A stretch of DNA of 64,000 nucleotides from Janibacter endophyticus (GTDB taxonomy: Bacteria > Actinomycetota > Actinomycetes > Actinomycetales > Dermatophilaceae): contig NZ_JAFEJG010000004.1 of NCBI RefSeq assembly GCF_016888335.1, forward strand, positions 124,001 through 188,000, given 5' to 3'. The position numbers were made by a program, and so were the translations under genes. Position 1 is the first letter of the stretch; each line of letters starts with the position of its first letter. Positions 1-64,000 of the stretch are shown piece by piece. Below the pieces are notes generated by a model. That model did not search any database, had not been told where the DNA came from, and worked only from the letters and a program-made list of their open reading frames with translations.

Positions 1-134
1 TGGCGCCACGCCTCGAGCGCCTCGGGCAGGGCCTCCATCATCGAGACGTCGAGCGCGTTGATCGCCCTCGGCCGGTTGAGCGTGAGGAGACCGAGGCTGC
101 CCCGGACCTCGGCGAGGACGGTCGGCTCGGTCAC
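1..134 (-). CDS. Enoyl-CoA hydratase/isomerase (crotonase) family protein, N-terminal part
   Basis: Only the first ~44 codons lie in the window; the gene continues beyond base 1. The visible peptide starts VTEPTVLAEV and contains LTLNRPRAINALD, the characteristic first beta-hairpin of crotonase-fold enzymes. The RPRAINAL form resembles the 3-hydroxyisobutyryl-CoA hydrolase branch (valine catabolism), but a general enoyl-CoA hydratase is possible because the catalytic region is missing. The GTG start (134) overlaps the TGA of the upstream substrate-binding protein gene (GTGA), so translation is probably coupled to the ABC transporter operon. Confidence 0.75.
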   Translation of the reverse strand, partial: MTEPTVLAEVRGSLGLLTLNRPRAINALDVSMMEALPEALEAWR

Positions 135-1060
135 GCCAGGCCCGCGTCCTTGAGGAAGCCCTCGGCGACCTCCTTGTGGTCCTTCTTCTGGATGTCGGTC
201 TGCTGGAGCAGCTCGGAGAGCTTCTCGGTCGTCAGCGCCTTGGAGACCTCGTCGAGGACGTCATCGACGTCGTCCTCGACGTCCTCGCGGACGAGCGGCA
301 CGACGTTCTGGCTGCCGTAGAGCTTCTTGGTGTCCTCGAGGACGACGAAGTCGTTGGCCGGGATGTTGGGGTCGGTGCTGAAGATGTTGGCGACGTCGAC
401 CTGGCCGTTCTTCAGGGCCTGGACCATCGCCTGGCCGGCCTTGAGCGGGCGGAAGGTCCCGAACTCAATGTCGTAGGTCTTCTTCAGCCCCGGGATGCCC
501 TGGGCACGGTCCTTGAACTCCGCCGGCGCGGCGAGGGTGAGGTCCTTGGCGATCGGCTGGAGGTCCTCGATGGTCTTGAGGCCCTTGCTGTCCGCGGTCT
601 CCTTGGTGACGACCAGGGCGTCGTTGTCCTCGGCCGCCGACTTCTCCAGCAGCTCCAGCCCGTCGGGCACGACCTCCTCGGCCGCGTCGTACGTCTTGTC
701 CGGGTCGGTCTCGGCGAACTCCTGGTCGTAGTAGAGCGCCAGCGCGCCGGTGTACTCCGGGACGACGCTGATCGAGCCGTCCTCGAGCGCCTTGAGGTAG
801 ACCTCGCGTGAGCCGATGCCCGTCTTGGTGCTGGCGTCGACCCCCTTGGCCCGGAGCGCGCCGGCGTAGATCTCGGCGAGCAGGATCGACTCGGAGAAGT
901 CGGCGGAGCCGACGACGACGGCCTTGCCGCCACCCTCCGACCCACCTCCCGATGTCGAGGTCGAGGACGACAGCGGGTCGCTGCCGCCACCGCACGCGGT
1001 GAGGCCGAGGGCGGCAGCCGCGGTGAGGGTGATCGCCGAGCGGCGGGTGGGACGGGTCAT
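131..1060 (-). CDS. Osmolyte (glycine betaine/choline/carnitine) ABC transporter substrate-binding lipoprotein, OpuC/ProX type
   Basis: A 309-residue exported lipoprotein that would capture a quaternary-amine osmolyte and deliver it to the two permeases encoded just upstream. The N-terminus is basic, then hydrophobic, ending in the lipobox LTAC, so the mature protein would start at that Cys; a Gly/Ser linker follows. The body (VVVGSADFSESILLAEIYAGAL, split here as VVVGSADFSES and LLAEIYAG) matches the OpuAC family. ATG 1060 overlaps the stop of the upstream permease gene (ATGA). The exact substrate cannot be told from sequence; glycine betaine, choline and carnitine are the usual ligands. Confidence 0.88.
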   Translation of the reverse strand: MTRPTRRSAITLTAAAALGLTACGGGSDPLSSSTSTSGGGSEGGGKAVVVGSADFSESILLAEIYAGALRAKGVDASTKTGIGSREVYLKALEDGSISVVPEYTGALALYYDQEFAETDPDKTYDAAEEVVPDGLELLEKSAAEDNDALVVTKETADSKGLKTIEDLQPIAKDLTLAAPAEFKDRAQGIPGLKKTYDIEFGTFRPLKAGQAMVQALKNGQVDVANIFSTDPNIPANDFVVLEDTKKLYGSQNVVPLVREDVEDDVDDVLDEVSKALTTEKLSELLQQTDIQKKDHKEVAEGFLKDAGLA

Positions 1061-1821
1061 GGGGTACCTCCGGTGGTGGTGACGGGGTCGGTGTTGGACA
1101 GGCGGGTGGCCGGGCGAAGGGGGGTCCGCCTCCGGCCACGGGCGGGCCGGGACGTGAGCCCGGGCGAGACGACGAGGCGCTGGACGACGGCGAGCACGCC
1201 GTCGAGCGCGAGTGCGAGGAGGGCGACGAGGAGGGCACCGCCGGCGGTCTGGGCGTAGTCCTGGACTGCGAGACCGTCGATGATGAAGCGGCCGAGCCCG
1301 CCGAGACCGATGAAGGCGGCGACCGTCGCCGTCGCGACGACCTGGAGGGTCGCGGAGCGGATGCCGGAGAGGACGAGTGGGAGGGCGACGGGCACCTCGA
1401 CGCCCCAGAGCACCTGGCGGCCGGTCATGCCGATGCCTCGGGCGGCGTCGCGGGCCGCGGGGTCGACCGCCTCGATCCCCGCGTAGACACCGGAGAGGAT
1501 CGGCGGGATCGCGAGCAGCGAGAGCACGACGATGCTCGGGACGAGGAAGGCGGTCGTGCGCCCGAGGTACGGCCCGAGCCAGAGCGCGAGGGCGAAGAGC
1601 AGGCCGAGCGTCGGGACGGCCCGGACCGCGTTGGCCGCGGAGATGAGCCAGCGGCCCCGGCCGGTGTGGCCGACCCAGAGCCCGATCGGCAGCGCGATCG
1701 CCAGCGCGAAGGCCATCGCCAGCGCCGTGTAGAGGAGGTGCTCGACGAGCCGGTCGAGGATCATCCCGTCGCCGGTCCAGCTCTCGGCGGAGGTGAGCCA
1801 GGCGATGACGTCGGCGATCAT
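1057..1821 (-). CDS. Osmolyte ABC transporter permease (OpuCD/ProW type)
   Basis: A 254-residue inner-membrane permease with about six hydrophobic segments. The cytoplasmic coupling loop DAARGIGMTGRQVLWGVEVPVALPLVLSG (EAA-type; key residues DAARGIG and VEVPVALP) contacts the ATPase. The ATG at 1821 overlaps the stop of the other permease gene (ATGA) and the gene's own stop overlaps the start of the binding-protein gene, so the whole set is one translationally coupled operon. Paired permeases with a separate lipoprotein are standard for OpuB/OpuC systems. The start at MIADVIAW is preferred over an upstream in-frame start because of the overlap. Confidence 0.87.
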   Translation of the reverse strand: MIADVIAWLTSAESWTGDGMILDRLVEHLLYTALAMAFALAIALPIGLWVGHTGRGRWLISAANAVRAVPTLGLLFALALWLGPYLGRTTAFLVPSIVVLSLLAIPPILSGVYAGIEAVDPAARDAARGIGMTGRQVLWGVEVPVALPLVLSGIRSATLQVVATATVAAFIGLGGLGRFIIDGLAVQDYAQTAGGALLVALLALALDGVLAVVQRLVVSPGLTSRPARGRRRTPLRPATRLSNTDPVTTTGGTP

Positions 1822-2468
1822 GCGGCACTCCCCTGCCGGACCCGCACCCACGGCGTGAGCAGGCGCTCGACCCCCCGGATGGCGACGTCGAAGAGGAGCG
1901 CGAGGAGCACGCAGCCGAGGATCCCGGCGACGAGCTCACCGGGGATGTCTCTGTTGTAGCCGTCGACGAGCAGGTCGCCGAGCTGGGAGATCCCGACGAG
2001 CGAGGCGACGCTGACGATGCTCACGTTGCTCACGGCCGCGACCCGCAGGCCGGCCGCGATGACCGGCACGGCGAGCGGGAGCTCGACGCCGAAGAAGCGC
2101 CGGACGGGCTTGTAGCCCATGGCCCGCGCCGACGCGACGACGTCATCGGGCACCGAGCTCAGCCCGTCGACGACCGTCCGGACGAGGAGCGCCACCGTGT
2201 AGACCGTCATCGCGACGATGACGTTGACCCGCGCGAGGATCAGGGTGCCGAGGATCATCGGCATGAGGACAAAGAGCGCCAGCGAGGGGATCGTGTAGAG
2301 CAGGCCGGAGACCGCGAGGACGGCCCCCTTGACCCACGGGACCCGGACGGCGCCCCACCCGATGACGAGGGCCAGGACGAGCCCGATGATCAGCGGGACC
2401 CCGGCGAGGTAGACGTGCTGGAGGGCGAGCGCCCCGATGTCATCGAGGTGGTCGAGGATCCACTGCAC
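1818..2468 (-). CDS. Osmolyte ABC transporter permease (OpuCB/ProW type)
   Basis: A 216-residue permease with about five to six membrane segments and an EAA-like loop (ASARAMGYKPVRRFFGVELP). It partners the neighbouring permease to form the channel. The GTG at 2468 (VQWILDHL) is chosen because a GGAGG lies about eight bases upstream; another GTG sits three codons earlier at 2477. Either start lies inside the 3' end of the ATPase gene, giving a 29- to 38-base overlap and coupling. Function is by family; substrate as for the binding protein. Confidence 0.85.
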   Translation of the reverse strand: MQWILDHLDDIGALALQHVYLAGVPLIIGLVLALVIGWGAVRVPWVKGAVLAVSGLLYTIPSLALFVLMPMILGTLILARVNVIVAMTVYTVALLVRTVVDGLSSVPDDVVASARAMGYKPVRRFFGVELPLAVPVIAAGLRVAAVSNVSIVSVASLVGISQLGDLLVDGYNRDIPGELVAGILGCVLLALLFDVAIRGVERLLTPWVRVRQGSAA

Positions 2469-3585
2469 GCTTCCCACCTCCCTCAGGAGACGACGTGGGG
2501 TCCTCCGGCGCCTCCGGACGCTCGACCCGCTCGATGACGGTCACGACCTCGGGCGCCAGCGCCGTGCCGACGAGCCGGCCGTCGGCGTCGATGACGACAC
2601 CGCGTCGGCTGGGGCTGGAGAGCGCTGCGTCGAGCGCCGCCCGCAGGGAGCCGTCGACCCGGGCGAGGGTCCCACCGAGGGCGAGGTCGTCCTCGGTCAC
2701 CGGGCCGTCGACCCGGCCTGGGCGCACCCAGCCCTGCGGTCGTCCGTCGTCGTCCACCGCGAGGACCCAGTCGTCGCTGTCGCCGACGGTCTCGCCGAGG
2801 CGCACCGTGCGCTCGTCGTGCACCGGCACCTCGTGGTGCTCGAAGCCCAGGGATCGGTACCCGCGGTCCCGCCCGAGGAAGTCGGCGACGAAGCCGTCCG
2901 CGGGATGGGTGAGCAGCTCGCGGGGTTCGGCCATCTGGGCGAGCCGTCCGCCGACGCGCAGCACCGCGATGTGGTCGCCGAGCTTGATCGCCTCGTCGAT
3001 GTCGTGGGTGACGAGGACGATCGTCTTGCCGAGCTCGTCCTGGAGCCGGAGGAACTCGTCCTGCAGCTGCTCGCGCACGACCGGGTCGACGGCGGAGAAG
3101 GGCTCGTCCATGAGCATCACCGGCGGGTCCGCGGCGAGCGCCCGGGCCACGCCGACGCGCTGCTGCTGGCCGCCGGAGAGCTGGCTCGGGTACCGGCGGG
3201 CGAGCTGTGGGTCGAGACCGACGAGCTCGAGCAGCTCGCGGGCACGCGCGAGCGCCTCGGACTTCTTGCGCCCCAGGAGGATCGGCACCGCGGCGACGTT
3301 GCGCTCGACGCTCTGGTGAGGGAAGAGACCGCCGTGCTGGATGACGTAGCCGATGCTCCGTCGCAGCTCGGCGGCGTCCATCGAGCCGACGTCCTCGCCC
3401 TGGATGCTGATCGTCCCGGAGGTCGGCTCGATCATCCGGTTGATCATCCGCAGCGAGGTCGTCTTGCCGCAGCCGGACGGGCCGACGAGCACGGTGATCT
3501 TGCCGGTGGGCGCCTCGAGGGTCAGGTCGTCGACGGCGACGGTGCCGTCGGGGTACCGCTTGGTGACTCCGTCGAGCCGGATCAT
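2440..3585 (-). CDS. Osmolyte ABC transporter ATP-binding protein (OpuCA/ProV type)
   Basis: A 381-residue ATPase powering osmolyte import. Walker A is GPSGCGKTT (about residue 35), the Q-loop is in GYVIQHGG, the signature is [10 protein letters not shown], Walker B is VMLMDEPFSAVD, and the switch His is in VTHD. The NBD ends near residue 240. The C-terminal ~130 residues (VRPGRV, VDGSLRAALDAAL, VVIDADGRLVG) look like a degenerate CBS pair, the module that senses ionic strength in OpuA-type ATPases. First gene of the five-gene minus-strand operon; ATG at 3585. Confidence 0.9.
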   Translation of the reverse strand: MIRLDGVTKRYPDGTVAVDDLTLEAPTGKITVLVGPSGCGKTTSLRMINRMIEPTSGTISIQGEDVGSMDAAELRRSIGYVIQHGGLFPHQSVERNVAAVPILLGRKKSEALARARELLELVGLDPQLARRYPSQLSGGQQQRVGVARALAADPPVMLMDEPFSAVDPVVREQLQDEFLRLQDELGKTIVLVTHDIDEAIKLGDHIAVLRVGGRLAQMAEPRELLTHPADGFVADFLGRDRGYRSLGFEHHEVPVHDERTVRLGETVGDSDDWVLAVDDDGRPQGWVRPGRVDGPVTEDDLALGGTLARVDGSLRAALDAALSSPSRRGVVIDADGRLVGTALAPEVVTVIERVERPEAPEDPTSSPEGGGKRAVDPRPPR

Positions 3586-3660
3586 CTGGCGCCCCTTCGT
3601 CGTGGTCCGGGCACCAAACCTAAGCCCCTCGGGGCCGCTGGGAGGAGGGCGAGGGGGGGG

Positions 3661-5085
3661 TCAGTCCCAGACTCTGGCGAAGGGGGCGGCCGCCTCGAGC
3701 TCGTGGGCGAGCTCGAGGAGCATGCGGTCCTGGCCGCGGCGGGCCTGGATCATCACGCCGATCGGGCGGCCGTCGGAGGTGCGGCCGAGCGGCAGCGAGA
3801 TCGCCGGTGCACCGGTGACGTTGTGCAGCGGGGTGAAGCCGACGTAGGCGGAGACCCGCTCGAGGTGGGTCTCGAAGTCGAGGTCTGCGGCGAGGTAGCC
3901 GATCTGCGGGGTCGTGTGGGTGAGCACCGGGGTGAGGACGACGTCGACGTCCCCGAGGGTGCGGTCGTACACCGCGCCGGCGGCGGCGGTCCGCGCGAGC
4001 GTGTACGGGAAGCGGTAGACCCGCCGCGCGAAGTATCTCGACAGCCCGAGCGTGAAGGGGTCCAGCCGCGACCGGTCGAACGCCGGGCCGAACATCCGAG
4101 GCCCGTCCCGGTGGATGGCGAAGGCGAGCATCGACCAGTAGTGGAGGAAGTCCTCCTTGAAGGCGGCCGGAACCGCAGGGCTGTACGAGTCGTCGATCCG
4201 GTGCCCGAGCGTGGCGAGCAGGTCCGCGGTCTGCCGCACCGCGACTGCCGTCTCGTCGTCCGTCGCGGGCGCGAGCGGGCTGTCGACGAGCACGCCGACG
4301 CGCAGCCGTCGCTCCGCCGGCCCCTCGACGAGGCCGACCCGCTCCCACCCCTTCGCCGGCTGCTGGGCCTCGGCGGCCGCGAAGTACCGGGCCGTGTCCC
4401 GGACGGTCCGGGTGAGGACGCCGTCGACGACGATCTTCACCGGCATCCGCGTCGTCGTGCTGTCGGCGGCGAAGCGGCCACGCGTGGCCTTGAGGCCGAC
4501 GAGACCGCATGCGGCGGCAGGGATGCGGATCGAGCCACCGCCGTCGTTGCCGTGGCCGAAGGGCAGCGCACCCGCAGCGACGAGCGCGGCGGTGCCACCA
4601 GAGGACCCGCCCGCCGAGTAGCCGGTGTGCCAGGGGTTGAGGGTGTTGAGCGGGCCGACCCGTTCGGTCGTCGCCGTCCAGCCGAACGGGGGACAGGTCG
4701 TCTGGACGACGGGCAGGGCGCCGGTGGCGAGCAGCTGGGTGGCGACGCCTCCGTCCTTCGTCACGAGGGTGTCAGGGACGGCCTCGGAGCCCATCCGGAT
4801 CGGCAGACCGGCCGCGAGGACGTTCTCCTTGATGGCGCACGGGACGCCGTGGAAGGCGCCGGCCCCGCCGGTCCCGAGCGCGTCCGCCCGGCGCAGGGCG
4901 CGCTCGTCGTCCCAGACGGTGACCGCCCCGAGGGCCTCGACCGAGCGGACTCGGGCGAGCGCCGCCTCGACGGCCTCGCGGGGGCTGATCTCGCCAGCCC
5001 GGATGCGTGCGGCGACGGCCGTCGCGTCGTCCGTGCCGAGGGCGTCGTCGGCGATCGCGTGGACCCGCTCCTGCGTCTGCGTCAT
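3661..5085 (-). CDS. Amidase (amidase-signature family)
   Basis: A 474-residue amidase-signature hydrolase that would cleave an amide using the Ser-cisSer-Lys triad. The Lys is in GVPCAIKENV, the cis-Ser in AGGSSGGTAA, and the nucleophilic Ser in NDGGGSIRIPA, so the active site looks intact. Substrate is unknown; family members act on aryl or alkyl amides, and GatA is unlikely because gatB/gatC are absent nearby and the C-terminus differs. ATG 5085 (MTQTQERV) was chosen although the frame stays open upstream, because the upstream extension is Arg/Pro-rich and runs into the divergent MFS gene 43 bases away. Confidence 0.85.
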   Translation of the reverse strand: MTQTQERVHAIADDALGTDDATAVAARIRAGEISPREAVEAALARVRSVEALGAVTVWDDERALRRADALGTGGAGAFHGVPCAIKENVLAAGLPIRMGSEAVPDTLVTKDGGVATQLLATGALPVVQTTCPPFGWTATTERVGPLNTLNPWHTGYSAGGSSGGTAALVAAGALPFGHGNDGGGSIRIPAAACGLVGLKATRGRFAADSTTTRMPVKIVVDGVLTRTVRDTARYFAAAEAQQPAKGWERVGLVEGPAERRLRVGVLVDSPLAPATDDETAVAVRQTADLLATLGHRIDDSYSPAVPAAFKEDFLHYWSMLAFAIHRDGPRMFGPAFDRSRLDPFTLGLSRYFARRVYRFPYTLARTAAAGAVYDRTLGDVDVVLTPVLTHTTPQIGYLAADLDFETHLERVSAYVGFTPLHNVTGAPAISLPLGRTSDGRPIGVMIQARRGQDRMLLELAHELEAAAPFARVWD

Positions 5086-5128
5086 GCCCCGCACGTTACC
5101 TGTCGGTAGCAGAGGATGATGGGCGACC

Positions 5129-6526
5129 GTGACCGTCCCCCCGCCCGAGCTGCTCAGCCGCTCCTCGGCCCAGGGCCGGCTCGCGCTCACCGCGGTGACG
5201 CTGGGCTCGGGCATCGCTCTCCTCGACGGGACCGTCGTCGGGATCGCCCTGCCGACGATCGGTCGCGACCTCGGCAGCAGCCTCGCCGGGTTGCAGTGGA
5301 TCAACAACGGCTTCGTCCTCGCCCTGGCCGCGCTCATCCTCGTCGGCGGAGGGCTCGGCGACCGGCTCGGACGGCGACGGGTCTACCTCGTCGGGGTCGT
5401 CTGGTTCGGGCTCGCCTCGCTGCTGTGCGCCCTCGCGCCGAGCACCGAGATGCTCGTCGGTGCGCGGGTCCTCCAGGGGATCGGGGCCGCCCTGCTCACC
5501 CCCGGCGCGCTCGCCATCATCCAGAGCTCCTTCCGCCCTGCGGACCGGCCGTGGGCGATCGGGACGTGGGCCGGCGTGTCCGGGGTCGCGACCGCGATCG
5601 GCCCCTTCCTCGGCGGCTGGGTCCTCGACCACCTCACGTGGCACTGGATCTTCGCGATCAACGTCCCACTCTGCGCACTCGTCGTGACCCTCGCCCTGCG
5701 CGCCGTGCCGGAGAGCCGGGACGAGGAGTCGAGCGGCCGCTTCGACGTCGCCGGGGCGGTGGCGACGGTCGTCGTCCTCGCCGCACTCACCTGGCTGCTC
5801 ATCGACGGGCCCGGGGCGAAGGGGTGGCAGCTCGCCCTGGCGGGACTGGCGGCGGCTGCCGCCGCCGTCGCCTTCGTCGTCGCGGAGCGCCGCGCAGCCC
5901 GGCCGCTCGTCCCCTTCGCCCTCTTCCGCTCCCCCGTCTTCTCCGCGGCGAACCTCATGACCTTCCTCGTCTACGGCGCGCTCGGGGCGATCATGTTCGT
6001 CCTCGTCATCCAGCTGCAGACCTCGCTCGGCTGGTCACCACTGGCCTCCGGCCTGGCGACACTCCCGGTCACGGTGCTCCTGCTCCTGCTCTCCCCGCGC
6101 ATGGCGGAGCTGGCGAGGCGGACGGGTCCACGACTCCCGATGACCGCCGGCCCGCTGATCTGCGCCCTCGGGGTCCTCGTCCTCGCGGCGGTCGGGCCGG
6201 GGTCGTCGTGGGTGCTCGTGGTGGCGGGCACGACGGTCTTCGCGCTCGGGCTGGCGACGCTCGTCTCGCCGCTCACCTCGGCGGTCCTGGCCGCGGCCCC
6301 CGACCGGCTCGCGGGTGCGGCCAGCGGGATCAACAACGCCGTCGCCCGGACCGGCACGCTCCTCGCGGTGGCGGCGATCCCTCCGCTCGTCGGGCTGTCC
6401 GGTGACGACTACCGGGACCCGGCCGCGCTGACCGACGGCTACCGGCTGGCGGCCTACGCCGTCGCCTGCCTGCTCGTGGCGGGCGGCGCGGTGAGCTGGG
6501 TCGGGCTCAGAGACCGGAGCGGCTGA
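5129..6526 (+). CDS. MFS transporter, DHA2 (EmrB/QacA) family drug exporter
   Basis: A 465-residue membrane protein with about 14 hydrophobic helices, the DHA2 architecture for proton-driven export of hydrophobic drugs. Family motifs visible: [14 protein letters not shown] in TM1 (motif D1), [13 protein letters not shown] (motif A loop), [16 protein letters not shown] (motif B) and [13 protein letters not shown] (motif C of antiporters). GTG 5129 is the only good start. Its 3' end overlaps the convergent dcd gene by 20 bases. Substrate not predictable. Confidence 0.87.
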
Positions 6527-7082
6527 ACTTCTGGAAGCTGCGGCTCGCGGTCGGCCCGCGCTGCCCCTGGTAGTGCGAGCCGTAGGCCGCGCTGCCGTAG
6601 GGGTTCTCGGCCGGGCTGGTCAGCCGCATGAAGCAGAACTGACCGATCTTCATCCCGGGCCACAGCATGATCGGCAGGGTCGCGACGTTGCTCAGCTCGA
6701 GCGTGACGTGGCCGGAGAAGCCCGGGTCGACGAACCCGGCGGTCGCGTGGGTCAGCAGGCCGAGCCGCCCCAGCGAGGACTTGCCCTCGACGCGCGCCGC
6801 GAGGTCGTCGGGCAGGGTCACCGTCTCGAGCGTCGACCCGAGGACGAACTCCCCCGGGTGCAGGACGAATCCCTCCTCGGGGTCGACCTCGACGAGCCGG
6901 GTCAGCTCGGGCTGGTCCTGCGCGGGGTCGATGACCGGGTACTTGTGGTTGTCGAAGAGCCGGAAGTACCGGTCGAGACGAACGTCGACGCTGCTCGGCT
7001 GGACCATCGCGGGGTCCCACGGGTCGAGGACCACCCGCCCGGCGTCGATCTCGATGCGGATGTCACGGTCGGAGAGGAGCAC
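6507..7082 (-). CDS. dcd: dCTP deaminase (probably bifunctional, dUMP-forming)
   Basis: A 191-residue enzyme making deoxyuridine nucleotide for dTMP synthesis. It begins MLLSDRDI and carries the trimer core motifs [40 protein letters not shown] (catalytic Glu in LELSN) and the C-terminal YQGQRGPT that closes over the triphosphate. Length and the HATAGF loop fit the actinobacterial type that deaminates dCTP and also hydrolyses dUTP; bifunctionality is inferred from family. GTG start at 7082. The 3' end overlaps the convergent MFS gene. Confidence 0.93.
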
Positions 7083-7179
7083 GACGACGACCCTAGAGGG
7101 TTCGGGTGAGCTGGCTGGTCTGTTCGGTCAGCGCAGGCGGGCATCCCCTAAGACCTGGGCGCCAGCTGTGGACCTGTGA

Positions 7180-7671
7180 CCGGTCAGTAGCTGCGCCCCC
7201 GTACTCACCGCCGCCGCCGTCGCCCCCGCCCTCGCCGCCTCCCCCGTCGACGCTCCGAACCTCTCCACGTCTCAGCAGGGCACCGGTAGTGGGCGCCGCG
7301 ACGCCACGACGCTCGTCATCCAGCCGGCCACCCTCATCAACACCGGCGGCGTCGCTGCCGAGGGCGTCGTCATCACCTTCGCATCGTCGGGCCCGGCGAT
7401 CACCGGCTTCAAGCTCGGCGCCTACGGCGCGGAGCTCGACCCGGTCGCCGTGGGTGGCTCCGTCTCGGGACTCGGGACCAACAACGTCACCGTGACGATC
7501 CCGGCCGGCTCCATGACTGTCCCGGCGGGCGGGTCGACCACCTCCCCCGCAACCCAGATCATCACGTTCGCCAACGGGGACGAGACGACCCTCACTGTCA
7601 CTGTCACTGCCGCCAACGGCGGCGTCCCCTTCGTACGCCCGCCCACGCTTGTCCCGGTCTACGCCGGCTGA
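7180..7671 (+). pseudogene. Remnant of a secreted protein gene lacking its start
   Basis: One frame from 7180 to the TGA at 7669-7671 reads as a secreted protein: a hydrophobic Ala-rich stretch VLTAAAVAPALAASP resembling the end of a signal peptide, then a Thr/Val/Gly-rich, beta-strand-like domain (LVIQPATLINTGG, NNVTVTIPAGSMTVPAGG, TTLTVTVTAANGG). No ATG, GTG, TTG or CTG occurs between the preceding in-frame TGA (7177) and the signal-like segment, and the positively charged N-region is missing, so the 5' end has been lost or shifted. It fills the 640-base gap between dcd and tRNA-Gly. The family is not recognised. Confidence 0.5.
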
Positions 7672-7678
7672 CACAGCA

Positions 7679-7718
7679 CGAAGGGGCGGTGCCGGGATCT
7701 CCCGGCCCCGCCCCTTCG
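7679..7718. terminator. Bidirectional hairpin terminator with CGAAGGGG/CCCCTTCG arms
   Basis: CGAAGGGGCGG (7679-7689) pairs with CCGCCCCTTCG (7708-7718), and inside it GCCGGG pairs with CCCGGC around an ATCT loop. There is no U tract; the tail is TCGTCG. It lies between the broken gene and the convergent tRNA-Gly gene. Confidence 0.65.
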
Positions 7719-7725
7719 TCGTGCG

Positions 7726-7799
7726 TGGAGCCGGTGACGGGAATCGAACCCGCGTGTCCAGCTTGGGAAGCTGGCGCTCTACCATTGAGCTACACCGGC
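7726..7799 (-). tRNA. tRNA-Gly, anticodon CCC
   Basis: On the minus strand the acceptor GCCGGTG pairs fully with CACCGGC, followed by discriminator T and an encoded CCA. The D-stem is GCTC/GAGC, the anticodon stem CCAGC/GCTGG encloses the loop TTCCCAA (anticodon CCC, reads GGG), and the T-arm is GCGGG-TTCGATT-CCCGT. All stems pair, with one G-U at the base of the T-stem. Positions cover the mature tRNA plus CCA. Confidence 0.96.
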
Positions 7800-7866
7800 G
7801 CGCGCCTGCCCGTGAAGTCTCCCGGGACAGTGGCGCGGTCGGAAGTCTAACCGACGCCCGAGCGGA

Positions 7867-7898
7867 CTGTGCGCCGGGGCACGCACCCCGGCGCACAG
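7867..7898 (-). terminator. Hairpin terminator downstream of the polyester hydrolase gene
   Basis: A perfect 13-bp stem (CTGTGCGCCGGGG with CCCCGGCGCACAG) around a six-base loop, 17 bases past the stop of the minus-strand hydrolase gene. No clear U tract follows. Confidence 0.6.
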
Positions 7899-7914
7899 CC
7901 GTTGACGGCCCGGA

Positions 7915-8802
7915 TCAGAAGGGGCAGCTGGAGCGGTACTCCTCCACCGTGGAACTGGCCGCGGGCCCAGGACAGAGGATGGGATCGACGGACGTGTCGC
8001 CGTCGACGAAGCGCTTGAGCCAGGCCAGCGAGTAGGTCGAGATCTGTGCGCTCTCGCTGTTGGGCGCGGAGTGCGTGGCCGCGTTGAGCTCGAGGTAGGC
8101 CCGGTCGGTGCTCGTGGCGAGACTCTCGTAGAAGGGCTCCGCGTGCGAGGCGACCGGCGCGATGCCGTCGTTCTCCGCCCCGACGATGAGGGTCGGTGCG
8201 CTCACCTCCGGCCACGTCTTGTCGGTGTGCCAGGGCGTGAGCGGGATGGCGGCGTCGATCGACGGGCGCGACTTGGCGGCGGCCAGCGAGCCTCCTCCAC
8301 CCATGGAGTGGCCCATGACGGCCAGGCGCGAGGCGTCGACCTGACCGCGCGCTGGACTGGACCCGGTGAGGTAGTCGAGCGCAGCGAGCAGCTGGACGCC
8401 ACGCGAGTCCGGGCTGTCCCAGACGGTCGTGGTGTCGAAGGTGATGACGACGAAGCCGTGCGAGGCGAGGCGCGGGCCCAGCCAGCTGACGGCCGACTGC
8501 GTCGACATGTACCCGGGCGAGATCGCCACCCCGCCGTAGCCGCTGCCCGCTGCTGGGGCGTAGATCGTCGCGGCACCGAAGCCCGGGGTCACCGACCCCG
8601 AGATCGCGGTCTTCGTGATCGTGTGGGGCCCGTCGGCGGCCAGGTCACTCGCCGACGGCGCGGCCGGATCGGACGGCCCGGGCTTCACCCCCTTCGCATG
8701 CGTGGGCGGGTCGGCGAGCGCGGGAGCGCCTGCGCCCAGTCCGAGGGACAGCGTCAGGGCGGCGACCGCGGCAATCCGCGGCGCCCAGGTGGATGAACTC
8801 AT
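7915..8802 (-). CDS. Secreted polyester hydrolase, cutinase/PET-hydrolase type (alpha/beta hydrolase)
   Basis: A 295-residue exported serine hydrolase expected to cleave ester bonds of cutin-like or synthetic polyesters. A signal peptide (~residues 1-30, ending GAGAPALA) precedes the alpha/beta-hydrolase fold. Nucleophile S166 is in GHSMGGGG, D212 in NDGIAPV, H244 in AATHSAPN; Y98 in SPGYMS (oxyanion hole), M167 and W191 in PLTPWH match the substrate cleft of Thermobifida-type cutinases, as does the C-terminal disulfide pair C277/C293 (LCPGP, SSCPF). ATG 8802 has an AGGGAG eight bases upstream. Divergent from an acyl-CoA dehydrogenase gene. Activity on PET itself is inference. Confidence 0.88.
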   Translation of the reverse strand: MSSSTWAPRIAAVAALTLSLGLGAGAPALADPPTHAKGVKPGPSDPAAPSASDLAADGPHTITKTAISGSVTPGFGAATIYAPAAGSGYGGVAISPGYMSTQSAVSWLGPRLASHGFVVITFDTTTVWDSPDSRGVQLLAALDYLTGSSPARGQVDASRLAVMGHSMGGGGSLAAAKSRPSIDAAIPLTPWHTDKTWPEVSAPTLIVGAENDGIAPVASHAEPFYESLATSTDRAYLELNAATHSAPNSESAQISTYSLAWLKRFVDGDTSVDPILCPGPAASSTVEEYRSSCPF

Positions 8803-8930
8803 CGTCGAGCTCCCTTTCCTCCGGGGGCACCCGAGGCTCCGTCGGCCCGGGCGGTGAGGAAACGCTACCAAGCAGTAGGCAGCCGCGCTCGGCGAACACG
8901 GGAGGCCTGTGGGTCACATCACCCGCCTCG

Positions 8931-8994
8931 TGCTTGCTGCCGCAAGCAACTAAAGGTGAAGATGAACGGGATCGTCGAGTAAGCGACCGCTTAC
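8931..8994. promoter_or_regulatory. Two inverted repeats in the divergent hydrolase/acyl-CoA dehydrogenase control region
   Basis: TGCTTGC-4-GCAAGCA (8931-8948) and GTAAGCG-AC-CGCTTAC (8979-8994) are both perfect 7-bp dyads inside the 248-base gap. The second has the short-spacer shape typical of TetR-family operators and lies about 57 bases before the acyl-CoA dehydrogenase start. No regulator gene is adjacent, so the binder is unknown. Confidence 0.45.
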
Positions 8995-9050
8995 CGACAG
9001 CCAGCGCCGGCCACGCCGGCGTTCCGACGACATGACCAGGAGACGCCAGC

Positions 9051-10919
9051 ATGGGTCACTACAAGAGCAACCTGCGCGACATCGAGTTCAACCTCTTCGA
9101 GGTCTTCAACCGCCAGGAGGTCCTCGGCGTCGAGCCCTACCAGGTCGACGAGGAGACCGCCCGCGACATGCTCAAGGAGGTCTCACGCCTCGCCGAGAAC
9201 GAGCTGGCCGCCTCCTTCACCGACGCGGACCGCAACCCGCCGGTCTACGACCCGGCCACCTACTCGGTGACGATGCCCGAGTCCTTCACGAAGTCCTACA
9301 ACGCCTACGTCGAGTCGGGCTTCTGGTCCGTCGACGTCCCGGCCGAGCTCGACGGCACGCCGGCTCCCCCGTCGCTCAAGTGGGCCTTGAACGAGATGGT
9401 GCTCGGCGCCAACCCCGCCATCGCGATGTTCGCCGCGTCGTACTCCTTCGGCAACCTCCTGCACCTCCTCGGCAACGACGAGCAGAAGAAGCTCGCCCGC
9501 TGGATCATCGAGAAGGGCTGGCACTGCACGATGGTGCTCACCGAGCCCGACGCGGGCTCGGACGTCGGCGCCGGCCGCACCAAGGCCACCGACAACGGTG
9601 ACGGCACCTGGCACGTCGAGGGTGTCAAGCGCTTCATCACCTCGGCCGAGTCGGACATGACGGACAACATCATCCACTTCGTCCTCGCCCGCCCCGAGGG
9701 CGCCGGCCCCGGCACCAAGGGCCTGTCCCTCTTCATCGTCCCGAAGTTCCACGTCGACCTCGAGACCGGCGAGCTCGGCGAGCGCAACGGCGCCTACGTC
9801 ACCAACGTCGAGAAGAAGATGGGCCTCAAGGTCTCCACGACCTGCGAGGTGACCTTCGGCGAGAAGGAGCCGGCCATCGGCACCCTCCTCGGCGACATCC
9901 ACGACGGCATCGCCCAGATGTTCCGCGTCATCGAGCACGCCCGCATGCTCGTCGGCACGAAGGCCATCGCCACCCTCTCGACCGGCTACCTCAACGCCCT
10001 CGAGTACGCCAAGGAGCGCGTCCAGGGCGCCGACCTCACGCAGATGACCGACAAGGCCGCCCCCCGCGTGACCATCACCCACCACCCGGACGTGCGCCGC
10101 AGCCTCATGCTGCAGAAGGCCTACGCCGAGGGCCTGCGCGCGCTCGTCCTCTACACGGCCAGCCAGCAGGACACCGTCGACCTCGAGCACCGCAAGACGG
10201 GCGCCGAGGAGATCGCCGACGACTCCCCCGCCGCGATGGCCAACCGGGTCAACGACCTGCTCCTCCCGATCGTCAAGGGCCTCGGCTCCGAGCGGGCCTG
10301 GGTGCTCCTCGGCACGGAGTCGCTCCAGACGCTCGGCGGCTCGGGCTTCCTCCAGGAGTACCCGATCGAGCAGTACGTCCGCGACGCGAAGATCGACACC
10401 CTCTACGAGGGCACCACCGCGATCCAGGGCATGGACTTCTTCTTCCGCAAGATCATCCGTGACCAGGCGCAGGCGCTCGGCCACATCGCGATGCAGATCC
10501 AGGAGTTCGCGCAGGACGTCGACGCCCAGGACGGCGCCCTGAAGAAGGAGCGCGAGCTCCTCGGCAAGGGCCTCGAGGACACCCAGGGCATCCTCGGCGC
10601 GATGGTCGGCCCGCTCATGGCCTCCGACCCGCGCCAGGAGGGTGGCGACGTCACCAACCTCTACAAGGTCGGTCAGAACACCAGCCGCCTCCTGCTCGGT
10701 GCCGGCGACCTCGTCATCGGCTGGCTGCTCCTGCGCCAGGCCGAGATCGCGGTCGCGAAGGTCGACGCCGCCGAGGGCAAGGACAAGGACTTCTACACCG
10801 GCAAGATCGCCGCCGCGAAGTTCTTCGCCAGCCAGGTCCTCCCGCGCCTCGCCTCCGAGCGCGCCATCGCCGAGGCGACGGACAACTCCCTCATGGACGT
10901 GCCGGAGTCGGCCTTCTGA
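9051..10919 (+). CDS. Acyl-CoA dehydrogenase, FadE5-like
   Basis: A 622-residue flavoenzyme for the first step of fatty-acyl-CoA beta-oxidation, of the long FadE5-type with an extended N-terminus and a C-terminal extra domain. FAD/substrate motifs: [16 protein letters not shown] (about 165), RFITSAES, and the second signature [20 protein letters not shown]; the catalytic Glu is near residue 453 in [15 protein letters not shown] 9051 has AGGAG eight bases upstream. Shares its upstream region with the divergent polyester hydrolase gene. Chain-length range is not deducible, though FadE5 homologues are broad. Confidence 0.92.
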
Positions 10920-10935
10920 GCCACCCCGCCACAGG

Positions 10936-10975
10936 CGAAGGGGCCCGCACCGGTGATCCGGTGCGGGCCCCTTCG
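10936..10975. terminator. Bidirectional terminator, 18-bp perfect stem
   Basis: CGAAGGGGCCCGCACCGG pairs perfectly with its complement around a TGAT loop. It lies between the convergent acyl-CoA dehydrogenase (ends 10919) and DUF6458 gene (ends 10988). The outer arm is the recurrent CGAAGGGG octamer and the tail is TCGTCGTG rather than a U run. Confidence 0.8.
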
Positions 10976-10987
10976 TCGTGGGTCGGG

Positions 10988-11248
10988 TCAGATGCGGTCG
11001 TCGGGGTCGACGCGGGTCTCCTCGTAGCGGCGACCGTCCGGGCCGTCGGTGGTGCGGCTGGCGGTGTAGCCGGCCGGCCGGCGCGAGCGGCTCATGACGA
11101 GGCTGAGGATGATGGCGAGCGCGCCGAGGACGATCGCGATCCAGCCGATGACGCCGAGGTCGATGCCCGCGATCACCTGGTCACCGTTGTAGGCGAAGAC
11201 GATGACGAGACCGACGAGCAGCAAGAAGATGCCAAGGCCGATGTACAT
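10988..11248 (-). CDS. Small DUF6458-like membrane protein
   Basis: An 86-residue protein with two hydrophobic helices (residues 3-20 and 33-52, separated by YNGDQVIAGIDLG) and a basic, Arg/Asp-rich cytosolic tail. This is the DUF6458 pattern (first helix glycine-rich, MYIGLGIFLLLVG), common in actinobacteria and of unknown function. ATG 11248 follows GGAGG. It is monocistronic between two other transcription units. Confidence 0.7.
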   Translation of the reverse strand: MYIGLGIFLLLVGLVIVFAYNGDQVIAGIDLGVIGWIAIVLGALAIILSLVMSRSRRPAGYTASRTTDGPDGRRYEETRVDPDDRI

Positions 11249-11363
11249 GGAGTGACCTCCGGGGCAGGTGACGCGGCAGAGCCCGCGTCCTCGGGACGAG
11301 GGTAGGCCGCGGCGTAGCGCTGCGGCGGGTTGCGGCCCACCCAGAAATCAGGGCCGCGCGACG

Positions 11364-13346
11364 TCAGCCCTGGTCCTGGGTCCGCCCGAGCGCCGCGAGG
11401 TGGGCGTTGTACGCCTCGAGCTCGGCGTCGCCGTCACGGTCGGCGCGGCGGTCCCGTCGCCTCGTCTCCCGGTCGTCGCTGCGCATCCACTGCACGGCGA
11501 CGGTCACGGCGAGCACGAGGGTCGGTGCCTCGCCGACGCCCCAGGCGATCTCGCCACCCTTGTGCTGATCGGCGAGCGGGTCCGGGACCCACGGCAGGTC
11601 GAGCCAGCCGAAGAAGCCCCCGGCGAGCAGGGTGGTGCTCTCGGTGAGGATGACGCCGAAGAACGCGTGGAAGCTGATCGTCACGAAGAGCACGACGAGC
11701 AGCGCGAGCGGCGGCCAGCGCTTCGGGCCGGGGTCGACCCCGATGAGCACCCAGACGAAGACGTACCCGCTGAGCAGGAAGTGGATCATCATGAGCACGT
11801 GCCCGGTGTGGGTGCTCATGGACAGCTCGAAGAGCGGGCTGTAGTAGAAGAGCGCCATGCTGAAGAAGAAGAGTGCCGCTGCGACCGCCGGGTTGGCGAC
11901 GACCCTCAGGTAGCGCGAGTGCACCGACGCGAGGATCAGCTCGCGGGGGCCGAGGGTCTTGTCGGTCCGGGCCGGCAGCGCGCGCAGCGCCAGCGTGATG
12001 GGGGCGCCGGGGACGAGGAAGAGCGGGACGATCATCGCCACGCCCATGTGCTCGATCATGTGCCAGCTGAAGGAGACCTTGCCGTAGACGCCGGGCGCCC
12101 CGCTCGTGAAGTACACGAAGGCGGCCCAGCCGACGACCCACGAGATCGTCCGCAGCACCGACGAGCGGTCACCACGCGCCCGCAGGCGCAGCGCCCAGCG
12201 CAGGTAGACACCGACCGCGACGAGGGCGACGGCCAGCCAGAGCCAGTCGACGTTCCACGACGTGAGCCAGGCACCCGAGGGCGGTGCGCCGGGGTCGGGG
12301 TAGCCCGAGAGCGCGTAGACCATCGAGCTCGGGACCTCGACGAGGACGTTCGTCGGAGGGGGCGTGCGGCTGATCGCCGCCCCGACGCCGAAGGCGGCGC
12401 CCATGACGAGGAGCTCACCGAGGACGAACCGGGCGAAGGGGGCGCGCCCCCCTTCGTCGACCTTGCGGACGAAGGTCCGCCGCTGCCACCAGCCGAAGAC
12501 GCCGAGGAGCAGGCCGAGGACGACCTTGACGAGGAGGAGGAGCCCGTAGCGGCTGCGGAGGTTGTCCCAGGCGGCGATGTTGGTCCAGGCGAGGACGACG
12601 CCCGAGCCGAGGACTCCCGCGAAGCACCAGGCCGCGACGCTCGAGTAGCGGCGCAGGGCCGGGGCGAGGTGCGGGCCGAGCCCGCGGTGCATCACGGCCA
12701 GGGCCGCGAGCCCACCCACCCAGGCCGTCGCCGCGAGGAGGTGGACGCCGAGGGCGTTGACACCCGTCATGTGGTCGAGCGCCGCCGCGGAGTGGCCGGT
12801 CAGCGCCAGCGGCAGCAGCGCCAGCCACGACCCGAAGAAGCCCCACGCGAGGACCGCCTTGGAGTCCGAGCCCGCGCACGCCATGACGACGACGAGGACC
12901 ACGACGGCGCTGATGATGTTCATCCGCAGGATCTGCAGGTTCCAGACGACGGAGACGAGCTGGGTCCAGAAGCCCTCCTGGCCGATCGGCACGCCCGCGA
13001 GGTCGGCGAAGGTGAGCACGACGAGGAGCAGGAGGGTGAGGATCCACACCGACCCGGCGAGGGAAGCTGCCCGGCTCGCGAGCAGCCTGCGGCGGGTCCT
13101 CGTCGTCTCGGGGACGAGGAAGGCGCCGACGAGGAGGAATCCGACCGTCAGCGCCGCCGCGACGTCGTGCACCGCGGTGACCACCGGGATGCCCCACCGG
13201 ACGAGCGCGCCCGGGTCGCCCGCCTCGTAGGCCACCGCTGCCGACCCGACGACGACGGCGAGGACCGTGGCGACGACGGTGGCGACGAGCAGCGACCCGG
13301 CCCAGATCGCGCTGCCGCGCGGGGCCGGGGTGGAGGGGGCGGACAT
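11364..13346 (-). CDS. CopD-CtaG fusion: copper-resistance D domain plus cytochrome oxidase assembly (caa3_CtaG) domain
   Basis: A 660-residue polytopic membrane protein. The N-terminal half (about residues 60-310) has the CopD-type helices and motifs HMTGVNALGVHLLAATAWVGGL. The C-terminal half (about 370-620) is the CtaG/caa3 assembly domain, with SFSWHMIEHMGVAM and THTGHVLMMIHFLLSGYVF containing the conserved His residues thought to handle copper. The role is copper delivery for respiratory oxidase assembly. ATG 13346 (MSAPSTPAP) is the first start consistent with a membrane N-terminus; the in-frame extension is Arg-rich. Divergent from the CWB2 protein gene. Confidence 0.85.
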   Translation of the reverse strand: MSAPSTPAPRGSAIWAGSLLVATVVATVLAVVVGSAAVAYEAGDPGALVRWGIPVVTAVHDVAAALTVGFLLVGAFLVPETTRTRRRLLASRAASLAGSVWILTLLLLVVLTFADLAGVPIGQEGFWTQLVSVVWNLQILRMNIISAVVVLVVVMACAGSDSKAVLAWGFFGSWLALLPLALTGHSAAALDHMTGVNALGVHLLAATAWVGGLAALAVMHRGLGPHLAPALRRYSSVAAWCFAGVLGSGVVLAWTNIAAWDNLRSRYGLLLLVKVVLGLLLGVFGWWQRRTFVRKVDEGGRAPFARFVLGELLVMGAAFGVGAAISRTPPPTNVLVEVPSSMVYALSGYPDPGAPPSGAWLTSWNVDWLWLAVALVAVGVYLRWALRLRARGDRSSVLRTISWVVGWAAFVYFTSGAPGVYGKVSFSWHMIEHMGVAMIVPLFLVPGAPITLALRALPARTDKTLGPRELILASVHSRYLRVVANPAVAAALFFFSMALFYYSPLFELSMSTHTGHVLMMIHFLLSGYVFVWVLIGVDPGPKRWPPLALLVVLFVTISFHAFFGVILTESTTLLAGGFFGWLDLPWVPDPLADQHKGGEIAWGVGEAPTLVLAVTVAVQWMRSDDRETRRRDRRADRDGDAELEAYNAHLAALGRTQDQG

Positions 13347-13394
13347 GGGATCCACCCTAGGTCCGCGCGTCGGCGACCCGTGACCGGCCCGACG

Positions 13395-13420
13395 GGCGGT
13401 GGCAGACTGACGCCACCGCC
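13395..13420. promoter_or_regulatory. Perfect 9-bp inverted repeat before the beta-lactamase-like/CWB2 gene
   Basis: GGCGGTGGC and GCCACCGCC are separated by eight bases and end 27 bases before the ATG at 13448. It could be a 5'-UTR hairpin or an operator shared with the divergent CopD-CtaG gene. Confidence 0.35.
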
Positions 13421-13447
13421 ACACAGAAGCAGCAGGGGAGCACACAC

Positions 13448-15568
13448 ATGCGCACCGTCCGGACTCTCGTCGCGGCTGCCGCCGCGAGCACCCTCGGGCT
13501 CGTCGCGGCCGCAGCCACCGCACAGGCCGACCCCGTCACCGAGGAGCTCACCGTCATCTGCGACGGTATCGGCGACGACACGATCACCGTGACCGGCGAC
13601 CTTGCCGACGGTGGCACGGCCACCCTGCCGGCGGATGGTCCGCTGAAGGTCGTCGGCAAGCCTGGCTTCGCCGGCCGGACGATGAAGGGGGCCAAGGTCG
13701 AGGTCGAGCCCACCGGCGAGGGCGTCACCTGCACGGCGCAGACCCCGACGACGGGCGATCTCGACGAGATCGTGCCCGCGGAGCAGGCGGCTACCGCCCC
13801 CGCCGCAGCGGACAGCCCTGTCCGGGGTGCCCTGACCTTCACTGTCACTGTCGACGAGGCCTCCGTCAACGCTGCCGCGCAGCAGCGCTCCATGTCGACC
13901 ACCACGGCGTCGAACCGATTCCCCTTCGAGTCCGAGCTGCGCACCTACCTCGCCGGGCGGCCAGGCGCGACCGGGGTCGCCGTCCGCATCCCTGGCTCCG
14001 GCGAGGTCTTCTCGTACACGAAGACCTCGAACCGCAACGTCACAGCGAGCATCGTCAAGGTCGAGATCATGGCCGGGGTCATGCTCAAGGCGCAGGCCGC
14101 CGGCCGCGGGCTGACGACGTGGGAGAAGTCGAAGATCGTCCCGATGATCCGCAACAGCGACAACGCCGCGACGACCTCGCTCTACACCCACATCGGCCGC
14201 CGGGACGGCCTGACCCGCGTCTCGCAGCGGCTCGGCATGACCCAGACGATCTCCGACCCGGCCGACCACTGGGGGCTGACGTCCACGGTCCCCGAGGACC
14301 AGGCGCTGCTCATGGAGCACTTCACCCGCGCCACCGGCAAGCTGACAAGCACCAACCGGTCCTACGGCATGACCCAGATGCGCAACATCAACACCGCCCA
14401 GGACTGGGGCGTCACCGCCGGCCCGCCGAGCGGCACCGTGGCGCTGAAGAACGGCTGGCTCCCCCGCACCGACGGCTGGCACGTCAACTCGATCGGCGCC
14501 GTCCAGCACAGCCCCTACCACTACAGCATCGGCGTGCTCACCCACGACGGGTCGAGCAGCGGCACGCAGTCGCGACAGGTGAGCACGATCGAGGGCGTGA
14601 GCCGGATCGTCTACACGAAGCGGCAGACGATGTACGAGGCCATCGCCAAGAAGAAGGTCACCCGGGTCGGCGGGAACGACCGGTTCTCGATCTCGGCGGG
14701 CGCGTCGGCCAAGACCTTCCCCGCCGGGGCGCCGGTCGCCTACGTCGCCGCCGCGAGCGCGACAGCCGACATCCTCTCGGCGGCCCCGGCCGCAGGCCGC
14801 TCCGGGTCGCCGCTCCTGCTCGTGGGCCGCGACGCCGTGAACGCCCCCGTCGCCGCAGAGCTGCAACGCCTCAAGCCGGCCAAGATCGTCCTGCTCGGCG
14901 GCACGGTCGCGGCGAGCACGACGCTCGAGCGAGCCTTGCGGCAGTATGCGACCACCGGGGTCGTCGAGCGATGGGGAGGCCCGACGAGGTACGCGTCGTC
15001 GGCGCTCATCAGCGCGCTTACCGCCGCCCCGGGCCTCGACACCGCCTTCGTCGCCACCGAGAAGAACGTGACCGCCGCCATCGCCGTGGCCCCCGTGGCG
15101 GGGCGGCTCAAGGCGCCGGTCCTCTTCACCCCCCAAGAGCGCCTCCACGCCGAGACGGCCACCGAGCTCAAGCGCCTGGCCCCACGCCGCGTGGTGCTCC
15201 TCGGCGGTGGGCCCAGCATCTCCGCAGAGACCGAGGCCCAGGTCCGCAGCGCCCTGCCCGGAGTCCGGATCGAGCGGTGGACCGGCAGCAACCGCGTCAA
15301 CGGGGCCATAAACATCGCGACGAAGGGGGGTCTCATGTCGTCGAGCACGGCTTGGGTCGTGGAGCGCAACCAGCTCTTCCAGGCGATGGCGGTGACCTCG
15401 GCGGCCGCCAAGGACCAGGGCCCGCTCTACTTCACCGACTCCTCCAGCCTTACGGCGGCGACGCGCACCGCGCTCGTCAACCAGCCGCTGTCGACGCTCT
15501 CCATCGGCGGCGGGACCGGTCTCGTCTCGAGCTACACCGCGTTCCAGCTCTCACAGACGGTCGACTGA
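13448..15568 (+). CDS. Exported beta-lactamase-like serine hydrolase fused to three CWB2 cell-wall-binding repeats
   Basis: A 706-residue secreted protein. After a signal peptide (~1-27, ending AQA) comes an unrecognised beta-rich segment (30-145), then a class A beta-lactamase-like domain with S201-x-x-K204 (SIVK), S237-D238-N239 and K334-N-G336 in place of KTG, and then three CWB2 repeats starting near 406 (RVGGNDRFSIS), 505 (ERWGGPTRYAS) and 606 (ERWTGSNRVNG). CWB2 repeats anchor proteins to cell-wall polymers. The S-to-SDN spacing (36) is shorter than in true class A lactamases, so it may be a peptidoglycan-acting or inactive relative. ATG 13448 has AGGGGAG upstream. Confidence 0.82.
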   Translation: MRTVRTLVAAAAASTLGLVAAAATAQADPVTEELTVICDGIGDDTITVTGDLADGGTATLPADGPLKVVGKPGFAGRTMKGAKVEVEPTGEGVTCTAQTPTTGDLDEIVPAEQAATAPAAADSPVRGALTFTVTVDEASVNAAAQQRSMSTTTASNRFPFESELRTYLAGRPGATGVAVRIPGSGEVFSYTKTSNRNVTASIVKVEIMAGVMLKAQAAGRGLTTWEKSKIVPMIRNSDNAATTSLYTHIGRRDGLTRVSQRLGMTQTISDPADHWGLTSTVPEDQALLMEHFTRATGKLTSTNRSYGMTQMRNINTAQDWGVTAGPPSGTVALKNGWLPRTDGWHVNSIGAVQHSPYHYSIGVLTHDGSSSGTQSRQVSTIEGVSRIVYTKRQTMYEAIAKKKVTRVGGNDRFSISAGASAKTFPAGAPVAYVAAASATADILSAAPAAGRSGSPLLLVGRDAVNAPVAAELQRLKPAKIVLLGGTVAASTTLERALRQYATTGVVERWGGPTRYASSALISALTAAPGLDTAFVATEKNVTAAIAVAPVAGRLKAPVLFTPQERLHAETATELKRLAPRRVVLLGGGPSISAETEAQVRSALPGVRIERWTGSNRVNGAINIATKGGLMSSSTAWVVERNQLFQAMAVTSAAAKDQGPLYFTDSSSLTAATRTALVNQPLSTLSIGGGTGLVSSYTAFQLSQTVD

Positions 15569-15581
15569 CCAAGAGCGACGG

Positions 15582-15620
15582 CGAAAGGGGATGCGGCCTG
15601 GCCCGGCCGCACCCCCTTCG
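15582..15620. terminator. Bidirectional hairpin terminator
   Basis: CGAAAGGGG-ATGCGGCC pairs, with one mismatch or bulge, to GGCCGCA-CCCCCTTCG around a short loop, between the convergent CWB2 gene and the E2 gene. It again carries CCCCTTCG followed by TCGTCG. Confidence 0.65.
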
Positions 15621-15631
15621 TCGTGCTCGGG

Positions 15632-17002
15632 TCACACCCAGACGAGCGCCTGCCCCGGGTAGTGGAGCAGCGCCGCGACGTCGGCGAGGACCTTGCTGCC
15701 CAGCTCGCCGTCGACCATCCGGTGGTCGAAGGAGAGGGCCAGCTGGGTGACCCAGCGCGGCACGATCTCCTCGACGCCGTCCCGCTCGACGACCCACGGC
15801 ATGCGCCGCACCGCGCCGAAGGCGAGGATCGCGGCCTCACCCGGGTTGAGGATCGGGGTGCCGGTGTCGACGCCGAAGACCCCGACGTTGGTGATCGTCA
15901 CGGTCCCCCCGGCGAAGTCGGCCGGCTGCGTCTTGCCCTCGCGCGCCGTCGAGACGAGCTGGGCCATCGCGTCGGCGAGCTCGCGCATCGACATCGAGTC
16001 GGCGCCCTTGATGTTCGGCACGAGGAGCCCGCGCGGGGTCGCTGCGGCGATGCCGAGGTTGACGTCGCGCTTGACGACGATCTCCTGGGCGGCCTCGTCC
16101 CAGGACGCGTTGACCTGCGGGTTGCGACGGATCGCAAGGCAGAGGGCCTTGGCGACGACGAGCAGCGGCGTGACCTTGACGTCCGTGAAGGCGCGGTCGC
16201 GCTTGAGCCGGTCGACGAGCTCCATCGTCGCGGTGACGTCGACGGTGATGAACTCCGTGACGTGCGGCGCGGTGAAGGCCGAGTCGACCATCGCCTGGGC
16301 GGTCATCTTGCGGACGCCCTTGATCGGGATGCGCGTCTCCGTCGCACTGCTCCCTGAGGTGCTGCGTCCCACGCTCTGCGTGGGCGAGGCGCTGCGACGA
16401 GCCGCGACGGGCTCCGTCGGCGCTGCGCCTCCTGAGGCCGCCGCCTCGACGTCCGCCCGGGTGACGATCCCGCCGTCGCCCGACGGGGTGATCGACCCGA
16501 GGTCGACGCCGAGGTCCTTCGCGAGCTTGCGGACCGGCGGCTTCGCGAGCGCGCGGGCGCGCTCGCCGGTGACGGGCATCGCGGGCTCGGGCTCAGGTGC
16601 CACCTCGGCCTCCGGCGAAGGGGTCGGGGCCCCCTTGCGAGCGCGACGCCGGGTGGACCCGGCCTTCGCCCCGTAGCCGACGAGGTTGGGCCCGCTGGAC
16701 TCGTCCCCTTCGCCCTCGGCGGCAGCCGGCTCGGCCGCGGCGGCCGGGTCGCTCCCGCCCTCGCCGGTCTCGACGACGATGATCGGCGCGCCGACCTCGA
16801 CGGTGTCGCCCTCGGCCGCGAGCAGCTCGACGACCGTGCCCGCGAAGGGGATCGGCAGCTCGACCAGCGACTTCGCGGTCTCGACCTCGACGACCATGTC
16901 GTTGACCTTGACGACGTCGCCGACGGCGACCCGCCAGGTGACGAGGTCGGCCTCGGTGAGGCCCTCGCCGGGGTCGGGCAGGTTGAACTTCTTCAGCGCC
17001 AT
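15632..17002 (-). CDS. bkdC: Branched-chain 2-oxoacid dehydrogenase complex, E2 (dihydrolipoyl acyltransferase)
   Basis: A 456-residue E2 core enzyme that moves the acyl group from E1 to CoA. The N-terminal lipoyl domain carries the lipoylation Lys in VETAKSLVE (about residue 44). An Ala/Pro/Glu linker follows, then the E1/E3-binding domain (KPPVRKLAKDLGVDLG, about 155) and the catalytic domain ending with SFDHRMVDG (His and Asp of the active site). One lipoyl domain and the E1 genes immediately upstream favour the branched-chain complex, though a pyruvate-type complex is possible. ATG 17002 is two bases past the E1beta stop. Confidence 0.9.
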   Translation of the reverse strand: MALKKFNLPDPGEGLTEADLVTWRVAVGDVVKVNDMVVEVETAKSLVELPIPFAGTVVELLAAEGDTVEVGAPIIVVETGEGGSDPAAAAEPAAAEGEGDESSGPNLVGYGAKAGSTRRRARKGAPTPSPEAEVAPEPEPAMPVTGERARALAKPPVRKLAKDLGVDLGSITPSGDGGIVTRADVEAAASGGAAPTEPVAARRSASPTQSVGRSTSGSSATETRIPIKGVRKMTAQAMVDSAFTAPHVTEFITVDVTATMELVDRLKRDRAFTDVKVTPLLVVAKALCLAIRRNPQVNASWDEAAQEIVVKRDVNLGIAAATPRGLLVPNIKGADSMSMRELADAMAQLVSTAREGKTQPADFAGGTVTITNVGVFGVDTGTPILNPGEAAILAFGAVRRMPWVVERDGVEEIVPRWVTQLALSFDHRMVDGELGSKVLADVAALLHYPGQALVWV

Positions 17003-17004
17003 GC

Positions 17005-17994
17005 TCAGTACTCCAGCGATCGGTCGACGGCGTCGAGCACCCGGTCGAGGTCGGGGAGGAAGTGCTCCTCGTGCCGGCTCGGCGGGTAGGGGATGTTGTA
17101 GCCGCCGACCCGCAGGACCGGCGCCTCGAGGTGGTAGAAGGCCTCCTGCTGGATGAGCGTGGCGATCTCCGCCCCCAGCCCGACGAAGGTCTGCGCCTCG
17201 TGGACGACGATCGCGTGCCCGGTCTTGCGGACGGAGTCGAGGATCGCCGGCAGGTCGAGCGGGCTGAGCGTGCGCAGGTCGATGACCTCGAGGCTGCGCC
17301 CCTCCTCCGCCGCGGCATCGGCGGCCTGGAGGCAGGTCTTGACCATGGGGCCGTAGCAGAGCAGCGTCGCGTCGGTGCCCTCGCGGACGACGCGGGACTC
17401 GTAGAGCCCGAGGTCCGCGCCGGCGTCCCGGTCAACCTCGACCTGGCCGCGCTCGTGGTAGCGGCGCTTGGGCTCGAAGAAGATCACCGGGTCGTCGGTC
17501 TGGATGGCCTGCTGGATCATCCAGTAGGCGTCAGCGGCGTTCGAGCAGCTGACGACCCGCAGGCCCGCGGTGTGGGCGAAGTAGGCCTCGTTGGACTCGC
17601 TGTGGTGCTCCACCGCACCGATGCCTCCGCCGCAGGGGATGCGGATGACCATCGGGACCCGGAGGTTGCCGAGCGAGCGGGCGTGCATCTTCGCGACCTG
17701 GCTGACGATCTGGTCGAAGGCCGGGTAGACGAAGCCGTCGAACTGGATCTCGACGACCGGGCGGTATCCGCGCAGCGCCAGCCCGACCGCGGTGCCGACG
17801 ATGCCGGACTCGGCGAGCGGGGTGTCGATGACCCGGTCCTCGCCGAAGTCCTTCTGCAGGCCCTCGGTGATGCGGAAGACGCCGCCGAGCTTGCCGACGT
17901 CCTCGCCCATGAGGACGACCTTCGGGTCCTCCTCCATCGCCCGGCGCAGGCCCGCGTTCAACCCCTTCGCGAGGGTGAGCTTGCTGCCCGCCAT
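17005..17994 (-). CDS. bkdB: Branched-chain 2-oxoacid dehydrogenase E1 component, beta subunit
   Basis: A 329-residue thiamine-diphosphate-dependent E1beta. Visible motifs: LMGEDVGKLGGVFRIT, DTPLAESGIVGTAVGLALRG, EIQFDGFVYPAFDQI and RIPCGGGIGAVEHHSES with the conserved His residues near the ThDP site, and a C-terminal transketolase domain (VIDLRTLSPLD). ATG 17994 overlaps the E1alpha stop by one base (TGATG). Acts with E1alpha as an alpha2beta2 heterotetramer decarboxylating branched-chain 2-oxoacids. Confidence 0.92.
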   Translation of the reverse strand: MAGSKLTLAKGLNAGLRRAMEEDPKVVLMGEDVGKLGGVFRITEGLQKDFGEDRVIDTPLAESGIVGTAVGLALRGYRPVVEIQFDGFVYPAFDQIVSQVAKMHARSLGNLRVPMVIRIPCGGGIGAVEHHSESNEAYFAHTAGLRVVSCSNAADAYWMIQQAIQTDDPVIFFEPKRRYHERGQVEVDRDAGADLGLYESRVVREGTDATLLCYGPMVKTCLQAADAAAEEGRSLEVIDLRTLSPLDLPAILDSVRKTGHAIVVHEAQTFVGLGAEIATLIQQEAFYHLEAPVLRVGGYNIPYPPSRHEEHFLPDLDRVLDAVDRSLEY

Positions 17995-19232
17995 CAGTGG
18001 CTCCCCTCCTCGACGAAGGAGGCTTGGTAGGCCTGGAACTCCGCCCTCTCGGCCGCGACGACGGGGTGCTCCTCGACGTAGATGTTGTCGAACATCGTCA
18101 CCGGGTCCGGGTCGTGCATCGTCTGGCAGGCCTCGCGGATGCGGGCCGCGATCTCGTCGGCCTCGACGTCGACGGCGGCGAAGAACTCGGCGTCGGCGTG
18201 GCCCTTCTCCTCCATGAAGCCGCGCATGCGCTTGATCGGGTCCTTCTCGCGCCAGATCTCGACCTCGGCGTCCGAGCGGTACTTCGTCGGGTCGTCGGAG
18301 GTGGTGTGGGCGCCCATCCGGTAGGTGTAGGCCTCGATGAGGGTCGGCCCCTCCCCCGCGCGCGCCCGGTCGAGGGCCGCCTTGCACACCGCGTAGGTCG
18401 CGAGCGGGTCGTTGCCGTCGACGAGGACGCCGGGGATCCCGAAGCCGCGCGAGCGCTGGTACGGCGGGATCGTGAACTGCTTGTCGTTGGGCTCGGAGAT
18501 CGCCCACTGGTTGTTCTGGATGAAGAAGACGATCGGGGCCGCCGTGACCGAGGCGAAAACGAGCGCCTCGTTGTAGTCACCCTGCGCCGTGCCGCCGTCA
18601 CCGGTGAAGGCCATGACCGCGGTGTCACGGTCCGGGTCGCCCGTGCCGACGGCGCCGTCGGCCTTGACCCCCATGGCGTAGCCGGTGCCGTGGAGCATCT
18701 GGTTGCCGATGACGATCGTGTAGAGGTGGAAGTTGTTGGCGTTGGAGTCCCAGCCGCCGTTGTTGACCCCGCGGAACATCCCGAAGAGGTTCTCCGGCGG
18801 GACCCCACGGCACCAGGCCACACCGTGCTCGCGGTAGCCGGGGAAGGCGTAGTCCTGCGGGCGCAGCGCACGACCGGCGCCCACCTGGGCGGCCTCCTGT
18901 CCCAGGAGGCTGGGCCAGAGCCCGAGCTCGCCCTGACGCTGCAGCGCGTGCCCCTCGGCGTCGATGCGGCGCACGAGGACGAGGTCGCGGTAGATCGTCC
19001 GGGCGTCCTGCGAGGTCATCTCCTCGACGATGCAGCTGTACGGCTCGTTGGCCTCGGTGATCCCGAGGCGGTTGCCGTCGGCGTCGACGAACTGGACCAT
19101 GTCCGGGTTGTCGGCCGAGTAGTGCCCGGTGATCTGGCTCGGCGGGGTCGGCCCGTGCCCGCCCGAGGACTCGAAGGCCCCCGCCATGTCGGCGCCGGCG
19201 CTGCGGCCCTGCGCGACCTCGTTGTCGCTCAC
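17994..19232 (-). CDS. bkdA: Branched-chain 2-oxoacid dehydrogenase E1 component, alpha subunit
   Basis: A 412-residue E1alpha. The ThDP-binding motif begins with GDGGTAQGDYNEAL and ends with NNQWAIS; SRGFGIPGVLVDGND and YRMGAHTTSDDPTKYR are family hallmarks (the latter includes the phosphorylation-loop region of E1alpha). The GTG start (19232, VSDNEVAQG) is preceded by GGGAG; a nearby ATG is out of frame. First gene of the bkdABC operon, with a dyad about 95 bases upstream. Acyl chain preference is inferred from similarity to actinobacterial Bkd rather than Pdh. Confidence 0.9.
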   Translation of the reverse strand: MSDNEVAQGRSAGADMAGAFESSGGHGPTPPSQITGHYSADNPDMVQFVDADGNRLGITEANEPYSCIVEEMTSQDARTIYRDLVLVRRIDAEGHALQRQGELGLWPSLLGQEAAQVGAGRALRPQDYAFPGYREHGVAWCRGVPPENLFGMFRGVNNGGWDSNANNFHLYTIVIGNQMLHGTGYAMGVKADGAVGTGDPDRDTAVMAFTGDGGTAQGDYNEALVFASVTAAPIVFFIQNNQWAISEPNDKQFTIPPYQRSRGFGIPGVLVDGNDPLATYAVCKAALDRARAGEGPTLIEAYTYRMGAHTTSDDPTKYRSDAEVEIWREKDPIKRMRGFMEEKGHADAEFFAAVDVEADEIAARIREACQTMHDPDPVTMFDNIYVEEHPVVAAERAEFQAYQASFVEEGSH

Positions 19233-19323
19233 GTCATCTCCCTTCGTCCCGGCGGGCTGGGGGATCACCCCGCGCCGGTGCGGTGGACGCGCCGAGGCCC
19301 GGGATGTGACCGGGCGCACACGC

Positions 19324-19342
19324 GTTGTCGTCGGGCGACAAC
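19324..19342. promoter_or_regulatory. Dyad GTTGTCG-5-CGACAAC upstream of bkdA
   Basis: A perfect 7-bp inverted repeat with five-base spacer, 92 bases before the bkdA GTG and just beyond the aminotransferase stop. Its form fits an Lrp/AsnC- or TetR-type operator; branched-chain catabolic operons are often under Lrp/BkdR-type control, but the assignment is inference. Confidence 0.4.
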
Positions 19343-19356
19343 CTACCTGAGAAGTC

Positions 19357-20451
19357 TCACCCCTCGAGACAGGCGAAGCTGCGGGCCACCTCGACGAGAC
19401 GGTCGTTGGCCTCCGGCTCACCGATGGTGACCCGCACCCCTTCGGTCCCGTAGGGACGGACCGACAGGCCGGCGTCGGCGCAGGCTGCGACGAAGTCGGG
19501 GGTGCGCTCGCCGAGAGGGAACCACACGAAGTTCGCCCCGCTCTGCGGCATCTCCCAGCCGCCCGCGGTCAGCGCCTCGACGACCCGTCGACGCTCCCCT
19601 ACGAGTGCCGCCACCCGCTCGCCGAGCTCCTCCTGGGCCCCGAGAGAGGCGACCGCGGCGACCTGGGCCAGCGAGTTCACGCCGAAGGGGGTGGCCGTCT
19701 TGCGCAGCGCCTCGGCGACCGGCTCGTGGGCCACCGCGTAGCCGACCCGCAGGCCGGCCAGCCCGTAGGCCTTGGAGAAGGTCCGCACGACCGCCACGTT
19801 CGGGTGGGCCTGGTGGATCTCCAGCGCCCGGACCGGGTCCTGGCTGCCGTCGTCCTCGACGAACTCGAGGTAGGCCTCGTCGATGACGACGAGCACGTGC
19901 TCGGGCACCCGCGCCACGAGGTCGAGAAGCTCGGCGTGGGTCACGGTCGGCCCGGTCGGGTTGTTGGGGGTGCACACGAGGAGGACGCGGGTCCGGTCGG
20001 TCACCGCGGCGACCATCGCGTCGAGGTCGTGCCGGTGGTCTCGCGTGAGCGGCACCCGGACCGACTCCGCCCCGGCGAGCGCCACGACGATCGGGTATGC
20101 CTCGAAGGAGCGCCACGCGAAGACGACCTCGTCGCCGTCGTCGCACGTCGCCTGGATGATCTGACCGAGGACGCCGACGCTGCCGGTGCCGCAGGCGATG
20201 CGCTCGGGCGGCACGTCGAGGTGCTCGGACAACGCCTCCGTCAGCTCGGTGATGCCCATGTCCGGGTATCGGTTCACCGTGCCGGCGGCCTCCTCGATGA
20301 CCGCACGGACCGACGGCAGCGGCGGGTACGGGTTCTCGTTGGAGCTGACCTTGTAGACGGTCTGGCCCTCACGGGCCGCAGCCGGCTTGCCGGCGACGTA
20401 GGCGGGCACGCTGTCGAGGGCGCCGCGCAGGCGCACGGGGGTGGTCGCCAT
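19357..20451 (-). CDS. Histidinol-phosphate / aromatic amino acid aminotransferase (HisC family)
   Basis: A 364-residue PLP-dependent class II aminotransferase. Motifs: [35 protein letters not shown], and the PLP Lys in [15 protein letters not shown]; the C-terminal Arg in [15 protein letters not shown] binds the carboxylate. No other his genes are near, so it may be the second HisC copy or an aromatic aminotransferase (Pat) rather than the biosynthetic HisC. Its ATG overlaps the stop of the holin-like gene (TGATG) and it lies just before bkdABC, so a role in branched-chain or aromatic amino acid turnover is possible. Confidence 0.85.
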
Positions 20452-20843
20452 CAGGCGTCGTCACCGTCGGGGATGACGAAGTTCAGGACCATCGAGACGA
20501 CCGTGACGATGAGGGCGCCGATGACGGCGTCCCAGAAGAACTGGTCGATCGAGAAGGACAGCCCGAGCGGCTCGCTGATCCACTCGGTGAGCTGGAGCAT
20601 GAAGGCGTTGACGATGAAGGTGAAGAGCCCCAGGGTCAGCACGATCGCCGGGAAGGAGAGGAGCTTGGCGATCGGCTTGACCACGGCGTTGATGAGCCCG
20701 AAGAGAACCGCGACGAGGAGCACCGTCGTGAACCTCGAAGCGAAGGTCGAGCCGTCCTCTGCGAGCTTGATGCCGCCCACGAGGAAGGCAGCGACCCAGA
20801 GCGCGACGGCGTTGACGGCGATCTTGACAGCGAGGTTGGCCAT
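20451..20843 (-). CDS. Phage-holin-like (PF04020/YvlD type) membrane protein
   Basis: A 130-residue protein with four hydrophobic helices: residues 5-24, 33-50, 55-76 and 100-122. The pattern [23 protein letters not shown] and [30 protein letters not shown] is characteristic of the YvlD/holin-4-2 family, chromosomally encoded proteins of unknown function; there is no surrounding prophage. ATG 20843. Its stop overlaps the aminotransferase ATG, so the two are co-transcribed. Confidence 0.8.
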
Positions 20844-20920
20844 GCGAGCAGTGTGGCAGGAGCGTGACGATGCGCACACCCGGGCGACATTCGCGGGTCG
20901 TCTGGGGTGAACTGGACTTT

Positions 20921-20947
20921 GTGACACCCCGGGCCCCGGGGTGTCAC
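20921..20947. promoter_or_regulatory. 13-bp perfect palindrome between divergent genes
   Basis: GTGACACCCCGGG (20921-20933) is the exact reverse complement of CCCGGGGTGTCAC (20935-20947) around a single C. It lies between the holin-like gene (start 20843, minus) and the SBP/VWA gene (start 20979, plus). It could be an operator for either, or fold as a 10-bp hairpin in the leader of the plus-strand gene. Confidence 0.45.
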
Positions 20948-20978
20948 TGACCGTGCGAGCCCGGATCGAAGGAGCCCG

Positions 20979-22721
20979 ATGTCCCGCGACGACCTGTCGA
21001 GCTCGCCCTCGCGTCGGGACGACGCATGGGGGGACGACGCCTGGAGCGACTCCGCGGTCCCCGGCGACGGCTCCCCGGGCGATGAGTTCTCGGCCAGGTC
21101 CGAGCGGAGACGCGCGCGACATCGTGAGAACCGCCGCCCGCCGTGGACTCTTGTCGTCGCCGGCGCGCTCGCCCTCATGCTGGGCCTCGGCGCCGCGGCC
21201 TGGGCGCTGCTCCGCGACGACGAGCAGTCGGTGTCCGCCTGCCCCGCCGGCACGCTGAGGGTCTCGGTCTCCCCCGAGATCGCCGAGGCCGTCGACAGCG
21301 CCCTGACGCGCGTCGCCGACGGGGACGAGTGCACCAGGTTCAGCGTCTCGCCCGAGAGCGCGACAGAGGTCGCCCAGGCGATCAACGAGGGCAACGCCCC
21401 CGCGGCGTGGATCCCGGACTCGTCGACGTGGGTGGATGCCATCGACACCGACGGCTCGCAGGGGCAGTGGATCGCCGGGCCGTCCGTCGCCAGCTCTCCC
21501 GTCGTCCTGGCAGCCCGGGACAAGGCCACCCGGGTCAGCTCGTGGAGCCAGCTCCTCAACAGCAGCGACGACCTGCAGATGGCCAACCCTGACGTCGACA
21601 GCGCGAGCCGTCTCGCCTTCCACGCCAGCCGCAGCGGACAGCCCGACACCGTCGGCATGCGGACCGGTTCTCGGCTCATCGTCCTCTCCCGCTTCGCCGC
21701 GCCGTCGACGACCAAGCTCTTGAGCGACCACGCGAGCGACCCCTCGGGCACCGTCCAGTTCCCCGCGTCCGAGCAGGCGATCGCCGCCTTCGGCGAGGAG
21801 CACCCCGACTCCCCCCTTCGCGCCGTCATGCCGGAGAACGGGACCCTGTCGCTCGACTACCCCTGGATCACCAACCCCCAGCTCACCTCGGACCAGGTGA
21901 AGATCGCGGACAAGGCTCGGGCAGCCCTCGCCAGCACGGAGATGCGCCGCGACCTCGCGCGCGCCGGCTTCCGCAGCCCGGACGGCAGCGGAGGGCCGGA
22001 GATCGCCGGCCAGCCCGCTGCGAAGCTCACCGAGATGACCCCGCTCGACCGTGACGAGCGACTCGCCGCGGCCGAGCAGTGGCACGTGCTGCGCACCGAC
22101 ATGCGGATGCTCCCGATCATCGACGTATCGGGCTCGATGGCGTGGCCGAGCACCACCCCGGGCATGACCCGCTTCGAGATCGCCCAGGGCGCGTTGCGCC
22201 GGGCCCTGCAGATCATCCCCGCCGGCAGCCAGGTCGGCGCCTGGATCTTCTCCTCTGACCAGGGCGGCAAGGGTGTCGACCACAGGGAGCTCGCTCCGAT
22301 CATGCGGCTCGACACGAAGCTCGAGGACGGTGGCACGCACCGGGACCGGCTGGCGCAGATCGTCGACCGGACCGACCGTTACGTCAAGGGCGACACCGGC
22401 CTCTACGACTCGGTCTGGGCCGGGTACCAGACGATGCTCGACGAGTACGACCCGGACTACGTCAACTCCGTCGTCGTCATCACCGACGGCGAGAACGACG
22501 ACCCCAACGGCGGGCTCAACCTCCGCCAGCTGCTCGACAAGCTCGACGGCGCCTACGACCCGGAGAAGCCGGTGCGGATCATCACCATCGGCATGGGCGA
22601 GGCCAACCCGCAGGCGCTCCAGCAGATCGCCGACGAGTCCGGCGGCAGCTCCTACATCGCCGAGACCCCCGACGACATCCAGCGCGTCTTCGTCCAGGCC
22701 CTCCTGGCCCGCCGCTCCTGA
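20979..22721 (+). CDS. Membrane-anchored protein with a solute-binding-like domain and a VWA domain
   Basis: A 580-residue protein: an acidic/basic cytosolic N-terminus (1-54), one membrane helix (55-77, WTLVVAGALALMLGLGAAAW), an extracellular type-2 periplasmic-binding-like domain (about 85-350, LRVSVSPEIAEAVDSAL, AWIPDSSTWV) and a C-terminal von Willebrand A domain (about 380-580) with MIDAS DVSGSM, a Thr in KGDTGLYDS and the Asp in ITDGEND. Such SBP-VWA proteins are common in actinobacteria and of unknown role, presumably metal-dependent adhesion or assembly. ATG 20979 follows GAAGGAG. Confidence 0.85.
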   Translation: MSRDDLSSSPSRRDDAWGDDAWSDSAVPGDGSPGDEFSARSERRRARHRENRRPPWTLVVAGALALMLGLGAAAWALLRDDEQSVSACPAGTLRVSVSPEIAEAVDSALTRVADGDECTRFSVSPESATEVAQAINEGNAPAAWIPDSSTWVDAIDTDGSQGQWIAGPSVASSPVVLAARDKATRVSSWSQLLNSSDDLQMANPDVDSASRLAFHASRSGQPDTVGMRTGSRLIVLSRFAAPSTTKLLSDHASDPSGTVQFPASEQAIAAFGEEHPDSPLRAVMPENGTLSLDYPWITNPQLTSDQVKIADKARAALASTEMRRDLARAGFRSPDGSGGPEIAGQPAAKLTEMTPLDRDERLAAAEQWHVLRTDMRMLPIIDVSGSMAWPSTTPGMTRFEIAQGALRRALQIIPAGSQVGAWIFSSDQGGKGVDHRELAPIMRLDTKLEDGGTHRDRLAQIVDRTDRYVKGDTGLYDSVWAGYQTMLDEYDPDYVNSVVVITDGENDDPNGGLNLRQLLDKLDGAYDPEKPVRIITIGMGEANPQALQQIADESGGSSYIAETPDDIQRVFVQALLARRS

Positions 22722-22752
22722 GCGCCAGGTTGCGGCTCGGTCTCGACCGGTG

Positions 22753-22778
22753 CGAAGGGGGCGACCCTCACCCCTTCG
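22753..22778 (+). terminator. Short hairpin with CGAAGGGG/CCCCTTCG arms
   Basis: CGAAGGGG (22753-22760) and CCCCTTCG (22771-22778) frame a ten-base loop, 31 bases after the SBP/VWA stop and 60 before the amino-acid transporter operon. The stem is short, so termination strength is uncertain. Confidence 0.45.
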
Positions 22779-22838
22779 TGGTGGCACCATGACCCCACCA
22801 GGCGCGCCCGCGCCCACCTGAACCACGGAGGAACCCTC

Positions 22839-23738
22839 ATGCGTCGCGCCCCCTTCGCCCTGGCAGCCGCCTTCGCCCTGACGACCACGCTGGCAGCCTG
22901 CGGCTCGGACAGCCTCGACGAGGCGGGCGACTCGGCCAGCTCGGCCACCGAGTCGCTCAAGGTCGAGGCCGACGAGGCCCTCGCCGACAAGGTCCCCGCC
23001 GAGATCAAGGAGAAGGGGACGCTCCAGGTCGGCTCCGACGCCTCCTACGCCCCCAACGAGTTCCTCGGTGACGACGGCAAGACCGTCGAGGGCATGGACG
23101 TCGACCTCTTCGACGCCGTCGCCGACAAGCTCGGCCTGAAGACCGAGTGGAGCAACGCCAGCTTCGACTCGCTGCTCGCGGGTGTCGGCTCGGGCAAGTA
23201 CGACGTCTCGGTGAGCTCCTTCACGATCAACGACGAGCGCAAGAAGGAGGTCAACATGATTGCCTACTTCAACGCCGGCACCCAGTGGGTCACCGCCAAG
23301 GGCAACCCGAAGAACGTCAACCCGGACGACGCCTGCGGGCTGAGCATCGGCGTCCAGAAGGGCACCGTCCAGATCGACGACCTCGAGGCGCGCAACAAGG
23401 AGTGCACCGACGCCGGCAAGGACCCGATCAAGGCGGTCGTCGAGCAGGAGCAGTCGAAGGTCACCGTCAGCCTCGCCTCGGGCAAGGTCGACGCGATGCT
23501 CGCCGACTCCCCCATCGCGCTCTACGCGGTCAAGCAGCAGCCCGACGCGCTCGAGCCCCTCGGTGAGATCTACGACTCGGCCCCGTACGGCATCGTCGTC
23601 CCGAAGGACCAGACCGAGCTCGCCGACGCCATCGCCGAGGCGCTCAAGGCGATCAAGGAGGACGGCACCTACGACACCGTCCTGAAGAACTGGGGCAACG
23701 AGTCGGGCGCGATCGACGACTTCGCCGTCAACCCTTGA
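22839..23738 (+). CDS. Polar amino acid ABC transporter substrate-binding lipoprotein
   Basis: A 299-residue exported lipoprotein: signal peptide with lipobox LAAC, then a family-3 solute-binding domain with LQVGSDASYAPNEF, GMDVDLFDAVADKLG and VSSFTINDERKKEV, the amino-acid-binding pattern. It would capture a polar amino acid (glutamate, glutamine, arginine or cystine are typical; not resolved here). ATG 22839 follows GGAGG. Its TGA overlaps the permease ATG. Confidence 0.9.
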   Translation: MRRAPFALAAAFALTTTLAACGSDSLDEAGDSASSATESLKVEADEALADKVPAEIKEKGTLQVGSDASYAPNEFLGDDGKTVEGMDVDLFDAVADKLGLKTEWSNASFDSLLAGVGSGKYDVSVSSFTINDERKKEVNMIAYFNAGTQWVTAKGNPKNVNPDDACGLSIGVQKGTVQIDDLEARNKECTDAGKDPIKAVVEQEQSKVTVSLASGKVDAMLADSPIALYAVKQQPDALEPLGEIYDSAPYGIVVPKDQTELADAIAEALKAIKEDGTYDTVLKNWGNESGAIDDFAVNP

Positions 23739-24754
23739 TGGGTTCCACCCCTGACGACGCGCGGACGCCGTCTCCTTCGAGCGAAGGGGGCGGCGTCGCC
23801 CGGTCCTCCGACGAGCGCCCCGGGGTGATCGAGGCCGTCCCGGTCCGCCACCCCGGCCGGTGGGTCGCGGTGGCGGTCATCGGGGCGCTCGGCGCGATGC
23901 TCGTGTCGAGCTTCGTCACCAACCCCAAGTGGGACTTCCCCTTCGCCTTCCGGGTGATGAACTTCAGCCCGGTGCTCGAGGGCCTGCTCAAGGGCACGAT
24001 CATCGCGACGGTCGGCTCGATGATCATCGGCGTGACGCTCGGCGTCGTCGTCGGCATCATGCGGCTCTCGAGCAACCCGGTGCTGCGGGTCGTCGGCCTG
24101 GCGTACACGTGGTTCTTCCGCGGGATCCCGCGCCTCGTGCTCGTCTTCCTCTTCGGCTCGGGCATCGGCTACCTCTACCCGAAGTTCGACATCGGGCCCT
24201 TCCCCTTCAGCCAGCAGCTCGCCGGCTGGCTCGGGCTGAGCTCCGACCTCACGCTCTTCAGCCTCAACGTCAACCAGATCAGCTCGACGCTCATCTGGGG
24301 CATCATCGCGATGGGGCTCTCCGAGGCCGCGTACATGGCCGAGATCGCCCGCGCCGGGATCCTCTCGGTCGACGAGGGGCAGCGCGAGGCGGCCGCCGCG
24401 CTCGGCATGAGCCCCGGCCAGGCGATGCGCCGGGTCGTCCTGCCGCAGGCGATGCGCGTCATCATCCCGCCGACCGGCAACGAGACGATCGCGATGGTCA
24501 AGGACACCTCGCTGCTCGCCTACCTGCCGCTCGGCACCGAGCTGTTCTTCCAGACCCAGGTCGTGAGCAGCCGGACCTTCAAGGTCATGCCCTCGCTCGT
24601 CGCCGCCACGATCTGGTACCTCGTCATCACGACGGTGCTCATGATCGGGCAGTACTACCTCGAGCGGTACTTCGGCCGCGGCTACGGCACCACCGATGAC
24701 TCGAAGGCCAAGGCCAACACCACCAAGGCCAAGCTGCTCGGGAGGAGCGTCTGA
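23738..24754 (+). CDS. Polar amino acid ABC transporter permease (His/Glu/Gln/Arg/opine family)
   Basis: A 338-residue permease. A ~45-residue hydrophilic N-terminus (Ser/Glu/Gly-rich) precedes about six helices; the binding-protein-dependent EAA loop is [22 protein letters not shown] (key EAAAALG). [16 protein letters not shown] is an extended periplasmic loop. ATG 23738 overlaps the previous stop by one base; a TTG one codon earlier is less likely. The poorly conserved N-terminal tail contains a GAA-GGG-GGC stretch from the recurrent octamer. Confidence 0.88.
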
Positions 24755-25569
24755 TGACAACCGGCATGCCGCTCGTGCACGCGGTCAACGTCCACAAGTC
24801 CTTCGGCAGCAACGAGGTGCTCAAGGGCATCGACATCGATGTCAACGAGGGCGAGGTCGTCTGCCTCCTCGGGCCGTCCGGGTCGGGCAAGACGACCTTC
24901 CTGCGGTGCATCAACCAGCTCGAGGACATCCAGGCCGGCCGGATCTGGGTCGACGGGGACCTGGCCGGGTACCGCGAGCGGGACGGCAAGCTCTACCGGC
25001 TCAAGGACAAGCAGATCGCCGCGAAGCGCCGTGACATCGGCATGGTCTTCCAGCGGTTCAACCTCTTCCCGCACATGACCGCGCTGCAGAACGTCATGGA
25101 GGCGCCGATCAAGGTCAAGCGGCGCAAGCGCTCCGAGGTCGAGGCCGAGGCCTTCGAGCTGCTCGAGAAGGTGGGGCTGCAGGACAAGCACGACGCCTAC
25201 CCGGCCGCGCTCTCCGGGGGCCAGCAGCAGCGCGTCGCCATCGCCCGGGCGCTGGCGATGCAACCCAAGCTCATGCTCTTCGACGAGCCGACCTCGGCGC
25301 TGGACCCCGAGCTCGTCGGCGAGGTCCTCGACGTCATGCGCCGGCTCGCCCAGCGCGGCATGACGATGATCGTCGTGACCCACGAGATGGCCTTCGCCCG
25401 CGACGTCGCGGACCGGGTGATCTTCATGGACGGCGGCGTCGTCGTCGAGCAGGGCGACCCGACTCAGGTCATCAACGACCCGCAGCACGAGCGGACGAAG
25501 TCCTTCCTCTCCCGCCTGCGCGCCGAGCACGAGCAGGTCGCCCAGGCCGCCGCCGAGCTCGTCGTCTGA
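24754..25569 (+). CDS. Polar amino acid ABC transporter ATP-binding protein (GlnQ type)
   Basis: A 271-residue ATPase with Walker [12 protein letters not shown]-loop [12 protein letters not shown], signature [10 protein letters not shown], Walker [13 protein letters not shown] and switch His in VVTHEMAFA. An insertion ([20 protein letters not shown]) between Walker A and the Q-loop is found in this HisP/GlnQ subgroup. ATG 24754 overlaps the permease stop by one base and has GGAGGAG upstream. Completes the three-gene importer operon. Confidence 0.92.
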
Positions 25570-25581
25570 CCCCCCTCCCCC

Positions 25582-25681
25582 CTCCCCCTTTCGCACGAGC
25601 CAAGGCTCCTCCCCCTCCCCCTTTCGCACGAGCCAAGGCTCCTACCCCCTTCGTCCGACACGAGCCTTGGCTCGTGCGAGG
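25582..25681. repeat. REP-like repeats: two tandem 29-base copies and one palindromic copy
   Basis: A 29-base unit ending in TTTCGCACGAGCCAAGGCTCC occurs at 25582-25610 and again at 25615-25643 (period 33). A third, palindromic copy CACGAGCCTTGGCTCGTG lies at 25659-25676. The same palindrome occurs twice near 35.63-35.70 kb. The set sits just after the amino-acid transporter operon and just before an MFS gene. Confidence 0.8.
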
Positions 25682-25704
25682 AGGTGGGGACGTAGGGTGC
25701 CTCG

Positions 25705-26985
25705 GTGCGACGGATCCGGGGACTGCTGGCGGACACCCGCCCGCTCGCCATCCCCGAGTACCGGCGGCTCTTCGTCGGTCAGGCCGTCACGGTCGTCGGG
25801 GCGCAGCTGACGGTCGTCGCCGTCCCGGCCCAGATCTACGGGATGACCGGGTCGTCGGCGTACGTCGGGCTCACCGGGGTCTTCGGGCTCGTCCCGTTGC
25901 TCGTCTTCGGCCTGTGGGGCGGCAGCATCGCCGACCACTTCGACCGGCGGCGAGTCCTGACGATCACGACGTGGGGGCTCATCCTCAGCTCGGCCGCGCT
26001 GTGGGTGCAGGCCGCCCTCGGCTCGACGAACGTCTGGCTGCTGCTCTCGATCTACGCCCTCCAGCAGGCCTTCTTCGCCATCAACCAGCCCACCCGCGGG
26101 GCCGCGATCGCCCGGATCGTGCCCGCCCCCCTTCGTCCCGCCGCGAGCTCGCTCGGGATGACGGTCTTCATGGCGGGGGCCATCGCCGGCCCGCTCATCG
26201 GCGGCGCGCTCATCCCGCTCATCGGCTATGCCTGGCTCTACCTCCTCGACACGATCACCCTCTTCGCGACGCTCTGGGCGGTCGTCGGGCTGCCGACGAT
26301 GCCGATCGAGCGCGAGGCCGACGCGCCCCCGTCCTCGCCCGGGCTGCGGTCGGTCTGGGACGGGCTCGTCTACCTCCGGGGGCACCCCGTGCTCCTTATG
26401 TCCTTCGTCCTCGACGGGGTGGCGATGACCTTCGGGATGCCGCGGGCGCTCGTGCCGGAGATGGCGCACGTCGACTTCGGGGGTCCGAGCGAAGGGGGGT
26501 TCGCCTTTGCCGTCCTCTTCGCGGCGATGCCGCTCGGGGCCTTCCTCGGCGGGGTCTTCTCCGGATGGGTGTCGCGGGTCGAGCACCACGGCCTCGCGGT
26601 GTCGGGGTCGATCGTCGTCTGGGGTCTGTCCATGGTCGGCATGGGTGCCGCGGTCATGGCGGCCGGCGGCTCGCTCGGGGCGATGCTCTGGGTCGCGGCC
26701 TTCTTCTTCGCGCTCGGCGGGGCGGCGGACGTCATCTCGGCGGCCTTCCGGACGGCAATGATGCAGAGCGCCGCCACCGACGCGATGCGCGGCCGGATCC
26801 AGGGGGTTTTCCTCGTCGTCGTCGCCGGCGGTCCCCGCGTCGCCGACGTCCTGCACGGCGCGGCCTCGCCCACGCTCGGTGCCGGGCTGACCACCGCTGT
26901 CGGCGGTGGCCTCGTCGTCGTGCTCACCGTCCTGCTCAGCCGGCCCGGCACCCCCTTCGTCCGGTACCGCGCGCCGCTCGCCTGA
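25705..26985 (+). CDS. MFS transporter, EntS-like (MFS_3) family
   Basis: A 426-residue transporter with about 12 hydrophobic helices. The pattern YRRLFVGQAVTVVGAQLTVVAVPAQIY followed by GGSIADHFDRRRVL (loop 2-3) and NQPTRGAAIARIVP is typical of the enterobactin-exporter-like MFS_3 family; the substrate is unknown. GTG 25705 is used; no better start was seen. A 15-base tandem repeat array begins two bases after the stop. Codons in SEGGF (26488) and APLRPA (26130) arise from the CGAAGGGG octamer. Confidence 0.83.
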   Translation: MRRIRGLLADTRPLAIPEYRRLFVGQAVTVVGAQLTVVAVPAQIYGMTGSSAYVGLTGVFGLVPLLVFGLWGGSIADHFDRRRVLTITTWGLILSSAALWVQAALGSTNVWLLLSIYALQQAFFAINQPTRGAAIARIVPAPLRPAASSLGMTVFMAGAIAGPLIGGALIPLIGYAWLYLLDTITLFATLWAVVGLPTMPIEREADAPPSSPGLRSVWDGLVYLRGHPVLLMSFVLDGVAMTFGMPRALVPEMAHVDFGGPSEGGFAFAVLFAAMPLGAFLGGVFSGWVSRVEHHGLAVSGSIVVWGLSMVGMGAAVMAAGGSLGAMLWVAAFFFALGGAADVISAAFRTAMMQSAATDAMRGRIQGVFLVVVAGGPRVADVLHGAASPTLGAGLTTAVGGGLVVVLTVLLSRPGTPFVRYRAPLA

Positions 26986-26986
26986 C

Positions 26987-27061
26987 CCCCTTCGCCCACG
27001 CCCCCTTCGCCCACGCCCCCTTCGCCCCCGCCCCCTTCGCCCCCGCGCCCTTCGCCCACCC
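26987..27061. repeat. Five tandem 15-base units each containing CCCTTCG
   Basis: Units of the form CCCCTTCGCCCACGC at 26987, 27002, 27017, 27032 and 27047, with variation at positions 12 and 14-15. The array begins immediately after the MFS stop codon and ends about 120 bases before the cydA promoter region. Four of five units contain the full CCCCTTCG octamer. Confidence 0.9.
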
Positions 27062-27171
27062 GCGCTGACCCGACAAGGTTCCTCGAACCCGACAACCGTT
27101 CCCGGGTTCCACGCACTTTCTCGGGTTATCCGATAAAGGGCCCGTGCCCCTCGTCACCATTCAGGTGGACC

Positions 27172-27225
27172 TTGCTTGTGACTACTACGGTCCGTCGTAG
27201 CATGTACGACGACATGTAGTACTAC
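27172..27225 (+). promoter_or_regulatory. Predicted cydA promoter overlapped by BlaI-like TACTAC dyads
   Basis: TTGTGA (27176-27181) and TAGCAT (27198-27203), 16 bases apart, form a plausible promoter. Between them lies CTACTACGGTCCGTCGTAG (27182-27200), a 9-1-9 dyad with 8 of 9 matches. Immediately downstream are CATGT-6-ACATG (27201-27216) and GTAGTACTAC (27216-27225). BlaI/MecI repressors bind TACTAC/GTAGTA dyads, and a blaI homologue is in this operon, so autoregulation is likely but inferred. Confidence 0.6.
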
Positions 27226-27245
27226 GACGTTTGCAAGGGGAGCCG

Positions 27246-28712
27246 ATGGAAACCCTCGAGCTCGCGCGGTGGCAGTTCGCCATCACCACCGTGTACCACT
27301 TCTTCTTCGTGCCGATCACCATCGGCATGTCCGCGCTCGTCGCCTGGTTCCACACCCGGTGGCTCATCAAGCGCAACCCCGAGGACATGAGGCTGGCCAA
27401 GTTCTTCGGCAAGCTCTTCACGATCAACTTCGCCCTCGGCCTCGTCACCGGCATCGTCCAGGAGTTCCAGTTCGGCATGAACTGGAGCTCCTACAGCCGT
27501 TTCGTCGGTGACATCTTCGGTGCCCCCCTCGCGTTCGAGGCGCTCCTCGCGTTCTTCATGGAGTCGACCTTCCTCGGCCTGTGGATCTTCGGCTGGGGCA
27601 AGCTCCCGGAGAAGATCCACGTCATGTGCATCTGGCTGGTGCACATCGGCACGGTGCTCTCCGCGTACTTCATCCTCGCGGCGAACTCCTTCATGCAGAA
27701 CCCGGTCGGCTACCGGATCAACGAGGTCACCGGCCGCGCCGAGATGGCCGACTTCATCGCCGTGCTGACCAACAAGGTCCAGCTCGTCGCCTTCCCGCAC
27801 GTCGTCACCTCGGCGTACATGGTCGGTGGCGCCTTCATCATGGCCGTCGCCTTCCACAAGATGCGCCAGGCCCAGCGCGGCGAGGCCGCCACGGTCGCCG
27901 GCGCCGGTGGCCAGGAGGAGGTCCCGATGTGGCGTCGCGCCGCACGTCTCGGGGCGGTCGTCTCCCTCGTCGCCGGCCTCGCCGTCGCCGTCTCCGGCGA
28001 CGTCCAGGGCAAGATCATGACCGAGGTCCAGCCCATGAAGATGGCGGCCGCGGAGGCGCTCTACGACACCCCGCCCGCCGGGGAGTGCGCACCCTTCTCG
28101 GTGCTCACCGTCGCCGGGCTCGGGGGCGAGGACCCCCGGCACATCATCGAGATCCCCTGCCTGCTGAGCTACCTCGGCACCGGCAGCTGGGACGGCCAGG
28201 TCCAGGGCATGGTCGACATCGAGAACGAGTACCGGGCGACCTTCGCTGACCAAGAGCTCACCCAGGCGGACAGCTACATCCCGCCGATCGCGATGACGTA
28301 CTGGAACTTCCGCCTCATGATGGGCGCCGGCTTCTTCGCCGCCGGAGTTGCCGCCGTCGTCCTCTTCGCCACGCGCAAGAAGGCGATGGGGGTGCCGATG
28401 CAGGGCTGGTGGAAGCCGCTGCTCGTCCTCGCCCCGATCGCCACGGTCGTCGCCAACAGCTTCGGCTGGATCTTCACCGAGCTGGGCCGCCAGCCCTGGA
28501 TCGTCCAGGGTGAGATGACGACGGCCCAGGGTGTCTCGCCCTCCGTCGGTGCCGCCGACGTGTGGATCTCGATGATCGTCTACACCCTCGTCTACGGCGT
28601 CCTCGCCGTCATCGAGGTCAAGCTCTTCCTCGACTACATCAAGAAGGGCGCGGAGCCGTTCGAGGAGCCCAAGCTCCTCGAGGACGACGACGAGCTCGCC
28701 TTCGCGTACTGA
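27246..28712 (+). CDS. cydA: Cytochrome bd ubiquinol/menaquinol oxidase subunit I
   Basis: A 488-residue integral membrane subunit carrying haems b558, b595 and d of the high-affinity oxygen-reducing terminal oxidase. The N-terminal WQFAITTVYHFFFVPITIG holds the first haem-ligating His; FPHVVTSAYMVGGAF holds another; GRQPWIVQGEMTT is the conserved quinol-side motif. About nine hydrophobic segments and a short Q-loop are seen. ATG 27246 follows AAGGGG; a TTG five codons upstream is in frame but less likely. First gene of cydABDC-blaI-M56. Confidence 0.95.
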   Translation: METLELARWQFAITTVYHFFFVPITIGMSALVAWFHTRWLIKRNPEDMRLAKFFGKLFTINFALGLVTGIVQEFQFGMNWSSYSRFVGDIFGAPLAFEALLAFFMESTFLGLWIFGWGKLPEKIHVMCIWLVHIGTVLSAYFILAANSFMQNPVGYRINEVTGRAEMADFIAVLTNKVQLVAFPHVVTSAYMVGGAFIMAVAFHKMRQAQRGEAATVAGAGGQEEVPMWRRAARLGAVVSLVAGLAVAVSGDVQGKIMTEVQPMKMAAAEALYDTPPAGECAPFSVLTVAGLGGEDPRHIIEIPCLLSYLGTGSWDGQVQGMVDIENEYRATFADQELTQADSYIPPIAMTYWNFRLMMGAGFFAAGVAAVVLFATRKKAMGVPMQGWWKPLLVLAPIATVVANSFGWIFTELGRQPWIVQGEMTTAQGVSPSVGAADVWISMIVYTLVYGVLAVIEVKLFLDYIKKGAEPFEEPKLLEDDDELAFAY

Positions 28713-28729
28713 CAGGAGACGCGACAGAC

Positions 28730-29821
28730 ATGGAACTCACGACCTTCTGGTTCATCCTTCTCGCGGTCCTGTGGACGGGCTACCTCGTCCTCGAGGGCTT
28801 CGACTTCGGGGTCGGCATGCTCGTCCCCGTCCTCGGCGGCACCCAGCGCGGCACCGAGCCGCAGGCCGTCGAGGAGGAGAAGAAACGCCGCGTCCTCCTC
28901 ACGACGATCGGGCCCTTCTGGGACGGCAACGAGGTGTGGCTGCTCACCGCCGGTGGCGCGACCTTCGCCGCCTTCCCGCACTGGTACGCCACGATGTTCT
29001 CCGGCATGTACCTCGCCCTGCTCCTCGTGCTCGTCGCGCTCATCCTGCGCAACATGGGCTTCGAGTACCGCCACAAGCGGGACTCCGAGGCGTGGCGCAA
29101 GGGTTGGGACTACTGCATCATCGGCGGCTCCCTCGTCGCCCCGCTCCTCGTCGGCGCGGCCCTGACGAACCTCGTCTACGGCCTGCCGATGGAGGCGCAC
29201 ATGGCCGGCCAGACCGAGTACACCGAGTTCACCGGCACCCTCTTCAGCCTGCTCAACCCGGTGAGCCTGCTCGGCGGCATCACGATCGTCGCGCTCTGCC
29301 TGACGCACGGCGCCCACTTCGTCGCGCTCAAGACGCACGGCGAGATCCGGGAGCAGGCGCGCGCCTTCGCGACGAAGGCGGGCCTCGTCTCGGCCGTCCT
29401 CGCTGTCGTCCTGCTCCTGTGGCTGGGCATCCTCGAGGGCTCGGCGTGGTCGTGGCTCACCACGGCGCTCGCGGCCGTCGCGCTGCTCGCGGCGATCTTC
29501 TTCAACACGAAGGGGTTGGAGGGCAAGGCCTTCGTCGGCACGACCCTGACGATCCTCTTCGCCGTCGCGACGTACTTCCTCATGCTCTTCCCCAACGCGA
29601 TCAACGGGCGCGGTGACGACCCGAACCTCACCCTCGAGGCGGCCGCCAGCTCCCCGCTGACGCTGAAGATCATGACCGGTGCGGCGCTCGTCTTCACGCC
29701 CATCGCGCTCATCTACACGGCGTGGAACTACTGGGTCTTCCGCAAGCGGATCTCGACGGACCACATCCCCGCGTCGACCGACCCGCTGGCGACGACCCAG
29801 GGCGAGCCCGTCAAGGGCTGA
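28730..29821 (+). CDS. cydB: Cytochrome bd oxidase subunit II
   Basis: A 363-residue membrane subunit that pairs with CydA. Starts MELTTFWFILLAVLWTGYLVLEGFDFGVGML, a CydB hallmark (key ELTTFWF and LEGFDFGVG), followed by GPFWDGNEVWLL and FPHWYATMFSGMYLAL. About eight or nine helices. ATG 28730 lies 17 bases after cydA, with AGGAG about 11 bases upstream. Confidence 0.95.
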   Translation: MELTTFWFILLAVLWTGYLVLEGFDFGVGMLVPVLGGTQRGTEPQAVEEEKKRRVLLTTIGPFWDGNEVWLLTAGGATFAAFPHWYATMFSGMYLALLLVLVALILRNMGFEYRHKRDSEAWRKGWDYCIIGGSLVAPLLVGAALTNLVYGLPMEAHMAGQTEYTEFTGTLFSLLNPVSLLGGITIVALCLTHGAHFVALKTHGEIREQARAFATKAGLVSAVLAVVLLLWLGILEGSAWSWLTTALAAVALLAAIFFNTKGLEGKAFVGTTLTILFAVATYFLMLFPNAINGRGDDPNLTLEAAASSPLTLKIMTGAALVFTPIALIYTAWNYWVFRKRISTDHIPASTDPLATTQGEPVKG

Positions 29822-29831
29822 CCGGCACCCG

Positions 29832-31499
29832 ATGGCCGCCCCCTTCGACCTCCGACTCCTCCGCCTGGTACCGCAGACGCGGCGCCCGGTGGGGGTGCTC
29901 GGAGCGCTGGGAGTCCTCGGGGGTCTGGCGACCATCGCCTCGGCCTTCGCGCTGACGACGCTCGTCGTCGCCGTCGTGCGCGGCGAGCCGATCCTCACCC
30001 CGGCGCTCGCGACGCTGGGGATCTTCGCGCTCCGGGCCGTGCTCGCGGCGGTCTCCGAGCGGGTCGCGGCCTGGGCCGGAGCGCAGGTGAGCACCCAGCT
30101 GCGCGAGGAGCTCGTCGCGACCTGGTTGCAGCGCCCGGCCGAGGAGCGCCCCGAGCCCTCGCGCGCGCTGACCCTCGCGGCGCAGGGCACGGCGAGCGTC
30201 GAGCCCTACGTCGCGAAGTACCTGCCGACCCTCGTCACCGCGGCCGTCGTGCCGCCGCTGGTGATCCTCACCCTGCTCGTCCTCGACTGGCCGGCCGCGC
30301 TCGTCGTCATCCTCACCCTGCCGCTGCTCCCCCTCTTCGCCGTGCTCATCGGCATGTCGACCGCCGAGGACACCCGGAAGCGGTGGCGCGCCCTGAGCGA
30401 CCTGTCTGGCCACTTCCTCGACGTCATGACCGGCCTGCCGACGCTCGTCACCTATGGGCGCGGCGACCGTCAGGTGCGCTCGGTCCAGGAGGTCAGCCAG
30501 CGGCACCGCCGGGCGACGATGCGCACCCTGCGCCTGGCCTTCATGTCCTCGGCGGCGCTCGAGCTGCTCGCGACGATCTCCGTAGCCATCGTCGCGGTGC
30601 TCGTCGGTCTGCGGCTCACCTACGGGGCCATGGACCTGTGGGTCGGCATGCTCACGATCCTCCTCGCCCCGGAGGCGTACTGGCCGGTCCGCCGGGTCGG
30701 CGGCGAGTTCCACTCCGCGGCCGACGGTGCGGAGGCGGTCCAGGGCATCCTCGCCGAGCTCGCCTCTCGCTCGTCCGCCGGGGTTGCCGGCGAGCCGGGG
30801 ACGAAGGGGGCGGAGCCGGGAGCCGTGGTCGTCACCGACCTCTCGTACACCTATCCCGGCACCGAACGGGCGGTGCTCGACGGCGTGAGCCTGAGCGCCG
30901 GCAGCGGCCTGACCGCCGTCACCGGCACCTCGGGCGTCGGCAAGACCACCTTGCTCGAGCTGGTCGCGGGGCTGCGGACCCCGACCGCCGGCACCGTCCT
31001 CGCCCCCGCCGTGCACCTCGTGACCCAGCGTCCCTTCTTCGGCGCACCCACCCTGCGCGGCAACCTCGCTCTCGGCAGGGACGCGGACGACGCGGCGATG
31101 TGGACCGCGCTGCGCGAGGTCGGCCTCGAGGGCTTCGTCGCCGGGCTGCCGCAGGGGCTCTCGACGCCGGTCGGCGACGACGGCTTCGGCCTATCGGCCG
31201 GCCAGCGCGCCCGGCTCGTCCTCGCCCGCGCGGTCCTCTCCCCCGCCTCGGTCATCCTCCTCGACGAGCCGACCGCCCACCTCGACGTCGCAGCGACGGC
31301 GTCCGTGCACGACGCGATCGAGCGGATCGCCCAGACCCGCACCGTCATCGCGGTGACCCACCGCCCCGAGCTCGTCGCCCGCGCCGACCACCACGTGCAC
31401 CTCGAGTCGCCCACCGACTCGTCCCAGGCCGGTCCCAGGTCGGCGGGGGATCATGGGTCTCCCCAGGCCACGGCGACGAAGGGGGGCGGGGCCCGATGA
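29832..31499 (+). CDS. cydD: ABC transporter for cytochrome bd biogenesis, CydD subunit
   Basis: A 555-residue half-transporter: six-helix membrane domain (1-310) then NBD with Walker A GTSGVGKTTLL, signature LSAGQRARL, Walker B VILLDEPTAHLD and switch His VTHR. CydDC exports thiols/binds haem and is needed for assembly of the bd oxidase. ATG 29832 is 10 bases after cydB. The stop overlaps cydC (ATGA). The linker before the NBD (GEPGTKGAEPG) and the C-terminal tail (ATKGGGAR) both contain the CGAAGGGG octamer. Confidence 0.92.
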   Translation: MAAPFDLRLLRLVPQTRRPVGVLGALGVLGGLATIASAFALTTLVVAVVRGEPILTPALATLGIFALRAVLAAVSERVAAWAGAQVSTQLREELVATWLQRPAEERPEPSRALTLAAQGTASVEPYVAKYLPTLVTAAVVPPLVILTLLVLDWPAALVVILTLPLLPLFAVLIGMSTAEDTRKRWRALSDLSGHFLDVMTGLPTLVTYGRGDRQVRSVQEVSQRHRRATMRTLRLAFMSSAALELLATISVAIVAVLVGLRLTYGAMDLWVGMLTILLAPEAYWPVRRVGGEFHSAADGAEAVQGILAELASRSSAGVAGEPGTKGAEPGAVVVTDLSYTYPGTERAVLDGVSLSAGSGLTAVTGTSGVGKTTLLELVAGLRTPTAGTVLAPAVHLVTQRPFFGAPTLRGNLALGRDADDAAMWTALREVGLEGFVAGLPQGLSTPVGDDGFGLSAGQRARLVLARAVLSPASVILLDEPTAHLDVAATASVHDAIERIAQTRTVIAVTHRPELVARADHHVHLESPTDSSQAGPRSAGDHGSPQATATKGGGAR

Positions 31500-33202
31500 G
31501 CATCGCCCGACCCTCCCGTGCGCCCCGGCGGCAGGACGGTGGCGTCCTCGCCGTCAGCCCGAAGATCATCATCGCCGGGCTGCTCGGCGGCGCGGCCGCC
31601 GCCTCCGGTGTCGCGCTGACGACGACCTCGGGGTGGCTCATCGTCCGGGCCGACCAGCGGCCCCAGATCCTCCTGCTCATCACGGCCATCGTCGGGGTGC
31701 GCACCTTCGGCCTGGGCCGTCCGGTCTTCCGCTACCTCGAGCGGCTGCGCAGCCACGACGCCGCGCTCGAGGTGCTCGCCGACCGACGCGCCCAGACCTA
31801 CGCGCGGCTCGTCCCGCTGACCCCCGCCCGGCTCGGGCGGAGGGGCCGCACCGACCTGTTGACCGGGGTCGTCGACGACCTCACCGACATCACCGAGGCC
31901 GCTGTCCGGGTGACGGTGCCCGTCATCGGCGCTCTGCTCGCCGGGGTCGTCGCCACCCTGCTCACCGCCTTCTTCGAGCCGGCCGCCGGGCTCGTCCTCG
32001 CCGGCATGCTCGCCGCCTGCGCCGCCCTCGTCGCGCTCTGCTACCGCCTCGAGGCCTCCGCCCAGGCCGAGGTCCTCGCCGCCCGCGCGGAGGTGACCCG
32101 CGTGAGCCACCTCGCGACCCGCTACGCCGACGACCTGCGTGCCATCGGCGCCACCGGGACCGCCGAGGGCTGGGTCGCCGACGCCCACGGCGCGTTGCGG
32201 GCCGAGCTGGGTCGCCAGGCCCGCGGTCGCGCCCTGGTCTCCGGCGGCGTCCTGCTCGTCACGGCGCTCGCGACCCTCGGCTGTGCCTGGGTGGCGATCG
32301 GCAGCGACGTCTCGACCCCGGTGAAGGCGCTCCTCGTCCTCGCACCCGTCGCCACCGGCGAGATCCTCGGCGTGCTCACGGACGCCACCCGCGCGCTGGC
32401 TCGCGCGACGGCCGGTCAGACCCGCCTCGACGCCCTCCTCGACCAGGACCCGGCCGTCGTCGATCGCGCCGACGTCGACACGACCGCCGGGGAGCGGCTG
32501 CGCACCCTGGCCAGCGCCCCCGTCATCGAGCTGCGGGACCTCACCGCGTCGTGGACCGGAGGCGCCACCCACCTCGGTCCTGTGTCCCTGACGATCGAGC
32601 CGGGCGAGCACCTGGCCCTCGTCGGGGCGAACGGCAGCGGCAAGTCGACCCTGCTCGCCGTCCTCGGCAGGCACCTCGACCCGACGACCGGCAGCTACCT
32701 CGTCAACGGTCAGGACACCGCCGAGCTGCCCGTCGCCGACGTCCGCTCGCTCGTCGCCGTCGTCGACGACGAGCCGCACGTCTTCGCCTCCACCCTCCGC
32801 GAGAACCTCCGGCTCGCCCGCGGCCCCCAGCAGGAGGCGGCCACCGACGACGAGCTGCTCGACGCCCTTCGCTGCGCCGGCCTGCAGACCTGGCTCGACG
32901 GCCTCGACGACGGACTCGACTCCCGGCTCGGCGTCGGCGGCCTCGGGGTCTCCGGCGGCGAGCGCACCCGCCTGGCCATCGCCCGGGCCCTCGTCTCGGA
33001 CCGCCCCGTGCTCCTCCTCGACGAGCCGGGCGCGCACCTCGACCACCCGACGGCACAGGCCGTCATCACAGACCTCCTCGCCGGCGCACCAGGACGTACC
33101 GTGATCCTCGTGTCGCACCACGATGTCGGGACCGACCTGGTCGACCACGTGGTCGACCTGAGCAGCATCACGAAGAACGGGAAGGTGATCGGACATGCCT
33201 AG
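31496..33202 (+). CDS. cydC: ABC transporter for cytochrome bd biogenesis, CydC subunit
   Basis: A 568-residue half-transporter that pairs with CydD. The membrane domain contains TTTSGWLIVRADQRPQILLL and FRYLERLRSHDAAL, a CydC hallmark; the NBD has Walker A GANGSGKSTLL, signature VSGGERTRLA, Walker B VLLLDEPGAHLD and switch His VSHHD. ATG 31496 overlaps cydD, and its 3' end overlaps the blaI start by eight bases, so the regulator gene is physically fused into the operon. Confidence 0.92.
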   Translation: MSIARPSRAPRRQDGGVLAVSPKIIIAGLLGGAAAASGVALTTTSGWLIVRADQRPQILLLITAIVGVRTFGLGRPVFRYLERLRSHDAALEVLADRRAQTYARLVPLTPARLGRRGRTDLLTGVVDDLTDITEAAVRVTVPVIGALLAGVVATLLTAFFEPAAGLVLAGMLAACAALVALCYRLEASAQAEVLAARAEVTRVSHLATRYADDLRAIGATGTAEGWVADAHGALRAELGRQARGRALVSGGVLLVTALATLGCAWVAIGSDVSTPVKALLVLAPVATGEILGVLTDATRALARATAGQTRLDALLDQDPAVVDRADVDTTAGERLRTLASAPVIELRDLTASWTGGATHLGPVSLTIEPGEHLALVGANGSGKSTLLAVLGRHLDPTTGSYLVNGQDTAELPVADVRSLVAVVDDEPHVFASTLRENLRLARGPQQEAATDDELLDALRCAGLQTWLDGLDDGLDSRLGVGGLGVSGGERTRLAIARALVSDRPVLLLDEPGAHLDHPTAQAVITDLLAGAPGRTVILVSHHDVGTDLVDHVVDLSSITKNGKVIGHA

Positions 33203-33656
33203 CGCGCGCAGCTCCCTGGGATCTCTGGAGCGATCGGTCATGGACGTGCTCTGGGCAGGGCCGGAGGCGGGCCTGACCGTCAGGGAGGTCCTCGAGCGGA
33301 TCGAGACCGGCAAGGACCTCGCGTACACGACCGTCATGACGGTGCTGACCCGCCTGGCGGACAAGGGCGTGCTCGAGCGCGAGCAGGACGGTCGCGCATG
33401 GCGCTACCGCGCCGCCCAGAGCCGGCAGCAGATGACGGCCGAGGCGATGCGCGACCCCCTCGAGAGCATCCCGCACGAGGAGAAGACCTCGGCGATCCTC
33501 CACTTCATCGAGGAGGCCACCCCCGCCGAGATCGCCAGCCTGCGCGCCGCCCTCGACGCCGTCGAGACGCGCGCCGCCGAGGCGCCGAAGGCGACCGGCC
33601 AGACCGAGTCCACCTCGTCACGCTCCGTGGTCCCCCTTCGCCGTCGGCGTCGATGA
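33195..33656 (+). CDS. BlaI/MecI-family winged-helix repressor
   Basis: A 153-residue regulator. The N-terminal ~80 residues (LGSLERSVMDVLW, LTVREVLERI, AYTTVMTVLTRLADKGVLERE) are the BlaI/CopY/MecI winged helix; the next ~40 form the helical dimer segment that BlaR1-type proteases cleave. An unusual Arg-rich tail (PLRRRRR) is encoded over the CCCCTTCG octamer. ATG 33195 lies inside cydC and the stop overlaps the M56 peptidase gene (ATGA). Likely represses its own operon, including cytochrome bd genes, through the TACTAC dyads before cydA. Confidence 0.9.
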   Translation: MPSARSSLGSLERSVMDVLWAGPEAGLTVREVLERIETGKDLAYTTVMTVLTRLADKGVLEREQDGRAWRYRAAQSRQQMTAEAMRDPLESIPHEEKTSAILHFIEEATPAEIASLRAALDAVETRAAEAPKATGQTESTSSRSVVPLRRRRR

Positions 33657-34504
33657 CCGCGATCCTCCTCGTCGCGGTCGGCGTCCTCCTCGTCACCACC
33701 GCGCCCAGGGTGCTCAGCGCCCTGCCCGGCCTGCGCCGCTCCCCCCGGGCGGCGCTGCTCCTGTGGCAGACGACGGCCCTGGCGGGCACCGTCTGCGTCA
33801 TCGCGGCCGGGCCGGTCGCGGCGATCTCGATCTGGCCCCTGGACCGTCGTGGGATCGACGTCGCCGCCGCGCTCGTCGCCCTCGTCGCGAGCGCGCAGTG
33901 CCTCAGCCTGATCCTCGTCAACGGGCACCTCGTGGGCACGACGCTGCGCAGCGCCCGGCGTCGCCACCGCGCCCTGCTCCGCCTCGTCGGCGACGACCAC
34001 CGCGACGGCCGGCTGACGATCGTCGAGCACCACACCCCGACCGCCTACTGCGTGCCGGGGCGCCGGCGCCGCGTCGTCCTCTCGACCGCCACGCTCTCCG
34101 AGCTGCCCGAGGACGAGCTCGACGCCGTGCTCGCCCACGAGCGCGCCCACCTCGGCGAGCGCCACGACCTGCTCCTCGAGTACTTCACCGTCGCCCACCG
34201 CAGCGCGCCGCGGTGGCTGCGCTCGGACCGCGCGCTCTCCGAGGTGCGCCTGCTCATCGAGGTGCTTGCGGACCGCGCGGCCCGGCAACGGACCGGGGAC
34301 GTCCCGCTCGCCCGGGCCCTCGTCCGCCTCGCCGGCTCCCGGACGCCGGAGGCGATGCTCGGCGCCGCCGACGAGGCGCACGTCGCCGCCCGGATGGACC
34401 TCCTGGCCACGCGGCCGGCATCCGCCTGGCACGCGGCCGGGGTCTACACGCTCGTCGTCCTCGTCGGGCTGCTCCCGGCCGGGGTGCTCGCCCTGACGAT
34501 GTAG
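33653..34504 (+). CDS. M56 (BlaR1/MecR1-type) membrane metallopeptidase
   Basis: A 283-residue membrane protease with three N-terminal helices (about 1-18, 33-55, 62-85), a zinc site HERAH in LAHERAHLGERHDL and a C-terminal helix. It lacks the extracellular penicillin-sensor domain of BlaR1, so it would not sense beta-lactams in the classic way. By analogy it inactivates the BlaI partner on an unknown signal. Last gene of the cyd-blaI operon; ATG 33653 overlaps blaI (ATGA). Confidence 0.88.
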   Translation: MTAILLVAVGVLLVTTAPRVLSALPGLRRSPRAALLLWQTTALAGTVCVIAAGPVAAISIWPLDRRGIDVAAALVALVASAQCLSLILVNGHLVGTTLRSARRRHRALLRLVGDDHRDGRLTIVEHHTPTAYCVPGRRRRVVLSTATLSELPEDELDAVLAHERAHLGERHDLLLEYFTVAHRSAPRWLRSDRALSEVRLLIEVLADRAARQRTGDVPLARALVRLAGSRTPEAMLGAADEAHVAARMDLLATRPASAWHAAGVYTLVVLVGLLPAGVLALTM

Positions 34505-34594
34505 GGCTGCCCCCCTTACGGCGCCGCCCTCGTCCGCCCTACTGTCGTCCTCGGCGACCACCGTGGCCGCCGCACTCAGGAGGGGGTCTCGACC

Positions 34595-35326
34595 ATGCCG
34601 ATCCACGGTTCGCTCTTCACCGAGTTCCAGGAGCAGAGCTCCCCGGACCAGTTCTCGCTGCAGAACAAGAAGCTGCTCAAGATCCAGATGGGCTACGGCC
34701 CGGTCTGGGCGCGGGCGGGTTCGATGGTCGCCTACCAGGGCGACATCCGCTTCGAGAACACCGGCTCCGGCGGTCTCGGCAAGCTCGTCAAGGCCGCCGC
34801 CACGGGCGAGGGCGTGAAGATGATGCGCTGCACCGGGTCGGGCGAGCTCTTCGTCGCGCACGAGGCCCGCGAGGTCCAGGTGATGTACCTCGAGGACGAC
34901 ATGGTCTCGGTCAACGGCGCCAACGTCCTCGCCTTCTCCGACTCGATCCGGTGGGACATCAAGCGGATCCAGGCCCGTGGAGCGGCGATGACCGGCGGCC
35001 TCTACAACGTCGAGCTCCGCGGCAGTGGGTACGTGGCCGTCACGACGAAGGGGGATCCCGTCGCCCTCGACGTCTCGGGCGCGCCCACCTACGGTGACGC
35101 GCAGGCGGTGGTCTTGTGGACCGCCGGTGTCCAGATGGACATCCGGGTCGACACCGGCGGGCTGCGCTCGATGGTCCGGGGCGGGACGGGCGAGACCTTC
35201 CAGATGGCCTTCGGCGGGCAGGGCTACGTCCTCGTCCAGCCGAGCGAGTCGGTCACCGAAGGGGGCCACCAGAGCAGCGGCGGCGGGGGCGGTGGCGGGA
35301 TGCTCGGCGACCTCCTGGGAAACTGA
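34595..35326 (+). CDS. AIM24/TerD-fold family protein (DUF124)
   Basis: A 243-residue, beta-rich cytosolic protein of the AIM24 family (LFTEFQEQSSPDQFSLQNKKLLKI, GSMVAYQGDIRFE, GSGELFVAHEAREVQV). A Gly-rich tail (SSGGGGGGGMLGDLLGN) ends it. The family is widespread in actinobacteria with unknown biochemistry. ATG 34595 follows AGGAGGGGG. Four bases before the next gene, so the pair is probably co-transcribed. VTEGGHQ covers a CGAAGGGG octamer with a rare GAA codon. Confidence 0.82.
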   Translation: MPIHGSLFTEFQEQSSPDQFSLQNKKLLKIQMGYGPVWARAGSMVAYQGDIRFENTGSGGLGKLVKAAATGEGVKMMRCTGSGELFVAHEAREVQVMYLEDDMVSVNGANVLAFSDSIRWDIKRIQARGAAMTGGLYNVELRGSGYVAVTTKGDPVALDVSGAPTYGDAQAVVLWTAGVQMDIRVDTGGLRSMVRGGTGETFQMAFGGQGYVLVQPSESVTEGGHQSSGGGGGGGMLGDLLGN

Positions 35327-35330
35327 GGGC

Positions 35331-35606
35331 ATGAGCGACCTGCCCTACGCCGCCGACCCCGGCCACTCCGACGCGGACACCCTGGGCGCGATCCCGCCCG
35401 TCGTCACCGCGACGTACTGCCATCACTGCGGCCGGAGTCGGACCAAGGGCGGGCACACCGCCTGCAAGCAGGCCCTGGCGAAGACCCCACCGACGTACTG
35501 CGCGTCCTGCCGCCGCGAGCTGACGGTCGCGACCGAGGGCGGTGCCTGGACCGCGGTCTGCAAGAAGCACGGCGAGTCCACCGGCACCCTCTCCCCCGCC
35601 AGCTGA
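35331..35606 (+). CDS. Cysteine-rich small protein resembling BsaP (biotin synthase auxiliary protein)
   Basis: A 91-residue protein with six cysteines: C30-x2-C33, C45, C57-x2-C60 and C77, in the context YCHHCGRS, GGHTAC, PPTYCASCRREL and W-TAVCKKHG. This spacing and the PP-YC-C / W-A-C-HG ending resemble the actinobacterial BsaP family, which helps biotin synthase by binding an Fe-S cluster. No bio genes are in the window, so it is either a stand-alone paralogue or a generic zinc ribbon. ATG 35331 is four bases after the AIM24 stop, with GAGGG upstream. Confidence 0.55.
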   Translation: MSDLPYAADPGHSDADTLGAIPPVVTATYCHHCGRSRTKGGHTACKQALAKTPPTYCASCRRELTVATEGGAWTAVCKKHGESTGTLSPAS

Positions 35607-35624
35607 CGCACCTCCCACCCCTTT

Positions 35625-35695
35625 CGCACGAGCCAAGGCTCGTGCGACCCGGTCCCGGTCCAACCCTTCGCACGAGCCTTGGCTCGTGCGAAGGG
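35625..35695. repeat. Two REP-like palindromes
   Basis: CGCACGAGCC-AA-GGCTCGTGCG (35625-35646) and a longer perfect palindrome at 35664-35695 with 15-base arms CCCTTCGCACGAGCC around TT. Same family as the copies at 25.58-25.68 kb. The pair would also act as strong hairpins between the BsaP-like gene and tetR. Confidence 0.85.
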
Positions 35696-35711
35696 CTTGG
35701 CGCGGATTTTG

Positions 35712-35741
35712 CACGATCGTGAGCAGAGTGCAACACTGCAC
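35712..35741. promoter_or_regulatory. Candidate TetR operators upstream of the tetR gene
   Basis: CACGATCGTG (35712-35721, perfect palindrome) and GTGCA-ACAC-TGCAC (35728-35741) lie directly before the tetR GTG at 35745. Repeated GTGCA/TGCAC half-sites suggest an autoregulatory operator, and the transcript may be nearly leaderless. Confidence 0.5.
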
Positions 35742-35744
35742 GAT

Positions 35745-36332
35745 GTGACTGATAGTGCAACCGCTTCGGCGAGCGGGTCCCAGCGCGCGCGGGCGATCAC
35801 CCGCGCCGCCCAGGAGCTCGTCGCCGAGCGCGGCTGGACGCACGTCACCGTCGACGACATCGCCGTTCGGGTCGGCATCTCGAGACGCACCTTCTTCAAC
35901 CACGTCGACTCCAAGGAGAGCGCCGTCCTCGGCACGCTCCCTCAGCTCACCGAGGCCTTCGTCGACCAGCTGCACGGCCCCGCCGAGGACGACCTCCTCG
36001 GCCACATCGTCCGTGTCGCCGCCGCCGCCGCGAGCGCCCAGGGCGCCGGCATCGAGGACTGGCGCCGCCTCCACCACGTGCTCGTCGCCAACCCTGACCT
36101 CATCCCCCGCTTCAAGGAGCGCGTCGAGACGCTCTTCGCCGAGCTCGTCGGCCACATCAGCAGCCGGCCCGACGTCGACGAGCAGCAGGCCCGCGTCGTC
36201 GTGACTGCCGCCGCCGCCGTCTTCCAGCTCTCCGTCGAGGACGCCCTCGACCGCCCCGGGCTCGGCGCCTTCGCCGAGCGCATCGAGACCAACCTCGCGC
36301 TGCTGCGCGACGCGGCAGGCCCCCGGGCCTGA
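35745..36332 (+). CDS. TetR-family transcriptional regulator
   Basis: A 195-residue regulator. The HTH is at about residues 15-60 (RAITRAAQELVAERGWTHVTVDDIAVRVGISRRTFFNHVDSKE), the classical TetR N-terminal domain with key VGISRRTFFNHV; the C-terminal ligand domain carries RRLHHVLVANPDLIPRF, as in mycobacterial-type TetR repressors. GTG 35745 is preferred to an upstream start inside the repeat because operator-like dyads lie just before it. Probably controls itself and the MMPL exporter gene 85 bases downstream. Confidence 0.88.
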   Translation: MTDSATASASGSQRARAITRAAQELVAERGWTHVTVDDIAVRVGISRRTFFNHVDSKESAVLGTLPQLTEAFVDQLHGPAEDDLLGHIVRVAAAAASAQGAGIEDWRRLHHVLVANPDLIPRFKERVETLFAELVGHISSRPDVDEQQARVVVTAAAAVFQLSVEDALDRPGLGAFAERIETNLALLRDAAGPRA

Positions 36333-36338
36333 CCCGTC

Positions 36339-36355
36339 GGGGTGAGCCTCACCCC
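36339..36355. promoter_or_regulatory. Palindrome GGGGTGAG-C-CTCACCCC between tetR and the MMPL gene
   Basis: Perfect 8-bp arms around one C, seven bases after tetR and 62 before the MMPL ATG. It may be a hairpin or an operator; it overlaps a CCCCTTCG octamer. Confidence 0.35.
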
Positions 36356-36417
36356 CCTTCGCCCATGGGCCGTCGACGACGCCGGCCGCACCCGACCGAC
36401 CCGACCAAGGACACCCC

Positions 36418-38745
36418 ATGGCAACCGCCCTCTACCGCCTCGGCAAGCTCGCCTACCGCCGCTGGCCGATCGTCATCGTCGCCTGGCTCGCGCTCGTCGT
36501 CGCCCTCGGGGGCGCCGCGACGCAGGCCAATCCGATGGTGGACAAGTTCAGCATCCCGGGCATCCCCTCGGAGCAGGCCCAGATCCTCCAGACCGAGCTC
36601 TTCCCCGGCACCGGCGACGCTCTCGACGAGGCCAGCGCCACCGTCGTCGTCGCCGCCCCCGAGGGCGAGACGCTCAGCGACCCCGACAACGCCCAGGCGG
36701 TCGAGGCCCTCGTCGCCGACCTCGCGACCGTCCCCCAGATGGACGAGGCCGCCAGGGCCGCGCTCGTCCCGCCCGTCGAGGCTGCTGCCGGGATCGAGCA
36801 GCAGATGCTCGAGGCCGCGAAGCAGTCCGGTCAGCCCGAGGAGGTCACCCGCGCGAACCTCGCCGCCGTCTCCCCGCTCAGCGAGGACGGCCGGATCGGG
36901 ACGATCTCGTGGACCTTCGGCGTCGACTCGATCGTCGACGTCGAGGAGGGCACCCGGGACGCCGTCAAGGAGCACCTCCAGAGCGCCCGTGACGCGGGGC
37001 TGACCGCGGAGGCGAACGGCCCCGCGATGCAGGGCTTCCCCGAGCCGGGCGTGACGAGCGAGCTCATCGGTGTCGCCTTCGCCCTCGTCGTCCTCGTCCT
37101 GACCTTCGGCTCGCTCGTCGCGGCCGGCCTGCCGATCCTCACCGCGATGGTCGGCGTCGGCGTCGGGGTCATCGGCGTCTCGATCGCCACGATCTTCACC
37201 GATATCGGCACGACGACGCCGATCCTCGCGACGATGCTCGGTCTCGCGGTCGGCATCGACTACGCCCTCTTCATCCTCTCCCGCTACCGCGCCGAGCTGC
37301 GGCACTCCGACCGTGAGGAGGCCATCGGTCTCGCCGTGGGGCGCGCCGGCTCGGCCGTCGTCTTCGCCGGGCTGACGGTGATCATCGCGCTCGCCGCCTT
37401 CGCCCTCGTCAACATCCCCTTCCTCACCTCGATGGGTATGGCCGCCGCCGCGACCGTCCTCGTCGCCGTCCTCGTCTCGCTCACCCTGCTGCCCGCGATC
37501 CTCGGGGCGCTCAAGGGCAAGGCCTTCGCCGGCCGGGTCCGCGCCGACCACATGGTCACCGAGGGCGAGATCGTCAACAACGGCACCCGCTGGGCCCGCC
37601 TCGTCGGCAAGCAGCCGCTGCTCATCGGTCTCGCGGTGACGGCCCTGCTCGTCGCCCTGGCGGTGCCCGTCAAGGACATCCACCTCGCCCTCCCGAGCGA
37701 CTCGACGGCCGCGGTCGACACGACCCAGCGCAGGGCCGCCGACCTCATCACCGAGGGCTTCGGCGCCGGCCGGCAGGCCCCCTTCGCCGTGGTCGTCGAC
37801 GCCCGCGAGGCCGCCGCCGACCCGCAGGCCGGGCAGCAGGCCTTCGGCCAGGTCGTCCAGTGGGCCGCCGGCCAGGAGGGTGTCGCCAACGCCCAGGTGG
37901 CCCAGGTCAACGAGGCGGGCGATGGTGCGATCGTCCTCGTCACCCCGACGACCGCGGCCGACGACCCTGCGACGGAGGACCTCCTCCACGCGCTGCGCGA
38001 CGGTCAGGGCGAGATCGAGGACCAGAGCCGCACGACCGTCGGCGTCACCGGGCTCACCGCGATCCAGACCGACGTCTCGGAGAGGCTCCTCGAGGCGCTC
38101 GTCCCCTACCTCGCCGTCGTCGTCGGGCTGGCCTTCGTCCTGCTCATGATGGTCTTCCGCTCGATCCTCGTCCCGCTCACCGCGGCCGCGGGCTTCCTCC
38201 TGTCGGTGCTCGGGACGCTCGGGGCCACGGTCCTCGTCTTCCAGGAGGGACTTTTCGGTCTCGTCGAGCCGGCGCCGCTCATGAGCTTCCTGCCGATGCT
38301 CATCGTCGGCATCGTCTTCGGGCTCGCGATGGACTACCAGGTCTTCCTCGTGACCCGGATGCGCGAGGCGTACGTCCACGGCGAGACGGCGAGCGAGGCG
38401 GTCATCGACGGCTTCCGCTACGGCGCCCGGGTCGTCTCCGCGGCGGCGGCGATCATGATCTCGGTCTTCGCGGCCTTCGTGCTCCAGGACGACGCGCTCG
38501 TGAGGTCGATCGGCTTCGCGCTCGCCTTCGCCGTGCTCCTCGACGCCTTCCTCGTCCGGCAGGTGCTCATCCCCGCGGCGATGTACCTGCTCGGCGACAA
38601 GGCCTGGTGGCTGCCGCGCTGGCTCGACAAGATCCTGCCCAACGTCGACGTCGAGGGCGAGTCCCTCGCCCGGCACGGCCAGACGAAGGGGGACGAGGTC
38701 ACCCCGTCGTCCGCGGAGGAGTACGTCCCGCAGCACGCCCGCTGA
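36418..38745 (+). CDS. MMPL/RND-family membrane exporter
   Basis: A 775-residue exporter with the RND duplication: TM1 (18-40), extracellular loop, TM2-6 (about 215-365), a second loop, then TM8-12 (about 560-745). GLAVGIDYALFILSRYR and GLAMDYQVFLVTRMREAY are the paired proton-relay motifs (Asp-Tyr) of the MmpL family. Substrates are often lipids or drugs; unknown here. Downstream of a TetR gene in the same direction, consistent with inducible efflux. ATG 36418. Confidence 0.9.
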   Translation: MATALYRLGKLAYRRWPIVIVAWLALVVALGGAATQANPMVDKFSIPGIPSEQAQILQTELFPGTGDALDEASATVVVAAPEGETLSDPDNAQAVEALVADLATVPQMDEAARAALVPPVEAAAGIEQQMLEAAKQSGQPEEVTRANLAAVSPLSEDGRIGTISWTFGVDSIVDVEEGTRDAVKEHLQSARDAGLTAEANGPAMQGFPEPGVTSELIGVAFALVVLVLTFGSLVAAGLPILTAMVGVGVGVIGVSIATIFTDIGTTTPILATMLGLAVGIDYALFILSRYRAELRHSDREEAIGLAVGRAGSAVVFAGLTVIIALAAFALVNIPFLTSMGMAAAATVLVAVLVSLTLLPAILGALKGKAFAGRVRADHMVTEGEIVNNGTRWARLVGKQPLLIGLAVTALLVALAVPVKDIHLALPSDSTAAVDTTQRRAADLITEGFGAGRQAPFAVVVDAREAAADPQAGQQAFGQVVQWAAGQEGVANAQVAQVNEAGDGAIVLVTPTTAADDPATEDLLHALRDGQGEIEDQSRTTVGVTGLTAIQTDVSERLLEALVPYLAVVVGLAFVLLMMVFRSILVPLTAAAGFLLSVLGTLGATVLVFQEGLFGLVEPAPLMSFLPMLIVGIVFGLAMDYQVFLVTRMREAYVHGETASEAVIDGFRYGARVVSAAAAIMISVFAAFVLQDDALVRSIGFALAFAVLLDAFLVRQVLIPAAMYLLGDKAWWLPRWLDKILPNVDVEGESLARHGQTKGDEVTPSSAEEYVPQHAR

Positions 38746-38750
38746 CGCGG

Positions 38751-39125
38751 TCAGCCCAGGGCGGCCTCGACGGCCTGGACGGCGCGAAGGGGGTCCACCC
38801 CGAGCGCTCGGGACCGGGCGACGTACTCGCGGGCGGCGGACGCGAGCTCGGCCTCGACCTGCCGGGCGGTGGGGCGGGCCCGCGCGAGCACCCGGGTACC
38901 CGCCGCGCGGCGGGTCTCGACGAGGCCGGCGGACTCGAGCTCCTTGTAGGCGCGGGCGACGGTGCCGGCCGCCAGGCCGAGGTCGCGGGCGAGCTGGCGC
39001 ACGGTGGGCAGCCGATCCCCCTCGGCCAGGGCCCCGGTCGCGATGTGCTGGGCCACCTGCCGCCGCAGCTGCTCGTAGGGCGGGGTCGGGTCGTCGAGGT
39101 CGACGGCGAGCGATGCCTCGGTCAC
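38751..39125 (-). CDS. GntR-family regulator, YtrA type
   Basis: A 124-residue regulator: winged-helix GntR domain (PPYEQLRRQVAQHI, LPTVRQLARDLGLAAGTVARAYKELESAGLVETRR) with only a short C-terminal helix, as in the YtrA subfamily that usually controls adjacent membrane or ABC genes. GTG 39125 overlaps the stop of the upstream membrane-protein gene (GTGA); a second GTG one codon earlier is possible. Its stop is five bases past the convergent MMPL gene. Likely binds TTGTAGCAA-type operators upstream of the operon. Confidence 0.88.
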   Translation of the reverse strand: MTEASLAVDLDDPTPPYEQLRRQVAQHIATGALAEGDRLPTVRQLARDLGLAAGTVARAYKELESAGLVETRRAAGTRVLARARPTARQVEAELASAAREYVARSRALGVDPLRAVQAVEAALG

Positions 39126-40129
39126 CACCTCACCTCGGCGGTCGTCCGCTCGGTCACGGTGAGGTCCGAGAGCTCTCGCCGCCCTCCGGTGACAACCTCG
39201 GCGAGGCTCCAGAGGGCGAGCACGAGCGCCACGGCCGCGACAGCGACCGCAGCCCACATCAGCGGGCCGTACGCCCCCGGAGCGCACGCGACGCTCTGCT
39301 CAACACCGTCGATGCCGTACGTGATCGGCCGACGCATCGCCCGCAGACCCATCGCGAGGGCCGCTGCGATCGGGACGGTCGTCCCCCAGGCCGCGACGCC
39401 GAGCGCGCCCAGGATGCGGGTGGCGGAGCCCCTGCGGAGCGCGGCGTCCAGCGGCGCAGACCCCACTCCGAGCCCGGGGCGGCGAGCGACCGCCGAGAGG
39501 CTGACTGCCGTCAGCAGGACGAGCCCGACGCCGCCCAGCGCGATCGGCACCGCGTAGAAGGAGCCGGGGAAGGGCCCGTGGCCCGAGCCCACCGCCGCCC
39601 CGTCGGGCAGGGGGCACACGATGTTGATCGACCGGCCCTCGCGGCCCATGTCGTCGGGAGAGGCGAGGAGGACCCCGGTCGTGAGCACGGCCGCGAGCGT
39701 GGCCAGCCCGAGGCCTGCCACGACGGCCGGCCCGCGGCCGACGAAGGAGCTCGGCGAGCGGCGCGCGAGGCCCGCGTGGCGCACCCGCCCCTCGGGCGAA
39801 GGGGTGGTCAGCTCGCCGACGCAGATGATGAGCACCCCGACGAACGCGCCCGCGCCCAGGGCGAGGAGCGTCCCGCGGCCGAGATCCAGGCCAGGCAGGC
39901 CGTCGAGCACGCCGGACAGGACCGCCACGGCGACGGCGATGCCCGCCCCGACCGCGACGAGGTCGACGACCAGCCCCCGGCGACGCACGCGTGCGACGTG
40001 GTCGGCCTCGTCTCGGCTGACGGCGATCTCGCGGGCTGGTCGAGAGCCGGAGACGATGGTCATGGCCAACCCGAGGAGCAGCAGGATCGTGAGCACGGTG
40101 GCGCCCAGGAGGAGAGGGAACAATGCCAT
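39122..40129 (-). CDS. Hypothetical multi-pass membrane protein, partner of the GntR regulator
   Basis: A 335-residue protein with about seven hydrophobic helices (for example residues 3-25, 54-72, 88-105, 137-155, 195-215, 245-265, 290-312) and no recognised domain; the N-terminal SRPAREIAVSRDEADH lies between helices 1 and 2. Gene order (membrane gene then YtrA-type regulator, coupled by GTGA) suggests the regulator controls its production. ATG 40129. It could belong to a DUF1648-like group, but I cannot confirm this. Confidence 0.75.
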   Translation of the reverse strand: MALFPLLLGATVLTILLLLGLAMTIVSGSRPAREIAVSRDEADHVARVRRRGLVVDLVAVGAGIAVAVAVLSGVLDGLPGLDLGRGTLLALGAGAFVGVLIICVGELTTPSPEGRVRHAGLARRSPSSFVGRGPAVVAGLGLATLAAVLTTGVLLASPDDMGREGRSINIVCPLPDGAAVGSGHGPFPGSFYAVPIALGGVGLVLLTAVSLSAVARRPGLGVGSAPLDAALRRGSATRILGALGVAAWGTTVPIAAALAMGLRAMRRPITYGIDGVEQSVACAPGAYGPLMWAAVAVAAVALVLALWSLAEVVTGGRRELSDLTVTERTTAEVRW

Positions 40130-40149
40130 GGGGGCCTCCGAAGGAGTCT

Positions 40150-40221
40150 TTGTAGCAATCGTTTGCTACAAGGCGGACTCTCCTCCCGTCGCACCCCTTG
40201 TGTCAAGCACTTGCTACAAGG
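40150..40221. promoter_or_regulatory. Two GntR (YtrA-type) operators
   Basis: Site 1, TTGTAGCAA-4-TTGCTACAA (40150-40171), is a perfect 9-bp dyad. Site 2 (40196-40221), CCTTGTGTCAAG-2-CTTGCTACAAGG, matches in 10 of 12 positions. They lie between the minus-strand membrane/GntR operon and the plus-strand ketopantoate-reductase gene. Autoregulation is the simplest reading; site 2 could also affect the plus-strand gene. Confidence 0.75.
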
Positions 40222-40289
40222 GGCATGGGTACGATCGACCGGAGCAGGAGGGGGCGCACGCCCCCGTGTCGTGAGAGAGGGTGCAGCGC

Positions 40290-41336
40290 GTGAGCCGACC
40301 TCGGGTCGCGATCGTGGGTGCGGGCAGCATCGGCTGCTACGTCGGGGGGCACCTCGCCCCCTTCGCCGACATCACCCTCATCGGCCGACCGAGGGTCATC
40401 GACGCGGTCCGCGAGCGCGGCCTGACCGTCACCACCCTCGAAGGGACCCGACGGCACGTCCCGGCAGACAAGCTCCGCCTCGAGACCGAGATCTGCGCCG
40501 TCGCCGGTCACGACCTCGTGCTCCTCACGACGAAGGCCGTCGACAACGACGACATCACCGCCCAGATCGGCCCGTACCTCACCGCTGAGTCGCTCGTGAT
40601 CTCGCTGCAGAACGGCGTGCGCAACGTCTCCGTCCTCGAGGAGGGGCTGCAGCGCTCCTTCCCCTCCCGCGCGAGCCGTCCGCTCGTCCTCTCCGGCATC
40701 GTCCACCACAACGTCGTCGCCGACGACCCCGCGACCTACCAGGCGACCACCAGCGGCGGGATCACCGTCAAGGACCACCCGCGGGCAGACCCCTTCGTCC
40801 AGATCGCCCGGAGGGCCGGCCTGCACGTCGACGTCCGGGGGGACATGCGCGGCGCCCTCATCGGGAAGCTCCTCCTCAACCTCAACAACGCGATCAACGC
40901 GCTCTCCGGGCGGACGCTGCGCGAGGAGCTGCGCGACCGCGACTACCGCCGGGTCCTCGCGGGGGCGCAGGAGGAGGCCATCGCCGTGAGCAAGGCGGCC
41001 GGCGTGACGCCCGACCGCACCGGCCCGTTGCCCGCGGCACTGGTGCCGTACGTCCTGCGCGCCCCGACCCCCGTCTTCGTCGCCCTCGCCCGCACCTCGC
41101 TGCGCGTCTCCCCGCACGCCCGGAGCTCGATGGCCGACGACCTCGAGCGGGGCCGCCGGACCGAGATCGACGAGCTCCAGGGTGTCGTCGTCGTGCTCGG
41201 CGAGCGTTACGGCATCCCCACCCCGGTCAGCGAGCGGCTCGTCGAGCTCGTCGTCGACGCCGAGCAGCAGGCCATCGCGGGCAAGGACGTCCCGCGGTAC
41301 ACCGGACCCCAGCTGAGAGAGGCGGTCGGGCTGTGA
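40290..41336 (+). CDS. Ketopantoate reductase family protein (PanE/ApbA)
   Basis: A 348-residue NADPH-dependent 2-oxoacid/ketopantoate reductase homologue. The N-terminal Rossmann motif is VAIVGAGSIGCYVGGHLA; TTKAVDN and the catalytic region GKLLLNLNNAINAL (Lys and Asn) follow, with an alpha-helical C-terminal domain (ERGRRTEIDELQG). It may make pantoate for CoA or be a paralogue. GTG 40290 is chosen because AGAGGG lies nine bases upstream; an earlier GTG (40281) has no ribosome-binding site. The stop overlaps the phosphatase gene (GTGA). Confidence 0.85.
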   Translation: MSRPRVAIVGAGSIGCYVGGHLAPFADITLIGRPRVIDAVRERGLTVTTLEGTRRHVPADKLRLETEICAVAGHDLVLLTTKAVDNDDITAQIGPYLTAESLVISLQNGVRNVSVLEEGLQRSFPSRASRPLVLSGIVHHNVVADDPATYQATTSGGITVKDHPRADPFVQIARRAGLHVDVRGDMRGALIGKLLLNLNNAINALSGRTLREELRDRDYRRVLAGAQEEAIAVSKAAGVTPDRTGPLPAALVPYVLRAPTPVFVALARTSLRVSPHARSSMADDLERGRRTEIDELQGVVVVLGERYGIPTPVSERLVELVVDAEQQAIAGKDVPRYTGPQLREAVGL

Positions 41337-41839
41337 GCGCCTACCGGATCTGCGTCGTGTGCACCGGCAACATCTGCCGCTCGCCGATGGGCGAGTTCAT
41401 CCTCCGTGAGCGCCTCGAGGCGGCGGGCCTGGGCGACCAGGTCGTCGTCGACTCAGCCGGCACGACCGCGTGGGAGGAGGGCAACCCCGCCGACCCGCGC
41501 ACGCTCGACGTGCTGCGCCGCAACGGTCACGGGACCGACTACTCAGGCCACCGGGCACGGGTCTTCGACCGGGCCTGGCTGCCCGCCCTCGACCTCGTGC
41601 TCGCGGCCGACCACGGGCACTGGTCGACGCTGCGCAAGATGGCGCGACGCGACGAGGACCGGGCGAAGATCCGGATGTTCCGCTCCTTCGACGCCACCGG
41701 CCTCGACGAGGCGGAGCAGGCGATGGACGACCCCTGGTACGGCGACGACGCCTCCTTCGACCAGACCTACGCCGAGGTCGTCGCGGCGGCGGACGGGGTC
41801 GTCGACTTCGTCCGGGAGGAGCTCGCCCGGCGAGGCTGA
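41333..41839 (+). CDS. Low-molecular-weight protein-tyrosine phosphatase
   Basis: A 168-residue phosphatase with the P-loop CTGNICRSP near the N-terminus (nucleophile Cys10 and Arg16) and the general-acid Asp in DDPWYG near residue 128. It removes phosphate from tyrosine residues in the cytosol or after secretion. GTG 41333 overlaps the ketopantoate-reductase stop, so the two are co-translated. Followed by a strong hairpin terminator. Confidence 0.92.
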   Translation: MSAYRICVVCTGNICRSPMGEFILRERLEAAGLGDQVVVDSAGTTAWEEGNPADPRTLDVLRRNGHGTDYSGHRARVFDRAWLPALDLVLAADHGHWSTLRKMARRDEDRAKIRMFRSFDATGLDEAEQAMDDPWYGDDASFDQTYAEVVAAADGVVDFVREELARRG

Positions 41840-41853
41840 GGGGGCAGGCAGAC

Positions 41854-41889
41854 CGAAGGGGGATCCCCGGCGTCGGGGATCCCCCTTCG
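41854..41889. terminator. Bidirectional terminator, 16-bp perfect stem
   Basis: CGAAGGGGGATCCCCG pairs perfectly with CGGGGATCCCCCTTCG around GCGT. It sits between the phosphatase gene (plus) and the PRC-barrel gene (minus) and is followed by TCGTCG. Confidence 0.8.
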
Positions 41890-41905
41890 TCGTCGGCGGG
41901 GGCGG

Positions 41906-42465
41906 TCAGCGACCGGGCTCGTCGGCCCGGCCGGGGTGGCGGCGGAGCCGACCGGGCTCACGCTCGAGGCCACGCTCTCGGTCGAGTCCGTCGCTGTGCA
42001 GCTGGTCGTGGTCGGCCACCGGCTCACGGTCGACGGGACGCCCGGGGTCGCCCACAGGGCGCTCCCGTCGGAGGTCGTCGTCCAGGCCCCGGTCGAGGTC
42101 GCCGTCGTGGTGCAGGTCGCGCTCCAGGGCTGCGCCACCCAGGCCCGAGGCGTCACCCTGCGAGCGGTAGTACTCGTGGATCTGCGCCTCCTGGTCGGGC
42201 TCGAGGTGCCCGTCCTCGGAGATGTTCGGCGCATCCTTGATGACGTCCTTGGTGTACGGGACGCGGATCTCCTCGCCGGAACCTGGGCGCCGCGCAGCGG
42301 GACGAAGCTCTCGTTGCTCCCGAAGAGGCCGGTCTTGACGGTGACGAAGCTCGGCTCGCCGGTGGCGTCGTCGAGATAGACCTGTCCGACCCCACCGACC
42401 TTGTCGCCCGTGCTGTCGATGACGTCCGCGCGCTGGAGGGCGTCGATGTCGTGGTCGTGGTTCAT
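41906..42465 (-). pseudogene. PRC-barrel domain protein gene with a frameshift
   Basis: The first ~60 codons from ATG 42465 encode a PRC-barrel (IDALQRADVIDSTGDKVGGVGQVYLD, ESFVPLRGAQV). Around 42277-42285 the frame must shift by one base to continue into the expected GEEIRVPYTKDVIKDAPNISEDGHLEP and then a long Asp/Arg-rich tail ending at 41906. In the unshifted frame the protein turns into Ser/Arg-rich nonsense. A single missing base in the GTTCCGGC run would explain it. PRC-barrel proteins of this kind are stress-related and of unknown mechanism. It could be a sequencing error or a real mutation. Confidence 0.7.
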
Positions 42466-42714
42466 CCTTGCTCCTGTTCGTGGCCCGGTCCGGGCCGTGC
42501 AGTCGTTCCGGATATCTCGGCGGCCGTCGAGCGGGATGCGCCACTGGTCCGCCACGGCCGGGCATCCCGACCTGCTCCCACGGTAGGGCTCGGGGCCGCG
42601 TCACGAGGACGGAAGAAGGGGGTGTTCTCGCAGGTCAGCGAGCTGGATCTGCGATATGGGCCACCCTGCTCGGACCCCGCGCGCGCACCTCACGGGGACT
42701 GGGACAATGAGGGC

Positions 42715-44124
42715 ATGCAGAGCCTCGCCACCGCCCACCCGCAGATCGCCCTCGGAGCCCTCGACGGCCGCTACCGCCCGGCGGTCGCCGCCCTCGTCGA
42801 CCACCTCTCCGAGCCGGCGCTGAACCGGATGCGGGTGCACGTCGAGGTCGAGTGGCTCATCCACCTCACCGAGCAGCAGGTCGTGCCGGGCGTCCGGGCC
42901 TTCACCGGGGACGAGAAGGCCCGGCTGCGGCAGGTCGTCGAGACCTTCGGCCCCGACGAGATCGACGAGATGGCGGCGACCGAGAAGGTCACCCAGCACG
43001 ACGTCAAGGCGGTCGAGTACTTCCTCAAGGCGCGGCTGCGCGAGATCGCCCCGGCCGACGCGGACGCCGGCCTCGCCGAGCTCATCCACTTCTGCTGCAC
43101 GAGCGAGGACATCAACAACCTCTCGTACGCCCTCATGGTCCAGGGCGCTGTGCAGCAGGTCTGGCTCCCCCGGGCCGAGGCGCTCGTCGAGACGCTCGCG
43201 ACGATGGCCTCCGACCTGCGCGAGGTCCCGCTGCTCGCCCACACCCACGGCCAGCCGGCGACGCCGACGACGATGGGCAAGGAGCTGGCCGTGCTCACCT
43301 ACCGCCTCCAGCGCCAGCTGCGCCGCATCGCCGGCGCGGAGTACCTCGGCAAGATCAACGGCGCGACCGGCACCTACGGCGCGCACCTCGCCGCCGTCCC
43401 CGGCGCGGACTGGCAGGAGATCAGCCGGACCTTCGTCGAGGGCCTCGGCCTGACGTGGAACCCGCTGACCACACAGATCGAGAGCCACGACTGGCAGGCC
43501 GAGGTCTACGCCGACATCGCCCGCTTCAACCGGGTGCTGCACAACATGTGCACCGACGTCTGGACGTACATCTCGATGGGCTACTTCGCCCAGGTGCGCG
43601 GGCAGGGCACGGTCGGCTCGAGCACGATGCCGCACAAGGTCAACCCGATCCGCTTCGAGAACGCCGAGGCCAACCTCGAGGTCTCGACGGCCCTGCTCGA
43701 CGTGCTCGCGAGCACGCTCGTCCAGTCTCGGCTGCAGCGTGACCTCACCGACAGCTCGATGCAGCGCAACATCGGCACGGCCATCGGGCACAGCCTCCTC
43801 GCCATCGACAACGCGACCCGGGGCCTCGCCGGTCTCGACGCGGTCCCCGAGGCGATGGCCGCCGACCTCGACGCGAACTGGGAGGTGCTCGGCGAGCCCG
43901 TCCAGTCGGCGATGCGGGCGCTCGGTGCCCAGGGCGTGCCCGGCATGCAGGAGCCCTACGAGCGGCTCAAGGAGCTGACCCGCGGTCGGCGGATCAGGCA
44001 GGCCGAGCTCGTGGAGTTCGTCCGGGGCCTCGGGCTCCCGGCGGAGGTCGAGGAGCGCCTCGCGGCGATGACCCCGCAGACCTACATCGGGATCGCGCCG
44101 GAACTCGTCGACCACCTCGACTGA
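42715..44124 (+). CDS. purB: Adenylosuccinate lyase
   Basis: A 469-residue enzyme cleaving adenylosuccinate and SAICAR in purine synthesis. The fumarase/ASL signature SSTMPHKVNPIRFENAEANL carries the catalytic Ser loop; THGQPATPTTMGKE holds the catalytic His; TSEDINNLSYAL is the first conserved region. Length and the TSEDINN form match the longer E. coli-type PurB. ATG 42715 (MQSLATAH) follows GAGGGC weakly; the upstream 249 bases show no other gene or clear signal. Confidence 0.94.
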   Translation: MQSLATAHPQIALGALDGRYRPAVAALVDHLSEPALNRMRVHVEVEWLIHLTEQQVVPGVRAFTGDEKARLRQVVETFGPDEIDEMAATEKVTQHDVKAVEYFLKARLREIAPADADAGLAELIHFCCTSEDINNLSYALMVQGAVQQVWLPRAEALVETLATMASDLREVPLLAHTHGQPATPTTMGKELAVLTYRLQRQLRRIAGAEYLGKINGATGTYGAHLAAVPGADWQEISRTFVEGLGLTWNPLTTQIESHDWQAEVYADIARFNRVLHNMCTDVWTYISMGYFAQVRGQGTVGSSTMPHKVNPIRFENAEANLEVSTALLDVLASTLVQSRLQRDLTDSSMQRNIGTAIGHSLLAIDNATRGLAGLDAVPEAMAADLDANWEVLGEPVQSAMRALGAQGVPGMQEPYERLKELTRGRRIRQAELVEFVRGLGLPAEVEERLAAMTPQTYIGIAPELVDHLD

Positions 44125-44154
44125 CCCCCGTCTGCAGAAGGGGTGCGAGGCGCC

Positions 44155-45012
44155 TCAGGCGAGACGAACCTGCGAGGCGTTGTCCTCGGCGGGCAGGCCA
44201 CCCTCGACGAGCGAGGCAAAGACCTTCTGCCGGTTGAACTGCATCATCCCGCCGCTCGTCGTGAGGAAGGCGGTGTCCGCCGCGTCCCGGCCGGTCGCGA
44301 TGCGCACCATCGACTCGCGCGGCGCGAGCTGGGTGGCGTCGACGATGTGCCAGGCGCCGTCCACCCACGCCTCGGCGACGGCGTGGAAGTCCATCGGCGA
44401 CAGCCCCGGCGCGTAGACCGACACGAGCCGGGCCGGGGTCCCGAGCGCGCGCAGGAGCGCGATGACGACGTGCGCGTAGTCGCGGCAGACGCCCTGCCCC
44501 GCGAGCATCGTGTCGACCGCGCCGTCGGTGCCCCGCGAGCTGCCCGAGATGTAGTCGAAGTGCTCGTGCACGTAGCCGGCGACGGCGTTGACCCGGTCCA
44601 TCCCGCGCTCCTTCGGGAAGAGGCGCAGCGCGGTGGCCGCGAGCCGGTCGGACTCGGCGTAGCGGCTCTGCCGCATGAAGACCCACCGGTCGTACTCGAC
44701 GCCGAGGCCGGTCGGGACGTCGGTCGGCCGGGTGATGTCGACGGTCGCCTCGTAGGTCACCTCGAGCCACCCGGTGCCCACGTCCTCGACGAGGTGCAGG
44801 CGGGTGCCATGGTCGCCACGGAGCTCGGTCGGGGTGACCTCCTTGCCGGCGGCGTGGACGAGCAGCGTCTCGTCGAGGATCGCGTGGGCGTCGGAGACCG
44901 CGAAGGACAGCAGCGCCGAGCGGACCTGGTTGGTCCCGTACGCGAAGGTGCAGCCGACCTTCGCCGTCATCGGCGTGGTCTCGAAGGTCTCGGCCAGGGG
45001 GGTGTCCGTCAT
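44155..45012 (-). CDS. Transglutaminase-like cysteine-protease-fold protein
   Basis: A 285-residue protein: an N-terminal beta-sandwich (to ~140) and a transglutaminase-like core with the triad Cys in GQGVCRDYAHV, His in DFHAVAEAWV and Asp in IVDATQLAP. Members act as peptidases or amidases rather than true cross-linkers; the substrate is unknown. ATG 45012 (MTDTPLAE) is chosen because GGGAGG lies eight bases upstream; an earlier in-frame start adds MTCGVTLGEGCG without a ribosome-binding site. Confidence 0.85.
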   Translation of the reverse strand: MTDTPLAETFETTPMTAKVGCTFAYGTNQVRSALLSFAVSDAHAILDETLLVHAAGKEVTPTELRGDHGTRLHLVEDVGTGWLEVTYEATVDITRPTDVPTGLGVEYDRWVFMRQSRYAESDRLAATALRLFPKERGMDRVNAVAGYVHEHFDYISGSSRGTDGAVDTMLAGQGVCRDYAHVVIALLRALGTPARLVSVYAPGLSPMDFHAVAEAWVDGAWHIVDATQLAPRESMVRIATGRDAADTAFLTTSGGMMQFNRQKVFASLVEGGLPAEDNASQVRLA

Positions 45013-45089
45013 GCCGCAACCCTCCCCCAGCGTCACGCCGCAGGTCAAAGCCGCGTCGACCCCTTCGCCCCGGCGCCGGAGGCCTGGGC

Positions 45090-45620
45090 TCAGCGCTGGG
45101 CGAGCGCGATGACCTCGGCGGACGGGAGGGCGACGAGATCGGCGGCGTCGACGAGGATCTTGCTGCCCCGGATGCCGGACCCGATGACGACCTCGCCGGC
45201 GGCGGCGACCCCTTCGTCGATGAGGACGGGCCAGTCCGCGGGCAGGCCGATCGGGGTGATCCCGCCGTACTCCATCCCGGTGAGCGCGACCGCCTCGTCC
45301 ATCGGGGCGAAGGAGACCTTGCGGACGTCGAGGTGGCGGCGGATGACGTTGTTGATGTCGGCGCGGTCGGTGGCCAGGACGAGCACGGCGGCGTAGCGCA
45401 GCTCACCGGCGCGCCTGCCGGCGACGACGACGCAGTTGGCCGATGACGAAGGGGGTGAGTCGTACGCCTCGCAGAAGGCGGCCGTGTCAGCCAGGTCCGG
45501 GTCGATGGGCGCCACCTTCGCCGAGGGGGTGCAGGCCGCGGCTGCCGCGACCGGCGGGGCCAGGAGGTCGTCCGCCTCGGCGGCAGGGGTCCAGGTGAGG
45601 TTGCCGGCTGCGGTGCTCAT
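45090..45620 (-). CDS. YbaK/ProRS-associated-domain aminoacyl-tRNA deacylase
   Basis: A 176-residue stand-alone editing-domain protein that hydrolyses mischarged tRNA. The YbaK fold is visible in NCVVVAGRRAGELRYAAVLV, RRHLDVRKVSFAPMDEAVALTGMEYGGITPIGLP (the G-x-x-P-x-G loop GGITPIG) and GSGIRGSKILVDAADL. The N-terminal ~45 residues are low-complexity and not part of the domain. ATG 45620. Which tRNA (Cys-tRNAPro, Ala-tRNAPro or other) is edited cannot be told. Confidence 0.82.
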   Translation of the reverse strand: MSTAAGNLTWTPAAEADDLLAPPVAAAAACTPSAKVAPIDPDLADTAAFCEAYDSPPSSSANCVVVAGRRAGELRYAAVLVLATDRADINNVIRRHLDVRKVSFAPMDEAVALTGMEYGGITPIGLPADWPVLIDEGVAAAGEVVIGSGIRGSKILVDAADLVALPSAEVIALAQR

Positions 45621-45663
45621 GGGTCGAGCCTAGGCACCGGGCCGGACGCCCTACGGTGGCGGG

Positions 45664-47901
45664 GTGAGCCAGGACGAGAGACCGGGGACGACCGCCAGGA
45701 CGGAGACGACAGTGATCGAGAGACGACGCCCCGGGTGGCGCGAGCTCTCGCCACCCCTGACCACCACGCTCATTGCGCTCGCCCTCGTCGGCGAGGTGCT
45801 CTGGGCCGCCCTCGTCCTCACCGGACGCATCGACCTCTCCCCGCATGGCGTGCCGGCGGTGGTCGCAGCCGACCCGGTCGTGGCCGAGAGCATCGTCCGC
45901 GCCTACGACGACCTGCCTGGGGACCCCTTCGCCCTGCGGGCCGTCCCGGACGAGGCGACCGCCCGGGCCGCGCTCGCCGACGGCTCGGCCCAGGCCGCCC
46001 TGGTCGTCGACCTCACCGGCGCCACCGACCGGCTGCTGCTCCCGACCAGCAACGACCCCGCGCTCGACACGGCGGTCCGGGACCGGGTCACGAGGGTGGA
46101 GCAGAGCCTCGGCCGGCAGGTCGAGGTCGCGACCGTCGGCCCGGCGGTCGCCGACGGGACCCGCGCCGACGCCTATCGCGCGGTGACGTTGTCGATCCTG
46201 CTCGGCTTCGTCGTCGCGGTCGGGACGAGCCTGTACGGCGGCCCGGTCGTGCGCGGCCGCCGCCACGGTCTCCGTCGCTCGCTGCTCGTCGCCGGCCTCA
46301 CCATCGGCGTCGGCGGTCTGCTCGGTCTCTGGCTGCTCGGGTCGGCCGCGGCGGCTCTCGCCTGCGCGACGGTGGCCCTCACCTCTGCGGCGGTCGCGCT
46401 CGCACTCGAGGCACTCTTCGGGTGGGCGGGGCTGGGCCTGTCGGTCGCGCTCTTCCTCGCCACCGGGGCGGCGGTGCTCGTACGGGTCGACCCGCTGCTC
46501 GTCGGCCAGCCGTGGTCGACGATCTCCGGCCTGGGGGTGCCCGGGGCCGGCCTCGAGACCGCTCTCGCCGCGGGCCTGCACGACACGGTGGCGCTCGCCC
46601 CGCTCTCCGTGGTGCTGTCCTGGCTGACGACGTCGGTGCTGCTCGCCGTGGCGTCCCGGTGGGTCCGGGGACGGCACGACGTGCCCGTGCCGGTGGCCGG
46701 GACGCCCCTGCGAGAGATCGCCGGGGAGCGTGGCTGGCGCGTGCGCGTGGTCGCGCTCGTGGCACCGCCGGTGGTGACGATGCTCGCCCTGTCGGTGGTC
46801 GTCCCGGCGCACCAGGTCGCCGCCGCTCCCCAGATCGCCTCGCTCGCCGCAAGCTCGTCGTGCGTGGCGACCGGGTCCGTGCGCACGGTCGCGGACCTCA
46901 ACCGGATCACCCAGCTGCGAGGGACCGAAGAATTCCGCGGCGGGGACGTCGGCGCGGACGCCCTGCTCCAGGACGGGCGTCGGGTATGGCTCTTCGGCGA
47001 CACCATCCAGGACGGTCCGGCGGGTCCTGGCGGCGTCCGCAACTCGATGCTCATCACCGATGACCGGTGCATCCGCGCGGTGGTCCCCGAGGGCGGCGGC
47101 GCCCTCATCCCCGACCGCGCCGACGGGACGGGACCCCGCACCGGCTACTGGCCGATGTCGGTGGTCGTCGACCACCGGACCGGGTACGACCTGCTCTACA
47201 TCACCACCCAGCGCGTGCGCACCACTGGCTCGGGGGCCTTCGACTTCGAGAACCTCGGACTGTCCGTGGCCGTCGTCGCGGTGACCCCCGGGGGCACCCC
47301 TCAGGTACTCGACCGCCGGGACATCGGTCCCGACCGCCCCGGACGCGAGAACCCGACCTGGGGAGGCGCGACGGCTCTCGTCGGGGAGGGTCGTGACCGC
47401 TGGCTCTACCTCTACGGCACCGCCAACCCCGGTCTTGACCAGGCGTGGGGGTACTCGCTGCGTGTCGCCCGGGTCCGGCTCGACGACCTGCTCCACGCGG
47501 ACCGGTGGCGCTACTGGACCGGGAGCTCGTGGTCGCCCGACGCCGCGGACGCCACCGAGGTGATCCCTGCTCGCGACGGGGTCTCCCAGACCCTCAGCGT
47601 CTTCACCCGCGACGGTCGCTGGTACGCGCTGAGCAAGCGCAACGACCTGCTCGGCAGCGACATCACCGTCTGGACCGCCGCCGCCCCGACCGGTCCGTGG
47701 TCCTCCGGCACCGCCGTGGCCGCCGTCCCTCAGGGCAGCACCGGTCAGTTGCGGTACATGCCCCTGGCACACCCGACCCTCTTCCCCGAGGACGGCACAG
47801 TCGTCGCGTCGTACAGCACCAACGACATCGACGTCCACCGGGTCCTCGAGGACCCCCGGCGCTACCGCCCCCACTTCGTCCGGGTCCGCCTGCCCCGGTG
47901 A
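45664..47901 (+). CDS. Multi-TM (ABC-2-like) membrane domain fused to an extracellular DUF4185-like beta-propeller
   Basis: A 745-residue protein. One helix (~34-54) is followed by an extracytoplasmic segment (55-172), then about six helices (175-385), resembling ABC-2-type or YhgE-like membrane proteins. The C-terminal ~340 residues (from VRTVADLNRITQLRG, ~405) read as a DUF4185/DUF5005-type propeller (RRVWLFGDTIQDG, GYDLLYITTQRV, RDRWLYLYGTANPG, GRWYALSKRNDLL, YMPLAHPTLFPEDG). I know of no standard family with this combination. GTG 45664; upstream gene is divergent, 43 bases away. No ATPase is next to it. Confidence 0.7.
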   Translation: MSQDERPGTTARTETTVIERRRPGWRELSPPLTTTLIALALVGEVLWAALVLTGRIDLSPHGVPAVVAADPVVAESIVRAYDDLPGDPFALRAVPDEATARAALADGSAQAALVVDLTGATDRLLLPTSNDPALDTAVRDRVTRVEQSLGRQVEVATVGPAVADGTRADAYRAVTLSILLGFVVAVGTSLYGGPVVRGRRHGLRRSLLVAGLTIGVGGLLGLWLLGSAAAALACATVALTSAAVALALEALFGWAGLGLSVALFLATGAAVLVRVDPLLVGQPWSTISGLGVPGAGLETALAAGLHDTVALAPLSVVLSWLTTSVLLAVASRWVRGRHDVPVPVAGTPLREIAGERGWRVRVVALVAPPVVTMLALSVVVPAHQVAAAPQIASLAASSSCVATGSVRTVADLNRITQLRGTEEFRGGDVGADALLQDGRRVWLFGDTIQDGPAGPGGVRNSMLITDDRCIRAVVPEGGGALIPDRADGTGPRTGYWPMSVVVDHRTGYDLLYITTQRVRTTGSGAFDFENLGLSVAVVAVTPGGTPQVLDRRDIGPDRPGRENPTWGGATALVGEGRDRWLYLYGTANPGLDQAWGYSLRVARVRLDDLLHADRWRYWTGSSWSPDAADATEVIPARDGVSQTLSVFTRDGRWYALSKRNDLLGSDITVWTAAAPTGPWSSGTAVAAVPQGSTGQLRYMPLAHPTLFPEDGTVVASYSTNDIDVHRVLEDPRRYRPHFVRVRLPR

Positions 47902-47903
47902 TC

Positions 47904-47933
47904 GGGCGACCCGACCCTGGCGGGTCGTCGCCC
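47904..47933 (+). terminator. Probable hairpin terminator
   Basis: GGGCGA-CCCG and CGGG-TCG-TCGCCC fold around ACCCTGG with a three-base bulge, just after the fusion-protein stop and before the GAF regulator. Confidence 0.4.
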
Positions 47934-47982
47934 CTCGCCGGTACCGTGCGTGGACCACGACGAGGTGAAGGGGGGACCGCTC

Positions 47983-49333
47983 ATGCCCCGACCCGACGGC
48001 GGCGGCCTCAGAGGCCGTCGGCGAGCAGCCGAGCGCGCGTGGGAGTCCTGGGTCGACCGCTCCGCCGCGGACCCTGTCACCGCCCCGGCGCAACTCGAGG
48101 TCCGCCCCGAGATCCTCGACTCCTGGCGGCGCAGCACCGCGGCAGTGACGCCCGCCGTGACCAGCGCCCCGATGGCCGACGAGACCGAGACGTCGGAGTA
48201 CTTCGCGGCCTCCCCCCTTCGCCGTGCGGTGCACGACCTGGCCGACGACCTGCGGTCGGTCGCGGACGACGGCGACCTCGTCGTCGCGGTGACCGACCCG
48301 CAGACCCGCATCCTGTGGACCTACGGCGGCCGGGCGATGCGGCGCAAGGCCGAGTCGGTCAACTTCGTCGCCGCCGGCCGCTGGGACGAGTCCAGCGTCG
48401 GGACGAACGCGCTCAACCTCGCCCTGCGGACCGACGCGACGACCACGGTCTTCTCCGCCGAGCACTACGCCTCGATCATCCACTCGTGGGTGTGCTGGGC
48501 GGCACCGGTCCACGACCCGACCACCGGCGCCCAGCTCGGGGTGCTCGACCTCTCCACGACCTGGGACCACGCCCACCCGCTCGGCGCCACGACGGCCCAG
48601 GCGCTGGCCCGGTTGCTCGAGAGCCGGCTCGACATCGCGACGCCGGGGGTCGTCGAGGGCGAGCGGGCCGTCGGCCCGGGACTGCATCTCCGGCTCCTCG
48701 GTCGGGTCGAGGCCTGGGTCGACAGCGGCCGGGTGCTGCTCACCCGACGCCAGTCCGAGATCCTGGCCCTGCTCTGCCTGCACCCCGACGGCCTCTCGCT
48801 CGAGCAGCTCCACGCCCTGCTCTACGGCGACCGGCAGGTCTCGCTCGGCACGCTCAAGGCCGAGGTGTCGCACCTACGCTCCGCCCTCGGCGGCCGGCTC
48901 GCCTCGCGCCCCTACCGGCTCGAGATCCCGACCACCGCGGACGTCCTCACGGTGCGTGAGGCGTTGCGCCGCGGCGACGTGCGGTCAGCCGTCGAGGCCT
49001 ATGGCGGCGACCTCGTGCCCGGCACCGACTCCCCCGGGCTGACCGAGATGGCCGACTACCTCGCCGTCGCCGTCCGCGAGGCGCTGCTGGCCGACCCCGA
49101 TCCGGCGACCGTCCTGCGCTACGCCGAGGCGGCCCCCTTCGACATCGACGTCCTCGATGCCGCGCTCGCCCGGGTCGACGCGCACGGCTCGACGCACCCC
49201 CTTCGCGCCGAGCTCCTCGGGCTGCGGGCCGCCCGCGGCCGACCGCGACCTACCTTCGACCAACCTGGGTGGCCCGAACGTCCCGCCAACGGTCGACGCA
49301 ACGGCGCGTCGACCACGGACGCCGGAGGCACGC

Positions 49334-49337
<4 letters not shown>
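47983..49337 (+). CDS. GAF-domain transcriptional regulator of the aldehyde dehydrogenase operon, with a probable 3' frameshift
   Basis: The N-terminus [11 protein letters not shown] and a GAF-like segment (residues 60-200, including [17 protein letters not shown] and [16 protein letters not shown]) match AcoR-type sensors; a C-terminal winged helix ([33 protein letters not shown]) replaces the sigma54 AAA domain. Such genes usually sit next to acetaldehyde dehydrogenases. The frame stays open to 50058, some 720 bases into the dehydrogenase gene; a -1 shift in 49210-49250 would give TATYLRPTW and end at TGA 49335-49337, overlapping the next ATG. End given is that inferred one. ATG 47983 follows AAGGGG. 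Confidence 0.7.
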
Positions 49338-50857
<1,520 letters not shown>

Positions 50858-50880
50858 CAGGTCTGAGCGAGGAGGACGTC

Positions 50881-51255
50881 ATGAGCGACAAGGTCGAGCT
50901 CACCGAGAGCGCGGTCGAGCTGCTGGAGCGGCTGGAGCAGCGGCACGGGCCGCTGATGTTCCACCAGTCCGGTGGCTGCTGCGACGGGTCGGCGCCGATG
51001 TGCTACCCCGTCGGGGAGTTCATGACCGGCGACTCCGACGTCCTCCTCGCCACTCTGTCGGCCGGGTCGGCGACCCCGGTGGAGTTCTGGATGAGCGCCA
51101 GCCAGTACGAGTACTGGAAGCACACCCACCTCACCGTCGACGTCGTCCCCGGCCGCGGGTCGGGCTTCTCGGTCGAGGCGCCGGAGGGGGTCCGCTTCCT
51201 CATCCGGTCGCGGCTGATGTCCGCCGACGAGCTGCAGGAGCACGGTCTCCTCTGA
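50881..51255 (+). CDS. DUF779 family protein
   Basis: A 124-residue protein of the DUF779 family, almost always encoded next to an aldehyde dehydrogenase. Features: MFHQSGGCCDGSAPMCYPVGEF with a Cys-Cys pair and a third Cys, and FWMSASQYEYWKHTHLTVDVVPGRG. The conserved cysteines and His suggest a metal or thiol role, but no activity is established. ATG 50881 follows GAGGA, 24 bases after the ALDH stop. Confidence 0.9.
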   Translation: MSDKVELTESAVELLERLEQRHGPLMFHQSGGCCDGSAPMCYPVGEFMTGDSDVLLATLSAGSATPVEFWMSASQYEYWKHTHLTVDVVPGRGSGFSVEAPEGVRFLIRSRLMSADELQEHGLL

Positions 51256-51301
51256 GCGAACACCCCCGCCCGCACCGCCCTCCGACGAGTAGCGTCGGAG
51301 C

Positions 51302-52951
<1,650 letters not shown>

Positions 52952-52995
52952 GCGCCCAAGGGCCCCTGAGGTGCGACGCAGGAGCCTCGAAGGGG

Positions 52996-53322
52996 TCAGG
53001 CCGCCGCGGTGATCGCGGCGAGACCCTCGTCGACCGGGCCCCGGGACGTGGGCCGGACGACCCGGTCGACCTCGACGCCGTCCTTGAGGAAGACGAGCGT
53101 CGGCCAGAGCTTGACCCCGTAGGAGCGCCCGAGCGGCCGTCCCTTGCCGTCCTCGACGGCGACCACGGGCACGTCCGGGTGGTCGGCGAGGGCCGGCGCC
53201 ACGACGCGCTCGGCGGCGACGCAGTAGCCGCACCAGTTCGTGCCGAAGGCGAGGACCACCGGTCCCGTCGTCGCGTCGATGTCGTCCCTCACGGGCTGCT
53301 CCGCGCTGTAGGTCGTCACCAC
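52996..53322 (-). CDS. Thioredoxin-fold protein (WCGYC active site)
   Basis: A 108-residue thioredoxin-like protein with the redox pair in FGTNWCGYCVAAERVV (CGYC), the cis-Pro loop in KLWPTLVFLKDG, and a C-terminal helix. It would reduce or exchange disulfides in the cytosol; no signal peptide or membrane segment is seen. GTG 53322 (VVTTYSAEQ) is the probable start; the in-frame upstream extension is Arg/Pro-rich and lacks a ribosome-binding site. Divergent from ilvA. Confidence 0.83.
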   Translation of the reverse strand: MVTTYSAEQPVRDDIDATTGPVVLAFGTNWCGYCVAAERVVAPALADHPDVPVVAVEDGKGRPLGRSYGVKLWPTLVFLKDGVEVDRVVRPTSRGPVDEGLAAITAAA

Positions 53323-53420
53323 CCCAGGATGCCTCCGCACAGGCCGCGACGGTGGCTCAGGCCCTCGCCGTCCGCGGACCACGGGTGGGCCGCTGAGCCG
53401 CGAGGACTAACCTCGAAAGC

Positions 53421-54668
53421 GTGAGCTCTCCCATCTCCGCCGCCGACGTCGACCGGGCGGCATCGCTGCTCGACGGGGTCACCCGGCGCACCCCCCTTCG
53501 CCCCTCGCCCCGACTGTCCGAGGCGACCGGGGCGACCGTCCTTCTCAAGCGCGAGGACCTCCAGCCGGTGCGCTCCTACAAGCTGCGCGGCGCGTACACC
53601 CTCATCGCGTCGCTCACCGAGGAGGAGCGGGCGAGGGGGGTCGTGTGCGCCTCCGCGGGCAACCACGCCCAGGGCGTGGCCTTCGCCTGCGCGGCCCTCG
53701 GGGTGACGGCGCGGATCTACCTGCCGCGCACCACTCCTCGCCAGAAGCGGGACCGCGTGGCGGTCATCGGCGGGCCGAGCGTCGACGTCGTCGTGGGGGG
53801 CGACGTCTACGACGACGCGGCCGACGCGGCGCTGCGGGACGCGGCCGAGACCGGCGCGACCGTGGTGCCCGCCTTCGACGCTGCTGACGTCATGGCCGGG
53901 CAGGGCACCGTCGCCGCGGAGATCGTCGACGAGCTCGGCCACGCGCCGGACGTCGTCGTCGTCCCTGTCGGCGGGGGCGGGCTGCTCGGCGGGGTCGCGA
54001 CGTGGTTCCGCGAGCGTCACCCGCAGACCCGCATCGTCGGGGTCGAGCCGGCCGGTGCGCCATCGATGGTCGCAGCGCTCGAGGCGGGCGGTCCCGTGAC
54101 CCTCGAGGAGATGGACGGCTTCGTCGACGGTGCCGCCGTGCGGCGGGTTGGCGACCTCACCTACGCGGCCGTCGCCGCTGCGGACGTCGAGGTGGTCACG
54201 GTGCCGGAGGGCGCCGTCTGCGTGGAGATGCTCGCGCTCTACCAGACCGAGGGGATCATCACGGAGCCTGCGGGGTCGCTGGCCGTGGCGGCGCTGCCGG
54301 ATCTCGGTCTGGCGGCGGGCTCGACGGTCGTCGCCGTCGTCTCGGGCGGCAACAACGACCTCTCCCGCTACGCCGACGTCGTCGAGCGAGCGCTCATCCA
54401 CGAGGGGCGCAAGCACTACTTCCTCGTCGAGTTCCCCCAGGAGCCGGGGGCGCTGCGGCACTTCCTCGACACGGTCCTCGGACCCGACGACGACATCGCG
54501 TACTTCGAGTACGTCAAGCGGAGCAACCGCGAGACCGGGCCGGCGCTCGTCGGCATCGAGCTCGGCACCCCTGACGACCTGCTGCCCCTCCTCGCCCGGA
54601 TGGAGACCGCACCCATGACCATCGAGCGGATCGACCCGGACAGTCCGCTCTTCCGCTTCGTCGGGTGA
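53421..54668 (+). CDS. ilvA: Threonine ammonia-lyase (threonine dehydratase)
   Basis: A 415-residue PLP enzyme making 2-oxobutyrate for isoleucine. The PLP Lys is in PVRSYKLRGAY, the phosphate loop is VPVGGGGLLGG, and SAGNHAQGVAFA is the substrate loop. A single C-terminal ACT-like domain (KHYFLVEFPQEPGALRHFLDTVLG) gives the short IlvA form. GTG 53421 is the only consistent start. TPLRPSP (53487-53507) uses the rare CTT codon within CCCCTTCG. Confidence 0.91.
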   Translation: MSSPISAADVDRAASLLDGVTRRTPLRPSPRLSEATGATVLLKREDLQPVRSYKLRGAYTLIASLTEEERARGVVCASAGNHAQGVAFACAALGVTARIYLPRTTPRQKRDRVAVIGGPSVDVVVGGDVYDDAADAALRDAAETGATVVPAFDAADVMAGQGTVAAEIVDELGHAPDVVVVPVGGGGLLGGVATWFRERHPQTRIVGVEPAGAPSMVAALEAGGPVTLEEMDGFVDGAAVRRVGDLTYAAVAAADVEVVTVPEGAVCVEMLALYQTEGIITEPAGSLAVAALPDLGLAAGSTVVAVVSGGNNDLSRYADVVERALIHEGRKHYFLVEFPQEPGALRHFLDTVLGPDDDIAYFEYVKRSNRETGPALVGIELGTPDDLLPLLARMETAPMTIERIDPDSPLFRFVG

Positions 54669-54675
54669 GGTGACG

Positions 54676-55605
54676 ATGTCCGTCAGAGGCTCCCTTCGAG
54701 GCTCCTCCGTCGGTCCCCAGGGACCGATGGAGCACGTCCGTCGCGCGCTCGCCGAGGCCGTCCGGTCCCGGGTCGGCGGACCCGAGCGGGCAAAGCGCGA
54801 GCAGCGGATCTGGGGCACGGCCGGGCCGCGCTGGTTCACGCCCGACGACCCGATCTGGCGGGTGCACAAGGACCCGATCATGTTCATCGGCGGGCTGCGC
54901 TCGCTCTTCGTGCAGTCGCTGCACCCGCTCGCGATGGCCGGTGTCGACCAGCACTCCGGCTACCGCGGCGACCCCTGGGGGCGGCTGCAACGGACCAGCC
55001 TCTTCATCGCGACGACGACCTACGCGCGCGTCGAGGACGCCGAGACGATGATCCGGGCCATCCGCTCGATCCACACGCAGGTCACCGGGACCGACCCCCA
55101 GGGACGCGTCTACGAGGCGAACGACCCGCACCTGCTCGCCTGGGTCCACGCGGCGGAGTGCCACTCCTTCCTCGTGAGCCACCAGGCCTATGCCGTGTCA
55201 CCGCTGTCGGACGCGGACGCCGATACCTACGTCGCGCAGATGGGTTCGATCAGCGAGCGGCTCGGCTTCACCGGCGCGCCGACGACGGTCGCCGAGCTCG
55301 AGGCGACGATGGACGCGTACCGGCCCGAGCTCGAGGGCACGGAGGCGGCGGTGCGGACGATCCGCTTCGTGCTCGACGAGCCCGACCTGCCGCTCGTCGC
55401 CCGCCCCGCCTACGCAGCGCTCGCGCATGCTGCCCTCGCCGTCACGCCTGCCTGGGCCCGGACGATGCTCCAGCTCGACGAGACCCGCTGGCGGCAGGCG
55501 CCGCGGGTCGGTCCCGTCGCCGGCGCGGCCGCGATGCGCGTCATGCGGTGGGCCATCGACCACCCGGCGGACGACCCCTTCGCCCCCTGCCGGCAGCCGA
55601 CGTAG
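54676..55605 (+). CDS. DUF2236 (oxygenase MpaB-like) family protein
   Basis: A 309-residue soluble protein of the DUF2236/MpaB family. The conserved start of the domain is in RIWGTAGPRWFTPDDPIWRVHKDPIMFIGGLRSLFVQSLHPLAMAGVDQHSGY (key DPIMFIGGLRSL and HP-AMAGVD), with LAWVHAAECHSFL and later His/Arg residues that ligate haem in latex-clearing relatives. The physiological substrate is unknown. ATG 54676 has GAGG five bases upstream; a GTG two codons earlier is also possible. Eight bases after ilvA, so perhaps co-transcribed. Confidence 0.85.
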   Translation: MSVRGSLRGSSVGPQGPMEHVRRALAEAVRSRVGGPERAKREQRIWGTAGPRWFTPDDPIWRVHKDPIMFIGGLRSLFVQSLHPLAMAGVDQHSGYRGDPWGRLQRTSLFIATTTYARVEDAETMIRAIRSIHTQVTGTDPQGRVYEANDPHLLAWVHAAECHSFLVSHQAYAVSPLSDADADTYVAQMGSISERLGFTGAPTTVAELEATMDAYRPELEGTEAAVRTIRFVLDEPDLPLVARPAYAALAHAALAVTPAWARTMLQLDETRWRQAPRVGPVAGAAAMRVMRWAIDHPADDPFAPCRQPT

Positions 55606-55620
55606 CAGGGAAGCTGCTCG

Positions 55621-55716
55621 CGGGTACGACGACCGTTGCTCGGCCGCCCAGCCTCGAGAACCCCGCTCCGGCGGGGCGCGGCCCGCGTCCGATCGGACCA
55701 ATGGTCGTCGTACCCG
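55621..55716. repeat. Long-range inverted repeat (14-base arms) enclosing a small hairpin
   Basis: CGGGTACGACGACC (55621-55634) is the exact complement of GGTCGTCGTACCCG (55703-55716), 68 bases apart, with CCCCGC-TCCG-GCGGGG nested inside. The region lies between the DUF2236 gene and csoR; it may terminate transcription or be a small mobile remnant. Confidence 0.6.
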
Positions 55717-55751
55717 AGCGTCACGTTGGGGCGCCGGAGCCAGCTCTCGGA

Positions 55752-55768
55752 ATACCGGTAGGGGGTAT
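55752..55768 (+). promoter_or_regulatory. Predicted CsoR operator upstream of csoR
   Basis: ATACCGGTAGGGGGTAT has ATACC/GGTAT ends around a G-rich centre, matching the general CsoR box form. It lies 17 bases before the ATG at 55785; TATTGAT (55772-55778) could be the -10 of a leaderless transcript. Confidence 0.6.
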
Positions 55769-55784
55769 GGGTATTGATGCTAGT

Positions 55785-56075
55785 ATGACCACCATGAACG
55801 GCTACAGCGCCGACAAGGACGCCTACCTCAAGCGCCTCGCGCGCATCGAGGGGCAGGTCCGCGGCATCAAGCGGATGGTCGACGAGGACGTCTACTGCAT
55901 CGACATCCTCACCCAGGTCAGCGCGGTGACCAAGGCCCTCCAGGCCGTCAGCCTCGGCCTGCTCGAGGACCACGTCGGCCACTGCGTCGTCGAGGCCGCC
56001 CGCGAGAGCGACGAGGCCGCCGCCGAGAAGGTCCGCGAGGCCAGCCAGGCCATCGGGCGCCTCGTCCGATCCTGA
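55785..56075 (+). CDS. csoR: Copper-sensing repressor CsoR
   Basis: A 96-residue all-helical repressor that releases DNA on Cu(I) binding. The ligands C38, H63 and C67 keep the CsoR spacing (C-x24-H-x3-C) in DVYCIDI and DHVGHC. KRLARIEGQVRGIKRMV is the DNA-binding helix. ATG 55785 (MTTMNGYSADK) is chosen for its position just after the operator; ATG 55794 is possible. First gene of csoR-copZ-copA. Confidence 0.92.
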   Translation: MTTMNGYSADKDAYLKRLARIEGQVRGIKRMVDEDVYCIDILTQVSAVTKALQAVSLGLLEDHVGHCVVEAARESDEAAAEKVREASQAIGRLVRS

Positions 56076-56134
56076 CGCTTCGGGGCTCCTCCGCACCTCA
56101 GGGACCACCCACCACCCCCACCAAGGAGATCACC

Positions 56135-56353
56135 ATGAGCGAGCAGACCACCTTCACCGTCACGGGCATGACCTGTGGCAACTGCGTCAAGCACGTCACC
56201 GAGGAGCTCCAGGAGATCGACGGCGTCGCCGACGTCTCCGTCGACCTCGTCGCCGGCGGCGACTCCCCCGTCACGATCACCACCGACAGCCCCGTCAGCC
56301 AGGACGCCATCACCGCGGCCGTCGACGAGGCGGGCTACACGGTGACCTTCTGA
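56135..56353 (+). CDS. copZ: Copper chaperone CopZ (heavy-metal-associated domain)
   Basis: A 72-residue single HMA domain with the Cu(I) motif GMTCGNC near residue 13, which hands copper to the P-type ATPase encoded next. ATG 56135 follows AAGGAG. The TGA overlaps the copA ATG by one base (TGATG). Confidence 0.93.
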   Translation: MSEQTTFTVTGMTCGNCVKHVTEELQEIDGVADVSVDLVAGGDSPVTITTDSPVSQDAITAAVDEAGYTVTF

Positions 56354-58551
56354 TGACGACCCCGACCACCACCGAGGAGGTCACCGACCTCCAGGAGGTC
56401 GACCTCGCGATCACCGGCATGACGTGCGCCTCGTGCGTCGCCCGCGTCGAGAAGCGGCTCGGCAAGCTCGACGGCGTCACCGCGAGCGTCAACCTCGCGA
56501 CCGAGCGCGCCCACGTGACCTACCCGGCCACGATGACGCCCGACGAGCTCGTCCAGACCGTCGAGGCCAGCGGCTACGGCGCGAGCGTCCTCGACGCCGG
56601 CAGCCGCCTCGCTCCTCCGGAGCACACCCACGTCCGACTCGACGACCTCCGCCGGCGGCTCCTCGTCGCGGCTCCCCTGGCGCTCGTCGTCGTGGTCCTC
56701 GCGATGGGCCCGTGGCGGTTCCCCGCCAACCCGTGGCTGCAGATGCTCCTCACGGCCCCCGTCGTGCTCTGGTGCGCGTGGCCCTTCCACCGCGCCGCGG
56801 CGCTCAACGCCCGGCACCTCACCTCGACGATGGACACGCTCGTGAGCATCGGCGTGAGCGCAGCCTTCCTGTGGTCGCTCGTCGCCCTCGTCGTCGGCCC
56901 GGACGGGCACCCGCGCGAGCACGGGCACTACTACTTCGAGACGGCCGCGGTCGTCACCGCCTTCCTCCTCCTCGGTCGCTGGCTCGAGGCCCGGGCCAAG
57001 GACCAGGGCCGCTCGGCACTGACCAGCCTCATGGACCTCGGCGCCAAGAGCGTTGCGGTGCAGCGGATCTCGGCGACCACCCGGGCGACCACCGAGGTCG
57101 TCATCCCGATCGACGACCTGCGCGTCGGCGACCACTTCGTCGTCCGCCCGGGCGAGAAGGTCGCGACCGACGGCGTCGTCGTCGACGGAGTGAGCGCCAT
57201 CGACACCTCCGTCGTCACCGGCGAGTCGATCCCCGTCGACGTCGAGGCCGGGAGCACGGTCAACGCCGGCACGATCAACACCTCAGGCCGGCTCGTCGTC
57301 GAGGCCACCGCCGTCGGCGCCGAGACCTCGCTCGCCGCGATCACCCGGCTCGTCGAGCAGGCCCAGACCGGCAAGGCCGACGTCCAGCGCCTCGCCGACC
57401 GGGTCTCCGCGGTCTTCGTGCCCGTCGTCCTCGTGCTGGCGCTGCTGACCTTCGTCGGCTGGTGGATCGGCTCGGGCAGCGCGACGACCGCCATCGGTGT
57501 CGCGATCACCGTCCTCATCATCGCCTGCCCCTGCGCCCTCGGGCTCGCGACGCCGACGGCCCTGCTCGTCGGCACCTCCCGCGGCGCGCAGAAGGGCATC
57601 CTCATCAAGGGCCCTCAGGTCCTCGAGGACACCCGCAGCATCGACACCGTCGTCATGGACAAGACGGGGACGATCACCACCGGCCAGACCCGCCTGACCG
57701 ACCTCGCCGCGGAGCCCGGGCTGCACCCCTTCGCCGCCCTGGCGGCCGCCGCCGCCGTCGAGCGGGGCAGCGAGCACCCGATCGCTCGCGCCATCGTCGA
57801 CCGCGCCGAGGAGAAGGGGATCAAGATCCCCGACGCCACCGGCTTCAAGGCCCTCCCCGGGGCCGGCGCCCAGGCCGAGGTCAAGGGCACGCTCATCACC
57901 GTCGGCCTGCCCGAGCTCTTCGACGAGGTCCCCACCGAGCTCACGACCCTGGAGCGAGCGGGCACGACCGTGCTCGTCGGCTGGGACGGCCGCGCCCGCG
58001 GCGCCCTCACCGTCACCGACGACGTCCGCGAGACCTCCGCCCAGGCGATCCGCGACCTGCGGGCCGAGGGTCTCGAGGCCTGGCTGCTCAGCGGTGACAC
58101 CGAGCGCAACGCCCGGGCCGTCGCGGAGAAGGTCGGTATCGACCCCGAGCACATCGTCGCTGGCGTCAAACCGCACGAGAAGCACGCGAAGATCGCAGCC
58201 CTGCAGGAGCAGGGTCGCGTCGTCGCGATGGTCGGCGACGGGGTCAACGACGCCGCCGCGCTCGTCCAGGCCGACCTCGGTCTGGCGATGGGTGCCGGCA
58301 CCGACGTCGCGATGGAGTCCGCCGACATCGTCCTCGTCCGGGACGACCTCGCGTCGGTCCCCGAGGCGATGGCCCTCTCCCGGCGCACGCTCGAGGTCAT
58401 CAAGCAGAACCTCGTGTGGGCCTTCGGCTACAACACCCTCGCCATCCCGCTCGCGATGGCGGGGCTGCTCAACCCGATGATCGCGGGCGCGGCGATGGCC
58501 TTCAGCTCGGTCTGCGTCGTCCTCAACAGCCTGCGACTGCGCAGCGCCTGA
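56353..58551 (+). CDS. copA: Copper-exporting P1B-type ATPase CopA
   Basis: A 732-residue Cu(I)-exporting ATPase: an N-terminal HMA domain (GMTCASC, ~22-28), membrane helices, A-domain TGES (SVVTGESIPV), the intramembrane CPC metal site in IIACPCALGLATP, phosphorylation motif DKTGT, nucleotide-binding SEHP and hinge GDGVNDAAA. The CPC and single HMA fit the P1B-1 (copper/silver) class. Translationally coupled to copZ; followed by a strong 17-bp terminator. Confidence 0.95.
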   Translation: MTTPTTTEEVTDLQEVDLAITGMTCASCVARVEKRLGKLDGVTASVNLATERAHVTYPATMTPDELVQTVEASGYGASVLDAGSRLAPPEHTHVRLDDLRRRLLVAAPLALVVVVLAMGPWRFPANPWLQMLLTAPVVLWCAWPFHRAAALNARHLTSTMDTLVSIGVSAAFLWSLVALVVGPDGHPREHGHYYFETAAVVTAFLLLGRWLEARAKDQGRSALTSLMDLGAKSVAVQRISATTRATTEVVIPIDDLRVGDHFVVRPGEKVATDGVVVDGVSAIDTSVVTGESIPVDVEAGSTVNAGTINTSGRLVVEATAVGAETSLAAITRLVEQAQTGKADVQRLADRVSAVFVPVVLVLALLTFVGWWIGSGSATTAIGVAITVLIIACPCALGLATPTALLVGTSRGAQKGILIKGPQVLEDTRSIDTVVMDKTGTITTGQTRLTDLAAEPGLHPFAALAAAAAVERGSEHPIARAIVDRAEEKGIKIPDATGFKALPGAGAQAEVKGTLITVGLPELFDEVPTELTTLERAGTTVLVGWDGRARGALTVTDDVRETSAQAIRDLRAEGLEAWLLSGDTERNARAVAEKVGIDPEHIVAGVKPHEKHAKIAALQEQGRVVAMVGDGVNDAAALVQADLGLAMGAGTDVAMESADIVLVRDDLASVPEAMALSRRTLEVIKQNLVWAFGYNTLAIPLAMAGLLNPMIAGAAMAFSSVCVVLNSLRLRSA

Positions 58552-58558
58552 CCCACGG

Positions 58559-58597
58559 CGAAGGGGGCCGCCCGGGTGATCCGGGCGGCCCCCTTCG
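58559..58597. terminator. Bidirectional terminator, 17-bp perfect stem
   Basis: CGAAGGGGGCCGCCCGG pairs perfectly with CCGGGCGGCCCCCTTCG around GTGAT, between copA (plus) and the VOC gene (minus). Same octamer ends and nearly the same CCGG-TGAT-CCGG core as the terminator at 10.94 kb. Confidence 0.82.
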
Positions 58598-58612
58598 GGT
58601 GTCGGTCAGCCA

Positions 58613-59248
58613 TCAGATGGTGACGGAACCGTTCGGCGTGCGGAGCGTGACCGAGAGCAGGCCGGGCGTGCCGTGCGGGGCGACGAACTGGTAGTCGATG
58701 CCCGTGTCCTGCGGCGCCTCGGGCAGACCCAGCCAGTCGAGGACCCGGGCGGGATCGCCGGCGATGAGCAGCGACTCGATGCGCACGTCCGCGGTGTTCT
58801 CGGCGCTGGGGTGGTCGCTGTCCTCGTCCCACTTCACGAAGAACGGCAGCTGCGGGTCGGCCTGGGTGCCCTTGATGCCGATCTGGCGCCAGCTGAAGAC
58901 GCGACCGTCGGGCAGCTTGCGGCAGCCCTCGACGGACTCGCGGCCGAGACGGCTCTCCACCTCGGTGAGGTCGTCCACCTGGATGACCCAGCCCATCCAT
59001 CCGCCGCCGGACCCGGAGCGGGCACGCACGACCTGGCCGAAGGGCGCCTTGTCGGACGCGGGGTGGTCGAGCACCTCGACGACCTCGATGTAGCGGCCGT
59101 CAGCCAGCGGCAGGATCTTGTTGCGCGTACCGAAGCGCGGATGGACGCCGCCGTCGACGGGCGTCACACCGATGGCCTCACCGAGGCGCTCAGCGGTGGC
59201 CTGCAGCCCTGCAGGCTCGGCGGCGAAAGAAACATGGTCGACGCGCAT
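58613..59248 (-). CDS. VOC/glyoxalase-like domain protein (Glyoxalase_3 type)
   Basis: A 211-residue protein beginning MRVDHVSFAAEPAGLQATAERLGEAIGV, a VOC betaalphabeta start with the metal His, followed by GGVHPRFGTRNKILPLADGRYIEVVEVL, typical of the glyoxalase-like PF13468 group, and a second VOC half (RIESLLIAGDPARVLDWLG). Substrate unknown. ATG 59248 gives the domain start; ATG 59257 three codons upstream is an alternative. Neither has a clear ribosome-binding site. Confidence 0.78.
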   Translation of the reverse strand: MRVDHVSFAAEPAGLQATAERLGEAIGVTPVDGGVHPRFGTRNKILPLADGRYIEVVEVLDHPASDKAPFGQVVRARSGSGGGWMGWVIQVDDLTEVESRLGRESVEGCRKLPDGRVFSWRQIGIKGTQADPQLPFFVKWDEDSDHPSAENTADVRIESLLIAGDPARVLDWLGLPEAPQDTGIDYQFVAPHGTPGLLSVTLRTPNGSVTI

Positions 59249-59319
59249 AGGAGGCATCGTGGCACGGGCCCCGCGCTCCGACCGAATCGCCCCTGCGACG
59301 AGCGGTCGTCCCCTGCTGA

Positions 59320-60120
59320 TCAGGGACGACGCTGGCGGACTGCCTCGTAGAGGACGATCGCGGCAGACGTCGCGACGTTGAGCGAGTTCGCCTGTCCCAC
59401 CATGGGGATCCGCACGCGGTGGTCCGACGCGGCGAGCGCCGCGGTGGTGAGCCCGTACTTCTCGGACCCGACGGCGACGGCGACCGCGCCGGAGTAGTCG
59501 ACGTCGGTGTGCAGCGTCTCGGTGTCGGGTGTCGTCGCGACGACGGCGATACCCCGCTCCCCCAGCCAGGCCCATGCCTCGGTGCGGGTCGTCGCCACGA
59601 CGGGGACCGAGAAGACCGTGCCCTTGCTGCCCCGCACGACGTTGGGGTTGCCCCAGTCGGTGACGCAGTCGGCGGCCACGACGAGGTCGACGCCGGCGGC
59701 GTCGGCCGTGCGCAGCATGGCCCCGAGGTTCCCCGGCTTCTCCACCCCTTCGACGAGGAGGACGAAGGGGTGAGCCGGCAGCTCGACCTCGTCCCAGGTG
59801 AGTCCGGGGGCGGGCATCTTGGCGAGGACACCGTCGGGACCCTCGCGGTAGGCGACCTTGTCGAAGGCCGCCCGGGAGAGCTCGACGACCGTCGCGCCGG
59901 CGGCGCGGGCGGCCTCGACGGCCTCGGGGCCGTAGTCCTGCATCAGCTCGGGGCAGTGGTAGACGGCGAAGGGGGTGACCCCGGCCTCGAGCGCGAGGGT
60001 GAGCTCCTCGGTGCCCTCGAGCACGGTCGTGCCGGTCTCCTCCCGCGTGCGGCGTCGGCGGAGCGCGACGAGCTCCTTGAGGCGGGGGTTCGACGGAGAG
60101 GTGATGTGCAGATCGGCCAT
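59320..60120 (-). CDS. TrmH/SpoU-family RNA 2'-O-methyltransferase
   Basis: A 266-residue SPOUT methyltransferase with an N-terminal substrate-binding domain (ITSPSNPRLKELVALRRRRTREE, VLEGTEEL) and the trefoil-knot core: GVEKPGNLGAMLRTADAAGVD (motif 1 with Asn/Arg), VRGSKGTVFSVPV and IPMVGQANSLNVATSAAIVLYE (motif 3). It methylates a ribose in rRNA or tRNA; the target is not predictable. ATG 60120. Only 12-30 bases separate it from the divergent PAP2 gene. Confidence 0.88.
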   Translation of the reverse strand: MADLHITSPSNPRLKELVALRRRRTREETGTTVLEGTEELTLALEAGVTPFAVYHCPELMQDYGPEAVEAARAAGATVVELSRAAFDKVAYREGPDGVLAKMPAPGLTWDEVELPAHPFVLLVEGVEKPGNLGAMLRTADAAGVDLVVAADCVTDWGNPNVVRGSKGTVFSVPVVATTRTEAWAWLGERGIAVVATTPDTETLHTDVDYSGAVAVAVGSEKYGLTTAALAASDHRVRIPMVGQANSLNVATSAAIVLYEAVRQRRP

Positions 60121-60150
60121 GACGGGTCCAGGATGCCGCAGACTGAACCG

Positions 60151-60885
60151 ATGCCGAGCAGCGACGAGCCCGAGCCGACCACCCAGACCCGACATCTCGA
60201 GCCTCGGCGGCCCAGCCCGTGGCGGCTCCTCGTCGCCTTCCTCGTCATGGCCGCGGCGATGCTCGTCACGGCCTGGGTCGGCAAGCAGGTCGTCCTCGCG
60301 AGCTCCTCGGTGCGCGACCTCGACGAGCGCGTGAGCGACGCAGCCGTGACCTTCTCGCTGGCCAGGCCCTGGCTCGTCGACCTGCTCCTCGGCTGGTCGC
60401 ACGCCACCGAGCCGTGGGTCCTCTACCTGCTGCTCACGGTCCTCGCCGGCGGCCTCGCCCTCCGGGGGCTCGTGCAACGCCGGGCGCTGTGGATCGTGCC
60501 GGTCGCGCTCGTCGGGTGGGGTCTGGCGGTCCTGTGCAAGCTCATCGTCGGGCGTCCCCGCCCCGTGCCCGAGGAGGCGATCAAGCACTCCCTCGGCTAC
60601 AGCTATCCCTCCGGGCACGCGACGAACAGCACGATCGCGATGATCCTGCTCGTCGTGCTGCTCTGGCCGCTGGCCCGCCGGGCGTGGTCACGCACGCTGC
60701 TCGTCCTCGGGGCGGCGAGCGTCGCCGCGCTCACCTGCCTCGACCGTATCTTCCTCGGCGTGCACTACCCGAGCGACGTCGTCGCCGGCGTGCTCGTCGG
60801 GTCGGCGATGACGGCGGCCGCACTGCTCATCGGGCTGCGCCGGCAGCCGGGGCCGACCCGACCACCTCGGTCGAGCCGCGCGTAG
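60151..60885 (+). CDS. PAP2 superfamily phosphatase (undecaprenyl- or lipid-phosphate phosphatase type)
   Basis: A 244-residue membrane phosphatase with five to six helices and the three PAP2 motifs: KLIVGRPRP, YPSGHATN and RIFLGVHYPSD (His and Asp). It dephosphorylates lipid pyrophosphates or phosphatidic-type substrates outside the membrane. ATG 60151 (MPSSDEPEP) is used; ATG 60133 is possible but lies 12 bases from the divergent gene. Its TAG is one base from the convergent DUF1206 stop. Confidence 0.86.
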   Translation: MPSSDEPEPTTQTRHLEPRRPSPWRLLVAFLVMAAAMLVTAWVGKQVVLASSSVRDLDERVSDAAVTFSLARPWLVDLLLGWSHATEPWVLYLLLTVLAGGLALRGLVQRRALWIVPVALVGWGLAVLCKLIVGRPRPVPEEAIKHSLGYSYPSGHATNSTIAMILLVVLLWPLARRAWSRTLLVLGAASVAALTCLDRIFLGVHYPSDVVAGVLVGSAMTAAALLIGLRRQPGPTRPPRSSRA

Positions 60886-60886
60886 C

Positions 60887-61687
60887 TCAGTCGAGCTTGG
60901 CGTAGCGGGCGCGGACGAAGCAGTACAGGCCGAAGGCGAGGATGCCGAGCGCCACCGCGGTGAGCAGGTAGGGCCCGAAGGGCTGGTCCTTGAGGGACTT
61001 GAGCGCCCCGTCGAGCCCGGTCGCCTCCTCCGACTCCTGCTGCCAGGCAGCGACGACGAAGAAGACCCCGACGAGGGCGAGCACGACCCCCTTCGCCGGG
61101 TAGCCGAAGGTCCCGACGCTCGTCGCGAGGACGCCCGGGTTCTTCGTGAGGTCGCCGAGGAAGCCGTGAGTGACTCCCTTGCGGACGTAGTACGCGCCGA
61201 CACCGATGACGACGAGCCCGACGGCTGCGACGAGGACCTGACCGGCCGGGTAGCTCATGAGGGTCTGCGTCACGCCCTGGGTCTGCTCCTCGCTCGAGCC
61301 GCTCGACCCGGATCCCGCGGCGAAGCGCACCGCCGTCCATGCGATCGCGGCGTAGACGACGGCCTTGGCACCCGACTTCGCCCGGTCGGTCGCCTCGCTC
61401 TCCCCGGACGGGGGCGAGACGACCTCGGTGAGGTACCAGAGGGCCAGCGCACCGGCGCCGACGACGAAGACCCACAGGGTCACCGTGCCGAGCGGCTGCG
61501 ACGCGAGGGCCGCGAAGGCGCCCGACTGGTCGGCCTGTCCGCCTCCTCCGCCCCAGGCGACCTGGAGCGCGATGACGGCGATGACGACGTGCAGCAGCCC
61601 GTTGACGACGTGGCCGACGCGGGCGAGCGCGATGAGTGCCGGGTGAGAACCGATCGCGTCGGCGGTGCGGCGGGCTTCCTGGGTCAC
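60887..61687 (-). CDS. DUF1206 family membrane protein
   Basis: A 266-residue protein with six hydrophobic helices arranged as three pairs, each preceded by a related motif: ALARVGHVVNGLLHVVIAVIAL, AKSGAKAVVYAAIAWTAVRFA and VGTFGYPAKGVVLALVGVFFV (recurrent G-x-x-x-x-x-V/K pattern). This triplication is the DUF1206 signature. Function unknown. GTG 61687 overlaps the stop of the HAD phosphatase gene (GTGA). Confidence 0.85.
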   Translation of the reverse strand: MTQEARRTADAIGSHPALIALARVGHVVNGLLHVVIAVIALQVAWGGGGGQADQSGAFAALASQPLGTVTLWVFVVGAGALALWYLTEVVSPPSGESEATDRAKSGAKAVVYAAIAWTAVRFAAGSGSSGSSEEQTQGVTQTLMSYPAGQVLVAAVGLVVIGVGAYYVRKGVTHGFLGDLTKNPGVLATSVGTFGYPAKGVVLALVGVFFVVAAWQQESEEATGLDGALKSLKDQPFGPYLLTAVALGILAFGLYCFVRARYAKLD

Positions 61688-62490
61688 ACCAGCGAGCGTA
61701 GGACCTCCGCGAGCCCGTCGGCCTCTACGGTGCCGGTCACCTCGTCGGCAGCCGCCTTGACCTCGTCCGGGGCCTGCCCCATGGCGACACCGCGCGCCGC
61801 CCAGCGGAGCATCTCGAGGTCGTTGCGCTGGTCGCCGACGGCGACCGTGAGGTGCGGCTCGACGTGGAGGCGACGGCGGACGATCTCCAGCGCCGACCCC
61901 TTCGACACGCCCTCGGGGTTGATGTCGAGCCAAGCGGTGAAACCGATGGCGTACGTGACCCCGTGCAGGCCCGCCTGCTCGACGATCTCGGCGAACTCCT
62001 CGGGTGTCGCCTCGGGCATGCGGAAGGTCACACGGGTCGTGCGGTGGCGCAGCAGCTCGTCCCACGGCACGACGGTCTGCGCGCCCTGGAGCTCGTCCTC
62101 GGGGTAGGGGGCGCTGAGCCGGTGCCCGACGCCGAGCTCCTCGACCGCGACGAGCGCGTCGGGCATCACGGTGCGCAGCCGGGTGAGCACCGGTGCCGGG
62201 TCGAAGGTGACGATGTCGTCGTCGTCGACCGTCCAGCCGTCTGGCGCTTCGGGGTCGAGCCGGACGGTCACCGCACCGTTGGAGCAGACGGCCCATCCGG
62301 TCTGCAGGTCGAGCATCTCAGCGATGGGCATCGTCGCGACGACGCTGCGCCCGGTCGCGATGACGACGTGGTGACCCGCAGCGCGGACCGCGTCGATCGC
62401 CTCCTTGACCGCCGGGCGCAGCGTGCCGTCGTGAGTGATCGTCGTGCCGTCGATGTCCAGGCAGATGAGGTGCGGATCCACGACGCTCAC
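61684..62490 (-). CDS. HAD-superfamily phosphatase, Cof type (IIB)
   Basis: A 268-residue cytosolic phosphatase. Motif I is LDIDGTTI (nucleophile Asp and acid Asp), motif II is ATGRS, motif III Lys is in GVSKGSALE and motif IV is VGDQRNDLEML. The inserted IIB cap (about 85-195) sets the substrate, probably a sugar phosphate or flavin-type phosphate. GTG 62490 is taken; another GTG three codons downstream exists. Divergent from the FMN riboswitch/rib genes; that neighbourhood makes a flavin-precursor phosphatase conceivable but unproven. Confidence 0.86.
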   Translation of the reverse strand: MSVVDPHLICLDIDGTTITHDGTLRPAVKEAIDAVRAAGHHVVIATGRSVVATMPIAEMLDLQTGWAVCSNGAVTVRLDPEAPDGWTVDDDDIVTFDPAPVLTRLRTVMPDALVAVEELGVGHRLSAPYPEDELQGAQTVVPWDELLRHRTTRVTFRMPEATPEEFAEIVEQAGLHGVTYAIGFTAWLDINPEGVSKGSALEIVRRRLHVEPHLTVAVGDQRNDLEMLRWAARGVAMGQAPDEVKAAADEVTGTVEADGLAEVLRSLV

Positions 62491-62556
62491 GCTAGACGGT
62501 CCGGTGTGCGGCACGTCATGGCGGCGTCGTCGCGGGTCGGGGTACCGTCGAGCCAT

Positions 62557-62681
62557 CGTGCTCCGGGGTCGGTGCAATTCCGAGCCGGCGGTGACAGTCC
62601 GCGACCCGCTCGCAGCCAGCGAGCGGTTGACGAGGTGAAACTCCTCGACCGACGGTGAAAGTCCGGAAGGGAGGCAGCACG
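62557..62681 (+). ncRNA. FMN riboswitch (RFN element)
   Basis: Highly conserved RFN segments are present in order: GGGGTCGGTGCAATTCCGA, CCGGCGGTGACAGTCCGCGA, GACGAGGTGAAACTCC, CCGACGGTGAAAGTCCGGA and GGGAGGCAGCACG. The closing stem pairs CGTGCT (62557-62562) with AGCACG (62676-62681). It lies 101 bases before the ribD start and should repress ribD-ribE when FMN is plentiful; no obvious terminator follows, so control of translation initiation is more likely. Confidence 0.95.
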
Positions 62682-62782
62682 ACGGGCAGGCGCATTCCCC
62701 GACGACGGGCGCGCCGCAGCCCTGACGCGACCTCGCGCGCACGCACACCCCGGAGCTGGACCGACACCGACCGGAGGCAGCC

Positions 62783-63841
62783 GTGGGGACCACGCCCGAA
62801 GACACCACGTGGATGCGTCGTGCCCTCGAGCTCGCGGCCCTCGGACCCGCCGTCGACCCCAACCCCCGGGTCGGCTGCGTCGTCGTCGCCCCCGGCCCGG
62901 ACGGTCAGCCCGAGGTCGTCGGCGAGGGCTGGCACCGAGGAGCCGGGACCGCGCACGCCGAGGTCGGGGCCCTCGAGGCCGCCGGCGACCGGGCGAAGGG
63001 CGCGACCGCCTACGTCACCCTCGAGCCGTGCTCCCACACCGGACGCACCGGCCCGTGCACCGAACGCCTCCTCGCCGCCGGGATCGCCCGGGTCCTCCAC
63101 GCGGCGTCCGACCCGGGGGCGACCTCGGGCGGCGGCGGGGACGTCCTGCGCGCCGCCGGCGTCCAGGTCGAGCACGGGGTGCTCGAGGACGAGGCCCTCG
63201 AACTCGTCCGGGACTGGCGTATCGCCACGACCCTGGGCCGGCCCCGCGTCACGTGGAAGTACGCCTCCACCCTCGACGGTCGGCTGGCCGCCGCCGACGG
63301 GACGAGCCGGTGGATCACCGGGCCCGAGGCCCGCGCCGAGGTCGGCCGGGAGCGCGCCGCGCACGGCGCGGTCCTCACCGGCACCGGCACCGCGCTGACC
63401 GACGACCCGCACCTCACCGCCCGCGCCGCCGACGGAAGCCTGCTCCCCCACCAGCCCCTGCGGGTCGTCATGGGCGAGCGCCCGCTGCCGGACGGGGCGA
63501 GGGTCCTCGACGACGCGGCACCCTCCCTTCGCCTGACGACCCGGGACGTCCACGCCGCCCTCGCCGCCCTCCACGAGCGGGAGATCCGGTCGGTCTGGCT
63601 CGAGTGCGGACCAGCGCTTGCTGCCGCCTTCTGGCGGGCGGGGTGCGTCGACGACGTCGTGGCCTACGTCGCACCCGCGCTGCTCGGCACCGGGCCCGCC
63701 GCCGTCGGCGACCTGGGCATCACGACCATCGCGGACGCCCACCGCCTCATCACCCGCGCCGTCCGCCAGGTCGGCGACGACGTCCGGATCGACCTGCGGG
63801 TCGAGCGCCCCACCCACCCCACGAGCTGCGAGGAGCAGTGA
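62783..63841 (+). CDS. ribD: Bifunctional diaminohydroxyphosphoribosylaminopyrimidine deaminase / reductase
   Basis: A 352-residue riboflavin-synthesis enzyme. The deaminase half has the zinc site HAEV (in GTAHAEVGAL) and PCSHTGRTGPC; the reductase half (from ~145) has KYASTLDGRLAAADGTSRWITG and DDPHLTAR. Follows an FMN riboswitch. GTG 62783 has GGAGG six bases upstream. The TGA overlaps the ribE ATG by one base. Confidence 0.95.
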   Translation: MGTTPEDTTWMRRALELAALGPAVDPNPRVGCVVVAPGPDGQPEVVGEGWHRGAGTAHAEVGALEAAGDRAKGATAYVTLEPCSHTGRTGPCTERLLAAGIARVLHAASDPGATSGGGGDVLRAAGVQVEHGVLEDEALELVRDWRIATTLGRPRVTWKYASTLDGRLAAADGTSRWITGPEARAEVGRERAAHGAVLTGTGTALTDDPHLTARAADGSLLPHQPLRVVMGERPLPDGARVLDDAAPSLRLTTRDVHAALAALHEREIRSVWLECGPALAAAFWRAGCVDDVVAYVAPALLGTGPAAVGDLGITTIADAHRLITRAVRQVGDDVRIDLRVERPTHPTSCEEQ

Positions 63842-64000
63842 TGTTCACCGGGATCATCGAGAAGATCGGCACCGTCCTGGCCGTCGAGCACGGCACGGGT
63901 GAGGACGCCCGCCTCACCGTCGGTGCGAGCACCGTGCTCGCCGACGCGCGGCACGGCTGCTCGATCGCCGTCGCCGGGGTCTGCCTCACCGTCGTCGAGC
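63841..64000 (+). CDS. ribE: Riboflavin synthase alpha chain, N-terminal part
   Basis: The first 53 codons are visible: MFTGIIEKIGTV and CSIAVAGVCLTVV, the start of the first lumazine-binding repeat. It converts lumazine to riboflavin. The rest lies outside the window. ATG 63841 overlaps the ribD stop (TGATG), so the two are translated together. Confidence 0.93.
   Translation, partial: MFTGIIEKIGTVLAVEHGTGEDARLTVGASTVLADARHGCSIAVAGVCLTVVE

Follow-up and report, generated by a model that had tools for sequence, protein, structure and literature searches.

What does a BlaI-type repressor paired with a membrane zinc protease do inside the operon of a respiratory oxidase? Cytochrome bd helps bacteria withstand sulfide, oxygen shortage and drugs that block respiration, and in the window studied here (the whole 64-kb stretch of Janibacter endophyticus DNA that was analysed) its genes form a single run with such a pair, cydA-cydB-cydD-cydC-blaI-protease. 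The coordinates (Table 1) agree with the earlier note on this DNA, which had described the six genes as contiguous and overlapping at cydD/cydC, cydC/blaI and blaI/protease; these overlaps measure 4, 8 and 4 nt, respectively. Judging from sequence comparison, we consider it likely that BlaI represses the cytochrome bd operon until the protease lifts repression in response to a non-antibiotic signal.

Table 1. Features of the cyd operon and its upstream region, numbered from the first letter of the window.
Feature	Position	Strand	Basis or remark
Putative core promoter	-35 TTGTGA 27176-27181, 16-nt spacer, -10 TAGCAT 27198-27203	+	read by eye
Putative BlaI operator 1, TACTACGGTCCGTCGTA	27183-27199	+	exact 17-bp dyad; conserved in relatives
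Putative BlaI operator 2, TACGACGACATGTAGTA	27205-27221	+	exact dyad
cydA, cytochrome bd oxidase subunit I	27246-28712	+	PF01654, CydA 505 bits
cydB, cytochrome bd oxidase subunit II	28730-29821	+	PF02322, CydB 340 bits
cydD, ABC exporter half	29832-31499	+	PF00664 and PF00005; conserved order
cydC, ABC exporter half	31496-33202	+	PF00005; conserved order
blaI, BlaI/MecI-type repressor	33195-33656	+	PF03965 (Penicillinase_R) 101.3 bits
Sensorless BlaR1-like membrane zinc protease, M56/M48 clan, HERAH residues 162-166	33653-34504	+	

Operators at the cydA promoter

The score of BlaI against Penicillinase_R lies above the Pfam cut-off of 22.6 bits, and BlaI is the only protein of this family in the genome. 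The solved structure nearest to it is 2g9w (E 1.2e-39), which we take to be M. tuberculosis Rv1846c. Against the NCBIfam profiles BlaI_of_MRSA, BlaI_of_BCL and MecI_of_mecA, it scored 19.6-33.5 bits, below their cut-offs of 180-250.

BlaI/MecI-type repressors bind TACTAC/GTAGTA dyads as their target motif. Searching for the 17-bp dyad TAC[GT]AC-N5-GT[AC]GTA, with the reversed pattern as a control, we found two exact copies in the window against 0.01 expected, both upstream of cydA and 22 bp apart from centre to centre. The sequence CTACTACGGTCCGTCGTAG holds the first (27183-27199). The second (27205-27221) overlaps GTAGTACTAC (27216-27225), which had been noted as further dyad sequence adjoining the first, and is a complete site in itself. 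The placement of the first dyad between the -35 and -10 elements of cydA stands in part: the dyad is exact, and a putative -35/-10 pair read by eye frames operator 1, giving a promoter that overlaps it, but a consensus promoter scan of the cydA upstream region returned no -35/-10 pair at the scan threshold. The completeness of the second 17-mer, the uniqueness of BlaI in the genome and one more exact site elsewhere go beyond the earlier note.

The comparison of dyads and gene order in related genomes that the note had proposed supports the same arrangement. Among 40 family loci, 36 have blaI immediately after cydC. The dyad is present in every one of the 36 readable family cydA promoters, as an exact match in 26 and with one mismatch in 10 (5 of the 40 loci, which lack a readable cydA start, were left out), and eight of them hold a pair of exact sites separated by 19-25 bp. 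The dyad spacer is 5 nt in 26 of these promoters; among the other spacers from 0 to 12 nt, only 2 nt (four promoters) and 8 nt (one promoter) occur. The 40 loci total 501 kb and contain 33 exact dyads, 32 of them situated at most 200 bp before cydA; the reversed control gave none. In addition, 80 named loci were compared, 27 of which were left out for want of a readable cydA start; an exact site lies within 250 bp of cydA in 45 of the remaining 53, compared with 0 of 1,845 random chunks, and the five with no site near cydA are all from Micromonospora. The blaI-cyd gene order is present in eight sampled families, and blaI lies beside cydA in at least 31 of the 71 genomes of a class-wide sample that hold both genes.

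Could this linkage be mainly co-inheritance of neighbouring genes without regulation, with the dyads belonging to another regulator? Close relatives share neighbourhoods anyway. However, linkage is kept through three gene layouts among the named loci, including a divergent and a blaI-first one, with dyads in the cydA promoters of each. Moreover, the dyad is kept at cydA where blaI lies elsewhere, as in two named mycobacteria and, with the operator in trans, in 9 of 9 f6 genomes. We therefore regard unregulated co-inheritance as highly improbable. BlaI is present with no cydA operator within two mismatches in three f18 genomes and in one genome each of f17, f14 and f3. The BlaI tree, from which 2 of 120 loci were left out because their BlaI stretch was missing or too short, rests on few columns and leaves many forks open; three of its rows labelled convergent are artefacts of the position rule and actually divergent, and some rows labelled none (e.g., L197 and L199) have cydD beside blaI. 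The predicted control of the cyd promoter by BlaI is strongly supported by these comparisons, because linkage holds in three layouts, the operator has a fixed 5-nt spacer and it is kept in trans.

A BlaR1-like protease without a sensor domain

The protease is 283 residues long, with intact HExxH (162) and E..AD motifs. Its Pfam scores favour M48 (37.9 bits, above the cut-off of 20.3) over M56 (PF05569, 21.8 bits, below the cut-off of 31), which made HtpX (M48) a candidate identity. However, helix order and structure alignment favour BlaR1. BlaR1 and MecR1 have three membrane helices, a zinc domain and a fourth helix, and the alignment-averaged hydropathy segments of the protease (1-24, 32-65, 66-93 and 256-283) follow this order. 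The best structural match of the model (pLDDT 86.6) was Staphylococcus aureus BlaR1 (8ext; Z 11.2, 207 residues, rmsd 4.7, model residues 3-239). For helical proteins, a Z score below about 13 is a modest value and may reflect a common helix arrangement. The BlaR1 alignment spans the protease helices, whereas that of ZMPSTE24 (Z 9.6, a gap of 1.6) covers residues 82-252 only. In a plain Foldseek search with the model, Ste24 and BepA came out on top (E 0.003 or more), and BlaR1 was not among the 45 matches listed.

The earlier note was right that the protease lacks a penicillin-sensor domain: Pfam detected no sensor domain, the chain ends with the fourth helix and the model aligns to BlaR1 residues 1-285. 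Its further proposal, protease-released control of the oxidase, fares differently in its two halves, since BlaI control of cyd is backed by linkage and operators, whereas release of BlaI by proteolysis is plausible, judged from the predicted fold and from the HExxH and E..AD motifs, both of which are intact.

Alternatively, BlaI might be a stand-alone repressor tuned by a ligand, a metal or a redox partner, the linked protease being incidental. Of the 40 family loci, 29 have the protease after blaI in the same orientation and 5 have it nearby on the opposite strand; in the other 6, the stretch examined lacks it. When those six genomes were searched in full, the protease lay at a distance of 4-12 kb from blaI in three, and G025 gave a weak match alone; in G038 and G044, which keep a cyd-linked BlaI and the cydA site (with one mismatch in G044), no protease was detectable genome-wide. 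These genomes would suit a stand-alone repressor, as would the 55.7 bits of BlaI against the NCBIfam CopY profile TIGR02698. However, that score is far below the cut-off of 121.95, most family loci keep the protease after or near blaI, and the divergent and blaI-first layouts contain it too. We consider a stand-alone BlaI distinctly unlikely and continue with the repressor-protease pair.

A near-invariant cysteine lies on the strand before HExxH in 104 of 109 proteases (11 of 120 loci had no protease match). As a cyd-specific sensor it was set aside and remains a candidate only: it occurs in 82 of 83 cyd-linked proteases (missing in the linked L212), but also in 22 of 26 unlinked ones. It looks like a clade marker because the rows are not independent.

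Sites elsewhere and the proposed switch

Genome-wide, J. endophyticus has three exact dyads, two at cydA and one before a DoxX-like gene, against one for the reversed control. With up to one mismatch, 17 sites (3 exact) were found and the control gave 31; therefore, the inexact sites were dropped. Across genomes, exact-pattern counts were frequently no higher than the reversed control, so pattern counts were rejected as a regulon test and a site distant from cyd counts for little unless its neighbour recurs. The neighbourhoods inspected were hand-chosen among the sites listed (40 + 15 + 7 stretches), and those whose neighbour did not recur among the inspected sites were unused (L132, L144, L148-L150, L152-L155, L275, L276, L280, L283-L287, L302, L304 and L308). 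The recurring non-cyd neighbours in relatives are a DoxX-like gene (a putative target shared with the congener G032 and three other genera), sulfide:quinone reductase, an HtpX-type protease and an FMN protein. In two mycobacteria, a qcrB-like gene and atpI are among the genes behind sites, atpI following an exact site in both; the ATP synthase operon of J. endophyticus has no exact operator.

Of the two signals suggested in the earlier note, wall or respiratory stress, these recurring targets fit respiration and redox better than the cell wall. They also bear on a further alternative, in which the pair serves the response to cell-wall or beta-lactam stress, its protease being indirectly activated by wall damage and cytochrome bd being induced as part of drug tolerance. 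According to the accessible part of PMC5473688, amoxicillin-clavulanate induces blaR-blaI and cydAB in M. tuberculosis, in which BlaR is likewise sensorless. However, cydA and the DoxX-like gene are the only places with exact sites in J. endophyticus, and the three Beta-lactamase2 matches of its genome score weakly (23-32 bits); one is in a cell-wall-binding protein and another, by manual reading, in a gene resembling a PBP. A site with one mismatch close to a PBP-like gene (C4:499423) was rejected as a beta-lactamase target, as it falls within that coding frame. Such a wall-stress system appears unlikely to us.

For the preferred non-antibiotic switch, we infer the following course. Bound as dimers to the two adjacent 17-bp operators, which overlap the promoter of cydA, BlaI would keep the entire cydABDC-blaI-protease operon repressed. 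Upon a respiratory or membrane signal, the four-helix membrane zinc protease would inactivate BlaI, releasing cytochrome bd and probably also the DoxX-like membrane protein. The switch would reset itself, because blaI and the protease sit inside the repressed operon. More tentatively, and with a good deal of doubt, we speculate that actinobacterial BlaI and its sensorless protease serve first of all as a switch for respiratory stress, control by beta-lactams being a side branch. The protease might sense, by way of its helices or the strand cysteine, what state the membrane or quinone pool is in, and removal of BlaI might open a sulfide- and redox-protective branch comprising cytochrome bd, sulfide:quinone reductase, the DoxX-like protein and the HtpX-type protease.

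Comparison with known systems

The repressor-protease pair, of a type familiar mainly from penicillin resistance, appears to be a candidate switch for respiratory stress in many actinobacteria, and the gene order in eight sampled families, together with the operator, offers a simple, testable answer to how cytochrome bd is switched in this group. The conserved arrangement makes the signal of the protease approachable in harmless species and suggests that antibiotic sensing is not a necessary function of the BlaI/BlaR1 architecture. In the literature searched, which covered few subscription papers, we found no description of blaI within or beside a cyd operon.

In Streptomyces, Rex is a repressor controlling cydABCD. 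It resembles the system proposed here in acting over an actinobacterial cyd operon but belongs to another protein family and responds to another signal than BlaI. The S. aureus BlaR1-BlaI and MecR1-MecI systems, which use TACTAC-type dyads, share with J. endophyticus a BlaI/MecI-type repressor and a membrane zinc protease of similar fold. In contrast, the J. endophyticus protease has no penicillin sensor and the target is a respiratory oxidase.

The M. tuberculosis BlaI-BlaR pair (Rv1846c-Rv1845c) is presumably not adjacent to cyd. BlaI at cyd promoters is said to be already known from this species: the accessible part of PMC5473688, citing Sala 2009, states that BlaI binds the cytochrome bd and ATP synthase promoters, that it represses blaC too and that BlaR lacks the sensor domain. 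In the accessible parts of other M. tuberculosis papers, the BlaI targets named besides blaC are the atp genes and sigC only. Other cyd regulators exist as well, since M. tuberculosis cydB is reported to be under SenX3/RegX3 (accessible part of PMC7924339). As far as these partial sources go, the two species share the cydA operator, the sensorless BlaR and, in 2g9w, the nearest solved relative of BlaI. They differ in that the J. endophyticus pair sits inside the cyd operon and its only other exact site precedes a DoxX-like gene.

The cyd-blaI-protease gene run and its candidate operators

In the 2.98-Mb genome, cydA, cydB, cydD, cydC, blaI and a protease gene lie in the same direction; the protease is a membrane protein. 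An earlier note on this stretch had described them as contiguous with overlaps at the last three junctions, and this was borne out (4 nt at cydD/cydC, 8 nt at cydC/blaI and 4 nt at blaI/protease). Pfam matches were obtained for CydA and CydB, for ABC domains in both CydD and CydC, and for Penicillinase_R in BlaI, which is the only Penicillinase_R repressor in the whole genome.

The TACTAC-type dyads claimed for the cydA promoter were also recovered, as two exact matches to the 17-bp pattern TAC[GT]AC-N5-GT[AC]GTA at a spacing of 22 bp, against a chance expectation of 0.01 in the window. Genome-wide, exact dyads occur at three places (the two at cydA and one at C4:826618), compared with one for the reversed pattern. 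The putative -35 and -10 elements fared less well: dyad 1 lies between TTGTGA and TAGCAT as read by eye, and a consensus scan upstream of cydA found no promoter.

Features of the window and of the third genomic site
Feature	Position	Remark
CWB2 protein	13448-15568	706 aa; three cell-wall-binding CWB2 repeats and a beta-lactamase-like enzyme domain
Repeat array	26986-27059	about five tandem copies of the 15-bp unit CCCCCTTCGCCCACG, between an MFS gene and the cyd promoter
Exact dyad 1	27183-27199	upstream of cydA
Exact dyad 2	27205-27221	24 bp separate its end from the cydA start
cydA-cydB-cydD-cydC-blaI-protease	27246-34504	cydA start to protease end
AIM24-family gene	34595-35326	PF01987, 118 bits; next after the protease
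Third exact site	C4:826618	upstream of a gene for a 189-aa membrane protein, 65 bp from its start; the corresponding region is L156:4619-5267

CCTTCGC strings resembling the repeat array are also present upstream of cydA in two fetched loci (L033 and L058), and several related genera likewise have an AIM24-family gene after their cyd-blaI block.

Conservation of gene order and dyads

The comparison of dyads and gene order in relatives, which the earlier note had proposed, upheld both. BlaI is present in 122 of 148 family genomes, from which 40 loci were fetched (approximately one per BlaI-bearing genus, plus a few extra). blaI directly follows cydC in 36 of the 40; blaI-protease precedes cydA in one (L064), and no cyd gene adjoins blaI in three (L036, L063 and L070). 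A readable cydA start was available for 36 promoters, those of 35 relatives and of the window, and every one carries a dyad with at most one mismatch: it is exact in 26, eight of which have two exact copies, and has a single mismatch in the remaining 10. The spacer is 5 in 26 promoters, and within the range 0-12 the sole alternatives were 2 (four promoters) and 8 (one). These 40 loci add up to 501 kb and contain 33 exact dyads, 32 of them no more than 200 bp upstream of cydA, and not one match to the reversed pattern.

Outside the family, gene order was compared in the best 80 of 593 named BlaI loci, picked by similarity and including several of the same genomes. Three layouts were seen: blaI following cydC; blaI and cydA running divergently, with the dyads in the region that separates them (Nocardioides, Kribbella, Aeromicrobium, Actinoplanes, Kineococcus and Actinomycetospora, among other genera); and blaI-protease before cydA (Micromonospora, Serinicoccus). 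Of these best 80, 53 have a readable cydA start. An exact dyad lies no further than 250 bp from cydA in 45 of them, three have one with one mismatch, and five, all Micromonospora, have none nearby; 1,845 random chunks gave no exact dyad and one with one mismatch. Micromonospora saelicesensis has a second cydA-cydB elsewhere in its genome (L282:529-1998), with two exact sites before cydA.

Among 118 genomes sampled across the class, 74 have BlaI (E ≤1e-12), 93 CydA and 71 both, and blaI lies within about 6 kb of cydA in at least 31 of the 71, from eight families (linkage read by eye). A quick BlaI tree placed all cyd-linked rows on one side of the starred branch and 14 unlinked rows opposite; 15 more rows labelled unlinked, including mycobacterial BlaI, fell on the linked side. 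The cydA upstream regions of 20 of the 40 genomes with unlinked blaI and cydA were inspected by coded genome group: an exact dyad was present in 9/9 from f6 and a one-mismatch dyad in 5/5 from f16, and none at up to two mismatches was found in f18 (0/3) or in f17, f14 and f3 (0/1 each).

Sites away from cyd

The gene behind the third site is only weakly labelled DoxX-like, because its DoxX match is below the cut-off (E 0.65; E 0.004 for the relative in family genome G015). In the congener G032 the site stands before the same gene (L307; proteins 65% identical), and in three other genera before related genes, which makes six genomes of four genera in total (the window genome, G032, G015, G057, G021 and G034).

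A selected subset of off-cyd exact sites was inspected for recurring neighbours. One of them, seen in seven genomes, is an unnamed membrane protein (about 196 aa; no significant Pfam match), which in five of these genomes (L117, L127, L133, L138 and L143) is divergent from an M48/HtpX-type gene with the dyad between. Other neighbours were a pyridoxamine-oxidase-type FMN protein (five genomes), a type III sulfide:quinone reductase (three genomes, two genera; 643 bits in G015 against a cut-off of 525), a protoporphyrinogen-oxidase-type gene (two genomes, and a third that holds a distant relative), a radical SAM protein and an FAD/Fe-S protein (both genomes of one genus), pyruvate phosphate dikinase (two genomes) and a hydrolase-like protein, recognized by eye only, 150-298 bp from the site (L131, L137 and L142). 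G003 has two BlaI matches; G015, G057, G021, G045, G034 and G032 have one each, and the sites in these six are therefore most probably those of the cyd-linked BlaI. As a group, the candidate targets point to respiration, redox and sulfide more strongly than to the wall.

The protease, a putative mechanism and known systems

HExxH and E..AD are kept in all 19 aligned protease sequences. Four helices are seen in the averaged hydropathy (1-24, 32-65, 66-93 and 256-283); the zinc domain separates the last two, and the fourth is the C-terminal end of the protein. In BlaR1, the sensor would come after that helix. The best alignment of the AlphaFold model (pLDDT 86.6) was with residues 1-285 of S. 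aureus BlaR1 (Z 11.2 for 8ext, 10.1 for 8exp and 9.1 for 8exr), values that are modest for helical proteins; ZMPSTE24, Ste24 and BepA gave Z 8-10 over the zinc domain, and plain Foldseek ranked Ste24 and BepA first. Because its Pfam score is nearer M48 than M56, we term the protein BlaR1-like, not BlaR1. The absence of a penicillin sensor, described in the earlier note, stands; the Pfam match to M56 is below the cut-off.

What counts against a simple story is that the protease is missing from the fetched stretch in six of the 40 family loci. A genome-wide search placed it 4-12 kb from blaI in three of these six; of the other three, one gave a weak match and two gave none. In Amycolatopsis palatopharyngis, two BlaI-like genes and two protease-like ones are consecutive (L200:2172-4967); one of the proteases has the cysteine on the strand before HExxH, and the other lacks it.

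Overall, we consider it most likely that BlaI represses cyd and that the sensorless protease lifts this repression upon a respiratory or membrane signal. In this model the two operators would be occupied by BlaI dimers that block the cyd promoter, the protease would remove BlaI when signalled, and BlaI and the protease would be made again along with the oxidase, resetting the switch. Operator control of cyd by BlaI is strongly supported by the sequence comparisons, fold and linkage support the predicted proteolytic removal of BlaI, and a respiratory or membrane signal is our guess.

In the literature that we searched, no description was found of the operon form and how widespread it is, of the three layouts, or of the sulfide and DoxX-like targets. 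The model of the window protease has a membrane and protease fold similar to that of S. aureus BlaR1, and the protein stops at the fourth helix, without the sensor. Control of this kind is already known from M. tuberculosis, whose BlaI is said to bind the promoters of cytochrome bd and ATP synthase (PMC5473688, citing Sala 2009). PMC5874750 gives ATP synthase promoter binding (atp only), PMC7924339 and PMC8265638 name atp genes and sigC, and binding at cyd comes from PMC5473688 alone, a citing paper. Mycobacterium sp. MFM001 and Mycobacteroides sp. LB1, in which blaI is unlinked to cydA, both have exact dyads before cydA, a qcrB-type cytochrome b, an ATP-synthase-I gene (more than 200 bp from its dyad) and blaI, among six exact sites each (reversed control, five and two, respectively). 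These dyads agree with the cyd and ATP synthase binding reported for M. tuberculosis BlaI.
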